Shown here: positions 1-64,000 of the stretch, piece after piece | How the letters are laid out: each line of letters opens with the position of its first letter | Position numbering within the stretch: position 1 is the stretch's first letter | DNA from: Neptunicoccus cionae | GTDB taxonomy: Bacteria > Pseudomonadota > Alphaproteobacteria > Rhodobacterales > Rhodobacteraceae | Assembly: GCF_014643735.1 (NCBI RefSeq) | Contig: NZ_BMKA01000001.1 | Coordinates: 992,001-1,056,000, forward strand | Length of the DNA stretch: 64,000 nucleotides | Direction of reading: 5' to 3' | Notes under the pieces: model-generated | Databases searched by the model: none | Told to the model about the DNA's origin: nothing | The model's input: only the letters and a program-made list of their open reading frames with translations | Translations under genes and position numbers: made by a program

Positions 1-438
1 AATCGCCACTTGCAGTTTCTTCTGCATGATCTTCAGTCCGGTCGCCAGTTCGCGGCGTTCTTCTTCGGCCTGTAACAATTCACTTTGTTGTTGGGAAATC
101 TGCTCCAGCGCGATGTAAAACCTGTCCTGTGCGGTTTGCGCTTCAAGGGCGCGGGTGTCCCGTTCCTTGGACAACTCGTTCAAACGGGCTTCATAGGCGC
201 GCTGCATCACCTGGGCTTGGGTTTTGTCCGAACGTGCACTGATCCGGTCGATCATCAGGGTAGAGGTGGCGATAACAGTCCAGCAAACGCCCACAGTAAT
301 GACTGCCCCAATCGCTGTTTGAAACAGCGGGGTCGCCCGAAAATAGCGGGTTGTGCGCTCTGTGCGCATGTAAATGCGCTGCTCGGGCACATGGCGTGCC
401 AACAGCGCGTTCAGTTTTGCAAACGGTCCGTTCATCAT
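1..438 (-). CDS. M23-type metallopeptidase, N-terminal part (cut by window edge)
   Basis: Only the first 146 residues are inside the window; the frame is open to base 1. The protein starts MMNGPFAKLNALLARHVPEQ, has one membrane segment at about residues 41-60 (FQTAIGAVITVGVCWTVIAT) and then a long Glu/Gln/Lys-rich stretch typical of a coiled coil. Rhodobacteraceae envelope proteins of this layout carry a C-terminal LytM/M23 peptidase domain and act as murein hydrolases or their activators; that domain would lie outside the window, so the family call is inference. AAGGGA lies just upstream of two consecutive ATG codons (438 and 435). It is codirectional with and downstream of the ferritin-like gene and bcp. 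Another coiled-coil inner-membrane protein is the main alternative. Confidence 0.55.
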   Translation of the reverse strand, partial: MMNGPFAKLNALLARHVPEQRIYMRTERTTRYFRATPLFQTAIGAVITVGVCWTVIATSTLMIDRISARSDKTQAQVMQRAYEARLNELSKERDTRALEAQTAQDRFYIALEQISQQQSELLQAEEERRELATGLKIMQKKLQVAI

Positions 439-531
439 TTTCCCTTAGCCTTTGTATTCTGGCACCCTTAGTCGGGACCGTTGCTCGGCTTGTTTCAGAA
501 CACCCCAGTGGTTTACAAAACCCTTTGGAAA

Positions 532-552
532 CAGGCAAGAATTTCTTGCCTG
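532..552 (-). terminator. Palindromic hairpin between the ferritin-like gene and the peptidase gene
   Basis: CAGGCAAGA and TCTTGCCTG form a 9-10 bp perfect stem with a minimal loop, followed on the minus strand by a short T-rich stretch. It sits just after the stop of the DUF455 gene and may end the bcp-DUF455 transcript. The U-run is weak. Confidence 0.35.
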
Positions 553-579
553 CTCCGCAGGTTTCCGCCAATCGGGGTG

Positions 580-1392
580 TCAGTCGCCTGCCATCGGCCA
601 ATAGAAATCCAACGGCAATCCAGCCTCGGCGCGCTTTTCATCGTTGAATGGAGGCTTCAGCCCGCCCGGAAAATACTGCTGCACAAGGCGGTGGAATTCG
701 TCCTTAGGATCAATGTCATGGCGGCCGCACAAAAAGTGAAACCATTTGGAGCCATAGGCCACATGTCCGACTTCTTCGGCGTAGATCACTTCCAGCGCGG
801 CAACGGTTTCGGCGTCTTTGGCGGATTTGAACTGCTGGATCATGCCGGGTGTCACATCCAGGCCGCGGGCCTCTAGCACCATTGGCACAATGGCCAGACG
901 TCCCATGAAATCTGTCGCGGTTTCCTGCGCGGCGCGCCACATGCCTGCATGGGCGGCAAAGGCGCCGTAGTGACTGCCGAGCGCTTCAAGACGGTCGCAT
1001 AACAGGTTGAAATGCTTACTTTCCTCATCCGCCGCTTTTACCCAATCGTCAAAATAGCCCATCGGCATTTTAACATGGGCAAACCGTGCGATAATGTCCC
1101 AATGCAGGTCTACAGCGTTCAGTTCGATATGGGCAATTGCATGAATTAATGTGTTGCGGCCCTCAACCGAACCCAGCTTGCGGCGCGGCACTTTGTTCGG
1201 GGGCAGCAATTCGGGTTCGTCGGGGCGGGCAGGGAAATCCGGCGGCTGGCTGTTGCCGATCTCCAAAGGGGTACCTGCCTCTTTCGCGGAAAACCAAAGG
1301 GCTGCGGCGGCGTGGCTTTTGGCCGTTTTCTCGCGCCCGTCAGCTGTGTTCAGGACCGAGCAGGCGAGTTCCGTCAGGGTTGGCTGACTCAT
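580..1392 (-). CDS. DUF455 ferritin-like domain protein
   Basis: 270 aa, a usual length for DUF455 proteins. The central helical region has the expected carboxylate/histidine pattern: HAIAHIELNAVDLHWD at about residues 84-99, then EESKHFNLLCDRLEALGSHYG, and near the C-terminus EEVGHVAYG, the spaced E and ExxH groups of a ferritin-like four-helix bundle. These would bind a di-metal site. The exact function of the family is unknown; oxidative-stress or metal-related roles are inferred. Its start overlaps the stop of the upstream peroxiredoxin gene by 4 bases, so the two are almost certainly cotranscribed and translationally coupled. Confidence 0.82.
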   Translation of the reverse strand: MSQPTLTELACSVLNTADGREKTAKSHAAAALWFSAKEAGTPLEIGNSQPPDFPARPDEPELLPPNKVPRRKLGSVEGRNTLIHAIAHIELNAVDLHWDIIARFAHVKMPMGYFDDWVKAADEESKHFNLLCDRLEALGSHYGAFAAHAGMWRAAQETATDFMGRLAIVPMVLEARGLDVTPGMIQQFKSAKDAETVAALEVIYAEEVGHVAYGSKWFHFLCGRHDIDPKDEFHRLVQQYFPGGLKPPFNDEKRAEAGLPLDFYWPMAGD

Positions 1393-1850
1393 AAGGTTTT
1401 AACCGCTTCAAGGACCGCATCCACATGGCCGGGCACTTTTACCTTACGCCAGATTTCACGGATCACACCATCTGCATCGATCAGGAATGTGGCTCGTTCG
1501 ATTCCCATGAACTTTTTGCCGTACATATTCTTTTCAACCCAGACACCCATGTCTTCGCACAGGGTTCCGGATTCGTCGGACACCAGCGTCACGCCAAGTT
1601 TGTGCTTGGCGACAAATTTATCGTGGCTGGCAACGCTGTCTTTGGAGACCCCGATGATTGTGGCTCCGGCAGCATCAAATTCAGCGGCTTTTTCGCTAAA
1701 TCCGATGCTTTCTTTGGTGCAACCCGGCGTATTGTCCCGCGGGTAGAAATACAGCACCACCGCGCGGTCCGCGCAATCTGCCAGAGACACCGTTCCGCCA
1801 CCGTCCCGTGGCAGTGTAAACATAGGCGCTTTTTCACCGATTTCAGGCAT
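1389..1850 (-). CDS. bcp: Peroxiredoxin, Bcp/PrxQ type
   Basis: 153 aa thiol peroxidase that would reduce H2O2 and organic hydroperoxides in the cytoplasm. The fold is seen in YFYPRDNTPGCTKE with peroxidatic Cys44, GVSKDS, and TFLIDADGVIREIW near the C-terminus. Classical E. coli Bcp has a second cysteine five residues after the peroxidatic one; here the segment reads CTKESIGF, so that resolving cysteine is absent. Other cysteines are Cys26 and the one in TLCEDMG. It may therefore act as a 1-Cys type enzyme or use a different partner thiol. It is the first gene of a two-gene unit with the DUF455 gene and is divergent from the AsmA-like gene across a 140 bp gap. Confidence 0.88.
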   Translation of the reverse strand: MPEIGEKAPMFTLPRDGGGTVSLADCADRAVVLYFYPRDNTPGCTKESIGFSEKAAEFDAAGATIIGVSKDSVASHDKFVAKHKLGVTLVSDESGTLCEDMGVWVEKNMYGKKFMGIERATFLIDADGVIREIWRKVKVPGHVDAVLEAVKTL

Positions 1851-1990
1851 TTATATCCCCGTTCGCAAAAACTTGTTAAACTGGCGCTGGTATCAGCGGC
1901 CTGGTCACGTAAATAGGGTGGGCGCGCAGAGATCAAGTGTGGAAAATAACCGCATGTCACTGTTGCCGATGAAAGACGAGCGGAGAGGCA

Positions 1991-4900
1991 TTGATCTGGA
2001 TTAGACATGTTCTGGTGGGCTGCATGGCCATGCTGATGGCGGGTATCGTCCTAACGGTGCTGTCTGTTGGCGTGGTGAGCGTGCTGTTGCGCAACGGACC
2101 GCTGGAGATCCCCATGGTGCAAACGCTGGTGCAGGAACGTCTGAATACGCAGATGGCGGGGGAAACCGTTCAAATTGGCGGTGTGTCCTTGTTGTCAGGC
2201 ACGCAGGGCGTTGGCAACAGCATCCAGTTGCGCGATGTAGAGATCGCGGATGCACAAGGTCGGACATTGTTGGTGGTGCCCGAATTGCGCACGCGGTTTT
2301 CGCTGCTGTCTCTGTTACACGGTCGTGTCGCCCCCGAGGACATCGGGATCGTCGGTTCGCAACTTTCGCTAGAGCGGGCGGAGGACGGGACGATCACCCT
2401 GTTCGGAGACGGTGCGGGCTTGACCAAAGGGCTGGACGTTCTTGCGCTGCTTGACGGGCTACAGACACGGGTTGGCCTGCGCAGTTTAAAAAAGATCGAG
2501 CTGTTTGACACCGAAGTGACCTATCTTGATCGTGCGTCCGGTCGCTCTTGGGTGCTTGCCAATTCGACGCTGGCAATCACACGGGATGGTGATCGCCTGT
2601 CAGGCCGCGCCGAACTGGCCCTGAGCGAGGGCAAAGGGGGCGCGGTGGCCAATGACGCCACTTCCGAAAATGCTACGATGATTTTGAACGGGGATTACGT
2701 TCTTGGCTCCGAAGAAGCCACAGTGTCCTTCCAGTTTGCAAACGCAGCACCGTCGGAAATTGCTGATATTTTCCAAGCCTTTGACTGGCTGCGCAATCTG
2801 GAAACCACACTCAGCGGTTCCGTAAGGGCGAGCCTTTCGGGCAATGGCACCCTTGGCGATCTACACGGTGTTTTGCAACTGTCCGAAGGGGCTTTGGCGG
2901 AAACACCAGACAGTCAGCCGATCACCTTCACTCAGGCCAAAGTTTATTTTGAATACAACCACGAAAATGACGCTCTGAACCTGACGCAAGTGGATCTGGA
3001 AACCAGTTCCGGCGCATTGCAGGCAGCGGGTTTCGCCCAGATGCACCGCGGCGCAGAGGGGCGTGTGGATGCGTTGTCAGGGCAGTTGCGCTTGTCCGAC
3101 ATCAGCATCCAGCGCCCCGATCTTTTCGATCAGGATGTGGGCCTGTCTTCAGCGGCGCTCGATGCGCGGGTTTCCTTTGCTCCGCTCACGATCGAAGTGG
3201 GCCGCTTGGCGGTTTTTGACGGGGACACAACGATAAAGGTTAAGGGGAAATCCGTCGCTGGAGAGACCTACTGGGAAAACAGTTATGATGTGGATGTGAA
3301 CCGGATCGGGCTTGAGCGGTTAAAACAGCTGTGGCCGAAACCGGTCGTCGATAAAACCCGTCGCTGGATTAACGAGAACGTGTCTGACGGGCGTATCGTG
3401 AACTTCGCAGGTGGCATGCGGTCTTACGACGGGGACTATGAATATGCCTTTAACTTCGGGGTAGAGGCCGCGAACTTCCGCTTCGTTAAAACCGTTCCGA
3501 ATTTGCAGGAGGGCGCAGGCTTTGGGTATCTCACCCATCAAGATTTGCGACTGGACCTGAGCAGCGGATATGTTGTGGCACCGAACGGAACCGAGGTAGA
3601 CGTAGCGGGATCGGGACTGTTTATTCCAGATATCCACCAGCGGCCGTCCCCTGGAGAAATCACCCTGAGCGCGAAGGGCGATGTGGGGGCAGCGCTTGGC
3701 CTTTTGAACGTGGAGAAGTTTCAGTTCCTCAACAAGGTTGGCCTATCCGAGGACGTAGCCGAAGGGCAGGCGGTGGTGCGTGGCACGTTCAAGCTGCCGC
3801 TTGATAAACACGCCAAGACCAGCGACGTGAAGATGGATTTGACCGCTCAGCTTGGCGGTGTGCATTCCGATACGTTGATAGAAGGAAAATCGTTAACAGC
3901 GGATGCTCTGGTGGCCCATGTCACCGATCAGGGCGTGACGCTTTCCGGTGATGTGAAGCTTGATGCGGTTCCGGTAACAGCCCGTTGGACTCAGGCCTTT
4001 GGTAAAGATGTTCCAAAGCAAAGCACTGTCACAGCCGCGTTCGATTTGTCGGACAGGAACCTGCGTGCACTTGGTATTCAGTTACCCGACGGCACTATCA
4101 GCGGGCAGGCGCGCGGGGCGATGGAAATAACCCTTAAGAAAGGCGCGGCGCCGTCTTTTGTGATGTCGTCGAACCTGCAAGGGGCGCGGTTGTCCATATC
4201 GGCGCTGAACTGGTCCAAAGCGGCTGCAACGTCGGGCAAGCTTGACATGACCGGACACTTGGGCGACCAGCCGCAAGTACATAGCATTGCGTTCAGTGCG
4301 CCGGGACTGTCGGCACAGGGAACGCTGGACCTGAACGCCGACGGCAGCTTGCGCCGCGCGCGATTTGGCAGTGTTTCGGTCGGGCGTTGGCTTGACACAT
4401 CCGCAGTGCTGACACCGACGGGAAATGGCAGCTCTACAATCTCTGTGAACGGCGGGCGCGCCGATCTGCGCTACCTCGACGATGCGTCCGATGGCGGAAA
4501 TTCCGGCGGAACTGGCAGTTCTACTATCAATCTGGCACTGGATCAGGTGCGGATCACCGACAGCCTGACGCTCAGCGCGTTTTCTGGAAAGTTGAACACA
4601 GCCAAAGGGCTTCGTGGCAGTTTTGTTGGACGGATCAATGGTGGCACGCGGGTGGATGGTCAGTTGTTCCCCCAAGAACACGGCACCGCGCTGGAGCTGA
4701 CCAGCAAGGATGCAGGCGGGGTTCTGCAATCCGCCGGCTTACTGAAAAACGCGCGGGGCGGAGAATTGCGCCTTGTGTTGGTGCCCCGCTCCGGTGACGG
4801 GAATTACGATGGGAGCTTGAATGTTAAGCGCACGCGGCTGCGGGATGCGTCGGCAATGGCCGGTCTGTTGAACGCAATTTCTGTGGTGGGGCTTTTGCAG

Positions 4901-5278
4901 CAGCTGGAGGGGGAAGGCATCCATTTCAATACAGTAGAGGGTCAATTCAAGCTGCGCTCTAACGGGGTGAAACTGGAACGGATCAGCGCGGTTGGTCCGT
5001 CTATGGGAATGACGCTGGACGGTTGGTACGACACCGCCCGCAAATCGGTGAATTTTGAGGGCGTCGTCACGCCGCTTTATGCGGTGAACGGTATTTTTGA
5101 ACGTTTGTTTGGCCCGCTCATGGGGCGGCGTAAGGGTGAAGGTATGTTCAGCTTCACCTACAAAATGCAAGGCGCCGCTGATGATCCCAAAGTGTCGGTT
5201 AACCCGCTGTCAATTCTGACACCGGGGGCCTTTCGTGAGATTTTCCGCACCAAACCACCGGCACCGCCTGCGCAATAG
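1991..5278 (+). CDS. Large AsmA-like / DUF3971-type envelope protein
   Basis: 1095 aa. An N-terminal membrane anchor (about residues 8-33) is followed by a very long, Gly/Ser/Thr-rich, beta-strand-like region with repeated L-x-D and G-x-V patterns, ending in a segment (GVVTPLYAVNGIFERL, then DDPKVSVNPLSILTPG) typical of the AsmA-like C-terminal region. Members such as YhdP and TamB bridge the periplasm and help move phospholipids to the outer membrane; that role is inferred. The start is TTG at 1991: the frame is closed by TGA at 1970 and no ATG precedes it, and GGAGAGG lies 3-9 bases upstream. The next in-frame ATGs are 11 and 13 codons later. queA follows after 48 bases. Confidence 0.8.
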   Translation: MIWIRHVLVGCMAMLMAGIVLTVLSVGVVSVLLRNGPLEIPMVQTLVQERLNTQMAGETVQIGGVSLLSGTQGVGNSIQLRDVEIADAQGRTLLVVPELRTRFSLLSLLHGRVAPEDIGIVGSQLSLERAEDGTITLFGDGAGLTKGLDVLALLDGLQTRVGLRSLKKIELFDTEVTYLDRASGRSWVLANSTLAITRDGDRLSGRAELALSEGKGGAVANDATSENATMILNGDYVLGSEEATVSFQFANAAPSEIADIFQAFDWLRNLETTLSGSVRASLSGNGTLGDLHGVLQLSEGALAETPDSQPITFTQAKVYFEYNHENDALNLTQVDLETSSGALQAAGFAQMHRGAEGRVDALSGQLRLSDISIQRPDLFDQDVGLSSAALDARVSFAPLTIEVGRLAVFDGDTTIKVKGKSVAGETYWENSYDVDVNRIGLERLKQLWPKPVVDKTRRWINENVSDGRIVNFAGGMRSYDGDYEYAFNFGVEAANFRFVKTVPNLQEGAGFGYLTHQDLRLDLSSGYVVAPNGTEVDVAGSGLFIPDIHQRPSPGEITLSAKGDVGAALGLLNVEKFQFLNKVGLSEDVAEGQAVVRGTFKLPLDKHAKTSDVKMDLTAQLGGVHSDTLIEGKSLTADALVAHVTDQGVTLSGDVKLDAVPVTARWTQAFGKDVPKQSTVTAAFDLSDRNLRALGIQLPDGTISGQARGAMEITLKKGAAPSFVMSSNLQGARLSISALNWSKAAATSGKLDMTGHLGDQPQVHSIAFSAPGLSAQGTLDLNADGSLRRARFGSVSVGRWLDTSAVLTPTGNGSSTISVNGGRADLRYLDDASDGGNSGGTGSSTINLALDQVRITDSLTLSAFSGKLNTAKGLRGSFVGRINGGTRVDGQLFPQEHGTALELTSKDAGGVLQSAGLLKNARGGELRLVLVPRSGDGNYDGSLNVKRTRLRDASAMAGLLNAISVVGLLQQLEGEGIHFNTVEGQFKLRSNGVKLERISAVGPSMGMTLDGWYDTARKSVNFEGVVTPLYAVNGIFERLFGPLMGRRKGEGMFSFTYKMQGAADDPKVSVNPLSILTPGAFREIFRTKPPAPPAQ

Positions 5279-5326
5279 CACCAATAATGGTTGCACTCTG
5301 GCGCGGGTTTGGGCATGGGCAGGGCC

Positions 5327-6385
5327 ATGAGACTCTCTGATTTTGATTTTGACCTGCCCGACAGCCTGATCGCCCTGCGACCGGCCAAACCGCGTCCATC
5401 CTCCCGCCTGCTGGTGGCTGAGGGGACGGAGCTGTCAGACCATCATTTCTTTGACCTGCCGTGCTTTTTACGCAGGGGCGACCGTCTGGTGCTGAATGAT
5501 ACCAAAGTCATCCCCGCGCGCCTGAACGGCAAGCGGCGGCGGATGTCCGATCAGGGGGAAACCTTTGCCGCTGTTGAGGTGACTTTGCTGTCGCTGGACG
5601 GGCAGGGGGACTGGATGGCGTTGGCCAAACCGGGGCGGCGCGTGCGCGAGGGTGAGGAGATCGTCTTTTCGCCGGAGCTGTCAGCGGAAGTACTGGAAAA
5701 GGGCGCGGACGGATTAAAGCTGCGGTTCTCTCTTTCGGGGGCGGATTTTGATGCCCAACTCGCAGCGCTTGGCGCGATGCCGTTGCCCCCCTATATCGCG
5801 GCGAAACGGGCGGCGGATGAACAGGATGTGCAGGACTACCAGACGGTATTTGCACAGAATTCCGGTGCCGTGGCAGCGCCCACCGCATCGTTGCACTTTG
5901 ATCAGGGAATACTTGATGACTTGTCTGACATGGGGGTGGAATTCTCTAAGGTGACCCTGCATGTGGGGGCCGGAACCTTCCTTCCGGTAAAGACCGATGA
6001 CGTGAGCGAACATAAAATGCACGCGGAATGGGGGAGGGTGGACGAACAGGCCGCCGCTGAAATAGCCAGCACCAAAGCACAGGGCGGACGGGTCATCCCC
6101 GTTGGCACAACTGCGCTACGCCTGTTGGAAACAGCCGCGCGGGACACGGGAGAGATCGCGCCTTGGGTCGGGGAGACCGACATCTTTATCAAACCGGGCT
6201 TTAAGTTCGCCGTCACCGACGGTTTGATCACGAATTTCCACCTTCCAAAGTCCACGTTGATGATGCTCGTCAGTGCGTTGATGGGGGTGGATGCGATCAA
6301 AAGCATATATGCCCACGCGATTAACGAAAAATATCGTTTTTTTTCCTATGGTGACAGCTCTCTTCTCTTGCCCAAGCAGCGGTAA
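5327..6385 (+). CDS. queA: tRNA preQ1(34) S-adenosylmethionine ribosyltransferase-isomerase QueA
   Basis: 352 aa, the normal size. It transfers the ribosyl part of S-adenosylmethionine to preQ1 at tRNA position 34 to give epoxyqueuosine, in queuosine synthesis. Family hallmarks seen are the N-terminal [63 protein letters not shown] and [17 protein letters not shown]. The start is placed at ATG 5327, giving [11 protein letters not shown], where family members begin; in-frame TTG 5291 and ATG 5315 would add 12 or 4 residues. It lies downstream of the AsmA-like gene on the same strand. Confidence 0.95.
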
Positions 6386-6491
6386 GCTGCGCAAGGGGAC
6401 GAATAGCCGATCAAAGGTGTCGTGTTTGTCTTGTATCGGGGCAACCGAATCCCATATGGCTGGCGCAAATTGAACGCGGTTAGGCGACGAC

Positions 6492-7766
6492 ATGACACTT
6501 GTACTGAAAAATTCCTGGGCTCTGCTTTTGGGTATGTTCCTGCTGATGCTTGGCAATGGTGTGCAAGGCACATTGCTTGGGATCAGGGGCGCGCTGGAAG
6601 GATTTACGCCGGGCAGTATGTCGCTGATCATGTCAGGGTATTTCGTCGGCTTTCTAGGCGGATCGCGCATGGCGCCGGGCATGATCCGGCGGGTGGGACA
6701 CGTGCGGGTTTTTGCGGCTCTGGCGTCAATGATTTCGGCTGCTTTGATACTTTATGCAGCAGTTCCAAACGAATACGTCTGGTTTTTCCTGCGGGTGGTT
6801 GTGGGGTTCTGCTTTTCCGGCGTGTATGTGGTCGCTGAAAGCTGGCTGAACGATTCTGCCACGAATGAAACGCGAGGGCAGGCATTGTCGGCCTACCTTA
6901 TCGTGCAAATGATGGGGATTGTTGCCGCGCAGTGGTTGCTGAACTTTGCTGATGTGGCAGGGTTCATCCTGTTTATCATTATCTCGGTTGCGGTTTCCGT
7001 TTCTTTCGCTCCGATTCTGTTGTCCGTTAGCCCCGCTCCGGTGTTTCACACGACCAAACCGATGACCTTGAAGGAGTTGTATCACGCTTCGCCCCTTGGC
7101 GTTGTGGGCACTTTCCTTCTGGGCGGTATCTTTGCGGCGCTATTCGGGATGACAGCGGTTTACGGGACCGAAAAAGGGATGAGTGTTGGCGAAATCTCTA
7201 TCTTCGTGGGGATAATCTATGTGGGCGGGATGCTGTGCCAGTTTCCCATTGGTTGGTTGTCGGACCGGATGGACCGGCGTCTTTTGATCATCGGAATCAC
7301 CATGATCGGCACCGCAGCCACTCTGGTGGCCTTTGCCTTTGCGTCCAATTTCACCATCCTGATGGTTTGTAGTTTTGTGATTGGCGGCACGGCGAACCCG
7401 CTTTATTCCTTGCTGCTCGCTTATACCAACGACTTTCTGGAGCTTGAGGACATGGCCGCGGCCAGTGGTGGTTTGATCTTTGTAAATGGAATCGGCGCAA
7501 TTGCTGGCCCGCTGATGGTGGGCTGGATGATGTCTACCTTCGGGTCGGACAGTTTCTTCCTTTATATCGGTGCCTTGACGATGACGATGGCACTTTATGC
7601 GATCTACCGGACCTTCCAGCGTGCGTCGCCGGATGTGGACGACACAAACAGTTACGCTCCGGTGTTCAGCACAGCATCGCCAGTGGCCTTTGAGGTGGCC
7701 CAAGAGGTCGCGATTGAAATGGCGCTAGAGGGTGAAGAAAACAACGATAGCGTTAACAGTTTGTAA
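6492..7766 (+). CDS. MFS transporter, YcaD-like
   Basis: 424 aa with about 12 hydrophobic membrane segments and a cytoplasmic, acidic C-terminal tail. MFS signs include the segment GGSRMAPGMIRRVGH between helices 2 and 3, ESWLNDSATNETRGQALSAY after helix 4, and GWLSDRMDRRLLI, the classic DRxxRR loop after helix 8. The ESWLN element matches YcaD-like transporters of unknown substrate. It lies 106 bases after queA on the same strand with no clear terminator between, so it could be cotranscribed. The substrate cannot be told from the sequence. Confidence 0.85.
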   Translation: MTLVLKNSWALLLGMFLLMLGNGVQGTLLGIRGALEGFTPGSMSLIMSGYFVGFLGGSRMAPGMIRRVGHVRVFAALASMISAALILYAAVPNEYVWFFLRVVVGFCFSGVYVVAESWLNDSATNETRGQALSAYLIVQMMGIVAAQWLLNFADVAGFILFIIISVAVSVSFAPILLSVSPAPVFHTTKPMTLKELYHASPLGVVGTFLLGGIFAALFGMTAVYGTEKGMSVGEISIFVGIIYVGGMLCQFPIGWLSDRMDRRLLIIGITMIGTAATLVAFAFASNFTILMVCSFVIGGTANPLYSLLLAYTNDFLELEDMAAASGGLIFVNGIGAIAGPLMVGWMMSTFGSDSFFLYIGALTMTMALYAIYRTFQRASPDVDDTNSYAPVFSTASPVAFEVAQEVAIEMALEGEENNDSVNSL

Positions 7767-7859
7767 AATAGTTAAAAAACTGTTGACGCGACGTGTTTCA
7801 GGCTCAAGTCTGGTCTTAAGGCCCAGTTATTTTGTGTATTAGCTATGTCGGAGGGAACT

Positions 7860-8438
7860 ATGGACAAAGCGAAAGAGATTATTGAGTTCTGGATCAACGA
7901 AGTCGGACCTAGCGGATGGTATCAAAGCACCAAGGCGCTTGATAACAAGATTAAAGACCGCTTTATGGACGATTACGAGGCCGCCAAGAAAGGCGATTAT
8001 GACGGATGGGGCAGTTGCCCTGACAAGTCGCTGGCCCTGTTGATCTTGCTGGACCAGTTTCCACGGAATATGTTTCGTGAAGACCCTCGCGCCTTTGCAA
8101 CGGATGCCAAAGCGTTGAAGGTCGCCGCCCATGCGATAGATGAAGGCTATGATATGCGCACGGACGAGCCGCAGCGTCAGTTCTATTATCTGCCGTTCAT
8201 GCATTCGGAATGTCTCACCCATCAGGAACGCTGTGTTCGCCTGATCGCCAAGCGGATGTCGGCCAACGGCAGCACCAATCTGCTGCATGCCAAGGTGCAT
8301 CGCGCCGTGATCCGCAAATTCGGGCGTTTTCCTTATCGGAACAATGCTTTGGGGCGGAATTCCACGCAGGGTGAGGTCGCGTTTCTTGAAAATGGCGGCT
8401 ACCAGCAGATGACCCAAGACGTTAAAGCCGCAGCCTGA
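7860..8438 (+). CDS. DUF924 family protein
   Basis: 192 aa. The protein has the DUF924 signature: EIIEFWINEVGPSGWYQSTKALDNKIKDRF, then LALLILLDQFPRNMFR, and HSECLTHQERCV in the helical C-terminal half; the family is a tetratricopeptide-like helical fold of unknown biochemical role. The start is taken at ATG 7860 because GGAGGG lies 5 bases upstream; the ATG at 7845 lies before that ribosome binding site and would add five residues. It is a single gene between the MFS transporter and lpdA. Confidence 0.83.
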   Translation: MDKAKEIIEFWINEVGPSGWYQSTKALDNKIKDRFMDDYEAAKKGDYDGWGSCPDKSLALLILLDQFPRNMFREDPRAFATDAKALKVAAHAIDEGYDMRTDEPQRQFYYLPFMHSECLTHQERCVRLIAKRMSANGSTNLLHAKVHRAVIRKFGRFPYRNNALGRNSTQGEVAFLENGGYQQMTQDVKAAA

Positions 8439-8568
8439 TCAGCGCTGCGGTAGTGTGTTGGGGACCGTTTTTCGCCATAGTTTTTGGTGCGCTCTTGCGA
8501 GATTGGATGAAATGTAGCATCCTAGTTGCAAGATAGTTTAACCTTGAACCAATTCTGCGAGGACGAGA

Positions 8569-9963
8569 ATGGCCGACACCCAGTTTGATATGATTGTGAT
8601 AGGCGCGGGGCCGGGCGGCTATGTCTGCGCGATCCGTGGCGCGCAAAACGGTTTGAAGGTCGCGGTGGTCGAACGGGAACATCTGGGCGGCATCTGTCTG
8701 AACTGGGGCTGCATCCCGACCAAGGCGCTGCTGCGCTCTTCCGAGGTGTTCCACCTGATGCACCGCGCCAAGGAGTTCGGTTTGAAAGCAGAAGGCATTG
8801 ATTACGATATTGATGCAGTGGTCAAACGCTCTCGTGGGGTGGCAAAGCAGCTTTCCGGTGGCGTCGGGCATCTTTTGAAGAAGAACAAAGTTACCGTCGT
8901 GATGGGCGCGGCAAAGCTTGCCGGTAAGGGCAAGGTTCTTGTCACCAACAATGACGGCGAGCAAACGCTTTCAGCCAAGACCATCGTTGTCGCCACGGGC
9001 GCCCGTGCCCGCGAATTGCCGGGGTTGGAGGCTGACGGCGAACGGGTCTGGACCTATCGCCACGCGCTGAACCCGCCTCACATGCCTAAAAAGCTGCTGG
9101 TGATCGGTTCCGGTGCGATTGGCATCGAATTTGCCAGCTTCTTCAACACCCTTGGGACAGACACCACTGTGGTCGAGGTGATGGACCGCGTGCTGCCGGT
9201 TGAAGACGAAGAAATCTCAAAACACGCGAAAAAGCAGTTTGAAAAACAGGGCATGACCATCATGGAGAAATCCACGGTCAAGAAGCTGGACCGCGCCAAG
9301 GATAAGGTTACGGCCCATATCGAAAAAGGCGGCAAGGTTGAGAAGCTGGAATTCGACACGGTAATTTCGGCGGTCGGTATTGTCGGGAACGTAGAAGGGC
9401 TGGGCCTGGAGGAAGCGGGGATCAAGGTGGATCGCACTCATGTGATCACTGACGAATACTGCCGCACGGGTGCCGACGGGATCTTTGCGATTGGCGACAT
9501 TGCCGGTGCGCCGTGGCTTGCCCATAAAGCGAGCCATGAAGGTGTTATGGTTGCTGATATGGTTGCGGGCAAACACGCCCATCCGGTGAAACCCGAAAGC
9601 ATCGCTGGCTGCACCTACTGCCACCCACAGGTCGCCAGTGTCGGTCTGACCGAGGCGAAAGCAAAGGAGGCGGGTTATGATATCAAAGTCGGACGCTTCC
9701 CTTTCATCGGCAACGGCAAAGCCATCGCGCTCGGCGAACCGGAGGGCATGGTGAAAACCATATTCGACGCCAAAACCGGAGAGCTGTTGGGCGCCCATAT
9801 GGTGGGTGCGGAAGTGACCGAGCTGATCCAAGGCTATGTGGTGGGCCGCCAGTTGGAGACAACCGAAGAAGATCTGATGCAGACTGTCTTCCCACACCCC
9901 ACACTGTCCGAGATGATGCACGAGAGTGTTCTTGATGCTTACGGGGCTGCGATCCATTTCTAG
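8569..9963 (+). CDS. lpdA: Dihydrolipoamide dehydrogenase (E3)
   Basis: 464 aa flavoprotein disulfide reductase that reoxidises dihydrolipoamide of 2-oxoacid dehydrogenase complexes, passing electrons through FAD to NAD+. Seen in order: FAD-binding VIGAGPGGYVCAIRGAQ, redox-active GGICLNWGCIPTK, NAD-binding VIGSGAIGIEFASFF, FAD-binding FAIGDIAGAPWLAHKA, and the C-terminal active-site HPTLSEMMHES with the catalytic His-Glu pair. The gene stands alone, not beside E1/E2 subunits, and is closed by a strong terminator. The lipoyl synthase gene lies 3.5 kb downstream, so lipoate-dependent metabolism is doubly represented here. Confidence 0.93.
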   Translation: MADTQFDMIVIGAGPGGYVCAIRGAQNGLKVAVVEREHLGGICLNWGCIPTKALLRSSEVFHLMHRAKEFGLKAEGIDYDIDAVVKRSRGVAKQLSGGVGHLLKKNKVTVVMGAAKLAGKGKVLVTNNDGEQTLSAKTIVVATGARARELPGLEADGERVWTYRHALNPPHMPKKLLVIGSGAIGIEFASFFNTLGTDTTVVEVMDRVLPVEDEEISKHAKKQFEKQGMTIMEKSTVKKLDRAKDKVTAHIEKGGKVEKLEFDTVISAVGIVGNVEGLGLEEAGIKVDRTHVITDEYCRTGADGIFAIGDIAGAPWLAHKASHEGVMVADMVAGKHAHPVKPESIAGCTYCHPQVASVGLTEAKAKEAGYDIKVGRFPFIGNGKAIALGEPEGMVKTIFDAKTGELLGAHMVGAEVTELIQGYVVGRQLETTEEDLMQTVFPHPTLSEMMHESVLDAYGAAIHF

Positions 9964-9986
9964 GTTTCGGAAATACTAACACGATC

Positions 9987-10019
9987 AAAAGGCGGTTTCT
10001 GATAACAGAGCCGCCTTTT
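9987..10019 (+). terminator. Rho-independent terminator of lpdA
   Basis: AAAGGCGG pairs with CCGCCTTTT; an inner TCTG/CAGA pairing extends the hairpin. The stem ends in a T-rich tract 24 bases after the lpdA stop. Confidence 0.85.
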
Positions 10020-10037
10020 CTGTGCTTATCCATTGTT

Positions 10038-10052
10038 ATAAATAAAAGCTAT
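10038..10052 (+). promoter_or_regulatory. Possible OxyR-like half-site upstream of katG
   Basis: ATAAATAAAAGCTAT fits the ATAG-N7-CTAT half of the OxyR consensus with one mismatch in the outer tetramers. It lies in an AT-rich 170 bp gap, 138 bases before katG. The second half-site (ATTG, AAAC at the expected spacing) is poor, so this is a weak candidate. Confidence 0.25.
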
Positions 10053-10078
10053 CAAATGTATTGTTTAATCAAACTTAA

Positions 10079-12397
<2,319 letters not shown>

Positions 12398-12420
12398 GCC
12401 GCTGAGATCACTCACTTTTG

Positions 12421-12455
12421 AAGGGGGCAGGGCCGATTGGTTCTGCCCTTTTTTA
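12421..12455 (+). terminator. Rho-independent terminator of katG
   Basis: GGGCAG pairs with CTGCCC around a loop of about 10-12 bases, flanked by AAGG and followed by TTTTTT. It ends just before the convergent HNH gene and could stop transcription from both sides. Confidence 0.85.
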
Positions 12456-12468
12456 TTGGGGGAATGTA

Positions 12469-13242
12469 TTAGCCTATTTGGTGTATGCCCTTATTGGCAT
12501 TGGTTCCAAATTTGTAGTCGAGGCCTTTTCTTGACAGCTTAGCGGTCGGCTTGTCCTTTATGATACTAAAAAAGGCAAAGCCTTGATGATATTGAGCAAA
12601 CACCATCGCCATATCTCTGGCTGGATCAACTTTGATTTTGTAACTGAACTGATCGGCCGTGAATCTGTTCGCTGTGTTGAGTGAATTACTTTTTCCCATG
12701 TATTTTATAATCTTATAAAGATCTTTGGGGGGATGCTTTGTATTGGTAAGTAATTCTACATCTACCACTACTCGATGTGACGCGATCTGTCCCGTATGTT
12801 CGAACCATAAGGCGAGCGTCTGTTTCGTTGCCCATTTCGCGATCTTTAGACTTACTTCTTTACGAAGTTCGGTAGCAACTGCTGAGCCGATGAGTTTATC
12901 AGCTTGATTGAATAAGGGAACTCTTTTCGCGCTACTGTATAAATTGGGTGTGTTGTTGGCTATTCCTTTGACGACTTTTAACTCATGTGCAGACATACTC
13001 TTGGTTTTCATCACAGCCTCGGGTGAAACACCAAAAGCAATATTCGCCACAAGTTGATCGAGACCGCCTGACCCATGATTGCAGCGATGGCAGGCTGGAA
13101 ACTCTAGTCCCATTGGGCGCGATTTATCCCTAAACATAACTTTTGGCGGTGCGTGTTCTGGACCTTCTGCTACACGGTTTCCCCCGCAAAACACACATTT
13201 TTTACCCTTCCAAATTCCCATGAGGTATTTGCCACTGGCCAT
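12469..13242 (-). CDS. HNH-type zinc-binding protein, putative endonuclease
   Basis: 257 aa. Near the N-terminus it carries CVFCGG, then EGPEHAPPKVMF, then PACHRCNHGSGGLDQL: two CxxC pairs framing an EH and ending in CN, the arrangement of HNH-type nuclease domains built on a zinc knuckle. The remaining 190 residues are unrecognised, with a lysine-rich mixed composition. The start is ATG 13242, with AGGA 9 bases upstream; the longer open frame to 13431 uses sequence that overlaps the lipA upstream region. The coding sequence is AT-richer than katG and lipA on either side, which suggests recent acquisition. Nuclease activity is inferred, not shown. Confidence 0.65.
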   Translation of the reverse strand: MASGKYLMGIWKGKKCVFCGGNRVAEGPEHAPPKVMFRDKSRPMGLEFPACHRCNHGSGGLDQLVANIAFGVSPEAVMKTKSMSAHELKVVKGIANNTPNLYSSAKRVPLFNQADKLIGSAVATELRKEVSLKIAKWATKQTLALWFEHTGQIASHRVVVDVELLTNTKHPPKDLYKIIKYMGKSNSLNTANRFTADQFSYKIKVDPARDMAMVFAQYHQGFAFFSIIKDKPTAKLSRKGLDYKFGTNANKGIHQIG

Positions 13243-13442
13243 AAAATCTGTTCCTAAAATTGAATGTGACGAATTTAGCAGAAAATGAGTATTTTGGGAA
13301 CGATGAAGCTGGATTTTGGTGTGTAAATAGGTGGCGTTTATTGATCGTTGGGAAGGCGCATGGCAGCCATGCGAAAACGCGACTGCTCCTGTTGCAAAAA
13401 CGGGGTAATATGGGGATAAAGGGGCAACCAAGGAAGGCTCTC

Positions 13443-14396
13443 ATGCGCGATCTGAAAATCCCGTCCCAACGGCATCCCGAAAAAGCCAAGCGGCCCGACA
13501 ACGCCCAGCCCAAGAAACCGGACTGGATCAGGGTCAAGGCGCCCACCTCGAAGGGGTATTTTGAAACCCGCAATATCATGCGGGAAAACAAGCTCGTCAC
13601 CGTGTGTGAAGAGGCTGGTTGTCCGAATGTGGGCGAATGCTGGTCACAGGGCCACGCTACCATGATGATTATGGGCGAGGTTTGTACCCGCGCCTGTACG
13701 TTCTGCAACATTGCAACCGGTAAACCGCCAGAGGATCTGGACGTGTTTGAGCCGGGCCGCGTGGCGGCTGCGGTGAAAAAGCTGGGGCTGAACCATGTGG
13801 TAATCACCTCGGTGGATCGCGACGATGTAGAAGACGGCGGGGCGGAACATTTCGCCCAGACCATCCGCGCCGTGCGCAAGCAATCGCCTGATACGACGAT
13901 TGAAATCCTGACACCGGACTTCATCCGCTGCGCCCCGGAAGCGCTGGAAGTGGTGGTCGAGGCCCGTCCTGACGTGTTCAACCACAACCTTGAAACGGTT
14001 CCGGGGCTTTATCCCGAAGTCCGTCCCGGCGCGCGGTATTTCCATTCCCTGCGTTTGTTGCAGCGTGTGAAAGAGCTCGACCCGTCCATGTTTACCAAAT
14101 CCGGCATCATGGTTGGTCTGGGCGAGGATAAGCAGGCGGTGATGCAGGTGATGGATGATATGCGGGCAGCCGATATCGATTTCATGACGATTGGCCAGTA
14201 CCTGCAACCAACACCAAAACACCATGCGCTGGACCGGTTTGTAACGCCCGAAGAATTCGCCACCTATGAAAAGGCGGCTTACGGCAAGGGGTTCTTGATG
14301 GTCTCCGCTACGCCGCTGACCCGTTCAAGCTATCACGCGGGGGATGATTTTGCACGGCTTCGTGCATCCCGCAATAAGGCGTTGGGGCTGGCGTAA
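13443..14396 (+). CDS. lipA: Lipoyl synthase
   Basis: 317 aa radical SAM enzyme that inserts two sulfurs into protein-bound octanoyl groups to make lipoate. It shows both iron-sulfur sites: the auxiliary-cluster motif [12 protein letters not shown] and the radical SAM motif CTRACTFC. The C-terminal [10 protein letters not shown] holds the conserved serine that ligates the auxiliary cluster. ATG 13443 is chosen because AAGGAAGG lies about 6 bases upstream and the protein then starts [19 protein letters not shown], as in relatives; the longer frame from 13260 adds 61 unlikely residues. It is convergent with the cytochrome gene. Confidence 0.95.
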
Positions 14397-14442
14397 ACCG
14401 CCCCATCTGCATCGTTCCCGACCAGTTGACCCGCGCGTGGAA

Positions 14443-15354
14443 TTACTCCGCGCGGGGCAGTGGTACCAGTCTCTTCAGATAAGCCGCTATTGCTGCGTGA
14501 TCTTCGGGTGGCAGAAGCTTTAGGTTTTCGACAACCTCTGCCATCTGCCCGCCCGCCACGTCAAATTCCGGTGTGAAACCGGAGTTGAGATAGGTTTCGA
14601 TGTCCACCACAGCCCAGCCGCCGATCCCGTCTTCGTGGGGCGTAATGTTGGGGATGCGGCCCTCTCCATCAGGGTTGGGTCCACCAGCCATCCAGCGGCT
14701 GCGGTCCAGCCCGCCAATGGCATTGCGCGGCGTGTGGCATTCTGCGCAATGGCCCATCGCCTCCACCAGATAGCGTCCACGGGTTTCTTCGGCGCTCAGA
14801 TCCCCCTCAAGCCCCCATCCTTTGCCCGCAAACAGGAACTTCCAACCACCAAGGGAGCGGCGGATGTTGAACGGGAAACCAACCTCATGAGGAAGGCTTG
14901 GCGTTTCCACGGCTGGAAGGGTTTTCAGATAGGCGTAAAGGTCCGCAATGTCCGACACTTCCATGTTTTCATAGGTGGTATAGGGGAAAGCGGGGTAGTA
15001 ATGGCTGCCCTCCGGCGAGGTTCCAAAGCTCACCGCATTGGCAAGATCTGCAAAGGACCAGTCCCCGATGCCATGTTCGCCGCTTTGCGAGATATTCGGC
15101 GCGTAAAAGGTTCCGAATTCGGTCTCGAACGCCTGACCACCCGCAAGCGACAGTTTATTTGCGCCCTCGGTGCCTTTCACGGCATGACACGATGCGCAAC
15201 CCGCCGCCGCAAAGACCAGCGCACCCTTGTCGGGATCGCCGTCTACATTGGCTAAGGCTTCGGGTTCCCAGACATTTGGCGTTGTGATCCACCAGAACAA
15301 TCCAGCCCCGATTACAACGCCCAAAAGGCCCAGCCTGACCAGTTTTCCCAACAT
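14443..15354 (-). CDS. Membrane-anchored diheme cytochrome c
   Basis: 303 aa. An N-terminal signal anchor (LVRLGLLGVVIGAGLFWW) is followed by two class I cytochrome c domains. The haem sites are CASCH (about residue 55) and CAECH (about residue 200), each with a downstream methionine-containing segment that could supply the sixth ligand. Similar diheme cytochromes pass electrons from periplasmic dehydrogenases such as alcohol or sugar dehydrogenases; no such partner is adjacent, so the donor is unknown. The start is ATG 15354 with AGGA upstream; a TTG 11 codons earlier is less likely. The haem attachment machinery genes (ccmE, ccmF, ccmH) are elsewhere in this window. Confidence 0.85.
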   Translation of the reverse strand: MLGKLVRLGLLGVVIGAGLFWWITTPNVWEPEALANVDGDPDKGALVFAAAGCASCHAVKGTEGANKLSLAGGQAFETEFGTFYAPNISQSGEHGIGDWSFADLANAVSFGTSPEGSHYYPAFPYTTYENMEVSDIADLYAYLKTLPAVETPSLPHEVGFPFNIRRSLGGWKFLFAGKGWGLEGDLSAEETRGRYLVEAMGHCAECHTPRNAIGGLDRSRWMAGGPNPDGEGRIPNITPHEDGIGGWAVVDIETYLNSGFTPEFDVAGGQMAEVVENLKLLPPEDHAAIAAYLKRLVPLPRAE

Positions 15355-15452
15355 CCTGTATTCCTGCTTTTGCCACGATTTTTCCAAGGGTAGCCCTTAT
15401 GCCGCGCCCCCTGCAATTGGATTTCTGTGATCGGGTCTTTTCTTTTCTCTGA

Positions 15453-16958
<1,506 letters not shown>

Positions 16959-16961
16959 TCC

Positions 16962-18131
16962 ATGACACCTGCCGCGCGCTATGCTGCTGCTATCGAAATT
17001 TTGGACGGTTTCCTTGACGGGGAACCGGCGGAAAAGCTGTTGTCCAACTGGGCGCGGCGCAACCGTTATGCTGGCAGCAAGGATCGGGCGGCGGTGCGGG
17101 ATATTGTGTTTGATTCCTTACGCAACCTGAACAGCTTTGCAGCGTTGTCCGGCGTGGGGCATGGGCGGGGCATCGCCCTTGGCCACTGCATCGCGGCGGA
17201 GCTTTCGCCCGAAGATATTTTCAATGGTGCAGGTTATGGACCTGCGCCGTTGCAAGAAGAGGAACGCAGTGCAATTGAAGCGGCACAAGCGAGTTCTGCG
17301 GAGGTGACAGACCTACCAGACTGGCTGGTTGAAGTGTTCAAGTCCGATCTTGGGGAGGACGCGCAGGCTACCGCTGCCGCATTGCGCGACCGTGCGCCTG
17401 TTGATCTGCGGGTGAATATCGCCAAAACCACGCCGGAGGCTGCCGCGCGTGCCTTGGCGATGGAAGATATAGCAACGGAGCCTGTTGCTGGCGTGCCAAC
17501 TGCGCTGCGCGTGGTTGAAAACCCCCGCCGTGTGGCAGGCTCAAACGCCTATCAGTCGGGCCATGTTGAGTTGCAGGATGCGGCGTCACAAGCGCTCGTC
17601 CAAATGCTGGAGCTGAAAGAGGGCCAGACAATTCTGGATTACTGCGCGGGTGGTGGAGGCAAAACGCTGGCAATGGCTGCGCAACAACCCCGCGCACGGC
17701 TAAGCGCGTGGGACATCAGCCAATCCCGTCTTGCGCCTCTGGAAGAGCGGGCGGAACGGGCTGGGGCGCGGGTTAACCTGCTTTCTGCAATGCCTGCAAA
17801 GGCAGAATACGATCTGGTGCTGGTGGATGCGCCGTGTTCGGGCTCCGGCGCATGGCGGCGTAATCCCGAAGGCAAATGGCGGCTGGACGCGGACGGTTTG
17901 GATGCACTGCAAAAGCTTCAAACAGAGGTGCTGGCCAAGGCGAGCAAGTGCGTCGTGCCTGGGGGGGCGTTGGCCTATGGAACGTGTTCGTTGCTTCCCC
18001 GCGAAAATAGCGAAGTGGTTAACGGCTTTTTAAACAGTCACAGCGATTATGAGTTGCAAATATCCCGCAGCTTTGCGCTCAATCAACCGGGTGACGGCTT
18101 TTTCTGTGCGATTATGCAAAAACAACTATGA
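16962..18131 (+). CDS. rsmB: RsmB/NOP-type RNA (cytosine-5) methyltransferase
   Basis: 389 aa. The N-terminal helical RNA-binding part (AARYAAAIEILDGFLDG, NRYAGSKDRAAVRDIVFDSL) resembles the NusB-like domain of RsmB. The SAM-binding motif ILDYCAGGGGKTLAMA is followed by the two cysteines of m5C methyltransferases: VDAPCSGSGAWRRNP and YGTCSLLPRENSEVV. The likely substrate is a cytosine in 16S rRNA. The N-terminal part is shorter than in E. coli RsmB, so the precise target is uncertain. It is translationally close to guaB (3-base gap). Confidence 0.82.
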   Translation: MTPAARYAAAIEILDGFLDGEPAEKLLSNWARRNRYAGSKDRAAVRDIVFDSLRNLNSFAALSGVGHGRGIALGHCIAAELSPEDIFNGAGYGPAPLQEEERSAIEAAQASSAEVTDLPDWLVEVFKSDLGEDAQATAAALRDRAPVDLRVNIAKTTPEAAARALAMEDIATEPVAGVPTALRVVENPRRVAGSNAYQSGHVELQDAASQALVQMLELKEGQTILDYCAGGGGKTLAMAAQQPRARLSAWDISQSRLAPLEERAERAGARVNLLSAMPAKAEYDLVLVDAPCSGSGAWRRNPEGKWRLDADGLDALQKLQTEVLAKASKCVVPGGALAYGTCSLLPRENSEVVNGFLNSHSDYELQISRSFALNQPGDGFFCAIMQKQL

Positions 18132-18208
18132 CGTGCATTTGCGTCGTGATACTTTCTTAACGGGAGAGTGAAAGGGTGGGATTTTGATAGTTAAAGCCGG
18201 GGGGCTTA

Positions 18209-19984
18209 ATGGCTGGTTTCAAAATTTCACAATACGTTACGCAAGTAGCGCTGATTTGGATCGTCGGCACAAGTCTCGGCTTGTTATGGCTGATGCCTGA
18301 TCCGATCGCGTGGTTCGGAATTATCGCCTTCTTGGGCGGGTTCAGTTTGGTCTTGATTGCTCGCAGGCAGAATGATGCTGCGGCACAACAGGCTGAAATA
18401 AAGGAAGAATTTTCAGTTGGTTTGCCGCCTGCCAAAGCGGAATACACGCCACCGCAGCCGGCTCTCGCCCCGATGAGCGAGACATTGATTACGGAAAAGA
18501 TGCAGCAGTTGTTTGATCGCCTTCCGGTCGCGCTGGTGCAGATCGACAGTCGCGGTCGGGTCGGACAGTCCAACGCAGCCGCGCGGGAGTTTCTGCGTCT
18601 GGAGCCAGCAGAATCGCCCTTATTTGACAGCCTTGTCGAAGGCATGGGGCGCAGTGTGTCCACTTGGATAAAATCTGCGCGCGATCTTCAGGAACCGACC
18701 AACCCCGAAATGGTTCATGTGCGCCGTTCCAACGGCGAAGAGATTTTGCAAGTCTCTCTAATGCCGCCGCCTGTTGCGGGGCAAGGTGGATTGATCGCTA
18801 CGCTTAGCGATGCAACAGAGTTAAAATCGCTTGAAGCCCAGTTCGTCCAGAGCCAGAAAATGCAGGCAATCGGACAGCTCGCCGGTGGTGTAGCCCATGA
18901 TTTTAACAATCTTTTGACAGCGATTTCAGGCTATTGCGACTTGTTGTTGCTACGCCACGAAAAAGGTGATCCCGATTACAACGATCTGATCCAGATCACC
19001 CAGAACTCCAACCGCGCCGCCGCTTTGGTCGGCCAGTTGCTGGCGTTCTCACGCAAGCAGACATTGCAGCCAAAGGTCGTATCGGTGAATGAAGCGCTGT
19101 CCGATCTGACCCACCTTTTAAGCCGGTTGCTGGGAGAAAAAGTGCAGTTGAATGCGGAATATGGCAAGGATCTGCCCCGCGCATATGTAGACGGCCGCCA
19201 GATTGAACAGGTGATCATGAACCTAGTGGTTAATGCGCGCGATGCGATGCCGGACGGAGGAGAGGTGATCATCAAAAGCGGAATGCGAGTGTATGACCGG
19301 CCGACCCGCGTCGATCGTGCCCAGGTTCCCAAAGGCACTTATGTGACGGTCAGCGTGGCAGACACGGGCTGCGGCATCCCGCCGGAGCATATGGAAAAGC
19401 TATTCGAACCTTTCTTCACGACCAAGGAATTGGGGGAGGGCACAGGGCTGGGTCTTTCGATGGCCTATGGCATCGTTAAACAAACCTCCGGCTTCATTTT
19501 TGCCCATAGCACTGTGGGCGAAGGATCGGAATTCACGCTTTTGCTGCCTGCCCATGACGGACGAGAGCCGACCGTAGCAATCCCAAAACCGAACCGCGCA
19601 AATCTCTCCAAGAGCTTGAACGGGCTGTCGGTCATGCTGGTGGAAGACGAAGCCCCTGTGCGGACCTTCGTGGCTCGCGCCCTTGCGATGCAAGGGGTGC
19701 GGGTGACCGAAGCGGCCTCGGCAGAGATTGCGCTGGAGAAGCTGGAAGACGCCGATCTGCACGTGGATCTGATTGTCTCGGATGTGGTGATGCCAGGGAT
19801 GGACGGGCCAACTTGGGTTGTGAAAGCACAAGAAAGCAGACCGGATGTAAATGTGATTTTCGTTTCAGGATACGCCGAAGAGAGTTTCACCTCGGAATAC
19901 GGTGAAATCCCCAACGCCCATTTTCTGCCCAAACCGTTTTCTTTGAAGCAGTTAACAGAAACCGTGCGCGATCTTGCGGCCTAA
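18209..19984 (+). CDS. cckA: Hybrid sensor histidine kinase, CckA-like
   Basis: 591 aa. Two membrane segments (about residues 10-30 and 34-52) are followed by a PAS-like domain (about 98-205). The HisKA box GQLAGGVAHDFNNLLTAIS places the phosphorylated histidine at residue 230. A HATPase domain follows with NLVVNARDAMP, DTGCGIP and GTGLGLSMAYG. The receiver domain has the phospho-acceptor Asp525 (SDVVMPGMDG) and ends HFLPKPFSLKQL, very close to CckA. In alphaproteobacteria CckA feeds phosphate through ChpT to CtrA, which controls cell-cycle functions and, in Rhodobacter, gene-transfer-agent release. It is shorter than Caulobacter CckA, with only one visible PAS. A CckA paralogue remains possible. 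Confidence 0.75.
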   Translation: MAGFKISQYVTQVALIWIVGTSLGLLWLMPDPIAWFGIIAFLGGFSLVLIARRQNDAAAQQAEIKEEFSVGLPPAKAEYTPPQPALAPMSETLITEKMQQLFDRLPVALVQIDSRGRVGQSNAAAREFLRLEPAESPLFDSLVEGMGRSVSTWIKSARDLQEPTNPEMVHVRRSNGEEILQVSLMPPPVAGQGGLIATLSDATELKSLEAQFVQSQKMQAIGQLAGGVAHDFNNLLTAISGYCDLLLLRHEKGDPDYNDLIQITQNSNRAAALVGQLLAFSRKQTLQPKVVSVNEALSDLTHLLSRLLGEKVQLNAEYGKDLPRAYVDGRQIEQVIMNLVVNARDAMPDGGEVIIKSGMRVYDRPTRVDRAQVPKGTYVTVSVADTGCGIPPEHMEKLFEPFFTTKELGEGTGLGLSMAYGIVKQTSGFIFAHSTVGEGSEFTLLLPAHDGREPTVAIPKPNRANLSKSLNGLSVMLVEDEAPVRTFVARALAMQGVRVTEAASAEIALEKLEDADLHVDLIVSDVVMPGMDGPTWVVKAQESRPDVNVIFVSGYAEESFTSEYGEIPNAHFLPKPFSLKQLTETVRDLAA

Positions 19985-20011
19985 CGGGGACAGTCGCGGA
20001 TTTTGACCCCT

Positions 20012-20608
20012 CTAAGGTGCTAGCCTGGTGTAAAGTTCGAAGTCTTGCGCGTAGGCTGTTTGGTACTCGGACAGAAGTGCAGGGCTGAGGCTGATCTCTG
20101 CTTTGGGGGACTGGTTTGCCCGACCCAACGTGAACTGGCGGTTCAGGCGGTTTTGCAAAAAACGCACGAGCCCGTCCATATCGTCATAGCGGAACAGGTG
20201 GGACAGGCCAAGCGCGCCGTCCTTGTCTGACATGAATTTTGCTTGCGATCCGACGCGGGCGAATTCGGGGGGGGTGTCGGACAGGTAAGCCGCGACAAAA
20301 TCATTGAAGCTGACGCCTGCGGTTGAATTGGACGCGCCGTTCAATTCCTCGCGCGAGCGATAGCGATACCAACTGCCAAGCCATTCTACCGGTTCACGGA
20401 TCACCGCAACGGTGTCCGGTTCATCCTTGGTCAGCGTCATGATGAAGGGTTCGAGCAACCGCTGATATTTCCGATAGGGGGTGTGTTTCGCATTTGGAAC
20501 TTTGGAAATGCGAATGTCACAATTCGGACCGAGCGCCATTTCGATCGAGGTCGAGGCCGTCTTGGGGGTCGCAAAGAACACCAGCTTTTCTTTAAGGAAT
20601 ACCATCAT
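20012..20608 (-). CDS. Sulfotransferase family protein
   Basis: 198 aa. The N-terminus LVFFATPKTASTSIEMAL is a P-loop-like 5'-phosphosulfate binding motif, and VIREPVEWLGSWYRYRSR matches the 3'-phosphate binding motif of PAPS-dependent sulfotransferases. The protein would move a sulfuryl group to an unknown acceptor; roseobacters carry several such short enzymes, often linked to cell-surface glycans. The start is ambiguous between ATG 20608 and 20605. It is convergent with the CckA-like gene (27-base gap) and divergent from recA. Confidence 0.72.
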   Translation of the reverse strand: MMVFLKEKLVFFATPKTASTSIEMALGPNCDIRISKVPNAKHTPYRKYQRLLEPFIMTLTKDEPDTVAVIREPVEWLGSWYRYRSREELNGASNSTAGVSFNDFVAAYLSDTPPEFARVGSQAKFMSDKDGALGLSHLFRYDDMDGLVRFLQNRLNRQFTLGRANQSPKAEISLSPALLSEYQTAYAQDFELYTRLAP

Positions 20609-20734
20609 CCTGTTTAGTTGCCCCTATTCAACTTAGAAATGAATCTTGTTTACCATTCTTAAACATTCATCGTGGATTGTTAAATTGAATATTTTACTTG
20701 AAGTGTTCCCGTTTTGGTCTCATATACGGTTGGA

Positions 20735-20749
20735 GAACAAGAGGCGAAC
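20735..20749. promoter_or_regulatory. SOS box (LexA operator) of recA
   Basis: GAACAAGAGGCGAAC is an exact match to the alphaproteobacterial LexA operator GAAC-N7-GAAC (reverse complement of GTTC-N7-GTTC). It lies 66 bases upstream of the preferred recA start. A weaker partial match (GTTCCCGTTTTGGTC) lies about 30 bases further upstream. Confidence 0.82.
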
Positions 20750-20800
20750 ATCAGCAGCGATTGCCGAGTCTCCGGCGATGTGAAATAAGGGATGTCAAAG

Positions 20801-21877
20801 ATGGCTACGAACCTACTCGATTTAACTGAAAGACAGTCCATGGATAAGCAAAAAGCACTGGAATCGGCCCTTGGGCAGATCGAACGTCAGTTCGGCAAAG
20901 GCTCCATCATGAAGTTGGGCGCCAATCCTGTGATGGATGTGGAAGCAACCTCTACGGGGTCAATCGGGCTTGATATTGCGCTGGGGATTGGTGGCATTCC
21001 AAAGGGGCGGATTATCGAGATCTACGGCCCTGAAAGCTCCGGTAAGACAACGCTGACGCTGCATTGCATTGCGGAAGAGCAGAAAAAAGGTGGTGTTTGT
21101 GCCTTTGTTGACGCGGAACACGCGCTGGACCCGACTTATGCCAAGAAACTGGGCGTGGATCTGGACGAACTGCTGATCTCGCAACCGGATGCAGGTGAGC
21201 AGGCGCTGGAAATCACCGATACGCTGGTCCGTTCGGGCGCGGTTTCTATGGTTGTTGTTGATTCGGTTGCGGCACTGACGCCAAAATCAGAACTCGAGGG
21301 GGATATGGGCGACCATCAGGTTGGCGCACAGGCCCGCCTGATGAGTCAGGCCATGCGCAAGCTGACAGGCTCTATCAGCAAATCCAAATGTACCGTGATC
21401 TTTATTAACCAGATTCGGATGAAGATCGGCGTGATGTTCGGCTCTCCGGAGACCACTTCCGGTGGTAACGCGCTGAAATTCTATTCCTCCGTACGTCTGG
21501 ATATTCGCCGCATTGGTGCGATCAAGGACCGTGACGAAGTTGTTGGCAACGCAACCCGCGTCAAGATCGTCAAAAACAAAGTGGCGCCGCCGTTCAAACA
21601 GGTGGAGTTCGATATCATGTATGGCGAAGGCATTTCCAAACGTGGGGAACTGGTCGATCTGGGTGTTAAGGCCGGTATCGTTGAAAAATCCGGCTCCTGG
21701 TTTTCCTACGGGGACCAGCGGATCGGGCAGGGGCGTGAAAACGCTAAGAACTTCCTGCGGGACAATCCGCAGACTGCCTGGGAAATCGAAGATAAAATTC
21801 GCGCCTCCCACGGGTTGGATTTCGACATGCCAAAACCCGCTGCCGATGATGGCGGGGATGATGTGATCGAAGGGTAA
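20801..21877 (+). CDS. recA: Recombinase RecA
   Basis: 358 aa ATPase that forms filaments on single-stranded DNA, carries out strand exchange and triggers LexA cleavage. Motifs: [13 protein letters not shown] (Walker A), [14 protein letters not shown] (Walker B region), the L1/L2 DNA-binding loops ([19 protein letters not shown] and [28 protein letters not shown]), and an acidic C-terminal tail. The start is taken as ATG 20801 because AAGGG lies 9 bases upstream and the protein then begins [15 protein letters not shown] 20792 would add three residues and leaves almost no spacing. SOS control is supported by the upstream box. In many alphaproteobacteria alaS follows directly; here it lies 21 kb away. 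Confidence 0.97.
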
Positions 21878-22182
21878 AGTTCGCCGCTTCCGTTCGGGCC
21901 TCCGGCGGTCATATCGTCGAGGCTATAACGGATAATTTTTCTTAGTTGGAATGCGTCAGATACAAAAAGTATCTACAAGTTTATCTTACTCTTCGCGGTT
22001 GATGAAATGCTGACACATTTTAGCCCGTGACCCATGCGCGTCCTTTCTCGGACGGCCTTAATCATGCATGGGCGGTAACGGTGAATTCTTCAGTGTTTTG
22101 GTGTGTAGTCGGGTGCAAAGTTGCGAATTTTAGCGATTTGTCGCATTTTTCTTGGTATTCCGCTTTCGAAGACAACAATTGT

Positions 22183-22797
22183 TCAGCTCGAGGTGACGTT
22201 TCCAACACTTGAAACACTGAAGCTGCGTTCAATTTCCACGGTTGGTGGAGCGCGTAAGGTTTGCAGGATGACACAGCTTCGCTCTGCCGCATCAATCAGT
22301 GCGTTTAGGTGCGGTTTTGAGTTCTCGCACTCTGTGTTCAGTTCAACCTTCAAGTGGGCCGTTTGAAATCCGACCGGCACATTGTCACCTGTCATCAACG
22401 CTCCGCGAACGTCGGCTCCCAGGCTGACCTGAACTTCGAGGCGGCTCAACTCTATGCCTTTAAGATTAGCAATCATGCGGATGGCTGTATCAAGACAACT
22501 GGCCAAGGCCGCGGCCAGAATTTCGCCTGGACATGGAAAGTCGCTTTCGCCACCTACAGCTTTGTGGACGGACACTGGGACGTCCACCGGAATGCCTTCG
22601 CCGCAAACCACATGCCCGTGGAGCGGATGGTTTGCGGGAGCTTGGGCATCAACTGTTTTTGCATGATCGTACACCCAAGCTGCTTCAGGTTTACTATGAT
22701 AACGCTTTCGCAATGGGAGTTGCCGGTCGAGAATGCGTGGTGGTTTAACATTTGTGAAAGACTGAATGTGGTGCAGATGTTTAGGATCCAATGTCAT
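22183..22797 (-). CDS. OsmC/Ohr family protein
   Basis: 204 aa. The protein has the OsmC fold signature: GGESDFPCPGEILAAALASCLDTAIRMIA with one active cysteine, a central strand region (GIELSRLEVQVSLGADVRG), and a second conserved cysteine in AAERSCVILQTLR. OsmC and Ohr proteins use these two cysteines to reduce organic hydroperoxides. This member has an N-terminal extension of about 45 residues and is longer than the usual 140-aa enzyme. Its start overlaps the end of the upstream MddA-like gene by 4 bases, so the two are coupled. A link between methylated thiols and thiol/peroxide chemistry is a reasonable but untested inference. Confidence 0.8.
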   Translation of the reverse strand: MTLDPKHLHHIQSFTNVKPPRILDRQLPLRKRYHSKPEAAWVYDHAKTVDAQAPANHPLHGHVVCGEGIPVDVPVSVHKAVGGESDFPCPGEILAAALASCLDTAIRMIANLKGIELSRLEVQVSLGADVRGALMTGDNVPVGFQTAHLKVELNTECENSKPHLNALIDAAERSCVILQTLRAPPTVEIERSFSVSSVGNVTSS

Positions 22798-23537
22798 TTG
22801 GCCGCCCCCCGCCCAAATCTCGGAAGAAATGCAGGAACCTTGTTTTGATATGTGATGTAATCCTCACCGAACTGGGCAATCAGATCCCTTTCCTCAAGAC
22901 GTAACACCGCGATGACGATGTATCCTGAGGTCACGAACGTAAACAAAAGATGACCGACTGTCATGGTCGGCGCGGTCCAAAAGGCGATCAGAAATCCGGT
23001 CATGATTGGATGGCACATGAAACGGTAAAGCCCGACTTCCATAAATCCCAGTTGGATTGGTTGGCGCTTTTTTAAGTTTGCGCAAACTTGTTTCAGCCCA
23101 AACAGATCAAAGTGATCAATCATGAAGGTTGAGGCCAAAACGACCAGCCAGCCGCCCCAAAAAAGAACGGTCAATGCTGTGCCGAGGACCGTATTTCTGA
23201 CGTCCCATACAACCGCCGGAAGCGGCTGCCAGAACGCGAAAATCATGATCAGGGCACCGCTTGTCATGAGTATATACGTACTACGTTCGGCAGCTTGCGG
23301 GATAACTGTAGTCCAGAGTCGTTTGAATGCTGGACGCGCCATAATGCTGTGCTGAAGAGCAAAGACAGACAGCAATACCAGATTGATAATCAGCGAGGAG
23401 GCGATTGGTCCTTGCGCGCCGGAATCGATTGATTTTGGCACCAGCATATTTCCGACAAAGCCGATGGAATAGAGGAACGTCGCCAGAAAAATAACGTAGA
23501 CGACGATGCCGTAGATAAATGTTAATGAGCGGCCCAT
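22794..23537 (-). CDS. mddA: NnrU/isoprenylcysteine-methyltransferase-like membrane protein, likely methanethiol S-methyltransferase (MddA-like)
   Basis: 247 aa with about five membrane segments. The C-terminal half carries the signature of this membrane methyltransferase family: TFMIDHFDLFGLKQV, YRFMCHPIMTGFLIAFWTAPTMTVGHLLF, and RLEERDLIAQFGEDYITY. In MddA proteins this region binds S-adenosylmethionine and methylates methanethiol to dimethyl sulfide. The usual YR-x-x-RHP is YRFMCHP here, with Cys replacing Arg before the His-Pro. The ribosome site AAAGGGG is 8 bases upstream of ATG. It heads a two-gene unit with the OsmC gene and is divergent from an HxlR regulator. An NnrU-like protein of other function is the alternative. 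Confidence 0.6.
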   Translation of the reverse strand: MGRSLTFIYGIVVYVIFLATFLYSIGFVGNMLVPKSIDSGAQGPIASSLIINLVLLSVFALQHSIMARPAFKRLWTTVIPQAAERSTYILMTSGALIMIFAFWQPLPAVVWDVRNTVLGTALTVLFWGGWLVVLASTFMIDHFDLFGLKQVCANLKKRQPIQLGFMEVGLYRFMCHPIMTGFLIAFWTAPTMTVGHLLFTFVTSGYIVIAVLRLEERDLIAQFGEDYITYQNKVPAFLPRFGRGAAK

Positions 23538-23616
23538 GCCAAACCCCTTTCGACAAGAAATCTCTCAGAAAACCGGACTTGGTCATATGGTGCGCGCATC
23601 GTGCAACGGGGGATAC

Positions 23617-23653
23617 TTCGCAATCCGTATCAAACCACTACGCAATCCGTAGT
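23617..23653. promoter_or_regulatory. Candidate HxlR operator in the mddA-like/hxlR divergent gap
   Basis: The block CGCAATCCGTA occurs twice (23619-23629 and 23641-23651), 22 bases (two helical turns) apart. The second copy lies inside a perfect palindrome, ACTACG-CAATC-CGTAGT (23637-23653). It is 36 bases before the HxlR start and about 80-116 bases before the MddA-like start, a suitable place for autoregulation and divergent control. Confidence 0.5.
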
Positions 23654-23688
23654 AGTCAAGTTGCCCTTTTTCGCTGTAGGCTTGACTG

Positions 23689-24390
23689 ATGGACAGCAAC
23701 TCAAAGAACGTTTCGGGCAGCTTGTGTCCGGCGATGGCCTCTGCCGAAATTTTGGGGGACAAATGGACTCTGCTACTTTTGCGCGAAATGTTTCTGGGTA
23801 CAACGCGCTTTGGCGGTTTTCAAAAAGCGATCCCGCGCATGTCTCCTTCGATCATGAGCAAACGGCTTAAAACCTTGGAAGCAGCAGAGATTATTATCCG
23901 GAAATCGGCGCCGACCACTCAAATAGCAGACTATAAACTGACGCGTTCGGGGCGAGAGCTTGGACCAATTGTCGAAAATATGGCCATCTGGGGAATGCGG
24001 TGGCGCAAACGCAGTATCGCAGCGCAGGATTGCGATGTTGGTGGGTTCATGTGGGATTTCCATCGCACACTGAATACCGAAGGCTTGCCGGATGGAGACA
24101 CGGTGATCCTTGTGCAAATTTCTGACCGTACCGATCTTAATACGTGGTGGGTAATTGCGAATGCCGTATCAGTTGATCTGTGCCCCACCGACCCGGGCCA
24201 TGAGGTTGATGTGTACCTCACGGCGACGCTAGCAAACTTGATAGCCCTGTGGTTGGGGGATACGGACGTGCGGAACGCGGTTGAAACCAAATCAATCTTT
24301 TTGGATGGGCCGAGGCATTTAATAAACACAGCGCAAGACTGGATGGCGCAGTCCCCACTCGTCGGGGTAAAACCGGCCCTCTCGGACTGA
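23689..24390 (+). CDS. HxlR-family winged-helix transcriptional regulator
   Basis: 233 aa. The HxlR-type winged helix is at residues 10-110: ILGDKWTLLLLREMFLGTTRFGGFQKAIP, then MSPSIMSKRLKTLEAAEII, YKLTRSGRELGPIVENMAIWG. The N-terminal SLCPAMASAEIL keeps the cysteine found in many redox-sensing members. A C-terminal domain of about 110 residues resembles the sterol-carrier-like extension of longer HxlR proteins. It is divergent from the MddA-like/OsmC unit with palindromic DNA between, so it is the likely local regulator, perhaps responding to electrophiles or reactive thiols. Confidence 0.8.
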   Translation: MDSNSKNVSGSLCPAMASAEILGDKWTLLLLREMFLGTTRFGGFQKAIPRMSPSIMSKRLKTLEAAEIIIRKSAPTTQIADYKLTRSGRELGPIVENMAIWGMRWRKRSIAAQDCDVGGFMWDFHRTLNTEGLPDGDTVILVQISDRTDLNTWWVIANAVSVDLCPTDPGHEVDVYLTATLANLIALWLGDTDVRNAVETKSIFLDGPRHLINTAQDWMAQSPLVGVKPALSD

Positions 24391-24540
24391 AGGCTTCTTC
24401 GCTTTAAGGGGCTGGGGTGACAACGGCCTTGTGCGAGATCGCGCGGCACACCTCTTAAACGAAATGTTGGCTGTTCTTTTTGATGGTGGCGGGAACCGAA
24501 CCATCAAATAAGGAATCCACAAAAAGTAAATTCTACTGAC

Positions 24541-24723
24541 AAGACCATCAAACATAAAACCGGTCTTCTAAGCTTGGCCGAGGAATTGGGTAATGCGTCG
24601 AAGGCTTGCCAAGTTAAGGGCATGTCGCGCGACACATTCTACCGTTACAAATCGGCAGTCGAGGCTGGCGGCGTTGAAGCGTTGTTCGAGCGCACGCGGC
24701 GCAAGCACAATCTGGCGTCCTGA
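24541..24723 (+). pseudogene. Relic of an IS481-like transposase (N-terminal helix-turn-helix)
   Basis: The frame reads KTIKHKTGLLSLAEELGN, SKACQVKGMSRDTFYRYKSA, VEAGGVEALFERTRRK and then stops at TGA 24721. This is the N-terminal helix-turn-helix part of IS481-type transposases; the DDE catalytic domain is absent. A 9-bp hairpin (TTTGATGGT/ACCATCAAA, 24479-24508) just upstream may be part of an old terminus. Confidence 0.6.
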
Positions 24724-24787
24724 CTACTTCGACTATCATAAATATCGCGACATCACTTCCATGACTGTGTTCGCGCACATCTAATGT

Positions 24788-25283
24788 AAGACATTCGAAA
24801 CCACTCTTGAAGAACGCAAAGATGAGATATTACCACGGATGCGCAAGATACACATCGGGCTCTATGGTGATTGGATGTGGATGGATGATCAGATCGTTAA
24901 AGTCTTAAAAGAGATCTAGGACATTAGCCGCACGGAAAAGAACTACGTCAACGTGATGACGGTACCTAGAATTGCTCAAACGTTCTCGCCTGATTTGGCC
25001 GCACCGATGGTCTGACTTTAGTTTCGGTGCATGACTCACACGCGCACCAGAGCGAACGCACCGCAATAAGCAGGCCATCGCTTTAGCGGTTGAATTGGCC
25101 CGGATGGCATGGCGTATAATGAGACATGAAACGGCACTTGATGCGCTTAAAGATGAGATCATACTGGCGTCTAAGGCACCACCACGATCCAAAGGAGCTC
25201 GTGATAGATTGAAAGAATGGAACGGAAATATTACGCCCCCAAAGTCTGGCGGCCCAAATGGTCATAATCGACTTTGCAGCTAA
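24788..25283 (+). pseudogene. Relic of an IS110-like transposase
   Basis: Pieces of an IS110-type transposase can be read through in-frame TAG 24917: GDWMWMDDQIVKVLKEI, stop, then RTEKNYVNVMTVPRI, matching the LDERI...MTVPG region. A further block in another frame (NKQAIALAVELARMAWRIMR, 25054 onwards, ending at TAA 25283) matches the C-terminal NK-x-A...ARIAW region. The catalytic centre is missing, with at least one frameshift and deletion. From 25284 to 25542 no gene was seen. Confidence 0.6.
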
Positions 25284-25542
25284 TGAGATCACGGTGCGAG
25301 CGTAACCCAAGCAATTCCACTACCCGCGTGTCGATCAACAGGCCTGAAGCCAATAAGCGACTTCCGAGAACTCGCCAGAAATGACTTGTGAACAGCAGCG
25401 TTACATAAGTAGGACCGTTCGTGTTCCTAGGCACACTTAGGCGGGATTGCATTCATTCGCTGCGCGTTACATGAAAGTCTGCTTAGCGGACTTTGCAGTC
25501 ATTCATGTCTTTGCCTTGGATGTCTCTTTTTTAGGACGGCTT

Positions 25543-26895
25543 CTACAAGAGCGAACCTAAGTCCGATCCGACGCTGGGATAGGCCGCTGTCGTCGACTTG
25601 AGCTGCTTGGCCGTCAGCCCCAACTTAATCGCCAACCCAAAAAAGTTGATCAGCTCGCCGTATTCAGGACCGAACAGGTGCGCACCGAGGATTTTACCGT
25701 CCGACTTGTCCACCAGAACCTTCGCGGCGGCAGATTTTTCACCAATCCGGTAGTTGGAATACCAGCCTCCCGTGTCGGTGAAACGGACATCGACATCGTG
25801 TCCTGCTTCTTTGGCCTCGGCTTCCAACATTCCGACGCGGGCCAGTTCGGGGACCGTGAACACCGCCGCCGGAATACCCGCGTAGTCCGGCGCGGTCTGG
25901 GCACCCTTGAGCATGTTCGAGGCCGCGACCTTGCCCTCGATGACCGCAACGGGTGTTAGCGGCATTCCCTTGGTGTCGGCAGAATCCCCAGCGGCAAAGA
26001 CCGCGCTGTTAGTGCTGCTTTGCAGGTGCGGTGCTACGACAATGCCCTTGTAGCCATAATCGACACCGGCGGCCTCAAGGTTCAGATCGGCGAGGGCGGC
26101 GACGCGGCCTGCGCCATGAACGACCAGATCGGTTTCAATGGTCCTAGTCTCGCCGCACGACTTCACTGCGACCATGAAAACGTCATCTGCCTTCGCTATG
26201 GAGACGATCTCGGTTTCACGTTGCAATTTCACACCGACACCTGCGCTGCGCTCGATCAGCATCTCGACCAGATCGGGGTCAAAGGCGTTCAGAGGCCGTG
26301 CGCCGCGATCCACGATGACCGGTGCGGCTCCTGCCCGCGCCGCGATATGCGCGAACTCGAAGGACACGAAACCGCCTCCGACAAACAGGATGCGTTTGGG
26401 CAGCGCCTCAAGACTTAGAAAATCCGTGCTGTCGATCATCAGATCGGCCCCGGCGAAACTGGCGGGCCTTGGGATTGCTCCGGCAGCGACGAGAAAGCGG
26501 CGTGACTCGTAGGGTTGTCCGTCAACTTCGAGCGTGTTCGCCCCGGTGAACCGTGCTGCCCCGTGCAGCGTCTCAACGCCGTTCCCCTTCAGACCCTTTT
26601 CCATCTTACTCGGCACAGGATCGGTAAAGCCACGTTTGTGGGCCATCAGATCGGACCAGTTGATCGCCAGCCCATGCGGATCGACGCCTTTGCCCCGCAT
26701 CAGGTTCGCGGCATCGACAATCTCCGCGCCACGCCGAAGGATTTTCTTGGGATCACAGCCACGCAAAGCGCAGGTACCGCCATAGGGCAGCGCATCGACA
26801 ACAGCCACGCGCCAACCAGCCGCCCCGCATTTATTGGCCGCCGCAACCCCAGCCATGCCAGCCCCGACAACGATCAGGTCATACGTCTCACTCAT
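25543..26895 (-). CDS. FAD-dependent pyridine nucleotide disulfide oxidoreductase of the mer operon
   Basis: 450 aa member of the glutathione reductase/MerA superfamily. It shows FAD-binding VVGAGMAGVAAANKCGAAG, the redox motif GGTCALRGCDPKK (Cys42, Cys47), NAD(P)-binding FVGGGFVSFEFAHIAARAG and FAAGDSADTKG. The dimer-interface end lacks the terminal Cys-Cys pair of MerA, and the C-terminal HP-x-x-SE active-site motif reads AYPSVGSDL, so it is neither a MerA nor a normal glutathione or lipoamide reductase. It starts 20 bases after merA with its own GAGGA site and is the last gene of the operon. It may regenerate a low-molecular-weight thiol that carries Hg(II), an inference from context. Confidence 0.8.
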   Translation of the reverse strand: MSETYDLIVVGAGMAGVAAANKCGAAGWRVAVVDALPYGGTCALRGCDPKKILRRGAEIVDAANLMRGKGVDPHGLAINWSDLMAHKRGFTDPVPSKMEKGLKGNGVETLHGAARFTGANTLEVDGQPYESRRFLVAAGAIPRPASFAGADLMIDSTDFLSLEALPKRILFVGGGFVSFEFAHIAARAGAAPVIVDRGARPLNAFDPDLVEMLIERSAGVGVKLQRETEIVSIAKADDVFMVAVKSCGETRTIETDLVVHGAGRVAALADLNLEAAGVDYGYKGIVVAPHLQSSTNSAVFAAGDSADTKGMPLTPVAVIEGKVAASNMLKGAQTAPDYAGIPAAVFTVPELARVGMLEAEAKEAGHDVDVRFTDTGGWYSNYRIGEKSAAAKVLVDKSDGKILGAHLFGPEYGELINFFGLAIKLGLTAKQLKSTTAAYPSVGSDLGSLL

Positions 26896-26915
26896 ATCTC
26901 AATCCTCTTGATTTC

Positions 26916-28346
26916 TTATCCTGCGCAGCAGCTCAACTTTGCCACATCCATGTCGAAGGTCTGCGCAGCCAGCTTTAGCCCTTCCACTGTCGTCAGATAG
27001 GGAAAAATCGTTTCGCCCAATGCCTTGGTCGTCATGTCGAATTTTAAAGCCATGACCAGCGTCTGGATCGTGTCCGACCCTTCCGGTGCCACAATCTGAC
27101 CGCCAAGCAGTCTGTCGGTGGCCTTGTCCGCCACCAGCTTGATCAATCCACGAGTATCGCGTGCGGCCAGCGCGCGCGGCACCTGATCGAGCGGCACAAT
27201 GGACGTCTTCACATCGAATCCGGCGTCCCGCGCCTGTTGCTCACTCAGGCCGACACCAGCAACCTGCGGATCGGAGAACACGACCCACGGCATGACAGAA
27301 TTGTCATAGGTTCGATCATCGCCCAGAACTGCGTTCCTGACCGCCAGTTTTGCACCGTAAGCCGCCATATAGACGAACTGGTCGCGGTCGGTCACATCGC
27401 CCGCCGCGTAAATGCCGGGCACCGTGGTCTGCATGTTGTCTCCGATGACGATGGACCCGCGTGCATCCGTCTCGACGCCAATCTCAGCGAGGCCCATACC
27501 GTCGGTGTTGGCGCGTCTGCCAGCCGTCGATACAAGATAATCCGCCGTGACCTCGACAGGTTCGCCGTCCTGCATGATCCGCAAGGTCACGCCCTGCGCA
27601 TCGCGGCTCACGTTGTCATAGCTCAACCCGGTCAGAAGAGTGATCCCCTCAGCCGCAAAGACCTCGGTCAGAGCCTCCGACACTTCGGGTTCGGCACCCG
27701 GCAGCAGGTGGGATCGTGTGACAAGTGTGACCTTCACACCCATCCGGCTCATCATCTGCGCCAGTTCGGCCCCGATGTAGCCCGCACCGATAAAGATCAG
27801 GCTTTCCGGCAGGGTCTCAAGCTCCAGCAGGCCGGTGCTGTCGAGAGCGTCGATGTCCTCGATGCCGTCAATCGTCGGCAGGATCGAATGACCGCCTGTC
27901 GCGATGATCAGTTTCGGTGCGGTCAGGGTACGACGGCCGACAGTGATGCCGCCCTTTACCAAGCGCGCCGGACCCTCGTCGATGTAATCGACACCAGGAT
28001 ATTCCGGCAGAAGGTCGGCGTATTTCTTCTGGCGCAGGGTTGCGACCAGATCGTCTTTCGACTGGACCAGCGTGTGCCAGTCATCGACCTGGGCGTGACC
28101 GGACAGGCCAGGAAACCGCTTTGCCGCACGTGCGCCATGGATTGCCTCTGCCGCGCGGATCATCGCCTTGGACGGAACGCACCCGACGTTCACGCAGGTG
28201 CCGCCGATGGTGCCATGCCCGACAAGCGCGACCCGCTTGCCTGCGTCAACAGCGGTGATCGACGCGGAAAATCCCGCCGATCCGGCTCCAACTACAATCA
28301 GGTCATAGCCGCCGTTTCCGTCGTCATTCTCGTTGATATCTTTCAT
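26916..28346 (-). CDS. merA: Mercuric reductase
   Basis: 476 aa flavoenzyme reducing Hg(II) to Hg(0) with NADPH. Motifs: FAD-binding VVGAGSAGFSASITAVDAG, redox pair GGTCVNVGCVPSK (Cys51, Cys56), NADP-binding FIGAGYIGAELAQMMSRMG, YAAGDVTDRDQFVYMAA, and the C-terminal Cys-Cys of LSCCAG that hands Hg(II) to the active site. The N-terminal metal-binding (NmerA) domain of many MerA proteins is absent. The start is ATG 28346, one base after the stop of the preceding small gene; the longer frame from TTG 28388 would overlap that gene. It is part of the merT-merP operon read from the MerR-type promoter at 29.9 kb. Confidence 0.95.
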   Translation of the reverse strand: MKDINENDDGNGGYDLIVVGAGSAGFSASITAVDAGKRVALVGHGTIGGTCVNVGCVPSKAMIRAAEAIHGARAAKRFPGLSGHAQVDDWHTLVQSKDDLVATLRQKKYADLLPEYPGVDYIDEGPARLVKGGITVGRRTLTAPKLIIATGGHSILPTIDGIEDIDALDSTGLLELETLPESLIFIGAGYIGAELAQMMSRMGVKVTLVTRSHLLPGAEPEVSEALTEVFAAEGITLLTGLSYDNVSRDAQGVTLRIMQDGEPVEVTADYLVSTAGRRANTDGMGLAEIGVETDARGSIVIGDNMQTTVPGIYAAGDVTDRDQFVYMAAYGAKLAVRNAVLGDDRTYDNSVMPWVVFSDPQVAGVGLSEQQARDAGFDVKTSIVPLDQVPRALAARDTRGLIKLVADKATDRLLGGQIVAPEGSDTIQTLVMALKFDMTTKALGETIFPYLTTVEGLKLAAQTFDMDVAKLSCCAG

Positions 28347-28347
28347 T

Positions 28348-28485
28348 TCAGCGTGCCTCGTCCAAATTAGAGTTCTTTCGTTTGGCAACGATCAAATAGA
28401 TGATCGCACCAATGGCTATGAGCGGTGTCGCCATGCCAAGCATTCCGAAAAACATGCCGACCGCCGTGCAGGATTCCATCATCAT
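28348..28485 (-). CDS. 45-aa membrane protein in the mer operon
   Basis: A short frame exactly fills the gap between the MerF-like gene and merA: its ATG 28485 abuts the MerF-like stop and its TGA lies one base before the merA ATG. The product starts MMMESCTAVGMFFGMLGM, has one cysteine near the N-terminus, one or two short hydrophobic spans (about residues 9-34) and a basic end (VAKRKNSNLDEAR). ATGs at 28485, 28482 and 28479 are all possible starts. The perfect fit into a tightly packed operon argues that it is real. I do not recognise a family; a role in Hg(II) uptake or in the MerA handover is a guess from context. Confidence 0.6.
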   Translation of the reverse strand: MMMESCTAVGMFFGMLGMATPLIAIGAIIYLIVAKRKNSNLDEAR

Positions 28486-28869
28486 TCAAGTCGTTCCTTT
28501 GGATTTCATTCGATTGAGGAAAAAGGCGTAGATGCCGACAGCCACGAAAGCACCGACCGTAAGGCGCAAGGCAAAGCGGAACTCGATCCAGATGATGAGA
28601 ATCGACAGAACAGCAGCAAACGCCGTCGTCCAGAGTTTCGGGTTCGGTCCGACACGTCCGGCGCGCAGCCAGAGCGCCTGCGCCACGACGGCAAGGCAAA
28701 AGAACAGCAGCGGAAACAGCGCGTAGTCGAGCCAGCCGGAGAACGCCGACAGGCCCACGCCAGCAACGACGACGACCAGAAGGGGCGTGAAGCAACACAG
28801 GGCCGCAAACAGCGCGCCGCCCACTCCCCATTTCAACATGCGGTCGGAATTTTCATTTGTTTGGGTCAA
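28486..28869 (-). CDS. merF: MerF-like mercury transporter, extended
   Basis: 127 aa. The first 65 residues match MerF: GGALFAALCCFTPLLVVVV with the vicinal Cys-Cys pair in the first membrane helix, then GVGLSAFSGWLDYALFPLL. Known MerF proteins are about 80 aa with two helices; this one adds two more helices (TTAFAAVLSILIIWIEF and LTVGAFVAVGIYAFFL). MerF moves Hg(II) across the inner membrane to MerA. The start overlaps the stop of the upstream gene by 4 bases. The Cys-Cys pair supports Hg(II) transport; the meaning of the extra helices is unknown. Confidence 0.75.
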   Translation of the reverse strand: MTQTNENSDRMLKWGVGGALFAALCCFTPLLVVVVAGVGLSAFSGWLDYALFPLLFFCLAVVAQALWLRAGRVGPNPKLWTTAFAAVLSILIIWIEFRFALRLTVGAFVAVGIYAFFLNRMKSKGTT

Positions 28870-29117
28870 GTTGGGTTCTTTCTGTCTGTTCGATGTTCAG
28901 TTGTCGCACGTCGCTTGGCTGCGCGACGGACCTCGCGGACGACAAGGAAGGTGAGCGCTGTTACCAGCGCGATGGAAACAACGCCAAATCCTGAAAGCCA
29001 CGCTCCGATGCCGCCAAAGACCGCTACGAGAAGGGCCAGTCCGCCACCGCAGCACACGACCACGACCGGGGCCGCAATACCAAAGGCCAGCAGCCCGCCC
29101 ATCAAATTGTCACGCAT
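28866..29117 (-). CDS. Small two-helix membrane protein with a CCGGG motif, mer operon
   Basis: 83 aa, two membrane segments (about residues 7-38 and 43-61) and a basic C-terminal tail (VVREVRRAAKRR). The first helix holds vicinal cysteines, VVVVCCGGGLALL, in a position like the Hg-binding pair of MerT and MerF, but the surrounding sequence is different. It lies between merP and the MerF-like gene, overlapping the latter by 4 bases. I do not recognise a named family; an Hg(II)-translocating role is inferred from the cysteine pair and operon position. Confidence 0.7.
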   Translation of the reverse strand: MRDNLMGGLLAFGIAAPVVVVCCGGGLALLVAVFGGIGAWLSGFGVVSIALVTALTFLVVREVRRAAKRRATTEHRTDRKNPT

Positions 29118-29134
29118 CGCCCGATCCCCTCGCG

Positions 29135-29440
29135 TCAGGACGCAGTGTCGGGCAGAATTTTGGCGGGATAGCCGTTCGCCATCACGGCCTCGATGATGCC
29201 TTCCGCGGTCGTCTTGGCATCATCAAAGGTGACGCTGTAAACGCCCTGACCATACTCGGGACCGTCCACGAAACCGTCGATCTCGACCGAGGGGACACCA
29301 CGCATGGAGCTGGCAACGATGAAGGAACAGGAGGGACAGGTCAGCTCGCTGACCCCGATTTCGACGGTACGCTCTTCCGCGAACGCCGCCGAGGCGAACG
29401 CTGCAAGGCAAACAGCTGATGATAGCAAAGTGTGTCTCAT
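29135..29440 (-). CDS. merP: Periplasmic mercury-binding protein MerP
   Basis: 101 aa. A signal peptide of about 21 residues (LLSSAVCLAAFASAAFA) precedes a heavy-metal-associated domain with the metal motif ELTCPSCSFIVASSM, equivalent to the MTC-x-x-C of MerP, and the expected end (VTFDDAKTTAEGIIEAVMANGYPA). It would bind Hg(II) in the periplasm and pass it to MerT. It lies 15 bases after merT in the same operon. Confidence 0.9.
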   Translation of the reverse strand: MRHTLLSSAVCLAAFASAAFAEERTVEIGVSELTCPSCSFIVASSMRGVPSVEIDGFVDGPEYGQGVYSVTFDDAKTTAEGIIEAVMANGYPAKILPDTAS

Positions 29441-29455
29441 GATTTTAATCCTTTC

Positions 29456-29863
29456 TCAGAATTTCAGAATCAAGGGTGTGATGTAGGGAAAGGCCATCGC
29501 CACGGCGACGATCCCAGATGCGGCCCATAGGGTCGCTCGCATGACTTTCCGGTTGATCGGACGAGCACAGGTCCCGTCAGCACAGGTAACCGGATCCACG
29601 GGTTTGTACGCCTTGTGGAACCCGTACCCGAGGAACGCGGCACTCAGCGCAAAGGTATACCATTTATAAGCGTAGAGCGCCCCGAGCTGCGCGATGAACA
29701 CGCCGGTCACGCCGAAGCTCACCAGCACAAGCGGCAGGATGCAGCATGAGGTCATCGCCAGCGCACCGAGAACGCCGAAGCCGGTCGCGCCCCAGACTCC
29801 TGCCGTTTCGTTATTGGTTTGGCTGGTCTGATTGGCTGTCTGTGTCGCAACACTCTGTTCCAT
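29456..29863 (-). CDS. merT: Mercuric transport protein MerT
   Basis: 135 aa with three membrane helices. The first helix holds the vicinal cysteines in LGALAMTSCCILPLVLVSFG, the inner-membrane Hg(II) receptor; a second pair follows in the loop DPVTCADGTCARP, which hands Hg(II) to the cytoplasm. The start is ATG 29863, with AAGGA 7 bases upstream; the longer open frame to 30013 would run across the operator and into merR. It is the first gene of the operon, directly behind the MerR-type promoter. Confidence 0.93.
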   Translation of the reverse strand: MEQSVATQTANQTSQTNNETAGVWGATGFGVLGALAMTSCCILPLVLVSFGVTGVFIAQLGALYAYKWYTFALSAAFLGYGFHKAYKPVDPVTCADGTCARPINRKVMRATLWAASGIVAVAMAFPYITPLILKF

Positions 29864-29892
29864 AGAATCGTCCTTGATCGGATATTTTCGCC

Positions 29893-29923
29893 GTTCTAAG
29901 GTCTGTAGCTGATACAGGCTCAA
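29893..29923 (-). promoter_or_regulatory. MerR-type promoter/operator (PmerT)
   Basis: On the minus strand TTGAGC (-35, 29923-29918) and TAGAAC (-10, 29898-29893) are separated by exactly 19 bases, the over-long spacing typical of MerR-controlled promoters. The spacer contains the dyad CTGTA-N5-TACAG (29903-29917) where MerR would bind and untwist the DNA. It lies between divergent merT and merR. Confidence 0.88.
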
Positions 29924-29939
29924 GAGGTTTTTGAGAAAA

Positions 29940-30353
29940 ATGGATAACAGAAGCGTGAAACCAATCAGCCGGGGTGAACTGGCGCGCGTCACAGGCTGCA
30001 ACCTCGAAACCATCCGCTACTATGAAACGGTCGGGATAATGCCGAACCCGCCGCGCACCGCAAAGGGGTATCGAAGCTACGACGATTCGCTTGTCCGACG
30101 ATTGAAATTCGTAATGCGGTCTCGCGATCTGGGTTTTTCACTGGAAGAAATTCGTGGCCTACTCGGGTTAGTCGATGATCGGACCCAAACCTGCGCTCAG
30201 GTCCAAACCGTCGCAGAAGCCCATCTCGACGATGTGCAGGCAAAAATTGCCGACCTTATGCGGATCGAGCGTGTCTTGTCAGAGACAGTCGCACGATGCA
30301 CCGGTGACGGCGCCCCTAAATGCGCTGTCATAGACGCGCTTCTAGAAGCATAA
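29940..30353 (+). CDS. merR: Mercury-responsive regulator MerR
   Basis: 137 aa. The N-terminal helix-turn-helix and wing (SRGELARVTGCNLETIRYYE, then RTAKGYRSYD) and the RSRDLGFSLEEIRGLLGL region fit MerR. The three Hg(II)-binding cysteines are in place: one in RTQTCAQVQ at the start of the dimerisation helix, and two in VARCTGDGAPKCAV near the C-terminus. As a dimer it would repress, and with Hg(II) activate, the divergent merT promoter and also control itself. The start is ATG 29940; TTG 29931 would add three residues. Confidence 0.93.
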   Translation: MDNRSVKPISRGELARVTGCNLETIRYYETVGIMPNPPRTAKGYRSYDDSLVRRLKFVMRSRDLGFSLEEIRGLLGLVDDRTQTCAQVQTVAEAHLDDVQAKIADLMRIERVLSETVARCTGDGAPKCAVIDALLEA

Positions 30354-30404
30354 ACTAACTACAATTCTGGGGTGCTAAATCGTTGGTAGCGCATAAAGCA
30401 GCCA

Positions 30405-30495
30405 CCCTCCGCATCGCAGAAAATCGGTGGTTTGGGCTCGAAGCTGTCTTTCCCCGCAAAGTGGGAGGTCGGCTGCATTGGGCCGTTCGCGTAAC
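30405..30495. repeat. Diverged intergenic repeat, copy D (partial)
   Basis: The 307-base gap between merR and the AlpA-like gene (30354-30661) contains no supported gene. Its middle has GGTTTGGGCTCGAAG and GGGAGGTCGGCTGCAT, which resemble parts of the better copies near 32.3 and 36.6 kb. The match is short and diverged. Confidence 0.35.
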
Positions 30496-30661
30496 ATTGC
30501 AAACTCCACTTCCTCCGCTTAGCTGCCCTCGACTTACGCTTCAGCGGTGCACCGATATCGACCCAAAGACCTAGCCGCGTCCTTACTTCCCAGCCCACCC
30601 TTGAACCTGATATTAAACATCTCCTGCTAAGTTGTGACAAATCGTTCAAAAAGGAGAATAC

Positions 30662-30844
30662 ATGACGATTGATCGCATTTTGAGGCAGAAGGAGGTGATG
30701 CACCTGACGGGGTTGAGCCGGTCCACAATCTACCGACGGATACAGAGCGGGGAGTTTCCGTCTCAGATCAAGCTGACCGCTCGGCTGGTGGGCTGGCGGC
30801 AGAGTGATCTGCAGCGCTGGTTGGATAAGAGAGAGGACGCCTGA
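30662..30844 (+). CDS. AlpA-family helix-turn-helix regulator
   Basis: 60 aa. The protein is a compact winged-helix/MerR-like DNA-binding unit: ILRQKEVMHLTGLSRSTIYR, RIQSGEFPSQIKLTARLVGW, RQSDLQRWLDKRE. This is the AlpA type found beside phage-like integrases and mobilisable islands, where it acts as an excisionase or activator of integrase genes. AAAAAGGAG lies about 5 bases upstream of ATG. It is followed by a strong terminator and faces a truncated relaxase gene, so it is likely a remnant of an integrative mobilisable element. Confidence 0.82.
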   Translation: MTIDRILRQKEVMHLTGLSRSTIYRRIQSGEFPSQIKLTARLVGWRQSDLQRWLDKREDA

Positions 30845-30914
30845 CGCGCGCAGTGCGGCTGAACCGTCTCCAGGAGAACTGATACACATCCGCCATACCT
30901 ACACACTTTTGTTT

Positions 30915-30936
30915 CAGGGCCCTTTCGCGGGCCCTG
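30915..30936 (+). terminator. Terminator after the AlpA-like gene
   Basis: CAGGGCCC and GGGCCCTG form a perfect 8-bp stem with a 6-base loop, followed on the plus strand by TTTCATTTTC. It overlaps the stop codon of the convergent relaxase remnant. Confidence 0.7.
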
Positions 30937-31242
30937 TTTCATTTTCATCGTCGGGCATCGGCTCTTCCTGTTCCAAGAGGGTCTCTAAATCGTCGATTAC
31001 CTCTTCATCGTTAACGTCATCGGCGAAGGGTGCTCTCTGCTTAGGCAGGTCGAACTCACGAACTGTTCTGCCACCCGAGCGTTCTCGATGGTCCGGTGCG
31101 TTTTGTGTCGTCCAGTGAGACCTGTTTGCAGGTGTCAGGGGTGGCGGAACAGGCAGTGGCTTCTGCGGGCGCCCCAGAGTGGCCTTGATGCTGCGGCTCC
31201 AGTTCTTGAAGAACCGGAACAAGGCCTCCCAACCATCCCCGT

Positions 31243-31665
31243 CTAGAAAGCTCCAATCCAGAACGCTATGAGCAAGCCCAGCATCCCCAGTTGGAGTATC
31301 CCGAAGGCGATCTGCCCTATCAACAGCCTGCGCTGAGCCGATTGCATTTCCTTTGTCCGATTTTGGATCAGACTGCCTAGGGTTTTCAGCTGCTTGTGTG
31401 TTTCCGTTTGGCGGTTCGCCAGTACCGTCATGTCTTGCCTGATCTTGTCCGTGGACTTCTTTTGAATCTGGAAAGTCTTCTCTACCTGATGCAGTGACTT
31501 GAGTGTCGGGTGCATCGCTTGCTCCATCAGGGCGGGCATCTCGGCGATCCGCGCCTGTGTCTGTGTGTTCGAGGCGCGGGTCTGTGCCAGTGCCTCCTGT
31601 AGTGGTACGGCCAAGGCTACGCTTTTTTGCTCCGACAACTGCCGGAAAGTCTCTGTCTGGCTCAT
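31243..31665 (-). CDS. MobB/MbeB-like coiled-coil protein nested in the relaxase frame
   Basis: 140 aa in a different frame of the same strand, fully inside the relaxase remnant. Residues 10-110 form a Gln/Lys/Glu-rich region likely to be a coiled coil (e.g. QVEKTFQIQKKSTDKIRQDM, ANRQTETHKQLKTLGSLIQN), followed by one membrane helix (FGILQLGMLGLLIAFWIGAF) at the C-terminus. It has its own ribosome site, AGAGGA, about 8 bases before ATG. Mobilisable plasmids such as ColE1 and R1162 carry accessory genes (mbeB/mbeD, mobB) inside the relaxase gene with just this coil-plus-membrane layout. Function in a truncated element is doubtful. Confidence 0.65.
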   Translation of the reverse strand: MSQTETFRQLSEQKSVALAVPLQEALAQTRASNTQTQARIAEMPALMEQAMHPTLKSLHQVEKTFQIQKKSTDKIRQDMTVLANRQTETHKQLKTLGSLIQNRTKEMQSAQRRLLIGQIAFGILQLGMLGLLIAFWIGAF

Positions 31666-32239
31666 ATGAAAATCCTCTTTCTGTTAAATTCTTTAAGGTA
31701 AAACTGCGGCCGAGCTTGGAGGCCGATATGTGATGCTCCTCAAGCCCAAAGGAGAAGCCGGATAACCTGCCGGTCGTCTCGGAGACATTCGGGCGCACAT
31801 CGACGCCGCAGGCCTCTAACGCCTCTACAAAGTCGGTGGCGGTGATCCGCGCGGAAGTCAGATCCTTCAGCAGACCTTTCAGTTGGGCTTTACTGGAGAT
31901 CACACCCCGATGGGCCATCTCGAACTCACCGCGTTTCGGTGCTGCGATATGATCCCGTGCCTTGTCAGGGTCGAGCAGATGGGACGGGTCCACGCGGACC
32001 AGATCAAAGCGCTCTCGAGAAAAGATCATCCTGTTGCCTGAAGACATGCACCGTAGCGTGCCCTGCGTTGGGCACTTCGCTTCCCATTTCGACAAAGTTC
32101 AAATTTCGTCCGGACACTTCGCAACCGCTGCATATTACCGTGTGAATCTAGACTGCGACTTTTACTTTGATGACGAGTTCGGTCACGAAGACGAAGGCAC
32201 ACCATACTGGTCTTGGTAGTGTCACGTATCTTTTGCTGT

Positions 32240-32483
32240 CGAAAACAAAAAGCGGTCGTTGGCGCAGCCGCAGCGAATTTCCGCAAAGTCCGCATTTTTC
32301 CAGTTCGCGGCAGCGATTATGGAGGTCGGCTATCGCAGTTTGAGATCACAACCTGTTTGGTAACTTTGGGCTGGGACCAGTCATCCAGCTGGTCGCGATG
32401 CTGCGTGCAACGTCAAGTTAGGAGTGCCGCAGCGCCGCAAGTCCGGTTTGAGCCCAGACTAACCGATGCTGCAAGGTGCATGA
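32240..32483. repeat. Diverged intergenic repeat, copy B
   Basis: The segment 32366-32483 aligns along its whole length with 36551-36669 at roughly 80% identity by eye; the shared cores include GGGCTGGGACC, GGTCGCG, CGCCGCAAGTCCGGTTTGAG and ATGCTGCAAG. The preceding part (32240-32290: GTTGGCGCAGCCGCAGCGAA...GTCCGCA) matches copy C at 40.3 kb. The gap between the relaxase remnant and the serine recombinase (32096-32653) has no other supported feature. Confidence 0.75.
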
Positions 32484-32653
32484 ACGACCGAAAAGTCTCA
32501 TTAGCTGCCATTTGCATTGGGCCCTTCTGGATTGTCTGTCCATTGGCGGATCTCGCCGAGAACCATTATGCCTGGGCTGAGAACAGGCCGTTAGATTGGC
32601 AGAGAAGTAAGCCCGCTATCGTTGTGCCATCGATTAAGCTGAAACCGAACGAC

Positions 32654-33220
32654 CTAGCCCGTTTCGGTTGGCATCGTCTTGAGGCGGGAGATTGTTGATC
32701 TACTTACGCCCAAGAGCCTGCCGATCTCTGCTGCGGTCTTGCCCATCGACAGTAGGGAAAGCGCCTCAGCCCGGTCGGTCTCGCTTAGCTTCTTGGGTCG
32801 CCCTTTGCTCAGCCCGATAGACTTTGGGCGATCTTCGACAGCGCGGCTTTCCAGATCAGCCAAACCCAACTCGTAATCTATAACACCGCCAAGGATATCC
32901 AGAACCACCTCTGCGCGTTCGCCCTCAGTGTTGGCCCAAGGCTCTGCAATTGAACGAAATGCAGCTCCTTTTTTGCGCAGCATTTCTATCAGATTAAGAA
33001 GCTCAGCGATTGAATCGGCGACGGCTGACAACCTTGACACAACGACAACGTCCCCGGCTGAAACATCCGCTAGAAAAGTTTCCAGCGAGTTCGCCCCATC
33101 ATCTCCGTCTGCAGTAGTATCGCTCCAAACACGATCGCAGCCTTGCCGCTGAAGCTCGCTTAGCTGGACTTCATTTCGATACAATTTTGCCGATACGCGC
33201 GCATATCCGATTTTTACCAT
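32654..33220 (-). CDS. Serine recombinase (resolvase/invertase family)
   Basis: 188 aa. The catalytic domain begins KIGYARVSA with the nucleophile Ser10, followed by the typical GCDRVWSDTTADGDD region, AGDVVVVSRLSAVADSIAEL, and a C-terminal helix-turn-helix (TAAEIGRLLGVSRSTISRLK) preceded by GRPKKLSETD. In active family members the third block reads DRLGR; here the first arginine (SRL) is kept but the second is replaced by Ala/Val (LSAVADS), which may weaken or abolish activity. It lies between a relaxase remnant and the NCS1 transporters and would be the resolvase of an old transposon or plasmid. Confidence 0.85.
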   Translation of the reverse strand: MVKIGYARVSAKLYRNEVQLSELQRQGCDRVWSDTTADGDDGANSLETFLADVSAGDVVVVSRLSAVADSIAELLNLIEMLRKKGAAFRSIAEPWANTEGERAEVVLDILGGVIDYELGLADLESRAVEDRPKSIGLSKGRPKKLSETDRAEALSLLSMGKTAAEIGRLLGVSRSTISRLKTMPTETG

Positions 33221-33306
33221 TTGCGTTCATACTCGCCGTTGTTCTTGACTAATGCACGCGGTTCTGCACGACCATAGCGTTGGGCCAAAGAAAAGACAAT
33301 CACTCC

Positions 33307-34749
33307 ATGAGCCATCGGGACGCTATGCGGGACGCATCAACTCAAATTCACAAAGATCCCAGCCTCTATAATGAGGATCTAGCACCGACGCCTTCAGGCG
33401 AGCGCGACTGGGGCTGGTTTGAGCTGCTCAACGTATGGGCCAATGATGTGCAATCGCTGTTTGGTTATACATTGGCGGCATCACTTTTTGTGACCTACGG
33501 ACTGAATGGGTGGGCGGTGTTTGCCGGAATCGTACTGGCAGGTTTTGTCGTCATGGGCCTGGTCAATCTGATCGGCAAACCCAGCGTCGAACACGGGATT
33601 CCATTTCCCGTTATGGCACGCGCCAGCATGGGCGTGCGGGGCGCAAATTTCCCAGCCATGATCCGCGCCGTCGTCGCCATCTTTTGGTTTGGAGTTCAGA
33701 CCTATTTTGCTTCAACCGCGCTGGCGCTGGCGCTTATTGCACTGATTGGGTCAAATGGCCCGTCCGTCTTTCTGGGCTTTAGTTCCATCCAGTGGATCGC
33801 CTTCTTGGCGGTATGGGCATTTCAGATCACGTTATTTTGGAACGGGATCGATCTCATCGTGAATTTCCTCAATTTCGCGGGTCCATTTGTCTACGTTGTG
33901 ATGGTGACACTTGCCGTTACGATCTGGATCGAGGTTGGTAATGATCTGTGGCTGGAACTTGGTACGATCTTTCGTGGCACAGGCAACTATCATGGCAGTT
34001 CGCTGGGGGCATTTGTCGCCATTGTCGGCACTATGATCGCCTATTTTTCAGCTGTTATCATCAACTTTGGCGATTTCTCGCGGTTCGTGCGCTCGGAGCA
34101 TGAGATGCGCAAAGGCAACCTGCTGGGTCTACCAATAAACATCGCCTTCTTTTCATTGATTGCCCTGATCGTGACAGCAGGGACTGTTGCGCTTTGGGGT
34201 GAGCCGATGACCAATCCAACAGACATTGTTGCCCGCATAGATTCATTGCCTTTGACAATACTTGCAGCAATTACATTTTTCGCCGCCACGGTCGGGATCA
34301 ACCTTGTCGCAAACTTCATCCCACCCGCCTATGACCTTGCAAACCTGATGCCCAGCCGGATCAATTTCCGTGTCGCTGGCATCATCACGTCTGCCTGTGC
34401 GTTGGTGATCGGGGGCCTTTGGGTGTCGACAATCAGTCAGATCGGAATCTTGGGTCTTGTGAACACATTGGGGGCCGTTCTGGCACCGGTCTACGGCATC
34501 ATCGTTGTCGATTATTATCTGGTCAAATTCGGCAAGCTGGATGTTGACCAGCTCTTCTCGGCGGCGTGCGACGGAGAATATTTCTACACCAACGGCTGGA
34601 ACATTGCGGCAATCGTGTCCTTCGTTTTACCAGCAACATTTTCAGTCCTGACGGTTTGGGTTCCGATGCTGAATGCTCTTTCGGGATTCGCATGGGTGAT
34701 CGGCGCAGGGTTTGGAGGCGTCTTCTACTGGGCAATCGCGAAGCGTTAG
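33307..34749 (+). CDS. NCS1-family nucleobase/hydantoin:cation symporter, copy 1
   Basis: 480 aa with 12 membrane segments. The start of helix 1 reads FELLNVWANDVQSLFGYTLAAS, and HGIPFPVMARASMGVRGANF followed by AIFWFGVQTYFASTAL matches the Mhp1/HyuP/PucI-type region that lines the substrate site. Such transporters bring in hydantoins, allantoin, uracil or related compounds with Na+ or H+. The substrate cannot be told from sequence alone. ATG 33307 is preferred over TTG 33280. It is followed after 137 bases by a clear paralogue. Confidence 0.85.
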   Translation: MSHRDAMRDASTQIHKDPSLYNEDLAPTPSGERDWGWFELLNVWANDVQSLFGYTLAASLFVTYGLNGWAVFAGIVLAGFVVMGLVNLIGKPSVEHGIPFPVMARASMGVRGANFPAMIRAVVAIFWFGVQTYFASTALALALIALIGSNGPSVFLGFSSIQWIAFLAVWAFQITLFWNGIDLIVNFLNFAGPFVYVVMVTLAVTIWIEVGNDLWLELGTIFRGTGNYHGSSLGAFVAIVGTMIAYFSAVIINFGDFSRFVRSEHEMRKGNLLGLPINIAFFSLIALIVTAGTVALWGEPMTNPTDIVARIDSLPLTILAAITFFAATVGINLVANFIPPAYDLANLMPSRINFRVAGIITSACALVIGGLWVSTISQIGILGLVNTLGAVLAPVYGIIVVDYYLVKFGKLDVDQLFSAACDGEYFYTNGWNIAAIVSFVLPATFSVLTVWVPMLNALSGFAWVIGAGFGGVFYWAIAKR

Positions 34750-34886
34750 CGCGGTAATTTATCCGAAGCCTTCGGGCGGGGGAGTGGCCACGTGACAAGG
34801 CCAAGATTGGACAGGGCAGTCAGCCCAAGCCAAGTCACGCACAAAACAAATAGGGGACAATCCCCACATCCATCTTGGAGGAAGAC

Positions 34887-36293
34887 ATGGACAGTAAAAG
34901 CACGACGAATCCCGAAGGGGATACACTAAATCCTGCAACACCGGACGAAAAAACTTGGGGGTCGTTCGCGATCTTCAACGTCTGGGCCAACGATGTGCAA
35001 TCGCTCTTTGGCTATTCATTGGTTGCCTCGCTCTTTATCTCGTTTGGCGTCGGGGGTTTGACAGCATTTGCAGCGTTGATCGCCTCTGGGCTTTTCGTAA
35101 TGTTCATGGTGAACCTTTCTGGTGCACCCGGTGAAAAGTACGGCATTCCGTTTCCGGTTCTAGCGCGCTCCAGCATGGGCACGGCAGGTTCCAAATTGCC
35201 AGCTGTCCTGCGCGCCGTTGTGGCGGTGTTTTGGTACGGTGTTCAGGTCTATTTCGCATCCACTGCACTCTCGTTGCTGATCCGTTCGCTAACAGGCATC
35301 AGTGGTGGAACGGAGATGCTGGGATTGACCGGAATTGATTGGCTCTCTTTCGTTGTTGTTTGGGCCATCCACATCGCGATCTTCTGGCGCGGCATGGGCT
35401 GGGTTGAAAAATTCCTCAATTTCGCCGGGCCGTTTGTCTATATCGTAATGATCGGTCTTGTGATCGTGCTTTGGCAGCGTGCTGATGGGCAATTGCTGAG
35501 CGCGACTGCAACAATCTTTGCTAATCCAGAGGGGACATTCAGCACTGAACTCAAAGGCTTCATCGCTATTTTTGGAACCATGGTCGCCTATTTCTCAGCT
35601 GTGATGATCAACTTCTCTGACTTCTCACGCTATTCTCGTAGCAAGGCATCCATGAAAATAGGCAACCTGACCGGATTGCCGCTGAACATGATCCTGTTCT
35701 CAGCATTGGCGCTTTTGACAACAGGTGGTGCTGCCGTTGTGTTTGGCGAAGCTATCATCAACCCAACCGAGATTGTCGAAAGAACTGACAGCGTTTTGTT
35801 GGCCATTATCGCGGCGATCACGTTCTTCGCAGCGACTGTAGGCATCAATCTGGTTGCGAACTTCATCCCTGCGGTGAATGGCATCGCCAACCTCGCACCG
35901 GGCAAGATCAGCTTCCGTCAAGCGGGTTTGGCCACGTCAGTCTTTGCCTTGGTTATCGGTGGACTGTGGACGGCCGTCATCTCAAACATCGGGATTTCTG
36001 GGTTCGTTAACACACTTGGTGCAACGCTGGCACCGATCTTCGGTATCATGATTGTTGATTACTACAAGATTCGCAAAGAAGAGCTGAACGTTGATGACCT
36101 CTACAACTTGGAAGGTGGAGACTATCATTACGGGAATGGCTGGAACGACAAGGCACTGATGGCCTTTGGGATTGCTTCCGTGTTCTCAGTCGCGACGGTT
36201 TGGGTCCCAGCATTGGGCTTCTTGTCAGGCTACGCTTGGATCATCGGCGCAATCCTTGGCGGCGTTGTCTATCTTGCGGTTACAAAAAAGTAA
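34887..36293 (+). CDS. NCS1-family nucleobase/hydantoin:cation symporter, copy 2
   Basis: 468 aa, 12 membrane segments, clearly a paralogue of copy 1: both share NVWANDVQSLFGY, IPFPV-AR-SMG, AAITFFAATVGINLVANFIP and the C-terminal GIIVVDYY/GIMIVDYY block. The start is ATG 34887, with GGAGGAAGAC immediately upstream; the frame from TTG 34875 adds only four residues that are the ribosome site itself. The two copies may differ in substrate or affinity, or one may act as a sensor for the two-component system downstream. Confidence 0.85.
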   Translation: MDSKSTTNPEGDTLNPATPDEKTWGSFAIFNVWANDVQSLFGYSLVASLFISFGVGGLTAFAALIASGLFVMFMVNLSGAPGEKYGIPFPVLARSSMGTAGSKLPAVLRAVVAVFWYGVQVYFASTALSLLIRSLTGISGGTEMLGLTGIDWLSFVVVWAIHIAIFWRGMGWVEKFLNFAGPFVYIVMIGLVIVLWQRADGQLLSATATIFANPEGTFSTELKGFIAIFGTMVAYFSAVMINFSDFSRYSRSKASMKIGNLTGLPLNMILFSALALLTTGGAAVVFGEAIINPTEIVERTDSVLLAIIAAITFFAATVGINLVANFIPAVNGIANLAPGKISFRQAGLATSVFALVIGGLWTAVISNIGISGFVNTLGATLAPIFGIMIVDYYKIRKEELNVDDLYNLEGGDYHYGNGWNDKALMAFGIASVFSVATVWVPALGFLSGYAWIIGAILGGVVYLAVTKK

Positions 36294-36550
36294 CTTTCGA
36301 ACGACGCCTAGCTATGGGCTGCCCCCAACTGGGTGCCATTCGTGGCACCCTCTTTTACTCACGACTTGCGATGGCTTCGGTTTGGCGGTCGTTGCTGCTT
36401 TAGAGAACAGACCAGACATTCCTAGCTATCTCCGCAATGTCGGTTTTGTCCGCACACCGGACCTTCGCCCTTCAAAAATGCTGCACGATGCACGAATGGC
36501 TGGTCTCGGGAAGCCGCAATGCGGCACCCACGCTAGGCATGAAGGTCGGC

Positions 36551-36669
36551 TCTGGGCTGGGACCGGTCATCCGGTTGGTCGCGCCGAAGCCTGCAAGGTC
36601 AAAATTTGCGTGCCTCACCGCCGCAAGTCCGGTTTGAGCCCAAATTAACAAATGCTGCAAGTTGCATAG
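36551..36669. repeat. Diverged intergenic repeat, copy A
   Basis: Aligns along 118-119 bases with copy B at 32366-32483. The rest of the 513-base gap (36294-36806) between the second NCS1 gene and the sensor kinase holds no supported gene; at 36474-36497 the words AATGCTGCACGATGCA resemble the end of the repeat (AATGCTGCAAGTTGCA), so part of a second copy may lie just before it. Confidence 0.75.
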
Positions 36670-36806
36670 ATATCCGCTCCCTTACCCCGACGAAAGTATG
36701 GAAATTGACAAATCATTTATGCGCGGAATCTCGATCGGGTTGTCATCGCGGCAAAGCCTTTGACCGTAGAAATACGGATTGGAGTTTGCGGCTACACCTG
36801 CGATGA

Positions 36807-38327
36807 ATGCTGATGACTGCCACAACCTCAAACAATTTCTGGCGATACGCTTTGTTATGGGCGTTTGCCGTCATGCTCACGCTAAGCGGGATGGCGCTTT
36901 TTGAACGACAAAGTCTGGTCCGTGAACTGACCGTCAAAAGTGCGACGCTGCATCGCTTGGCCTCCCAGCGGGCGGATCAGCATGACGCGCATCTGACATC
37001 TCTGTCTGCGATTTTTGTGGCGGGCGGGGGTGAGCGACAAGATTTGTTGTTGGATGTCGCCGCGACTATCACTCGATTCTATCCGCGTATCACGTCGGTG
37101 AATGTCGTCCCATACGACCCGTCGCAACCGGTGATAGAAACGCAGCCCAGGCAATCGGCACAACCGAGGGAGCGCATTATTGAAATGGCCCGCCGCTCAA
37201 CCGGAGCTTTGGAAATCGGCCAAGTGACAGAACTACCGGATCACTACCTGCTTGTAAAACGCACGCCCAATTCTGATGCGGCACAGCACGGTTTGGCGCT
37301 TATAATCGACGCGCGTGCGCTGATTGCCACGGAAGATCCGTTTTGGGACGCGCCATCGGCGTCTTTGCGTCTTTCCACACCGGACGGCCAAACGGCATTG
37401 GTGGGTCAGGTTTCACCGGCTGAGACCGGGTTTTCCAAACCGCTTGGCAGTGTGTCGCAACCTTTGGTGTTTGAAACCTCCTTGGCCATAGGGCTGTCTG
37501 ATCTCTTGCCGGTTGGGAAAGCGGTTTCAGTCATTGCACTGGTCACGACACTCTTTTTGCTGTCGGCTTTCGGTTTCAAGCAACGCGCGCGCACCAAAGA
37601 TGCAGAGAACAGCGCCAAGCTGAGCGCGCAGGAAACGCGGCTTGCCCATGCCTCTCGCGTCAATGCGATGGGTGAAATGGCTAGCGGCATGGCCCATGAG
37701 CTGGCCCAACCGCTGACCGCGATCCTGAGCCAAGCACAGGCTGGCAAACACTTAGCGCGGCGCGGTGACGTCGCGCGTCTTGGCACTGTGTTGGACGACA
37801 CGGTATCCCAAGCACAGCGTGCGGCGAACATCCTTGATCGCTTGCGACGATGGAGCAAACCGAACCGTGCCCCATCTGAGGCCTGTTCGGTCCATGAAGC
37901 CGCCCAAAGCGTGCAGAACCTGCTGACATTGGAGGCCAAGACGAACGGGGATGCGATTATCTTATCGTTGCATGATAGTCCCCTCTTTATCGACGCCGAT
38001 CCGGTCGAGTTAGAACAGGTTGTAATTAATCTGGTGCGCAACGCGCTCGATGCCTCGGACGCGGCACAGGTCATGATCCGCACACATGTCGTAGGTCACT
38101 CGGTCATTTTAGATGTCAGCGATACTGGGCCAGGAGTGCCTGAGCACCTCAAGCCCCGCATCTTTGAACCTTTTGTAACTGGCAAACCGGATGGAACGGG
38201 GCTTGGCCTCGCGCTGTGTCAAAGCCTGGTTGATGAAATGGGCGGCGATATCGCGCTGTTGGACAACACCAAACAGACCACGTTCCGCTTGTCCCTGCCG
38301 CTTTCGACCAAGGCTGTCGCACCATGA
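36807..38327 (+). CDS. Membrane sensor histidine kinase
   Basis: 506 aa. Two membrane helices (about residues 10-30 and 232-250) enclose a periplasmic sensor domain of about 200 residues. The cytoplasmic part has the H-box AMGEMASGMAHELAQPLTAI with the phosphorylated histidine, the N-box VINLVRNALDASD, G1 DTGPGVP and G2 GTGLGLALCQ. The H-box resembles the DctB/FixL kinase group. The 3' end overlaps the response regulator start by 4 bases. ATG 36807 is assumed; ATG 36813 is also possible. The signal is unknown; the adjacent transporters and exported HbpS-like protein are candidates for input. Confidence 0.88.
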   Translation: MLMTATTSNNFWRYALLWAFAVMLTLSGMALFERQSLVRELTVKSATLHRLASQRADQHDAHLTSLSAIFVAGGGERQDLLLDVAATITRFYPRITSVNVVPYDPSQPVIETQPRQSAQPRERIIEMARRSTGALEIGQVTELPDHYLLVKRTPNSDAAQHGLALIIDARALIATEDPFWDAPSASLRLSTPDGQTALVGQVSPAETGFSKPLGSVSQPLVFETSLAIGLSDLLPVGKAVSVIALVTTLFLLSAFGFKQRARTKDAENSAKLSAQETRLAHASRVNAMGEMASGMAHELAQPLTAILSQAQAGKHLARRGDVARLGTVLDDTVSQAQRAANILDRLRRWSKPNRAPSEACSVHEAAQSVQNLLTLEAKTNGDAIILSLHDSPLFIDADPVELEQVVINLVRNALDASDAAQVMIRTHVVGHSVILDVSDTGPGVPEHLKPRIFEPFVTGKPDGTGLGLALCQSLVDEMGGDIALLDNTKQTTFRLSLPLSTKAVAP

Positions 38328-38929
38328 CGAACCATGTTTACCTCGTTGATGATGATGAGGCCGTTCGCAACGCCTTAAGCCTTCTGTTGGAAACCGTCGG
38401 GCTGAATGTGCGCAGCTTTGCATCGCCCGAGACATTTTTGGCGCAAGCGGCAGACCTGACGCCGGGCTGCCTGATCCTTGATATTAGAATGCCTGCGATT
38501 TCGGGCCTTAAACTCCAAGAAAGGCTGACCGACCAAGGCGTGTCATGGCCCACGGTGATCATCAGTGGACACGGCGATATCGAGGCGTGTCGGCGCGCTT
38601 TTCGCAATGGGGCGATTGATTTCCTCAGCAAACCTGTGGACGAACAAGACCTGACCGACGCGATCCAGAAGGGTCACGGCGAGCTTGAAACCCACCAACA
38701 AGCCTCGGCAGAACGTGCCGAGGCAGTGGCGTTGGTCCAGCACTTGTCCACACGGGAGCAAGAAGTTCTTGAAATGATCGCGAAGGGTCTGACGACTAAA
38801 CAAATCGCCGATGCGCTGACCCTGTCGCCCCGAACGGTTGAAAGTCACCGCGCAGCAATTGCGGCCAAGGCAGGCACGTCTTCGGCGGCTGAACTCACGC
38901 GGTATTGGCTGGACGCCAACGCGGAATAA
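38324..38929 (+). CDS. FixJ/NarL-type response regulator
   Basis: 201 aa. The receiver domain begins NHVYLVDDDEAVRNALSLLL, with the phospho-acceptor Asp in CLILDIRMPAISG and the conserved Lys in FLSKPVDEQDL. A LuxR-type helix-turn-helix follows (about residues 138-195): LSTREQEVLEMIAKGLTTKQ, IADALTLSPRTVESHRAAI. It pairs with the kinase encoded just upstream (4-base overlap) and would control target promoters, perhaps those of the NCS1 genes or of the exported proteins downstream. The HbpS-like gene starts 107 bases after its stop. Confidence 0.9.
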   Translation: MTNHVYLVDDDEAVRNALSLLLETVGLNVRSFASPETFLAQAADLTPGCLILDIRMPAISGLKLQERLTDQGVSWPTVIISGHGDIEACRRAFRNGAIDFLSKPVDEQDLTDAIQKGHGELETHQQASAERAEAVALVQHLSTREQEVLEMIAKGLTTKQIADALTLSPRTVESHRAAIAAKAGTSSAAELTRYWLDANAE

Positions 38930-39035
38930 CACGCGGATCAGTAGAACTACGGACACCTTTGCGGATGCTACGAATATCGCGAGTCAGCGCGGCGAATTAG
39001 AAACGGAGCATCAGTTCAACAAAAGGAAATACACA

Positions 39036-39518
39036 ATGATCCGTTCCATCACTCTTGCCACAGCTCTGCTGACACCCATCGCAGCCTTCGCCCAAGACCT
39101 GCCCACAGCACCTTACTTGCCGCTCGAGATGGCAACCACAGCCGCCCAAGCCGCTGTCGCTGCATGTTCTGCTGAAGGCCACAACGTCAGCGTCGCAATC
39201 GTTGCGCGCAGCGGTGAGACCAAAGTGCTTTTGCGCGCTGACAATGCAGGCCCGCATACTGTCGGTTCCAGCACAGGCAAAGCGTTCACATCCGCCAGCA
39301 TGGGCCGTGACACGGCAGGTATTGCGGACTTTATCGGTGGAAACCCTGAGAATGGTGGTCTGCGCGATATGGACAGCCGTTTGGTCATTCAGGCTGGCGG
39401 TCTGCCAATCCGGATCGGTGGCGCATTGGTCGGTGGCATCGGTGTCGGTGGCGCACCATCCGGCGCGATTGACGAGACATGTGCCCGTGCAGGTCTTGAC
39501 GCAATCGGCGCTGAATAA
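39036..39518 (+). CDS. Exported HbpS/GlcG-family protein
   Basis: 160 aa. A signal peptide (MIRSITLATALLTPIAAFAQ) precedes the GlcG/HbpS domain: PLEMATTAAQAAVAACSAEG, then VSVAIVARSGETKVLLRADN, KAFTSASMGRDT, and the glycine-rich IRIGGALVGGIGVGGAPSG. Streptomyces HbpS is an extracellular haem-binding protein that interacts with the SenS sensor kinase. AAAAGGAAAT is upstream of ATG. The gene lies just after a two-component pair and just before an exported ankyrin protein, so an HbpS-like accessory sensor role is plausible. Haem binding cannot be proved from the sequence. Confidence 0.85.
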   Translation: MIRSITLATALLTPIAAFAQDLPTAPYLPLEMATTAAQAAVAACSAEGHNVSVAIVARSGETKVLLRADNAGPHTVGSSTGKAFTSASMGRDTAGIADFIGGNPENGGLRDMDSRLVIQAGGLPIRIGGALVGGIGVGGAPSGAIDETCARAGLDAIGAE

Positions 39519-39574
39519 TCCAATCGCGGCTCGCCCTTCATCGCGGCGGGCCACTCACTTTGAAAGGTGACACG

Positions 39575-40237
39575 ATGTTTCGTTTCTTACTGCTTGCCGT
39601 AATTCTTACCGCTGGAACCGCCCAAGCTCAGACCGCTCCATCCGCCTCAGACATCGCTTCTTACACAGGCTTGCACCTTGCCGCCCACGAGGGCGACGTG
39701 GATGAGATCAACCGTTTGATCACAACAGGTTCCGACGTGGACATCCGCGATCTGTCACAGCGCACGCCTGCACATGTCGCAGCATTTGCGTCGCACGATG
39801 ACGCTCTGATCGCACTGGCCAATGGTGGCGCAGACATGAATGCCCTCGAAAATCGTGTTTATGATGTGCTGACAATCGCAGCCGTCGCCGACGATCCTGA
39901 AATGGTATCGCTGGCAATGGAACTTGGAAACGCACCGGATCTGATCACCAGCGTTTATGACGGCACAGCCCTTATTGCCGCCGCTCACCTTGGACATCAC
40001 GACGTGGTCGCGCGTCTTGTCGAAGGTGGCGCACCGCTTGACCATATCAACAATCTCGCATGGACTGCTTTGATCGAGGCAGTCGTCTTAGGTAACGGCG
40101 GCCCGGATCATATCAAAACAGTGCAAATCCTCGTTGATGCAGGAGCAGATAAATCCATCGGAGATCGCGATGGCGTCACACCGCTTCAATACGCCACGTC
40201 ACGCGGTTACGCCGAAATGATCGAAATCCTGCAATAG
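39575..40237 (+). CDS. Exported ankyrin-repeat protein
   Basis: 220 aa. A signal peptide (MFRFLLLAVILTAGTAQAQ) is followed by about five ankyrin repeats, e.g. YTGLHLAAHEGDVDEINRLI, QRTPAHVAAFASHDDALIAL, GTALIAAAHLGHHDVVARLV and VTPLQYATSRGYAEMIEIL. Such repeats make protein-protein contacts. The start is ATG 39575, with AAAGGTG 6 bases upstream; the TTG at 39560 would disrupt the signal peptide. It follows the HbpS-like gene by 56 bases and probably shares its transcript, so it may bind or protect the HbpS-like protein in the periplasm. Confidence 0.85.
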   Translation: MFRFLLLAVILTAGTAQAQTAPSASDIASYTGLHLAAHEGDVDEINRLITTGSDVDIRDLSQRTPAHVAAFASHDDALIALANGGADMNALENRVYDVLTIAAVADDPEMVSLAMELGNAPDLITSVYDGTALIAAAHLGHHDVVARLVEGGAPLDHINNLAWTALIEAVVLGNGGPDHIKTVQILVDAGADKSIGDRDGVTPLQYATSRGYAEMIEILQ

Positions 40238-40239
40238 GA

Positions 40240-40259
40240 GGTAGGGCAATGACCCTACC
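40240..40259 (+). terminator. Hairpin after the ankyrin gene
   Basis: GGTAGGG and CCCTACC form a perfect 7-bp stem with a 6-base loop directly after the stop codon. No T-run follows, so termination is uncertain. Confidence 0.4.
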
Positions 40260-40317
40260 AAATCGTGCTATTTTGAAGGCAGCCGTGCCCACCAACCTCA
40301 ATGCAACCTTCCCATAG

Positions 40318-40360
40318 CAGCCGTTGGCGCAACCGCAGCGAAATGGCGCTCTGTCCGCAG
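40318..40360. repeat. Diverged intergenic repeat, copy C (partial)
   Basis: CGTTGGCGCAACCGCAGCGAA...GTCCGCA parallels the first part of copy B (32240-32290). The surrounding 40308-40470 contains further related words (GCAGCGAATGGCGGCAATAC). It separates the ankyrin gene from the NYN gene. Confidence 0.5.
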
Positions 40361-40471
40361 ACTGTGAGGTCGGCCACCGCTGAATTTTGCGCTCGCAGCG
40401 AATGGCGGCAATACGGGCTGCGACCGCAGCATAAGAGCTGGTCGGTGAATGTCTCTTATGGGCCGATTTGT

Positions 40472-41152
40472 TCAATTGCCAAAACCTTGAGGCACAAACC
40501 TAACCTTCGCCTCTGGTCCACGTGGGTCAAGCTGGTAGAGTTCTGGACGCTTTGAAAGATAAGCGCGCCAAGTCCGTTCGACATGTGAACTTATCTTCAC
40601 ACCATGCGAAGAGTGCATTTTGGGTGCTAATTCCGAAATTCGCATGCCAAGTCCATTTTTGCTATGAATGGCAATCATTGCACGTATCTTTTCGTCCAAC
40701 TTGGATGGGCCATCACGCCGTTGAATTGTTGATTTCGGAGGCATGACATCAAGTTTGGAGATCACGGTCGAGAATTCGGTACAAGCCGCAGGAAACGAGA
40801 ATTGTGCCTTGCCTTCGCCAAGACCATACACCTCAGCGCCTCGTTCACGAAGTCGGTAAGCGAGATGAGAGAAATCTCCGTCAGATGTTGCTATTACGAA
40901 CGTCTGAATCTCACTAAGTTGACAGGTTTCAATGGCGTCGATGGAAAGCAGAATGTCTGCACCATTCTTTCCTGGACCTGCATGGACAAAACGGAAACCT
41001 AGAGCTTCCATCCTACCCGAGGCCGGATGTGCGCCGCCGTACACGCGGGCCACATCTAAACGCCCCAATTGCTTTGCGAAGGCCATTATCTCTTCGCTGA
41101 AACAAGGGCTGATGTTGTCTCCATCAACAAAAAGAGCAATTGACGATCCCAT
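40472..41152 (-). CDS. NYN-domain protein with LOTUS/OST-HTH-like C-terminus
   Basis: 226 aa. The N-terminal NYN (PIN-like) nuclease domain shows the acidic catalytic set: IALFVDGDNIS (Asp10, Asp12), KNGADILLSIDAIE, and FVIATSDGDFSHLAYRLRER. The C-terminal 75 residues (KLDEKIRAMIAIHSKNGLGM, ISELAPKMHSSHGVKISSHV) resemble the winged-helix OST-HTH/LOTUS module that binds RNA. The pairing is known in LabA-like proteins; an RNase role is inferred. It stands between repeat copy C and the broken integrase and has no clear operon partner. It may serve RNA turnover or defence against phage or plasmids. Confidence 0.8.
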   Translation of the reverse strand: MGSSIALFVDGDNISPCFSEEIMAFAKQLGRLDVARVYGGAHPASGRMEALGFRFVHAGPGKNGADILLSIDAIETCQLSEIQTFVIATSDGDFSHLAYRLRERGAEVYGLGEGKAQFSFPAACTEFSTVISKLDVMPPKSTIQRRDGPSKLDEKIRAMIAIHSKNGLGMRISELAPKMHSSHGVKISSHVERTWRAYLSKRPELYQLDPRGPEAKVRFVPQGFGN

Positions 41153-41474
41153 GCTTTATTCCATTCTCATATTCTCAATATCAACGTTAGATAGACTTCG
41201 AACTTGTCAAAAATTGGTCCTAACGTTGATCCAGCCAAATCCAACGTCCGCAATGCGAAAGCTGCACCGCAGAGCTTTATTGGATGACCAAGGAAAGCAT
41301 TGGGCCGTTCATGTTCATTAAAGCTAAGGTCAGAATTTTCTCGATGCAGGCGAAGTCGATGGATTTCTGCACCAAGAAATGGTTTGAGCTCTGCGTCAGA
41401 CTTGAATGTCCACCGTTGACACATACCAGTCATACGAAGGCTTATATGGATTACCTGAGAACTGACGCTTAGCA
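41153..41474. other. Gap without a supported gene
   Basis: About 320 bases between the NYN gene and the integrase relic. A minus-strand open frame runs through it (to about 41505, 112 codons) but I recognise no family, it overlaps the integrase end, and it lacks a clear ribosome binding site. It could be a decayed gene. Confidence 0.4.
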
Positions 41475-42637
41475 TCATTTCCCACCAACCAAATTTTCCG
41501 CCCAATCCGCCAAGTATGGCTTCCGGCGCTCCAGATAATCCGCGCGGTTATAGGCATCTTCCACATCGTTGACGGCAAAGTGCCCGAGGCAGGCTTCAGC
41601 CACCTCTCGGGCGCATTCTGTGCGTTCGGACAGCCATGTGCGCAATGTAGAGCGGAAACCGTGGGGGCGGGCTTCAAGGCCGCGCTCGACCATGTAGTTG
41701 CGCATGGACATCTTGTTCAGGGGACCGCCACGGCTGTTGGGAAAGAGATAGCCGTTCTGCTCTATCGCGCGGGCGAGATCGATCACGCGCAGGGCCTCAT
41801 TGGACAGAGGCGCACGGAAGGGTTTGGTAAAGCCTTTGTGGCCTTTGACATGCTCTACAGGTACCGTCCAGACGTCCTCGATGATCTGCTCAAGCTGCAT
41901 GTTGTTGACCGCATTCGAACGCACTCCTGTCAGCATCAGCATGCGGAGCGCCAGTTCTGCGGGTGCTAGTTCTCCGAGCGATTGGTAAGAGGCTGGTGCC
42001 TCAGCCCAGTCGAGCGCGGCGATATGGGTAACCGTGTGCCTTGGTGCTCCAAGCAGGATACGTGCTTGGTCGATGATGCCGAGGTTCACGTCAAAGCCTT
42101 CAGCGATTGCATAGCTCAGGATCACCTTCAGTCGGGAAAGAGCCTTCTTTGCTGTAACAGGAGACGTCTCCCAGCCACGGGACAGTGCTTGCTTAATGTC
42201 ATGTTGGTCAATCTAGACGACCGGCATCATTCCGAGATGGGGCAGAAGATGGTATTTGATCGGGCTGAACCACATCCCGTCCGCCCCTTCATGCTTCAGC
42301 GTAGAGCGATGGGCTTCGAATGCAGCATCGGCTAGTACAAGAAACCGACCTTCCTGTGCGCTTGCATGGTTTCTCTGCCGCCGCTTGATCTTGATTGGAT
42401 CATCGCCGTTCGCCACAATCCGCCGCACATCATGGGCCGCTTTCCGCGCTTCTGCGAGAGACAGGAGGGGATAGGAGCCAAGCCCCATCTCGCGCTGCCG
42501 ACCGAACAGCGAAAACCGGAAGGTCCATCGTGCCTGCCGTCTTTCCTCTTAAACAACCATAAGCCCTGTCCGTCGCAATGCTTGCCGGGCGGCAAGAATT
42601 TTAACTGCGCGACTGTAAAGAAATTGGATTTTGCCAT
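41475..42637 (-). pseudogene. Tyrosine integrase (P4-like), broken by a frameshift and a nonsense codon
   Basis: Starts MAKSNFFTVAQLKFLPPGKH and should continue as an arm-type DNA-binding domain, but the frame shifts near 42528 after KRKDGRH; the rest is read in another frame from WTFRFSLFGRQREMGLGSYP. A second lesion is TAG at 42213-42215, in GMMPVV-stop-IDQHDIKQAL. The remaining part to 41475 keeps the catalytic domain: LMLTGVRSNAVNNMQL (first Arg), HGFRSTLRTWLSER (His-x-x-Arg) and CLGHFAVNDVEDAYNRADYL (second His and the nucleophilic Tyr). Both lesions together make it inactive. It lies at the right end of the island, next to alaS. Confidence 0.85.
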
Positions 42638-42818
42638 AAGGGTACCTCCGAAATATCTACAAACGCAGATGGTACTGCCCGGAAACTTCCGGACCGCGCT
42701 GAGACGCTACCGCACTCTTATTAAAGCACGATTTAAATCTCAGAGCGTTCGTGAAAGCGCTTGATACGAAGGATATACCCCTCCGGCGGGAGTATTTGGG
42801 GAACATTGAATGTGCTTT

Positions 42819-42849
42819 AAGGCGCCGCGGGCTTTGTCTGCGGCGCCTT
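42819..42849 (+). terminator. Strong hairpin upstream of alaS
   Basis: AAGGCGCCGC and GCGGCGCCTT form a perfect 10-bp stem with an 11-base loop, then TGCGTTTCGG. It precedes alaS by about 95 bases. If recA and alaS were once neighbours, this may be the former recA terminator, now cut off by the island. The 180 bases before it (42638-42818) contain no supported gene. Confidence 0.6.
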
Positions 42850-42942
42850 GCGTTTCGGCGTGGTTAAATGGGATGTGGACAGAATGCACAGGCAGGGTAT
42901 AACCGCCCCTGACAAATTTCCAAAGACTGCAAAGGCATACAC

Positions 42943-45594
42943 ATGGTTGGCGTAAACGATATCCGCAGCACGTTTCTGTCCTATTTTGAGAAGAACGGCC
43001 ATGCGGTTGTAGACAGCTCTCCGCTGGTGCCGCGCAATGACCCGACGCTGATGTTCGTGAACTCCGGAATGGTGCAGTTCAAGAACCTGTTCACCGGCGC
43101 GGAAACGCGGGACTACAAACGGGCGACTTCGGCGCAGAAATGTGTGCGTGCAGGGGGCAAGCATAACGATCTGGATAATGTGGGCTATACCGCACGGCAC
43201 CATACATTCTTTGAGATGCTGGGAAACTTTTCCTTTGGAGATTACTTTAAGGAAGAGGCTATTCCTTTCGCGTGGAACCTGATCACCGAAGAATTCGGTA
43301 TCGACAAATCCCGTTTGGTGACAACGGTTTATCACACAGACGACGAGGCGTTTGAAATCTGGAAGAAACTGGGTGTTCCAGAGGACCGGATCATCCGCAT
43401 CGCGACATCTGATAACTTCTGGCAGATGGGGCCGACTGGTCCGTGTGGTCCGTGTACCGAGATTTTCTATGACCACGGCGATCATATCTGGGGCGGGCCT
43501 CCGGGTTCGCCTGAAGAAGACGGCGACCGGTTTATTGAGATCTGGAACGTGGTTTTCATGCAGAACGAGCAGTTCGAGGACGGCTCTATGCGGGCTCTGG
43601 ACATGCAGAGCATTGACACCGGCATGGGGTTGGAGCGGATCGCGGCGCTGTTGCAGGGCAGCCATGACAACTATGACACCGACCTGTTCAAAGCGCTGAT
43701 CGAGGCTTCGGCCCAAGGCACGGGCGTTGATCCTTATGGCGATCAGAACGTGCATCACCGTGTGATTGCGGATCACTTGCGGTCGACCTCTTTCCTGATT
43801 GCGGACGGTGTGTTGCCCTCTAACGAGGGGCGTGGCTATGTGCTGCGCCGGATCATGCGGCGCGCGATGCGCCATGCCCATCTGCTTGGCGCGAAAGATC
43901 CTTTGATGTGTCGTCTTGTGCCCGAACTGGTGCGCCAGATGGGGCAGGCCTATCCCGAACTTGGCCGTGCGCAGCCGATGATCGAAGAAACGCTGCTGCT
44001 GGAGGAAACCCGTTTCCGCACTACTCTGGATCGGGGGCTGAAGCTGTTGGATGCAGAACTGGAGGGCATGGCAGAAGGTCAGGCGCTGGAAGGGGAAACC
44101 GCGTTCAAGCTCTATGACACTTACGGGTTCCCGCTGGATCTGACGCAGGATGCGCTGCGCGAAAAAGGCGTCGAAGTTGACACAACCGGATTTGATGCCG
44201 CGATGGAAGCCCAGAAAGCCAAAGCGCGCGCGGCTTGGTCCGGTTCGGGTGAGGCAGCAGATGAATCTGTCTGGTTCGATATTGCGGACGCGGAAGGCCC
44301 GACAGAGTTTCTGGGCTATGATACCGAAGAAGCGGAAGGCCAGATCCGCGGGGTTATCGTGGATGGCAAACCCGTTGAGAAGGCCGAATCCGGTGCGGCG
44401 GTGCAGGTGGTTTTGAACCAGACACCGTTCTACGCTGAAAGCGGCGGTCAGGTGGGTGACACTGGTGTCATCAAGACGGCCAATGGTGAAATTCGTGTGT
44501 CGGATGTGAAGAAAAAAGCTGGTGTCTTTGTGCATATCGGGACCATAATTGACGGTTCGATTGCTAAGGGAGAAGCCGCGGAGCTGGTTCTGGATCACGC
44601 ACGTCGCAGTGCGATCCGTGCGAACCACTCGGCAACGCACCTGTTGCACGAAGCCCTGCGTCTGGCGCTTGGCGAGCATGTTGCACAGCGCGGGTCGTTG
44701 AATGCTGACGATCGGTTGCGGTTCGATTTTAGCCATTCCAAAGGCATGAGCCTTGAGGAACTTAATCAGGTGGAGCGGGAGGTGAACGCCTATATCCGCC
44801 AGAACTCGCCCGTGGATACGCGGATTATGACCCCTGATGAGGCCCGCGAATTGGGCGCACAGGCGCTGTTTGGAGAAAAATACGGCGATGAAGTGCGGGT
44901 TGTCTCTATGGGGCAACTGGATGGCAGCGGTAAGGGCAGTGACAAGCGGACCTATTCGCTGGAACTTTGTGGTGGCACCCATGTGCGGCGCACGGGTGAT
45001 ATCGGCGCTTTTGTTCTGCTTGGCGACAGTGCCAGCAGTTCCGGTGTGCGCCGGATTGAGGCGCTGACCGGACAGGCGGCGCAAGATTATCTGCGCGGGC
45101 AGGACCATCTGCTGGCCGAGGCTGCGCTGGCGTTGAAAGTGCCTGCAAACGATGTCCCTGCACGGATCAAAGCCTTGCAGGATGAACGCAAGGCGCTTCA
45201 GAACGAAGTGGCAGAGCTGCGCAAACAGGCCGCGATGGGCGGTTCCGGCGGTGGATCGGACGCTGAGGATGTGAACGGCGTTCCCTTCCTTGGTCAGATT
45301 CTGGCGGATGTGCCGGGCAAGGATTTGCGCGGATTGATTGACGAGCACAAGAAGCGGCTTGGCAGCGGGGCGATCCTGTTGATCTCTGGCGCGGGTGGCA
45401 AGGCTGCGGTTGCGGCAGGGGTGACGGATGACTTGACGGACCGTGTCTCTGCGGTTGATCTGGTCAAGGCGGCTGCGGCGGCTTTGGGTGGCAAAGGTGG
45501 CGGTGGTCGTCCTGACATGGCGCAGGCGGGTGGACCGTCCGCTGACAATGCCGAGGCTGCGATCACGGCGGCCAAAGAAATTCTGGAGGGTTAA
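42943..45594 (+). CDS. alaS: Alanyl-tRNA synthetase
   Basis: 883 aa, the normal length. It charges tRNA-Ala and edits mischarged Ser and Gly. The class II core is seen in [31 protein letters not shown] and [19 protein letters not shown]; the editing domain has the zinc motif [12 protein letters not shown] (HxxxH) with [14 protein letters not shown] (CxxxH). The C-terminal C-Ala domain is Gly-rich ([28 protein letters not shown]). The stop codon is directly followed by the DUF1330 gene, so the two are likely cotranscribed. Confidence 0.97.
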
Positions 45595-45879
45595 ATGACT
45601 GTTTACACAATGGCGCATATAGATGTGCATGACGAAGAAGAATACGCACGCTACGCCGAACTGGCTGGACCTGCGGTAAAACAATACGGCGGCGTCTTTC
45701 TGGCGCGTGGCGGGGAAACTGTTGTGATGGAAGGTCAGGCGCGGTCGCGTAACGTGATCATCCAGTGGCCTGACATGGACACAGCCAAGGCGTTTTATAA
45801 CGGTCCGGAATACCAACGCGCACTGAGCCACGGTCTGCCGGCGGCAAAACGCGATTATCTGTTCGTGGAGGGCGTGTAA
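45595..45879 (+). CDS. DUF1330 protein, copy 1
   Basis: 94 aa. A dimeric alpha-beta barrel fold is indicated by YTMAHIDVHDEEEYARYAEL, then KQYGGVFLARGGETVVMEG and FYNGPEYQRAL, the DUF1330 pattern. The function of the family is unknown. GGAGGG at the end of alaS serves as its ribosome site; ATG follows the alaS TAA with no gap. The next gene overlaps its stop by one base. Confidence 0.85.
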   Translation: MTVYTMAHIDVHDEEEYARYAELAGPAVKQYGGVFLARGGETVVMEGQARSRNVIIQWPDMDTAKAFYNGPEYQRALSHGLPAAKRDYLFVEGV

Positions 45880-46163
45880 TGGCGGCTTATGTTATTGCAC
45901 AGATCGAGGTGACGAACCTTGACGGCTATATGGAATATGCCAGCCAGACGGTTGCTTGTGCTGAGAAATTCGGCGGGCGCTTTCTGGTAAAGGGTGGTGC
46001 TGCGGAATGGATCGAAGGCGATGGTGCGGCACGTAATGTGGTCATCGAATTTGACAGCACAGAGGCGGCCAAGACCTTTTATTACTCTGACGAGTATCAG
46101 AAAATTCTGCCTCTCGCGTTGAAAAATTCCAACCGTTCTATGGTTCTGGTTGAAGGCGTTTAA
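45879..46163 (+). CDS. DUF1330 protein, copy 2
   Basis: 94 aa, the same length as copy 1 and clearly related: YVIAQIEVTNLDGYMEYASQ, KFGGRFLVKGGAAEWIEGDG, RNVVIEFDSTEAAKTFYYSD, LVEGV. The two genes share a TAATG overlap and look like an old tandem duplication that may work as a heterodimer. A terminator follows 27 bases after the stop, closing the alaS transcript. Confidence 0.85.
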   Translation: MAAYVIAQIEVTNLDGYMEYASQTVACAEKFGGRFLVKGGAAEWIEGDGAARNVVIEFDSTEAAKTFYYSDEYQKILPLALKNSNRSMVLVEGV

Positions 46164-46190
46164 GTCTTACACGTTCTAACAATTTTGGGG

Positions 46191-46217
46191 AAGGCGGCTC
46201 TGACGGGGCCGCCTTTC
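46191..46217 (+). terminator. Terminator of the alaS-DUF1330 unit
   Basis: AAGGCGGC pairs with GCCGCCTT around a 9-base loop, followed by TCTTG. It lies between the second DUF1330 gene and the TrmJ-like gene. Confidence 0.75.
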
Positions 46218-46274
46218 TTGATCTTCGGCCCCTTGCAGCGTAACAGGCAGGCCAGCACATTCAGGAGTCGTTAC

Positions 46275-47048
46275 ATGTCCGGTACAGATCACGCTAAAGC
46301 CGCCGAATGGGGCGGACCCCAGCCAGCGGTTATTCTGGTAGAACCCCAGATGGGCGAGAATATCGGTGCGGCGGCGCGGGCGATGTGGAATTTCGGTCTG
46401 GAGCGGATGCGCATCGTGAACCCTAGGGATGGGTGGCCGAACCAGAAGGCTGTCACAATGTCGAGCGGTGCGGCTAGGGTGATCGACGCGGTGCAGGTGA
46501 CGCAAACCACTGAAGAGGCGGTTCAGGACCTGAACTATGTTTTTGCAACCACGGCGCGGGGGCGGGATCTGACCAAACCTGTGGTGACACCGGAGCGGGC
46601 AATGGAACAGGCCCGCGCGATGGTGGCCGAGGGGCAGAATGTGGGTATTCTATTCGGGCCGGAGCGTTCGGGCCTTGAAAACCCTGATATTGCGCGGGCG
46701 AATGCGATTATTTCCGTGCCGGTTAATCCAGCTTTTGCCTCGCTCAACCTTGCGCAATGTGTGTTGTTGCTGGCCTATGAATGGCGCCGCCAACAAGGGG
46801 ATGCGGCGCCAGAAGTTCTGGAACTGGCAGGGACAAAACACGCCGAAGCCATTGAAATCCAGAAGCTGAGCGAAACGCTTGAGGCGCGGCTGGAGTCCGT
46901 TGGTTTCTTCTGGCCGGATCACAAAGCCGAAAGCATGGTGACGAACCTGCGCAACATGATCTCGCGGATGCCGCTGACACAGGCCGATGTGCGGATGTTC
47001 CACGGCGTCATCAAGTCGCTGGCAGACAAGCACCCGAAGTCCCGTTAA
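46275..47048 (+). CDS. trmJ: SPOUT RNA methyltransferase, TrmJ/LasT type
   Basis: 257 aa. The SPOUT core is visible: PAVILVEPQMGENIGAAARAMWNFGL, then FATTARGRDLTKPV, NVGILFGPERSGLENPDI and SVPVNPAFASLNLAQCVLLLAYE, the knotted SAM-binding region. TrmJ 2'-O-methylates the nucleotide at position 32 of several tRNAs. AGGAG lies 7 bases upstream of ATG 46275; the longer open frame from 46185 crosses the terminator hairpin and is not used. The C-terminal helix (VTNLRNMISRMPLTQADVRM) is typical of TrmJ. Confidence 0.88.
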   Translation: MSGTDHAKAAEWGGPQPAVILVEPQMGENIGAAARAMWNFGLERMRIVNPRDGWPNQKAVTMSSGAARVIDAVQVTQTTEEAVQDLNYVFATTARGRDLTKPVVTPERAMEQARAMVAEGQNVGILFGPERSGLENPDIARANAIISVPVNPAFASLNLAQCVLLLAYEWRRQQGDAAPEVLELAGTKHAEAIEIQKLSETLEARLESVGFFWPDHKAESMVTNLRNMISRMPLTQADVRMFHGVIKSLADKHPKSR

Positions 47049-47108
47049 CCATTGATCGCGCCTGCCGCCCGTCCTAGATAAAGACGAGCATTTTGAAAGG
47101 CGCGGCCC

Positions 47109-48257
47109 ATGAGCAAGACACGCAGCATCTTTGAAGAGGTTTCCAGCGAGAAACCGGCTTCTGACGTTTCTAAAGGCGGGTCCAAAGGTGGGTTAATTGA
47201 CGCCGGAAAAACCGGTGCGCGCCGTGCCATTGCAGTGTGGTTAATGGTGCTGTTTGCCTTGGTGGCGCTGATGATCCTTGTGGGCGGGATGACCCGTTTG
47301 ACGGACAGCGGCCTGTCCATCACGGAATGGAAGCCAGTCACCGGTGCGATCCCGCCGCTAAGCGAAGCGGTGTGGAGCGACGAATTCGCGAAATATCAGG
47401 CAACACCGGAATATCAGTTACAGAACAAGGGGATGAGCCTTTCCGAGTTCAAGACGATCTTTTGGTGGGAATGGGGCCATCGCCAGTTGGGCCGCCTTGT
47501 GGGTTTGGTTTGGGCGCTTGGCTTCTTTTACTTCCTGCTGCGCCGCCAAATTCCCAAAGGGTGGACCGGACGGCTGCTGCTTGTGGGCGGGCTTGGTGGC
47601 CTGCAAGGCGCGATTGGTTGGTGGATGGTGTCCTCTGGCCTGACCGGACGAATGGTGGATGTGGCCTCTTATCGGCTGGCAACCCATCTGGGGCTGGCGT
47701 TCATTATCCTTTGCGTATTGATCTGGTACGCATGGCAGTTGCAGCGCCGCGAAATGGATTTGTTTCAGTCCCGCCGTAATCAGGAAAAACCGCTGGTGAC
47801 GCTATCTACCGTGATGCTGGCGCTGGTTTTTGCGCAAATCCTGCTGGGGGCGTTGGTGGCTGGTATTGACGCGGGCCGTGGCTATATCGACTGGCCGCTG
47901 ATGAACGGAGAGTTCCTGCCGTCGGAGTCTTTTGATTACGTCCCGTTCTGGACCAACTTCTTTGAAAATCCCGCGCTGGTGCAGTTCAATCACCGGATGC
48001 TGGGCTATGTTGTTTTGCTTGGTTCACTCTACCTCTGGTTTTCGTCTCGCAGCTCGGCTATTGTCGCGACACGGCGCGCGGCTTTGATTGCTCTTGGCAT
48101 GGTGGTGGCGCAGATGGTTATGGGGATTGTGACTGTGATGCACGCAGCCCCGGTCCATCTGGCGATCTTCCATCAGGTGGGCGCTGTGATTGTTATTGTA
48201 AGTATTTTGAACGTCCGTTTTTCTGCGCTCTACCCGAAAGCGCAAAAGCTTAGATAA
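47109..48257 (+). CDS. ctaA: Haem A synthase (CtaA/COX15)
   Basis: 382 aa, eight membrane helices. It oxidises the haem O methyl group to give haem A for cytochrome c oxidase. Motifs: GGMTRLTDSGLSITEWKPVT, FKTIFWWEWGHRQLGR with the haem-binding His, LMNGEFLPS, VQFNHRMLGYVVLL and HLAIFHQVGAVIVI. The N-terminal cytoplasmic stretch (about 35 residues) is charged. GAAAGG lies about 8 bases upstream of ATG. It is followed by the M32 carboxypeptidase after 13 bases and likely cotranscribed. Confidence 0.95.
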   Translation: MSKTRSIFEEVSSEKPASDVSKGGSKGGLIDAGKTGARRAIAVWLMVLFALVALMILVGGMTRLTDSGLSITEWKPVTGAIPPLSEAVWSDEFAKYQATPEYQLQNKGMSLSEFKTIFWWEWGHRQLGRLVGLVWALGFFYFLLRRQIPKGWTGRLLLVGGLGGLQGAIGWWMVSSGLTGRMVDVASYRLATHLGLAFIILCVLIWYAWQLQRREMDLFQSRRNQEKPLVTLSTVMLALVFAQILLGALVAGIDAGRGYIDWPLMNGEFLPSESFDYVPFWTNFFENPALVQFNHRMLGYVVLLGSLYLWFSSRSSAIVATRRAALIALGMVVAQMVMGIVTVMHAAPVHLAIFHQVGAVIVIVSILNVRFSALYPKAQKLR

Positions 48258-48270
48258 TTGAGGTGATTTG

Positions 48271-49758
48271 ATGAATTCCAAGACAGCTTATGCGGCGCTG
48301 GCCGACCATTTTCGCGATGTGGTGGCTTTGGGGCAGGTGTCTGGACTGCTCGGCTGGGATCAGGAAACCATCATGCCCAAAGGGGCCGCCGCGCAGCGTT
48401 CCGAGTGGATGAGTGCCCTTGAAAAGTTGAGCCACAGCCAGCGCACCGATCCACGCATTGCCGAGTGGCTCGACGCAGTTGAAGGGGCGGACCTGAATAT
48501 GGTGGAGGCGGCAAACGTGCGCCTGATCCGCCGCCAGTTTGAGCGCCAGTCCAAAGTGCCGGCCGCACTCGCCAGCCAGATCGCGCGGGTGACCTCTCAG
48601 GCCCAAGGGGTTTGGGCCAAAGCGCGGGAAGCGGGTGATTTCTCGGCGTTTCAGGATGTGCTGACAGAAGTGCTCGCGCTGCGCCGCGAAGAGGCGGCAG
48701 CACTGGCGCAAGGCGGTAATCTATATGATGCGCTGTTGGAAGATTACGAACCGGGCATGAAGGAACCGGAACTGGTGACGCTGCTTGGCGGGTTGCGTGA
48801 CGGTTTGGTGGACCTGCGGGGCAGGGTGGGCGCAAGCGATGCGGTTATTCCTGACATTCAGGGCAGTTTTTCCCACGGGCAGCAGACCATGATCGCCCAC
48901 GAGCTTGCCACTGCTTTTGGCTATGACTGGTCGCGCGGGCGGCTTGATTTCAGCGTCCATCCGTTTTCCAGTGGCAGCTTTAACGATGTGCGGATCACCA
49001 CCCGCGTGTCCGAAACCGATCCGTTCAACTGTTTCTATTCCACCATCCACGAAGTTGGCCACGCCACCTATGAGCAGGGGATTTCGCAGGATTACGGGCT
49101 CAGCATGCTGGGGCGTGGCGTGTCTATGGGCGTGCATGAAAGCCAGTCCCGTATTCTGGAGAACCAGCTTGGTCGCAGTCGCGCCTTCACCGGCTATCTG
49201 TTTAACCGCATGACCGAGGTGTTCGGTGATTTTGGCATCAGCGACGCGGAGAGCTTTTACCGTGTGGTAAACAAGCTGCATCGTGGCTTCATTCGTACCG
49301 AGGCAGACGAGGTGCAGTATAACCTGCACGTCCTGCTGCGCTTTGATCTGGAGCGCAAGATGATTGCCGGAGAGTTGGAGGTGGCCGATCTGGAAGCCGC
49401 TTGGAACGAACGCTTTGAGAAAGATTTCGGCTATCCGGTGGACCAGCCTGCGAATGGTGTTTTGCAAGATGTGCATTGGTCCGTGGGGCTGATCGGATAT
49501 TTCCCGACCTATTCCTTGGGCAATATCTATGCGGGCGAATTGTTTGCGGCGATGTCGGGCGATTTGCCTGATCTGCAAGAAGATCTAGGCAAGGGCGATA
49601 CCAAGGCCGCGCTGGCGTGGTTGGGGGATAAGATCCACCAGCATGGCGCCTTGTACGAGCCACGGGAAACCATCACCCGCGCGGTGGGCCATGCGCCAAC
49701 CGCCAAACCTTTGTTGGCCTATCTGAACGCCAAATTCGGCGATATTTACGAACTGTAA
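48271..49758 (+). CDS. M32 family metallocarboxypeptidase
   Basis: 495 aa, the usual length for M32 enzymes that trim C-terminal residues from peptides. The zinc site is STIHEVGHATYEQGI (HExxH), and HESQSRILENQLGRS holds the downstream glutamate and second conserved block. The N-terminal GLLGWDQETIMPKGAAAQR and the C-terminal VGYFPTYSLGNI-like stretch (SVGLIGYFPTYSLGNIYAGE) are also family marks. ATG 48271 is preceded by GAGGTGA. It is convergent with the enoyl-CoA hydratase gene (17-base gap). Confidence 0.93.
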   Translation: MNSKTAYAALADHFRDVVALGQVSGLLGWDQETIMPKGAAAQRSEWMSALEKLSHSQRTDPRIAEWLDAVEGADLNMVEAANVRLIRRQFERQSKVPAALASQIARVTSQAQGVWAKAREAGDFSAFQDVLTEVLALRREEAAALAQGGNLYDALLEDYEPGMKEPELVTLLGGLRDGLVDLRGRVGASDAVIPDIQGSFSHGQQTMIAHELATAFGYDWSRGRLDFSVHPFSSGSFNDVRITTRVSETDPFNCFYSTIHEVGHATYEQGISQDYGLSMLGRGVSMGVHESQSRILENQLGRSRAFTGYLFNRMTEVFGDFGISDAESFYRVVNKLHRGFIRTEADEVQYNLHVLLRFDLERKMIAGELEVADLEAAWNERFEKDFGYPVDQPANGVLQDVHWSVGLIGYFPTYSLGNIYAGELFAAMSGDLPDLQEDLGKGDTKAALAWLGDKIHQHGALYEPRETITRAVGHAPTAKPLLAYLNAKFGDIYEL

Positions 49759-49775
49759 CCTATCGGCGGGGTCGC

Positions 49776-50570
49776 TTAATTCTGCGACCACTCCGGCGCA
49801 CGCTTTTCAAGAAACGCCGCGATGCCTTCTTCGGTGTCGCGGTAGAGCATATTCTGCGCCATCACATCGCCCGTGTAGGCATAGGCCTGATCAAGCGGCA
49901 TTTGGATCTGCTCGTAAAACGCCTGTTTCCCGATGGCCACCGCCGCGCCCAGCTTGGCAGCAATCTGTTCTGCCAGAGCCTGCGTTTCCTGTTCCAGTTC
50001 AGCGGGTGACACCACTTTGTTCACCAGCCCGAGGTCTTGGGCCTTTGATGCAGGTATAAATTTCCCGGTTGTCAGCATTTCAAACGCATGTTTGCGGGGG
50101 ATATTGCGGGACAGGGCCACCATCGGGGTGGAGCAGAACAGGCCGATATTCACCCCGTTCACGCCGAACTTTGTCTCGGTATCCGTCACCGCCAGATCGC
50201 AGCTTGCCACCAGCTGGCACCCTGCTGCCGTGGCCAGCCCGTGGGGTTGGCAGATCACCGGCTGGGGCAGTTTGGGGATCGTCGTCATCATTTTTGTGCA
50301 TTTGGCAAACAGGTCGAGGAAATACTGCTTTCCGCCGTCTTCAGCCTGCCGCGCTGTTGTCATTTCTTTAAGGTTATGTCCGGCGCAAAACGCTTTGCCA
50401 TTGCCTTTAAGGATCACCACGCGGATGGATTTGTCCTGCATCAGCGCGTCAAACTGGCCCTGAAGTGCGTCGAGCATATCATCAGACAGCGCGTTCAGGG
50501 TGTGCGGTGTGTTCAGGGTCAGCGTGGCAATCGCGCCGGAATCGTTGCGTAACAGGATGTCGGAGGTCAT
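49776..50570 (-). CDS. Enoyl-CoA hydratase/isomerase
   Basis: 264 aa crotonase-fold enzyme. The acyl-CoA and oxyanion-hole motifs are LKGNGKAFCAGHNLKEM and QPVICQPHGLATAAGCQLVA, then FGVNGVNIGLFCSTPMVALSR. The pattern resembles the ECHDC3-like subfamily, whose exact substrate is unclear; the usual Glu pair of true hydratases is not obvious, so an isomerase or other function is possible. AAGGGGAAACG precedes ATG 50570; the frame extends to 50621 but that part lies over the intergenic region. It is divergent from the thioesterase gene. Confidence 0.85.
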   Translation of the reverse strand: MTSDILLRNDSGAIATLTLNTPHTLNALSDDMLDALQGQFDALMQDKSIRVVILKGNGKAFCAGHNLKEMTTARQAEDGGKQYFLDLFAKCTKMMTTIPKLPQPVICQPHGLATAAGCQLVASCDLAVTDTETKFGVNGVNIGLFCSTPMVALSRNIPRKHAFEMLTTGKFIPASKAQDLGLVNKVVSPAELEQETQALAEQIAAKLGAAVAIGKQAFYEQIQMPLDQAYAYTGDVMAQNMLYRDTEEGIAAFLEKRAPEWSQN

Positions 50571-50638
50571 CGTTTCCCCTTGTTTGGTCGTGCCGTTTGA
50601 CCCAAACCTTAGACAAGACAACAGGCCGAGGAAAGACC

Positions 50639-51070
50639 ATGCCCCTTAAAATGACCATAGAAGAGCTGCGCGATTTCTTTGAAGACGTTTTCCCGCAAGT
50701 TAAGGAAGACTTCGTGATCGAAGAGATGAACGAAGACGAGATCACTGTTCGTCTGAAAGTCTCGGACAAGCACCTGCGTCCGGGTGGCACGGTTTCGGGG
50801 CCGTCCATGTTCGGACTGGCAGATGTTTGCTTCTACCTGATCATCATGGGCAATGTCGGACCAAAGGCACTGACGGTGACAACCAACTGCTCCATCGACT
50901 TCATGCGCAAGCCGGAACCCCGCGATATGATCGCTAAGGCCCGTCTGCTGAAATTGGGCAAGGCTTTGGCTGTCGGGGATGTCATGCTGTATTCGGAAGG
51001 TATGGACAAACCGGTTGCCCACGCCAATGTGACCTATTCCATACCGCCACGGGATGAATTTGTGCGTTAA
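50639..51070 (+). CDS. PaaI-type hotdog-fold thioesterase
   Basis: 143 aa. The hotdog fold is indicated by LRPGGTVSGPSMFGLADVCFY, with the Asp in the catalytic helix, VTTNCSIDFMRKPEPRDMIA, and AVGDVMLYSEGMDKPVAHANVTYSI. It would hydrolyse an acyl-CoA thioester; the substrate is unknown. GAGGAAAGACC precedes ATG 50639. It is divergent from the enoyl-CoA hydratase gene across 68 bases, and the two may serve one acyl-CoA pathway. Confidence 0.87.
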   Translation: MPLKMTIEELRDFFEDVFPQVKEDFVIEEMNEDEITVRLKVSDKHLRPGGTVSGPSMFGLADVCFYLIIMGNVGPKALTVTTNCSIDFMRKPEPRDMIAKARLLKLGKALAVGDVMLYSEGMDKPVAHANVTYSIPPRDEFVR

Positions 51071-51081
51071 TGGGGCTGGAA

Positions 51082-51135
51082 ATACCCCTTGTTGAGTGGG
51101 GTATAATGATACCATAATTTTAAGGTATTGTTTTT
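51082..51135 (+). promoter_or_regulatory. Attenuator-like leader or terminator upstream of rplM
   Basis: Four complementary segments follow in order: ATACCCC (51082-51088), GGGGTAT (51098-51104), ATACC (51109-51113) and GGTAT (51124-51128), the last followed by TTGTTTTT. Pairings 1:2, 2:3 and 3:4 are mutually exclusive, and 3:4 would be a terminator. It lies 12 bases after the thioesterase stop and about 120 bases before rplM. It could simply terminate the thioesterase transcript, or act as an attenuator for the ribosomal protein operon. Confidence 0.4.
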
Positions 51136-51252
51136 CCACATCTTTAATGGGTTTTTTGTAATTGACTGGACCGCTCAGACGGGTAGAACTGGCGCAGAAT
51201 TCGACGGGGCCTTCTGGCCTTGTTTTCACTTCCAGAAATTGGACCTAAAACC

Positions 51253-51720
51253 ATGAAAACTTTCTCAGCAACGCCTGCTGATATCGACAAGAAATGGATC
51301 CTGATCGACGCAGAAGGCGTTGTTCTGGGCCGTTTGGCGTCGATCGTAGCCATGCGCCTGCGTGGCAAGCACAAGGCATCTTTCACACCGTCTATGGATA
51401 TGGGCGATAATGTTATCATTATCAACGCCGACAAAATCCAGATGACTGGTAAGAAACGCACCGACAAGATCCACTACTGGCACACCGGTTATCCGGGTGG
51501 GATCAAATCCCGCACTGCCGGTCAGATCCTTGAAGGCAAGCACCCAGAGCGTCTGGTCACACAGGCCGTTAAACGGATGCTGCCAGGTGGCCCTCTGTCC
51601 CGTGAGCAAATGACAAACCTGCGCGTTTACGCAAGTGCAGAGCACCCCCACGAGGCGCAAAACCCCGAAGTGCTGGATGTCAAAGCGATGAACCCTAAAA
51701 ACACGCGGAGCCAGTCATGA
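51253..51720 (+). CDS. rplM: 50S ribosomal protein L13
   Basis: 155 aa. The L13 signature is plain: [44 protein letters not shown]-type [15 protein letters not shown] and [20 protein letters not shown]. The start is ATG 51253 ([15 protein letters not shown]). It lies upstream of rpsI with a 4-base overlap, the standard L13-S9 operon. Confidence 0.97.
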
Positions 51721-52223
51721 GCGACGAAATCAAATCCCTGGACGATCTGAAAGACGCTGTAGAAGCTTCTGACATCGTGATCGAAGACGCTGCTGGCGAA
51801 CCTGCTGCTGTTACCCGCGAAGCCGTGCGTGACGAACTGGGCCGCTCCTATGCGACAGGCAAACGGAAAGACGCGGTTGCCCGTGTCTGGATCAAACCCG
51901 GTTCCGGCAAAGTAACCATCAACGGCAAGCCGCAAAACGAATATTTTGCACGCCCTGTTTTGCAGATGATCCTGGCACAGCCATTTGAAATCGCTGGTGT
52001 TGTTGGCGAATTTGACGTGATGGCGACTGTTAAAGGTGGCGGTCTGTCTGGTCAGGCTGGCGCTGTAAAGCACGGTGTTTCCAAAGCGTTGCAGCTGTAC
52101 GAACCATCCCTGCGCGCAGCCCTGAAAGCTGCCGGCTTCCTGACACGCGACTCGCGCGTTGTGGAACGTAAGAAATACGGCCGTGCCAAAGCGCGTAAGA
52201 GCTTCCAGTTCTCCAAGCGTTAA
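51717..52223 (+). CDS. rpsI: 30S ribosomal protein S9
   Basis: 168 aa, with an N-terminal acidic extension of about 45 residues typical of alphaproteobacterial S9 ([20 protein letters not shown]). The core follows: [19 protein letters not shown], then [20 protein letters not shown], and the basic C-terminal tail that reaches tRNA in the P site ([18 protein letters not shown]). ATG overlaps the rplM stop by 4 bases. A strong terminator follows. Confidence 0.97.
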
Positions 52224-52243
52224 GCTTTACGAACAAGTTATCG

Positions 52244-52275
52244 AAAAGGGGCGGTGTTTCACTGCCCCTTTTTTT
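52244..52275 (+). terminator. Terminator of the rplM-rpsI operon
   Basis: AAAAGGGGC pairs with GCCCCTTTT, with an inner GTG/CAC pairing, followed by a run of seven T. It ends 20-50 bases after the rpsI stop. Confidence 0.9.
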
Positions 52276-52385
52276 GTGCGTTCCGAAAGGGACTTCTTTC
52301 AAACACTGCTTTACCAGTTCGCTGCGCAGCGTTACTTGTACGTCCAAACAGCGCGTTTTCTTGTTATCTTCACGGACCAAACCCC

Positions 52386-53198
52386 ATGCCCGTAGGCGTA
52401 TTTGACAGTGGACTGGGCGGCCTGACCGTCTTTGAGGCGATCCGCCAGCGGATGCCGGACCAGCCTTTGGTCTACTTCGGGGATAACGCTATTGCGCCGA
52501 TCGGCGTGCGGGATGCGGATGATATTTACGGCATTACCACGCGCGCTTGTGAGCGTTTGTTCGACGAGGGCTGCAATCTGGTGATTCTGGCTTGCAATAC
52601 AGCCTCGGCGGTGGCGCTGAAGCGGATGCAGGAAAACTGGGTGCCCAAGGACAAGCGTGTGCTTGGTGTGTTTGTTCCGATGATCGAAGCAATGACGGAA
52701 CGGATGTGGGGGGATATATCCCCACCGCGTGAGGTTGAGGTAAAGCAGGTAGCCCTGTTTGCAACACCTGCGACTGTGGCCAGCCGCGCGTTTCAGCGGG
52801 AACTGGCGTTTCGTGCCGTCGGTGTGGACGTAGAGGCGCAACCTTGTGGCGGGCTCGTCGATGCGTTGGAAGACAATGATCTGGAATTGGCTGAAGCCTT
52901 GGCGCGCAGCCATGTGGCCGCGCTGAAGCGACGGATGCCTAATCCACAGGCCGCTGTGCTGGGGTGTACCCACTATCCCATTCTCGAACGTATTTTTCAG
53001 GATGCGCTTGGGCCTCAGGTGTCTGTCTATTCCCAAGGCCGCCTAACTGCTGCCAGCCTTGAAGATTATTTGAACCGCCATCCTGACATGGTTGGTGCGA
53101 CGGGGGAAACCCGTTGCCTGACATCCGGCGATCCGGACCGCGTTGGCGTTGCTGCGACCCGTTTTATCGGGCGAAGAATGGTGTTTGAGGGCGTCTGA
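52386..53198 (+). CDS. murI: Glutamate racemase
   Basis: 270 aa enzyme making D-glutamate for peptidoglycan. The two catalytic cysteines are in [13 protein letters not shown] and [10 protein letters not shown], with the N-terminal [17 protein letters not shown] and [11 protein letters not shown]. The start is ATG 52386; a longer frame exists from 52254 but would begin inside the rpsI terminator. Its ribosome site is weak (ACGGACC). Confidence 0.93.
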
Positions 53199-53300
53199 GC
53201 GTCCCGAACACCTGACCCACATTCCCCTAAACCTGTCGGGTTGATTGCACAGAGATGCAATTTGCCCTAGATCAATCATTGAATTCCAAGGAGATGGCCC

Positions 53301-54344
53301 ATGACCACGCATGTAGACACGCCGAAAAATATCGCGATTTTGGGGGCGTCCGGTTACACCGGCGCAGAGCTGGTGCGCCTGATCGCAACCCACCCCGGAA
53401 TGGTTGTGCGTGCGATGACAGCGGATCGGAAGGCTGGCATGGCTTATGGCGCGGTGTTCCCCCATCTGCGGCATCTGGACTTGCCCGAGCTGACCAAAAT
53501 CGAAGATGTCGATTTCTCAGAGATCGATCTGGTGTTTTGTGCGCTGCCCCATGCCACAAGTCAGAACGTGATCCGCGAACTGCCAAATACTGTGAAAGTG
53601 GTGGACCTGTCGGCAGATTTCCGGCTGCGCGATCCCGAAACCTACGCGAAATGGTACGGGGGCGAGCATACTGCCGTGGAACTCCAGAAAGAGGCGGTTT
53701 ACGGGCTGACCGAATACTACCGTGAGCAGATTAAGTCGGCGCGTCTGGTGGCAGGCACCGGTTGTAACGCGATGACCGGCCTGATGCCGATCCTGCCCCT
53801 GCTACAAGCTGGGGTGATCGACAGTGACGACATCATCATCGACCTTGCCACGGGCGTCAGCGGGGCAGGGCGCTCGCCTAAGGAAGGGATGCTGCACTCC
53901 GAAGTTTCTGAAGGCTACCGCGCTTACAACGTGGCCGCGCATCGGCATCTGGCAGAGTTCGATCAGGAAATGTCCCTCATTGCGGGCAAGCCAGTAGAGG
54001 TGACCTTTACGCCCCATCTTTTGCCCCAGAACCGCGGTATTCTGGCGACGATCTACGTGAAAGGCGAAGCGCAAGCGATCCATGATGCGCTGCGTGCGAA
54101 ATACGACGACGAGCCGTTTGTCTATGTGCTGCCCTTCGGAGAGTCTCCGGCAACGCAACACGTGCGCGGATCGAATTACTGTCATCTTGGCGTGATACCG
54201 GACCGCAAGCCTGGCCGTGTGATGGTGTTTTCAACGCTCGACAATCTGACCAAAGGATCAAGCGGGCAGGCGATCCAGAACGCCAATCTGATGCTGGGGC
54301 TGCCTGAAACAATGGGGCTGGAACTGGCACCGCTGTTCCCGTGA
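53301..54344 (+). CDS. argC: N-acetyl-gamma-glutamyl-phosphate reductase
   Basis: 347 aa, the third enzyme of arginine synthesis, reducing N-acetylglutamyl phosphate with NADPH. NADP-binding [21 protein letters not shown] is at the N-terminus. The active-site cysteine is in [11 protein letters not shown], in place of the more common PGCYPT; GTGCN is the roseobacter-type form. The later motifs [28 protein letters not shown] and [19 protein letters not shown] are typical. AAGGAG lies about 7 bases upstream of ATG. The YihY gene starts within its stop codon. Confidence 0.93.
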
Positions 54345-55168
54345 TGCATTCACCACTCATTGTTGTTCCGCGCGATGCAGTGAACTCTTTCATCGCGCGG
54401 GGCGGGGATATGCAGGCCGGGTATATTGCCTATTCCCTGCTGCTCGCGATTTTTCCGTTCCTGATTTTCTGCGTCTCGCTGACGGGCTTGTTCATTGGCG
54501 TGGACCGCAGTGCCGAAGCGGTTGGCGTGCTGTTTGATTTTGCGCCGCCCTATCTTGCCAAAGTGCTGGAACCGGCTGTGGTAGATGTGCTGGCGCGGTC
54601 GCACAGCCTGTTCACCTTGTTCATTCTAGTGGCGATCTGGGCGGCTATGCGCGGGGTTGAGGCAATTAACCGCGCCTTTGACGGCATCTACGGTGAGCGG
54701 GACGGCGGTGTATGGGTCTTACGAAAAACCAAGGCGCTAGTGACGGTTTTCTTGTCCGCGATTGCGGCTGTGGTGCTGGGGCTGTCGATCCTGTTGGCGC
54801 CTGGTTTGATCCTGATGATTGAGGAGTTTACCCAAGTGGAAATTCCGACCAACATCACTTTGATGCGATATGCTGTTGGTATTGTTGTGTTTTACTGTTT
54901 GATCTGGAGTCTCCACTGGTTCCTGCCAAGCAACCACGCCGAAGGTTTCACCCGCTGGCCAGGTGCCGCGTTCACAACCGTAAGCTGGCTTGGCATGGCC
55001 ACTGGGTTATCAATATTCCTCGCAAATTGGGGGCGCTATTCCGTCACTTATGGTGCTTTGGCAGGGATTGTGATCACCATGTTGTTTCTGTACTTTTCCG
55101 CCGCAATCATTTTGTTAGGGGCGGAACTGAACGCAGCCCTACAACGCTATAGGAAAGAGAACGCCTGA
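54344..55168 (+). CDS. YihY/virulence factor BrkB family membrane protein
   Basis: 274 aa, about six membrane helices. Family marks: MQAGYIAYSLLLAIFPFLIF, the ILV-rich helices around AIAAVVLGLSILLAPGLILM, LIWSLHWFLPSNHAEGFTRW and GRYSVTYGALAGIVITMLFL. This family was once called ribonuclease BN, wrongly; its role is unknown, possibly in transport or envelope organisation. ATG 54344 overlaps the argC stop (TGATG); GTG 54341 would add one residue. The ccmE gene starts at its stop, so argC, yihY and ccmE form a chain of overlapping genes. Confidence 0.88.
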   Translation: MHSPLIVVPRDAVNSFIARGGDMQAGYIAYSLLLAIFPFLIFCVSLTGLFIGVDRSAEAVGVLFDFAPPYLAKVLEPAVVDVLARSHSLFTLFILVAIWAAMRGVEAINRAFDGIYGERDGGVWVLRKTKALVTVFLSAIAAVVLGLSILLAPGLILMIEEFTQVEIPTNITLMRYAVGIVVFYCLIWSLHWFLPSNHAEGFTRWPGAAFTTVSWLGMATGLSIFLANWGRYSVTYGALAGIVITMLFLYFSAAIILLGAELNAALQRYRKENA

Positions 55169-55608
55169 TGGCCGGATTGAAGAAACAACGTCGTATCCAA
55201 CTTATTATTGCCGGTTTCTCCTGCCTGTTTGCAGGGTTCGTGGTGATCTATCTCGCGGCGGGCGATGCTTTCCAGTATTTTTACAGTCCGTCAGATTTGG
55301 CCGCGAAACCACCGGCGCAGGGGCAGATTATCCGGATCGGTGGTCTGGTCGAAGGGGGCTCTATTGAAAAGACGGGCCAGACCGTTCGCTTCACCGTCAC
55401 GGACGGGGGCGCAACGGTTCCTGTGGTGTTCACCGGCATCTTGCCTGATCTCTTTACTGAAGAACAAGGTATGATTGCGACGGGAGTGATGTCGGAGGGG
55501 GTGTTTGAAGCACAGGAAATTCTTGCCAAACACGACGAAGAATACATGCCCAAAGAGGTTATGGATGCCTTGAAAGAACAGGGCGTTTACCAAGAAACCG
55601 AGGAGTAG
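55168..55608 (+). CDS. ccmE: Cytochrome c maturation haem chaperone CcmE
   Basis: 146 aa periplasmic haem chaperone, anchored by one N-terminal helix (LIIAGFSCLFAGFVVIYLAA). The OB-fold core is IRIGGLVEGGSIEKTGQTVR, then VPVVFTGILPDLFTEEQGMI, and the covalent haem-binding histidine is in EILAKHDEEYMPKE. It hands haem to CcmF/H for attachment to CXXCH cytochromes. It overlaps the YihY stop by one base. ccmF and ccmH lie 1.75 kb downstream, separated by the GTA-like lysis genes and a small gene. Confidence 0.95.
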   Translation: MAGLKKQRRIQLIIAGFSCLFAGFVVIYLAAGDAFQYFYSPSDLAAKPPAQGQIIRIGGLVEGGSIEKTGQTVRFTVTDGGATVPVVFTGILPDLFTEEQGMIATGVMSEGVFEAQEILAKHDEEYMPKEVMDALKEQGVYQETEE

Positions 55609-55683
55609 CGTTCGCGCCTCTCACCTGACCTTAGGGATTATTCCCGATGATTTTCGCCGAGAGTAACAGACCGGCAGGAAATC

Positions 55684-56295
55684 ATGAAAACAGTAGATGA
55701 AATCGCCAAAGACATCGTGCGCCGTGAAGGCGGATATGTGAACGACCCGGATGATCCCGGTGGCGCGACGAAACACGGTGTGACCGTTCACACCATGCGA
55801 CGTTTGGGTCTGGATCTGAACGGCGACGGAACAGTGGATGCGCAGGATGTGCGCGCTCTGAGTGAGGCGGAAGCTGTCGAGATCTTCAAATCCCATTATT
55901 ACAGCAAACCCGGCATCGGTGGCCTGCCACCCGCCCTTCAACCAAGTGTATTCGATATGTATGTCAACGCCGGCAGCCACGGGGTGAGGATACTTCAACG
56001 CTGTCTCGGACAGTTCGGTCAGACCGTTTCAGTTGACGGCGTGCTTGGTCCTCAAACGCGCGCGGCGGCCCAAGAGGCTTGGGCTATGGCGCCGGATTAT
56101 CTGGTGGATGCTTACGGAATTGCACGGCGAAACTATTATTACGCCCTGGCGGACCAACGACCAGCTTCGCGCAAATATGCGCGCAGCCGTTCAGGTGGCA
56201 AAGGGGGATGGATCCGTCGTGCAGAGGCGTTCATTGCACCGAAATACCATCTCAGCCTTGCAGATCACAAACGGAGGTGCGCGGCATGGGGATGA
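55684..56295 (+). CDS. GH108-type endolysin (GTA-like lysis enzyme)
   Basis: 203 aa. The N-terminal glycoside hydrolase 108 domain has the catalytic glutamate Glu15 in RREGGYVNDPDDPGGATKHG. It is followed by an EF-hand-like stretch (DLNGDGTVDAQD) and a C-terminal PG_binding_3-like domain (CLGQFGQTVSVDGVLGPQTR, then a conserved aromatic-rich end). Rhodobacter capsulatus releases its gene transfer agent with an endolysin/holin pair of this type. No signal peptide is seen, so export would need the holin. The holin gene overlaps its 3' end by 10 bases. Confidence 0.8.
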   Translation: MKTVDEIAKDIVRREGGYVNDPDDPGGATKHGVTVHTMRRLGLDLNGDGTVDAQDVRALSEAEAVEIFKSHYYSKPGIGGLPPALQPSVFDMYVNAGSHGVRILQRCLGQFGQTVSVDGVLGPQTRAAAQEAWAMAPDYLVDAYGIARRNYYYALADQRPASRKYARSRSGGKGGWIRRAEAFIAPKYHLSLADHKRRCAAWG

Positions 56296-56747
56296 TCGGT
56301 GATTTGCTGGGGATCGGCAAAGCTGTGCGTGATGTGGCAGAGGTGTTTGTGCCGAACAAAACGGCCACTGTGGAGTTCGAGCATCTCGAACATAAAGCTT
56401 CGGTTGCGCAGTTCGGAGCGGAATTCGCGCGGGCGCGGGGCGGCTTTTTTAACAACTGTGTCGACGGCTTAAATCGGTTGCCGCGCCCTGTTTTCGCGCT
56501 CGGGACGGTGGGGTTGTTTATCTTTGCCATGTGGAATCCGGTCGCATTTTCGCGCCGGATGGTTGGTCTTGATGCTGTGCCTCGAGAGTTGTGGTGGCTT
56601 TTGGGCGCGGTTGTGTCGTTCTATTTTGGTGCGCGTGAATTGCATCATGTGCGCAATCGTGCGCGAAAGCCAGACGTGGGGCCGCGGATCGTGGCGCCGG
56701 ATCAGGCAGAGAATGCAGCCGTTCGTGCGTGGCACGAGGCACGGTGA
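56286..56747 (+). CDS. 3TM-type holin (GTA-like lysis partner)
   Basis: 153 aa. A short N-terminal amphipathic part (MIGDLLGIGKAVRDVAEVFV) is followed by two clear hydrophobic spans (PVFALGTVGLFIFAMWNPVA and LWWLLGAVVSFYFGARELHH) and a charged tail, as in holins of the 3TM superfamily. The start is ATG 56286, with GGAGGTG 7 bases upstream; the much longer open frame beginning at 56079 is only the overlap of the endolysin gene in another phase. Co-location with an endolysin supports a lysis cassette. Confidence 0.72.
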   Translation: MGMIGDLLGIGKAVRDVAEVFVPNKTATVEFEHLEHKASVAQFGAEFARARGGFFNNCVDGLNRLPRPVFALGTVGLFIFAMWNPVAFSRRMVGLDAVPRELWWLLGAVVSFYFGARELHHVRNRARKPDVGPRIVAPDQAENAAVRAWHEAR

Positions 56748-56815
56748 GTGAGGCTGATCGGGTAGTTCAAGGTGCTGTTTTTGCGCTGTAAACCGGTTTA
56801 ACATACTGCCTATAT

Positions 56816-56865
56816 GAAGCTTCTTAAATGAAGCTTCATAAAACAAGCTTCATTTAAGAAGCTTC
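56816..56865. repeat. Perfect inverted repeat, 21-bp arms
   Basis: The left arm at 56816-56836 and right arm at 56845-56865 are perfect reverse complements over 21 bp, separated by 8 bases (CATAAAAC). Each arm contains two GAAGCTT/AAGCTTC words, so HindIII-type AAGCTT occurs four times in 50 bases. It lies 68 bases after the holin stop and 72 bases before the small gene. There is no T-run, so a simple terminator is unlikely. Confidence 0.9.
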
Positions 56866-56937
56866 CAAATTAGGGAAATCTTCACGAATCGTCGCATATA
56901 TTTTTAGGCATCATGTTTCTAACCCCAAAGGTGCCTG

Positions 56938-57273
56938 ATGCAGACCTATCGCCCCGACAAGTTTAAAACCACCTATGGCAATATGCAGGGGGAGGCGCTT
57001 TGGAAATTCCTGAACGAAACCTCGACCATCGCAATCATGGAAACCGCCAGCTACCTGCGGCGCCCCGCAATAGAGCCGCTCTCGCCCTTTTTACAACACC
57101 GTTTCCCCAAGGTGCGCCGGTCGGCACAGATGCGGCGCATGATCGGCCACATGGTCCGTCAAATTCTTGAGGATCGGGGCTTCGGGCTTTACCGTAGCAA
57201 CCTGCGGATCACTAACCCCGCCAATATCTTTGCTTTCGGATCCGCCTACCACAGCCCAGACGCCGGACTGTGA
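56938..57273 (+). CDS. Small conserved-looking protein
   Basis: 111 aa, mixed alpha-helical, basic (VRRSAQMRRMIGHMVRQIL). It begins MQTYRPDKFKTTYGNMQGEA and ends ANIFAFGSAYHSPDAGL. I do not recognise a family. AAAGGTG lies 5 bases upstream of ATG and the codon use fits the neighbours, so it looks real. It stands alone between the inverted repeat and ccmF; no function is proposed. Confidence 0.6.
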   Translation: MQTYRPDKFKTTYGNMQGEALWKFLNETSTIAIMETASYLRRPAIEPLSPFLQHRFPKVRRSAQMRRMIGHMVRQILEDRGFGLYRSNLRITNPANIFAFGSAYHSPDAGL

Positions 57274-57359
57274 CATTTCACGCATCCGCCTCAAGCTTTA
57301 TTGAATTGTGACAAGGGGCGAGCCTGCTATAACCGATCCGAGCAATAAGGGGCAGCACC

Positions 57360-59342
57360 ATGTTCGCAGAGATCGGCCACTTCACAGTCCTATTGGCCTT
57401 CGCCATGTCAATCGTTCAATCTATCGTGCCCCTGATCGGCGCGCAAAGGAACTGGGCCGGTTGGATGCGCCTTGCAGATACCGCCGCACTGGCGCAGTTT
57501 CTGCTAATCGGTTTCAGCTTCGCGGCCCTGACCTACAGCTTTGTCGTCTCCGATTTCTCGTTGGCCATTGTTGCGGCGAATTCTCACTCTGCCAAACCGA
57601 TGTTGTACAAAATCACGGGGGTCTGGGGGAATCACGAAGGCTCGATGTTGTTGTGGATATTGATCCTAGTTTTCTACGGCGCGCTGGTTGCCTTGTTTGG
57701 TCGCAACCTCCCAAGCGCTTTGAAGGCAAGGGTCCTTTCGGTTCAGGCGATGATTTCAATGGCATTTTTGGCGTTCCTGATTTTCACTTCAAACCCGTTT
57801 CTACGCATCGCTGTGCCGCCGGCGGACGGTAATGATCTGAATCCGTTGCTTCAGGACCCTGGCCTCGCCTTCCACCCGCCCTTTCTGTATCTGGGGTATG
57901 TGGGTCTATCGATGTCTTTCTCCTTCGCTGTCGCCGCTCTGATTGAAGGGCGTGTTGACGCGGCATGGGCACGTTGGGTCCGGCCCTGGACCCTGCTTGC
58001 GTGGGTTACGCTGACCATCGGGATCGCGCTTGGGTCCTGGTGGGCCTATTATGAGCTCGGTTGGGGCGGCTGGTGGTTCTGGGATCCGGTGGAAAACGCC
58101 AGTTTCATGCCTTGGCTGATCGCGGCTGCGCTGCTGCACTCTGCGATCGTGGTGGAGAAACGGGACGCACTCAAAAGCTGGACGGTCTTGCTCGCGATTC
58201 TTGCGTTTTCCTTTTCCCTGATCGGCACATTCATTGTCCGCTCCGGCGTGATCACCTCGGTCCATGCTTTTGCGAATGATCCTGAACGGGGCGTGTTTAT
58301 TCTCGCGATCCTTACGGTTGCGATTGGCGGCGCGCTTACGCTGTATGCCGCGCGGGCGGGGCAGTTGCGCACCACTGCGGTATTCGGACTGGTCAGCCGC
58401 GAAAGCGGGCTCGTGCTGAACAATCTCCTGCTTGTTGTTGCCACCGCTGTGGTGTTCTTTGGCACCATATGGCCGCTGGTAGCAGAGCTGACGACCGGGC
58501 GTAAGCTCTCGGTCGGGGCGCCGTTCTTTGACGCCGCTTTCACGCCCTTCATGATCGTACTGGTGGCGATCCTGCCGCTTGGGGCGATCTTGCCTTGGAA
58601 ACGGGCGCAGGTCGGCAAGTCCCTGAAGAACCTGCGCGGGGCAATGGCGCTTTCGATTGCCCTTGGTGTGTTGGTCTGGAGCCTGCAAACCGGTGGCCGG
58701 ATGCTGGCACCGTTCGGTCTAGCGCTCGCGGCTTGGTTGGTGCTCGGGGCTGCGATGGATTTGCTGGTGCGCGCGCGGTTTCGCGATAACCCGATTAGAA
58801 CAACGCTACGCCGCCTGCGCAATTTGCCCCGCTCTGATTGGGGCAAAGCTGTGGCCCACGCGGGGCTTGGGCTCACTGTTTTTGGCATCGCTGCAATCAC
58901 CGCCTGGGAGCAAGAGGACATCCGCGTGGTAGACCTAAACGAACGGTTCACCGTCGGGGCCTATGACTTTGAGCTGACCAAAGTCATAGATCAGAATGGC
59001 CAGAACTATTCTGCGCAGATCGGCTCTGTCACTGCTTATAAGGGCAGCCGTGAAGTGGCTCAGTTGAGACCTGAAAAACGGTTTTATCCTGTGCAACAGA
59101 TGCCGACGACTGAAGCCGCGATCGATATTGGCCTGACACGCGATCTCTACGTTGTGTTGGGGGATAAACAGGACGATGGCGGCTGGACGATCCGTACCTA
59201 TATCAAACCGTTTTCGAACTGGATCTGGATTGGCTCACTCGTTATGGCACTCGGCGGTTGTCTTAGCCTGACTGACCGGCGCTACCGTGTTGCTGGGGCC
59301 GCCCGCCCATCCGCGCGGCGCGTGGCAGAACCGGCGGAGTGA
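57360..59342 (+). CDS. ccmF: Cytochrome c haem lyase subunit CcmF
   Basis: 660 aa with about 14-15 membrane helices. The WWD domain that holds haem is seen in YELGWGGWWFWDPVENASFMPW; other marks are GVWGNHEGSMLLWILILVF, PGLAFHPPFLYLGYVGLSMSF and FSLIGTFIVRSGVITSVHAF. The C-terminal periplasmic part (KVIDQNGQNYSAQIGSVTAY) and last helix follow. It joins haem to apocytochromes together with CcmH. It overlaps ccmH by 4 bases; the start is 57360 with GGGGCAGCACC upstream. Confidence 0.95.
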   Translation: MFAEIGHFTVLLAFAMSIVQSIVPLIGAQRNWAGWMRLADTAALAQFLLIGFSFAALTYSFVVSDFSLAIVAANSHSAKPMLYKITGVWGNHEGSMLLWILILVFYGALVALFGRNLPSALKARVLSVQAMISMAFLAFLIFTSNPFLRIAVPPADGNDLNPLLQDPGLAFHPPFLYLGYVGLSMSFSFAVAALIEGRVDAAWARWVRPWTLLAWVTLTIGIALGSWWAYYELGWGGWWFWDPVENASFMPWLIAAALLHSAIVVEKRDALKSWTVLLAILAFSFSLIGTFIVRSGVITSVHAFANDPERGVFILAILTVAIGGALTLYAARAGQLRTTAVFGLVSRESGLVLNNLLLVVATAVVFFGTIWPLVAELTTGRKLSVGAPFFDAAFTPFMIVLVAILPLGAILPWKRAQVGKSLKNLRGAMALSIALGVLVWSLQTGGRMLAPFGLALAAWLVLGAAMDLLVRARFRDNPIRTTLRRLRNLPRSDWGKAVAHAGLGLTVFGIAAITAWEQEDIRVVDLNERFTVGAYDFELTKVIDQNGQNYSAQIGSVTAYKGSREVAQLRPEKRFYPVQQMPTTEAAIDIGLTRDLYVVLGDKQDDGGWTIRTYIKPFSNWIWIGSLVMALGGCLSLTDRRYRVAGAARPSARRVAEPAE

Positions 59343-59800
59343 TGATGCGACACCTGTTTTTGATCCTGACCCTATTGCTCTCTAGCCCGCTTTACGCGGT
59401 CGAACCGGACGAAATCCTAAGCGATCCGGTGCTGGAACAACGGGCGCGCGATATTTCCAAAGGCCTGCGCTGTCTGGTGTGCCGCAATGAAAACATCGAC
59501 AGCTCTAACGCTGGCATCGCCAAGGATCTGCGCCTGCTGGTAAGGGAGCGTCTGGTCGCGGGGGACAGCAACACCGAAGCGGTGGATTTCATCGTGGATC
59601 GCTACGGCGAGTATGTGCTGCTGAAACCTCGTATGACGCGGGAAAATGCGGTGCTTTACCTCATCGGTCCGGTTCTGCTGATTGTCGGGGCCATCGGTGC
59701 GTTCTTGTACCTGCGGCGCCGGTCCCGTCGTCCGGAAAAGCCGTTGGACAATCTATCCCGTGAAGAAGCCGATCGTTTGGAACAGCTACTTAAAGACTAA
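59339..59800 (+). CDS. ccmH: Cytochrome c maturation thiol reductase CcmH
   Basis: 153 aa. A signal peptide (LFLILTLLLSSPLYAV) is followed by LRCLVCRNENIDSSNAGIAK, with the redox-active CXXC pair that reduces apocytochrome thiols, and one C-terminal membrane helix (LYLIGPVLLIVGAIGAFLYL). This is the short CcmH/CycL type. It overlaps ccmF by 4 bases and precedes a PaaG-like gene by 67 bases. Confidence 0.94.
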   Translation: MMMRHLFLILTLLLSSPLYAVEPDEILSDPVLEQRARDISKGLRCLVCRNENIDSSNAGIAKDLRLLVRERLVAGDSNTEAVDFIVDRYGEYVLLKPRMTRENAVLYLIGPVLLIVGAIGAFLYLRRRSRRPEKPLDNLSREEADRLEQLLKD

Positions 59801-59867
59801 GCCGGTTTCTGCTTTCTGGAACCAGTCCAGCGCGATAGGGTAATGGCAAACAGCGGAGCATAAGCCT

Positions 59868-60644
59868 ATGGACTACGAAACCCTTCTTTACGATCTGTCC
59901 GATAATATCGCGACCATCACGCTGAATCGGCCTGACGTGCTGAACGGGCTGACAACACAGATGCGGGCTGAACTTCTGGACGCGGTCAAACGCGGAGAGG
60001 CCGAGGCGCGGGTGCTGGTCCTGACCGGAGCAGGGCGTGGATTTTGCGCGGGACAAGATCTCGGCGATGCTTCAAAAGTTTCCGATATTGATATGGAAGG
60101 CACGCTGCGGGATGAATACGAACCGATGCTGCGGGCGATTTTTGATTGCCGGATTCCGACCATTAGTGCGGTAAACGGCATGGCGGCGGGGGCAGGCGCC
60201 AATCTGGCCCTTGCCGCTGATGTGGTGATCGCCGCAGAAAGCGCGACTTTTCTGCAGGCCTTCTCGCGTATTGGTCTGATCCCTGATGCGGGCGGCACCT
60301 ACTGGTTACCCCGCCAGGTCGGGTTTGCCCGCGCGATGGGTGCGTCCCTGTTTGCCGAGCCTGTATCGGCGGTGAAAGCCGCGGAGTGGGGCATGATATG
60401 GGAATCGGTTCCCGATGGCAGCTTCGCGGCTGTGGTGCGCACTCGTGCGCTGCATCTCGCAAATGGCCCGACCGAGGCCTACCGTCTGATCAAACGGGCC
60501 ATGCGGATGAGCGTGGATCAAACGCTCGACGAACAGCTTGAAACAGAGGCCCATCTGCAAGGCAAAGCCGGGCGCACCGCCGATTTCAAGGAAGGTGTCA
60601 TGGCGTTCCTTGAAAAACGTAAAGCCAAGTTTGAAGGGCGGTAA
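59868..60644 (+). CDS. Enoyl-CoA hydratase/isomerase, PaaG-like
   Basis: 258 aa crotonase-fold enzyme. The oxyanion-hole motifs are LTGAGRGFCAGQDLGD and AVNGMAAGAGANLALAADVV, and FSRIGLIPDAGGTYWLPR carries the conserved Asp used by PaaG-type ring-epoxide isomerases. It could act in phenylacetate breakdown, but no other paa genes are nearby, so the true substrate is open. Its end is followed by a bidirectional terminator facing gltA. Confidence 0.88.
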   Translation: MDYETLLYDLSDNIATITLNRPDVLNGLTTQMRAELLDAVKRGEAEARVLVLTGAGRGFCAGQDLGDASKVSDIDMEGTLRDEYEPMLRAIFDCRIPTISAVNGMAAGAGANLALAADVVIAAESATFLQAFSRIGLIPDAGGTYWLPRQVGFARAMGASLFAEPVSAVKAAEWGMIWESVPDGSFAAVVRTRALHLANGPTEAYRLIKRAMRMSVDQTLDEQLETEAHLQGKAGRTADFKEGVMAFLEKRKAKFEGR

Positions 60645-60680
60645 ACGCGCAGCCTCCTGAAAAGCTAACCAAGCATAAAA

Positions 60681-60706
60681 AAAACCGCCCCGAAAGGCGG
60701 TTTTCT
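60681..60706 (+). terminator. Bidirectional terminator between the PaaG-like gene and gltA
   Basis: AAAACCGCC pairs with GGCGGTTTT around a 6-base loop. It has an A-run before it and T-runs after it, so it can serve both converging transcripts. Confidence 0.9.
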
Positions 60707-60731
60707 TTATTTTTAGGACCAAAAAGCGGTC

Positions 60732-62027
60732 TTACCGGTCTTCGACGTTCACATAGTCGCGCATCGGTTCGCCTTTATAAAGCTGACGCGGACGGCCGAT
60801 TTTTTGTGTCGGATCGCCGATCATTTCTTTCCACTGGGAAATCCAGCCCACCGTACGGGACAGAGCGAAGATCGGAGTGAACATGGATGTCGGGAAACCC
60901 ATCGCTTCCAGAATAATACCGGAATAGAAATCCACATTCGGGAACAGTTTCTTGGACACGAAGTAATCGTCTTCGAGCGCAATCCGCTCCAGTTCCTTGG
61001 CCACTTGCAGTTTGGGGTTGTTTTCAACGCCCAGCAGGCTCAGCACTTCGTCTGCGGATTCCTTCATCACCGTCGCGCGTGGATCGTGGTTCTTATAGAC
61101 GCGGTGTCCAAAGCCCATCAGACGGAACGGATCGCTCTTGTCCTTCGCGCGCTCGATGAACTCCGGAATACGATCGACAGAGCCGATTTCTTCCAGCATC
61201 TCAAGACATGCCTGGTTCGCACCACCGTGGGCAGGACCCCACAGACAAGCAATGCCAGCAGCGATACAGGCAAACGGGTTCGCGCCCGAAGAACCGGCCA
61301 GACGCACAGTCGATGTAGATGCGTTTTGCTCGTGGTCGGCGTGCAGCGTGAAGATCCGGTCCATTGCGCGGCTCAGGATCGGGTTCACTTCGTAATCTTC
61401 AGCCGGAACTGCAAAACACATACGCAGGAAGTTCGAGGCATAATCCAGATCGTTGCGCGGGTACACAAACGGCTGGCCGATGGAGTATTTATAGGCATAA
61501 GCCGCGATTGTCGGCATCTTGGCAATCAGGCGGATAGAGGCAACTTCGCGCTGCCATTCGTCACTGATATCGGTGCTGTCATGATAGAAAGCGGACATCG
61601 CGCCGACGACACCTGTCATGATGGCCATCGGATGCCCGTCGCGACGGAAACCACGGAAGAAATTCATCATCTGCTCGTGCAGCATGGTGTGGTTCGTCAC
61701 GCGGTTTTCGAAATCTTCCAGCGCTTCGGCACTTGGCAGATCACCATAAAGCAGCAGGTAGCACACTTCGAGATAGTGGGATTCGCTGGCCAGCTGGTCA
61801 ATGGGATACCCGCGGTGCAACAACTCGCCTTTGTCGCCATCAATAAAGGTGATGGTGCTGTCACAGGCGGCTGTGGATGTGAAACCGGGATCATAGGTGA
61901 AAACCTGCCCTTCCGCATAAAGACGACGGATATCAATTACATCCGGTCCTGCTGTTGCGGAATACATTGGCAGGTCCAGCTCTTTATCGCCAAAAGTGAG
62001 TTTTGCTGTTTTCGGACTGTCTGTCAT
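60732..62027 (-). CDS. gltA: Citrate synthase
   Basis: 431 aa, the type II (hexameric) length. It condenses acetyl-CoA with oxaloacetate in the citric acid cycle. Active-site motifs: [20 protein letters not shown] (first His), [17 protein letters not shown], and [15 protein letters not shown] (second His), with [20 protein letters not shown] near the C-terminal end. The N-terminal domain ([20 protein letters not shown]) is complete. It lies downstream of gltX on the same strand, 68 bases apart. Confidence 0.97.
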
Positions 62028-62094
62028 GCGACCTCTCTATCATTATAGGCAGGCAATGGCCTGCGCATATTTATCCTCGGAACTGACGTGGGCT

Positions 62095-63504
62095 TCAGGC
62101 GGGCGATGTCGCATCCTGAAGGCGGCCGAGGGTTTCCTCCTTGCCCAACGCAGCCATCATGTCAAAAACCGACGGCGACACTGTGCGCCCGGTTAAGGCC
62201 GCGCGTAAGGGTTGCGCAATCTTTCCGAGTTTTAGATCTCTGGCTTGAGCAAAATCCTTCAAACAGGTCTCAAGTCCTTCGAGCGTCCATGTAGCATGCT
62301 GCAATGCAGCGGTCAATTCTTTCAGTATGCCAAGGGATACCGAATCGAGCAGCTTTTCCGCTGCGGCATCTGGAGTGAACGGGCGGCTTCCCAAAATAAA
62401 ATAGGCTTTCTCAAGCACATCCGTCAGTTTTTTCGACCGATCCCGCAGCAAAGGCAGCACATCGGCCACTTTTGCGCGGGCTTCTTCGTCCAGTTCATCC
62501 TGTCCGGTGGCCCGCAGATAGGTTTGCAAATCCGCCAGTAGAACGTCATCCGGCGCGATGCCGATCTGATAGCCGCCCACATGATCCAGCTTCTTCAGGT
62601 CCAGACGGGCAGGGGATTTGCCCAAGCCCTTGAAGTCGAACCACTCAACAGCCTGTTCGGTGGTGAACAGCTCGTCGTTGCCGTGGCTCCAGCCCAGACG
62701 GGTCAGATAATTGCGCATGGTCGCGGGGGTATAGCCCATCTCGCGGTAGGCCTCCGCCCCAAGCGCGCCGTGCCGCTTGGACAGTTTCTTGCCATCGTCG
62801 CCGTGGATCAGTGGAATATGGGCGAACACCGGAACTTTCCAGCCCATCGCACGGTAGATTAGGCTTTGGCGGCCTGCGTTAATCAAGTGATCATCACCGC
62901 GAATGATATGGGTCACGCCCATGTCATAGTCATCCACAACAACCGCCAGCATATAGGTCGGCGTCCCGTCAGAGCGCAGCAGCACCATATCGTCGAGCGT
63001 ATCTGCCTGCCACTTAACGTCTTTTTGCACCTTGTCCTTGATCCGCACTTCGCCCTCGCGGGGGGCTTTCAGGCGGACTACAGACGGCAGATCCGGCGCA
63101 TCCGCAGGATCAGCGTCCCGCCACGGGCTTTGGTAAAGGGTTGATTCCCCTTTGGCGCGGGCGGCTTCGCGGAAAGCTTCGATTTCGTCCTGCGTCGCAT
63201 AACAGCGATAGGCTGTCCCATTGTCGAGCATGGCCTGCGCCACTTCGGCGTGACGGTGGCGGCGCTCAAACTGGCTGATCGCCTCACCGTCCCAATCGAG
63301 CCCCAGCCATTTCAACCCGTCATAGATCGCTGCTGTCGCTTCGGGTGTAGAGCGTTCGCGGTCCGTGTCTTCAATCCGCAGCAGGAATTTTCCACCCTGA
63401 TTGCGGGCATACAGCCAGTTGAACAAGGCGGTGCGCGCGCCCCCGATATGCAGGAAACCTGTGGGGGACGGGGCGAAACGGGTAACTACGGGAGTGTCGG
63501 ACAT
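62095..63504 (-). CDS. gltX: Glutamyl-tRNA synthetase
   Basis: 469 aa. Class I motifs: [20 protein letters not shown] (the HIGH equivalent), and [14 protein letters not shown] (the KMSKS equivalent). It charges tRNA-Glu. The start is ATG 63504, giving [16 protein letters not shown]; a frame from 63531 would add nine residues that have no family support. The gene is divergent from comEC and codirectional with gltA. Confidence 0.97.
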
Positions 63505-63597
63505 CAGCAATCTTAACCTTTTGGAAACCAAGCGGGTGCAGGGTTGGCACTACATATTCCATAACGGCGGTAAAGGACAAGGCAACGATGGGCGGCG

Positions 63598-64000
63598 ATG
63601 GGGTTTGATCTTCTGGCAGAGGCACTGTTTGCGCAGCGTCACCGCTTTGGCTTGTGGGTTCCGGTCTGGTTGGGGCTTGGCGTTTCTGCGTATTTTTCCC
63701 TGCGATTTGAACCGGATGCATGGATTCTTTCAAGTGTGACGGGACTGGTGTTGATGGCTTTCCCACTCAGCCGGATCGGGCCGGACGTTATGCGCGTTCT
63801 TGTCTGGGTGCCCGCTTTGATTGCGCTTGGCTTTCTGGTCACAGCGGGGCGCGCCCGATTGGTCGCGGCCCCGAAACTCGGCTGGCACTATTACGGTTCG
63901 ATTGAGGGAACGATCGTGCATCTCGATCGCTCCGGTTCTGACAAGCCCCGTGTTACGCTGGCCGACCCCGTGCTGGAGCGAACGGCCCCGCAGCGCACCC
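63598..64000 (+). CDS. comEC: ComEC-like DNA uptake channel, N-terminal part (cut by window edge)
   Basis: 134 residues are inside the window. The sequence starts MGFDLLAEALFAQRHRFGLW, has N-terminal membrane helices (WVPVWLGLGVSAYFSLRF, LSSVTGLVLMAFPLS and VLVWVPALIALGFLVTAG) and then the start of the DUF4131 segment (HYYGSIEGTIVHLDRSGSDK). This is the N-terminal region of ComEC/Rec2, which moves single-stranded DNA across the inner membrane. The start is ATG 63598; the frame is closed by TAA at 63571. Divergence from gltX next to gltA is the usual roseobacter order. Confidence 0.85.
   Translation, partial: MGFDLLAEALFAQRHRFGLWVPVWLGLGVSAYFSLRFEPDAWILSSVTGLVLMAFPLSRIGPDVMRVLVWVPALIALGFLVTAGRARLVAAPKLGWHYYGSIEGTIVHLDRSGSDKPRVTLADPVLERTAPQRT

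Follow-up and report, generated by a model that had tools for sequence, protein, structure and literature searches.

A conserved kinase-regulator-HbpS gene cassette with a predicted hbpS operator in Neptunicoccus cionae and other Gram-negative bacteria

The locus considered here raises the question of which of six adjacent genes in Neptunicoccus cionae belong together and what they might sense. The initial annotation of the window (the whole 64,000-nucleotide stretch of DNA that was analyzed) proposed a single sensing module made up of two NCS1 transporters, a two-component system, an exported HbpS-like protein and an exported ankyrin protein, with a nitrogenous ring compound as a suggested input. 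Comparison of gene order, upstream DNA and protein sequences pointed to a smaller unit.

Genes and predicted elements at the locus

All six open reading frames described in the initial annotation were found on the plus strand, in the following arrangement.

33280-34749, + strand: NCS1 transporter gene 1 (PF02133, E 4e-74)
34875-36293, + strand: NCS1 transporter gene 2 (PF02133, E 1e-71)
36764-36777, strand not applicable: palindrome CCGTAGAAATACGG, preceding the kinase gene, 1 mismatch in 12 to the operator palindrome
36807-38327, + strand: histidine kinase gene (HisKA and HATPase_c; two hydrophobic stretches, predicted periplasmic domain of about 205 residues)
38324-38929, + strand: response regulator gene, FixJ/NarL-type (Response_reg and GerE, that is, receiver and LuxR-type HTH)
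38938-38975, + strand: predicted operator, consisting of the palindrome TCAGTAG-AA-CTACGGA (38938-38953), 14 bp, and the half-site CTACGAAT (38968-38975)
38998-39003, + strand: candidate -10 element TAGAAA, inferred from aligned loci
39036 (ATG)-39518 (stop ends), + strand: HbpS-like gene, predicted exported product (PF03928, E 7e-29)
39575-40237, + strand: ankyrin-repeat gene, predicted exported product; second gene behind the operator and optional in the cassette

The start of the regulator gene overlaps the stop of the kinase gene, and the ankyrin gene starts at 39560 or, more likely, at the ATG at 39575. The N termini of the HbpS-like and ankyrin proteins are hydrophobic and end in AxA. 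The hydrophobic stretches of the kinase, 19 residues each, begin at residues 14 and 239 and enclose the large periplasmic domain that had been noted previously. A repeat near 36.6 kb, also noted previously, was confirmed (36550-36667 versus 32364-32481, 81% identical). DNA similarity to the closest relatives begins inside this repeat, which the initial annotation considered a possible recombination seam, at 36636, downstream of both NCS1 genes.

Conservation and spread of the cassette

Among 97 loci picked by similarity (L001-L097), regulator and HbpS genes occurred together in 64. An ankyrin gene (ANK) lay directly downstream in 32 of these 64 triads, was absent in 31 and was cut off in 1. 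Many genera carry the last four genes as a group, which is more than chance, and the proposal that they form a unit was upheld by the gene-order comparison: kinase-regulator-hbpS(-ank), positions 36807-40237, is a conserved unit as judged from sequence, with the ankyrin gene optional. The cassette was found in several proteobacterial orders and, in divergent form, in Deinococcus; its copies in many Gram-negative bacteria are plasmid-borne or chromosomal. Carriers include Leisingera aquimarina DSM 24565, Litoreibacter meonggei DSM 29466 and, lacking ANK, Paracoccus denitrificans DSM 413. Gene order was constant from Rhodobacterales to Deinococcus, with variable flanks. Both the unit and its scatter over lineages and plasmids are evident from these genome comparisons.

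In a sample of 198 genomes of one family, cassette-type HbpS (>230 bits) was present in 11, at least 3 of which were already among the chosen loci, and all 11 had the full four-gene order. Of 30 weaker HbpS matches, 19 loci were inspected, and at none of them did a partner lie within about 1.5 kb. HbpS genes without two-component genes, alone or with ANK, were also met at four loci of a sample covering an order (L206, L207, L209 and L210), as well as in Nitrospira and others, and Leisingera thetidis (L089) has a related pair of kinase and regulator genes with no HbpS gene beside it.

Predicted operator in front of hbpS

The palindrome upstream of hbpS was present with ≤2 mismatches in 14 positions in 63 of 65 triads, including the window, and in 0 of 650 shuffles. 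One of the two triads that failed (L093) carries an altered yet perfect 7/7 palindrome; in a Salmonella plasmid cassette (L007) the palindrome was not recognizable, and two loci (L004 and L094) kept it without an adjacent regulator. The spacer between palindrome and half-site was 14 bp in 50 of 56 cases and 13 to 15 bp in all. Behind the half-site, positions 23-24 carry TA as part of the candidate -10 element (T in 56 and A in 57 of 57 aligned loci), and this spacing of operator and -10 element suggests a class-II activator layout.

In the order sample, HbpS was detected in 13 of 297 genomes. With a threshold of ≤3 mismatches, set afterwards, the palindrome was found at all 9 HbpS loci with kinase and regulator (7/7 of those newly met) and at none of the 4 loci without them. 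At the level of sequence, therefore, the operator is apparent, and so is its dependence on the presence of two-component genes.

Whole-genome scans of 22 cassette genomes, chosen after the motif had been seen, located the operator (≤2 mismatches) at hbpS in all 22, and no further operator at this threshold was found in them except one overlapping site. The claim of a single target is limited to sites close to the full operator, with weaker sites outside it, and a reversed control pattern also gave 22 matches in the same 22 genomes, so base composition accounts for part of the absence of other sites. The exact operator pattern was found in 7 genomes of the 198-genome sample and 4 of a 385-genome sample, or 9 distinct genomes, as the samples overlap; all 9 have it at the four-gene cassette, and it was missing from 4 of the 11 cassettes of the one-family sample. 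The regulator would most likely drive mainly hbpS(-ank), in a closed loop. Palindromes upstream of the kinase gene (≤2 mismatches in 12) were present in only 20 of 65 regions, so a site at this position is not general; the one at 36764-36777 is a possible autoregulatory site.

A wider regulon was considered and rejected, as a shorter palindrome with ≤1 mismatch gave 8 to 24 matches per genome, fewer than its reversed control (12 genomes listed). Four further exact matches in the listed genomes were checked, and none recurs: L167 has one within rpsB, L165 one where a dnaE-like gene starts, L178 one immediately ahead of an acyl-CoA-ligase-like gene and L184 one where a TRAP-type gene ends.

Proposed circuit and the site of sensing

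In the proposed circuit, the kinase would read a periplasmic condition and phosphorylate the FixJ-like regulator, which would bind the operator at 38938-38975 and activate hbpS, along with ank in cassettes that have it. In the clade of the window it might also activate its own kinase-regulator operon. HbpS would be the main product of the circuit, because the regulator would activate hbpS from its operator, and most likely also the periplasmic sensor, as in Streptomyces, through a putative contact with the kinase. Fresh HbpS would hold the kinase down and ligand-bound or oxidized HbpS would release it, giving a negative-feedback homeostat in which the ankyrin protein may assist HbpS as its periplasmic partner or chaperone. 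Candidate signals are haem, iron or cobalamin, a redox change acting through C44-C149, or a small aldehyde. We have moderate confidence in this account as a whole, that of a horizontally moving, self-contained three-component signaling cassette.

The HbpS fold was best matched by 3fpw/3fpv (45% identity over the model). C44, H74, K82, D146 and C149 are invariant in the HbpS-like protein; K82 and D146 were invariant in 94/94 sequences, and position 142 was variable in weaker relatives. K82 and D146 correspond to K83 and D143, a Lys and an Asp reported to be fully conserved in HbpS (PMC3754957). The Streptomyces motif YESAERK reads VGSSTGK in the window protein.

Some observations fit less well with this account. 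ANK is missing from nearly half of the triads (31/64), HbpS occurs without two-component genes, and the Streptomyces residues thought to sense (Y77, E78 and E81) are absent. It is possible, but rather unlikely, that the kinase senses directly via its own periplasmic domain and that HbpS is an effector only, which binds, degrades or detoxifies a compound. The large sensor domain, in which 35 sequences share 25 invariant columns, would suit such a role, as would the existence of HbpS without the kinase and of the one related pair without HbpS; single plasmid copies beside a beta-lactamase or chromate-efflux gene also resemble resistance cassettes. However, the one well-studied HbpS acts on its kinase (PMC3184428, PMC4991794), and the tie between operator and hbpS, with almost no other full sites, is well explained by a feedback sensor. 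Matches to the alignment of 35 sensor domains were at chance level, none falling below E 0.04 in Pfam or below 0.2 in PDB, and the domain appears to be one without Pfam or PDB sequence relatives. Fold search lists (Foldseek, VIA) were filled by kinase cores.

Comparison with HbpS-SenS-SenR and other systems

As described for Streptomyces reticuli, HbpS controls SenS, and phosphorylated SenR activates hbpS (PMC3184428, PMC4991794). A similar logic, suggested in the initial annotation, was the best reading of the cassette. In both systems a PF03928 protein of the same fold is encoded beside a kinase and a LuxR-type regulator. The cassette would work like HbpS-SenS-SenR but is set outside that family because kinase class, gene order and iron/dityrosine residues differ. 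The window kinase and 37/37 members of kinase set A6 are of the HisKA class, here with the periplasmic domain of about 205 residues, whereas the one Streptomyces example, the HbpS-linked kinase of S. chartreusis (L189), is HisKA_3 (E 6e-16); its gene is itself oriented divergently from hbpS. The order is kinase-regulator-hbpS rather than hbpS-senS-senR (PMC4991794). The cassette HbpS has C44/C149 but lacks the dityrosine residue Y77 and the iron motif E78xxE81 of Streptomyces HbpS (PMC3754957, PMC3184428), and the optional ankyrin gene is a further difference. Deep forks in the HbpS tree were weak (88/50, 86/23), so a separate pairing with respect to Streptomyces rests more on kinase class than on the tree.

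HbpS homology and the LuxR-type regulator could also indicate a true HbpS-SenS-SenR orthologue running an oxidative-stress regulon with a catalase-peroxidase. This is very improbable in view of the difference between HisKA and HisKA_3 (domain class only, one Streptomyces example), the other gene order and the missing Y77/E78/E81. SenR controls further genes (furS-cpeB and others); for the cassette, one full operator (≤2 mismatches) per genome was found in 22 genomes, a count that leaves room for weaker sites.

By sequence, the closest NCBIfam models, none of which reached its cut-off, were FixJ (185 bits) and TtrR (150) for the regulator and TtrS (157) for the kinase. Unlike FixL/FixJ and TtrS/TtrR, the cassette has a kinase without a Pfam sensor domain and hbpS as its proposed target. 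AnkB is a Pseudomonas periplasmic ankyrin protein needed by the catalase KatB, and the cassette similarly has a predicted exported ankyrin protein encoded beside a possible haem protein, but no catalase gene; the neighbor of the ankyrin gene encodes the HbpS-like protein instead. Domain and fold are also common to EfgA and other DUF336 proteins (OrfY, PduOC and NahX). EfgA is a cytoplasmic formaldehyde sensor with K57, S114 and D121 as binding residues (PMC8153426), whereas the window HbpS is predicted to be exported and is tied to a two-component system.

No description of the kinase/regulator/HbpS/ankyrin set was found in the open-licence PMC literature. According to PMC4991794, clustering of hbpS-like genes with kinase and regulator genes of this kind is confined to actinobacteria; the pairing described here extends across Proteobacteria and Deinococcus, with another kinase class. 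We tentatively suggest, at slightly less than even confidence, that the cassette is an undescribed, widely transferred Gram-negative closed-loop homeostat that combines HbpS with a second kinase class and a new sensor domain and has HbpS (with its ankyrin partner) as practically the sole output. Through the operator, the circuit is open to direct tests. If there is practically one target, the cassette would be a clean model of how an accessory protein takes part in sensing, and perhaps a portable part for biosensors. Few members of the DUF336/HbpS family are of known function, and the Cys pair and closed loop provide a handle.

NCS1 transporters and other neighbors

The tandem NCS1 genes appear to be unrelated neighbors. 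Only 1 of the 64 triads has an NCS1 relative nearby. Of 20 cassette genomes, 4 have such a relative, located on a different contig from the cassette or some 447 kb distant from it, and no operator at up to 2 mismatches was found in front of the NCS1 genes. The transporters therefore could not be retained as members of the module, and since they are not co-conserved with the cassette, a nitrogenous ring compound as input is unsupported. A full six-gene module for such a compound is accordingly a highly doubtful reading. The genes are adjacent and codirectional in the window, L003 has NCS1 and allantoicase genes close to the cassette and L064 has them close to a kinase-less HbpS, and in L005, L039, L055 and L097 ANK relatives adjoin a nucleoside deaminase gene; these points are set against the rarity and distance of NCS1 relatives, the missing operator and homology that begins only at 36636. 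Neutral hitch-hiking, in which the genes merely co-travel on plasmids, is hardly credible even with many copies plasmid-borne, as gene order is kept although flanks change and the operator accompanies the two-component genes.

Two further ideas were rejected. Nucleoside deaminase (5/97 loci) and allantoicase (2/97) genes were too rare for a purine/ureide theme, and PADLOC matches, which might suggest an anti-phage role, came solely via HTH, receiver and ankyrin parts. At one locus (L131), the ANK match was split into two pieces.

Occurrence of the four-gene unit

In tblastn searches of plasmids, the order kinase-regulator-HbpS-ankyrin was found in Pseudosulfitobacter, Maritalea, Defluviimonas, Variovorax, and Deinococcus, and the triad of kinase, regulator, and HbpS, either without the ankyrin gene or with it upstream, in Martelella, Paracoccus, Gemmobacter, Rhizobium, and a Salmonella houtenae plasmid. 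HbpS-ANK pairs without the kinase were detected in Agrobacterium F2 and Shinella, ANK alone at three further loci, and a kinase-regulator pair without HbpS in Leisingera thetidis. At this L. thetidis locus (L089, 7941-10087), genes for an AraC-type regulator and a quinohemoprotein amine dehydrogenase replace hbpS after a related kinase-regulator pair.

Genome contigs were also scanned with an HbpS alignment; the best 80 of at least 418 loci included triads from Rhodobacterales, Hyphomicrobiales, Halomonas, and Burkholderiales, and the flanks of the cassette varied between loci. The regulator and HbpS occurred together in 64 of the 97 similarity-selected loci, a count that includes near-duplicates (for example, L026/L090 and L001/L009), with ANK directly 3' in 32, absent in 31, and cut off in 1; no adequate kinase was called in 3 of the 64.

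An HbpS-type protein was present in 37 of 198 genomes of one family (E 1e-15). The 11 best matches (>230 bits; next, 151) all lay in the complete four-gene order, at least 3 of these genomes (G016, G019, and G110) being already among the loci collected earlier, although in one of the 11 (L131) the ANK match is split into two pieces. Of the 30 weaker matches, 19 were inspected, and none of these had a partner within ~1.5 kb. Cassette-type HbpS was found in 13 of 297 genomes of another order: 6 with the complete unit, 3 without ANK, 3 with HbpS-ANK pairs lacking kinase and regulator, and 1 solitary. Such pairs indicate that HbpS and ANK, both exported, are linked to each other independently of the two-component genes.

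HbpS-ANK pairs without an adjoining kinase or regulator were seen at L206, L207, L209, and L072, with the operator absent in three. A related ankyrin gene adjoins a nucleoside deaminase gene at L005 (5538-6688), L097 (7923-9100), L039, and L055.

A conserved operator precedes hbpS

The interval between the regulator gene and hbpS contains a palindrome, a spacer, and a half-site, TCCGTAG-NN-CTACGGA-N14-CTACGAAT. The window carries one copy there:

38938-38975, operator, left arm with one mismatch

Of 94 loci, 56 matched the strict pattern; the spacer measured 14 bp in 50 of these and 13 or 15 bp in the others. The palindrome alone (≤2 of 14 positions mismatched) was present in 63 of 65 triads, those of Variovorax and Deinococcus included, and in none of 650 shuffles; of the two remaining triads, that of the Salmonella plasmid has 6 mismatches, and L093 carries a perfect palindrome of another sequence. 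Complementary pairs at the third arm position were C-G in 33 and G-C in 9 (n = 64). At some loci, but not at others such as the window, the stop codon of the regulator gene and the left arm overlap; thus, coding constraint does not explain the palindrome. Of 57 loci, 56 have T at position 23 past the half-site and 57 have A at position 24, and CATCA is frequent at positions 34 to 38 (41 to 47 loci per position), a layout suggesting that the promoter depends on an activator and that the half-site covers its -35 region.

Of 28 non-triad loci, 4 had the palindrome with ≤3 mismatches: the regulator is broken in L013 and L055, and L004 and L094 have HbpS-ANK without an adjoining regulator. In L013, from Sulfitobacter brevis, ~2.5 kb (6963-9513) interrupts the regulator gene, while the operator, hbpS, and ank are kept. 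In the order sample, the palindrome (≤3 mismatches, a threshold chosen after the values were known) was present at all 9 loci that have the kinase and regulator genes and at none of the 4 that lack them, which ties the operator to the regulator. Two of the nine triad genomes (G009 and G011) were known beforehand; for the seven previously unknown, a simple hand count puts the chance of that split at 1 in 330. At the level of sequence, these comparisons establish the gene unit, the operator, and the latter's dependence on the two-component genes.

The full operator (≤2 mismatches) preceded hbpS in all of 22 cassette genomes, hand-picked from the best 80 loci after the motif was known, and the one extra match overlaps that site. 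A reversed control pattern gave 22 matches in the same genomes, so the scarcity of other sites partly reflects base composition. The exact pattern occurred in 7 of 198 and 4 of 385 genomes (samples that overlap in a few; 9 different genomes), always at a four-gene cassette, and was missing from 4 of the 11 cassettes in the 198-genome sample. In two clades, the window's and one other, a palindrome also lies 5' of the kinase gene (20 of 65; ≤2 of 12 positions mismatched), so the regulator may control its own gene there.

A second operator-like site in the window (23623, minus strand; one mismatch, 15-bp spacer) lies ~85 nt 5' of a gene that matches no Pfam family (22794-23537), which is followed by an OsmC gene.

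HbpS-like protein, kinase, and a possible feedback loop

The model of the HbpS-like protein (mean pLDDT, 91) best matched Streptomyces reticuli HbpS in the PDB (45% identity; TM, 0.79/0.90), followed in order by Desulfovibrio piger 4nkp, NahX, OrfY, EfgA, and PduOC. C44, H74, K82, D146, and C149 are invariant in all 94 HbpS-like sequences and lie outside the residues covered by the search pattern (133-141). C44, in the first helix, and C149, in the last, were also present in weaker family members (18 and 19 of 19) and were both absent from two Streptomyces-type proteins; they therefore mark a Gram-negative group rather than the cassette alone.

An HbpS-linked kinase of S. chartreusis is of the HisKA_3 type, whereas all 37 cassette kinases in their alignment are HisKA. 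The sensor region (residues 34 to 238) has 25 invariant columns in a 35-sequence alignment, which gave no Pfam match and only chance-level PDB matches; in its AlphaFold model, mixed alpha-beta elements come after a long helix.

According to work on S. reticuli, the oxidation state decides whether HbpS inhibits or activates SenS, and hbpS is activated by SenR~P (PMC3184428). The best reading of the cassette is a negative-feedback loop, in which a periplasmic state would act through HbpS and the kinase on the regulator, and the regulator on hbpS(-ank). The cassette regulator probably binds the operator and activates hbpS(-ank), with HbpS as the likely sensor and ANK as its presumed partner. A less likely alternative is that HbpS is an effector alone and not a sensor. 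The Streptomyces literature limits clustering of HbpS with kinase and regulator to actinobacteria (PMC4991794), and no account of ankyrin and two-component genes combined with HbpS or DUF336 turned up in open-licence PMC text.

Neighboring genes and mobility

All six ORFs of the initial annotation are on the plus strand with the domains it stated, and 513 nt separate the NCS1 gene pair from the four-gene block. The proposed six-gene module stands for the four genes and fails for the transporters, which are neighbors of the cassette: an NCS1 relative was found in 1 of 64 triads (flanks to ~10 kb, some shortened by contig ends) and in 2 of 97 loci, L003 (a triad) and L064 (HbpS without kinase or regulator). 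The second NCS1 protein had a relative in 4 of 20 cassette genomes (E 1e-60), which in three lies on a contig other than the cassette's and in the fourth ~447 kb from it, and a search of the window upstream of the NCS1 genes found no operator with ≤2 mismatches. DNA similarity to L001 and L009, the two longest matches, spans 36636-40356 and ends there; its start falls within a repeat (36550-36667).

Pieces of this non-coding repeat, 80 to 81% identical (32251-32481, 36550-36667, and 40316-40359), edge the NCS1 block and the cassette; of ten related genomes, five contain short pieces (30 to 57 nt), and a Sulfitobacter plasmid has a piece with 88% identity. With NCS1 genes nearby, an allantoicase gene lies directly 5' of the kinase gene in L003 (7946-8764) and of the kinase-less hbpS in L064 (8861-9667).

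The low frequency of the cassette among genomes (a few per cent), its plasmid location, and an HbpS tree in which orders intermingle fit horizontal transfer. L001, on a plasmid, and L009, from another genus, are nearly identical to each other (96.8% over 15.6 kb; 99.95% over 4.2 kb). Between the window and ten cassette-bearing Rhodobacterales genomes, RecA is 81 to 87% and AlaRS 73 to 77% identical, which places the window in that order.

The stretch 21877-42943, which puts 21 kb between recA and alaS and carries a resolvase gene (32654-33220) as well as integrase fragments, resembles a plastic region or an island. In nine of ten related genomes, recA and alaS are ~135 to 225 nt apart and codirectional; in the tenth, they are ~970 nt apart and opposite. 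Beside alaS, a tyrosine integrase is apparently fragmented (41475-42637), with one part at 41475-42125 (PF00589) and, by eye, integrase-like ORFs in other frames to 42637. An NYN-domain gene (40472-41152, minus strand) faces the cassette.
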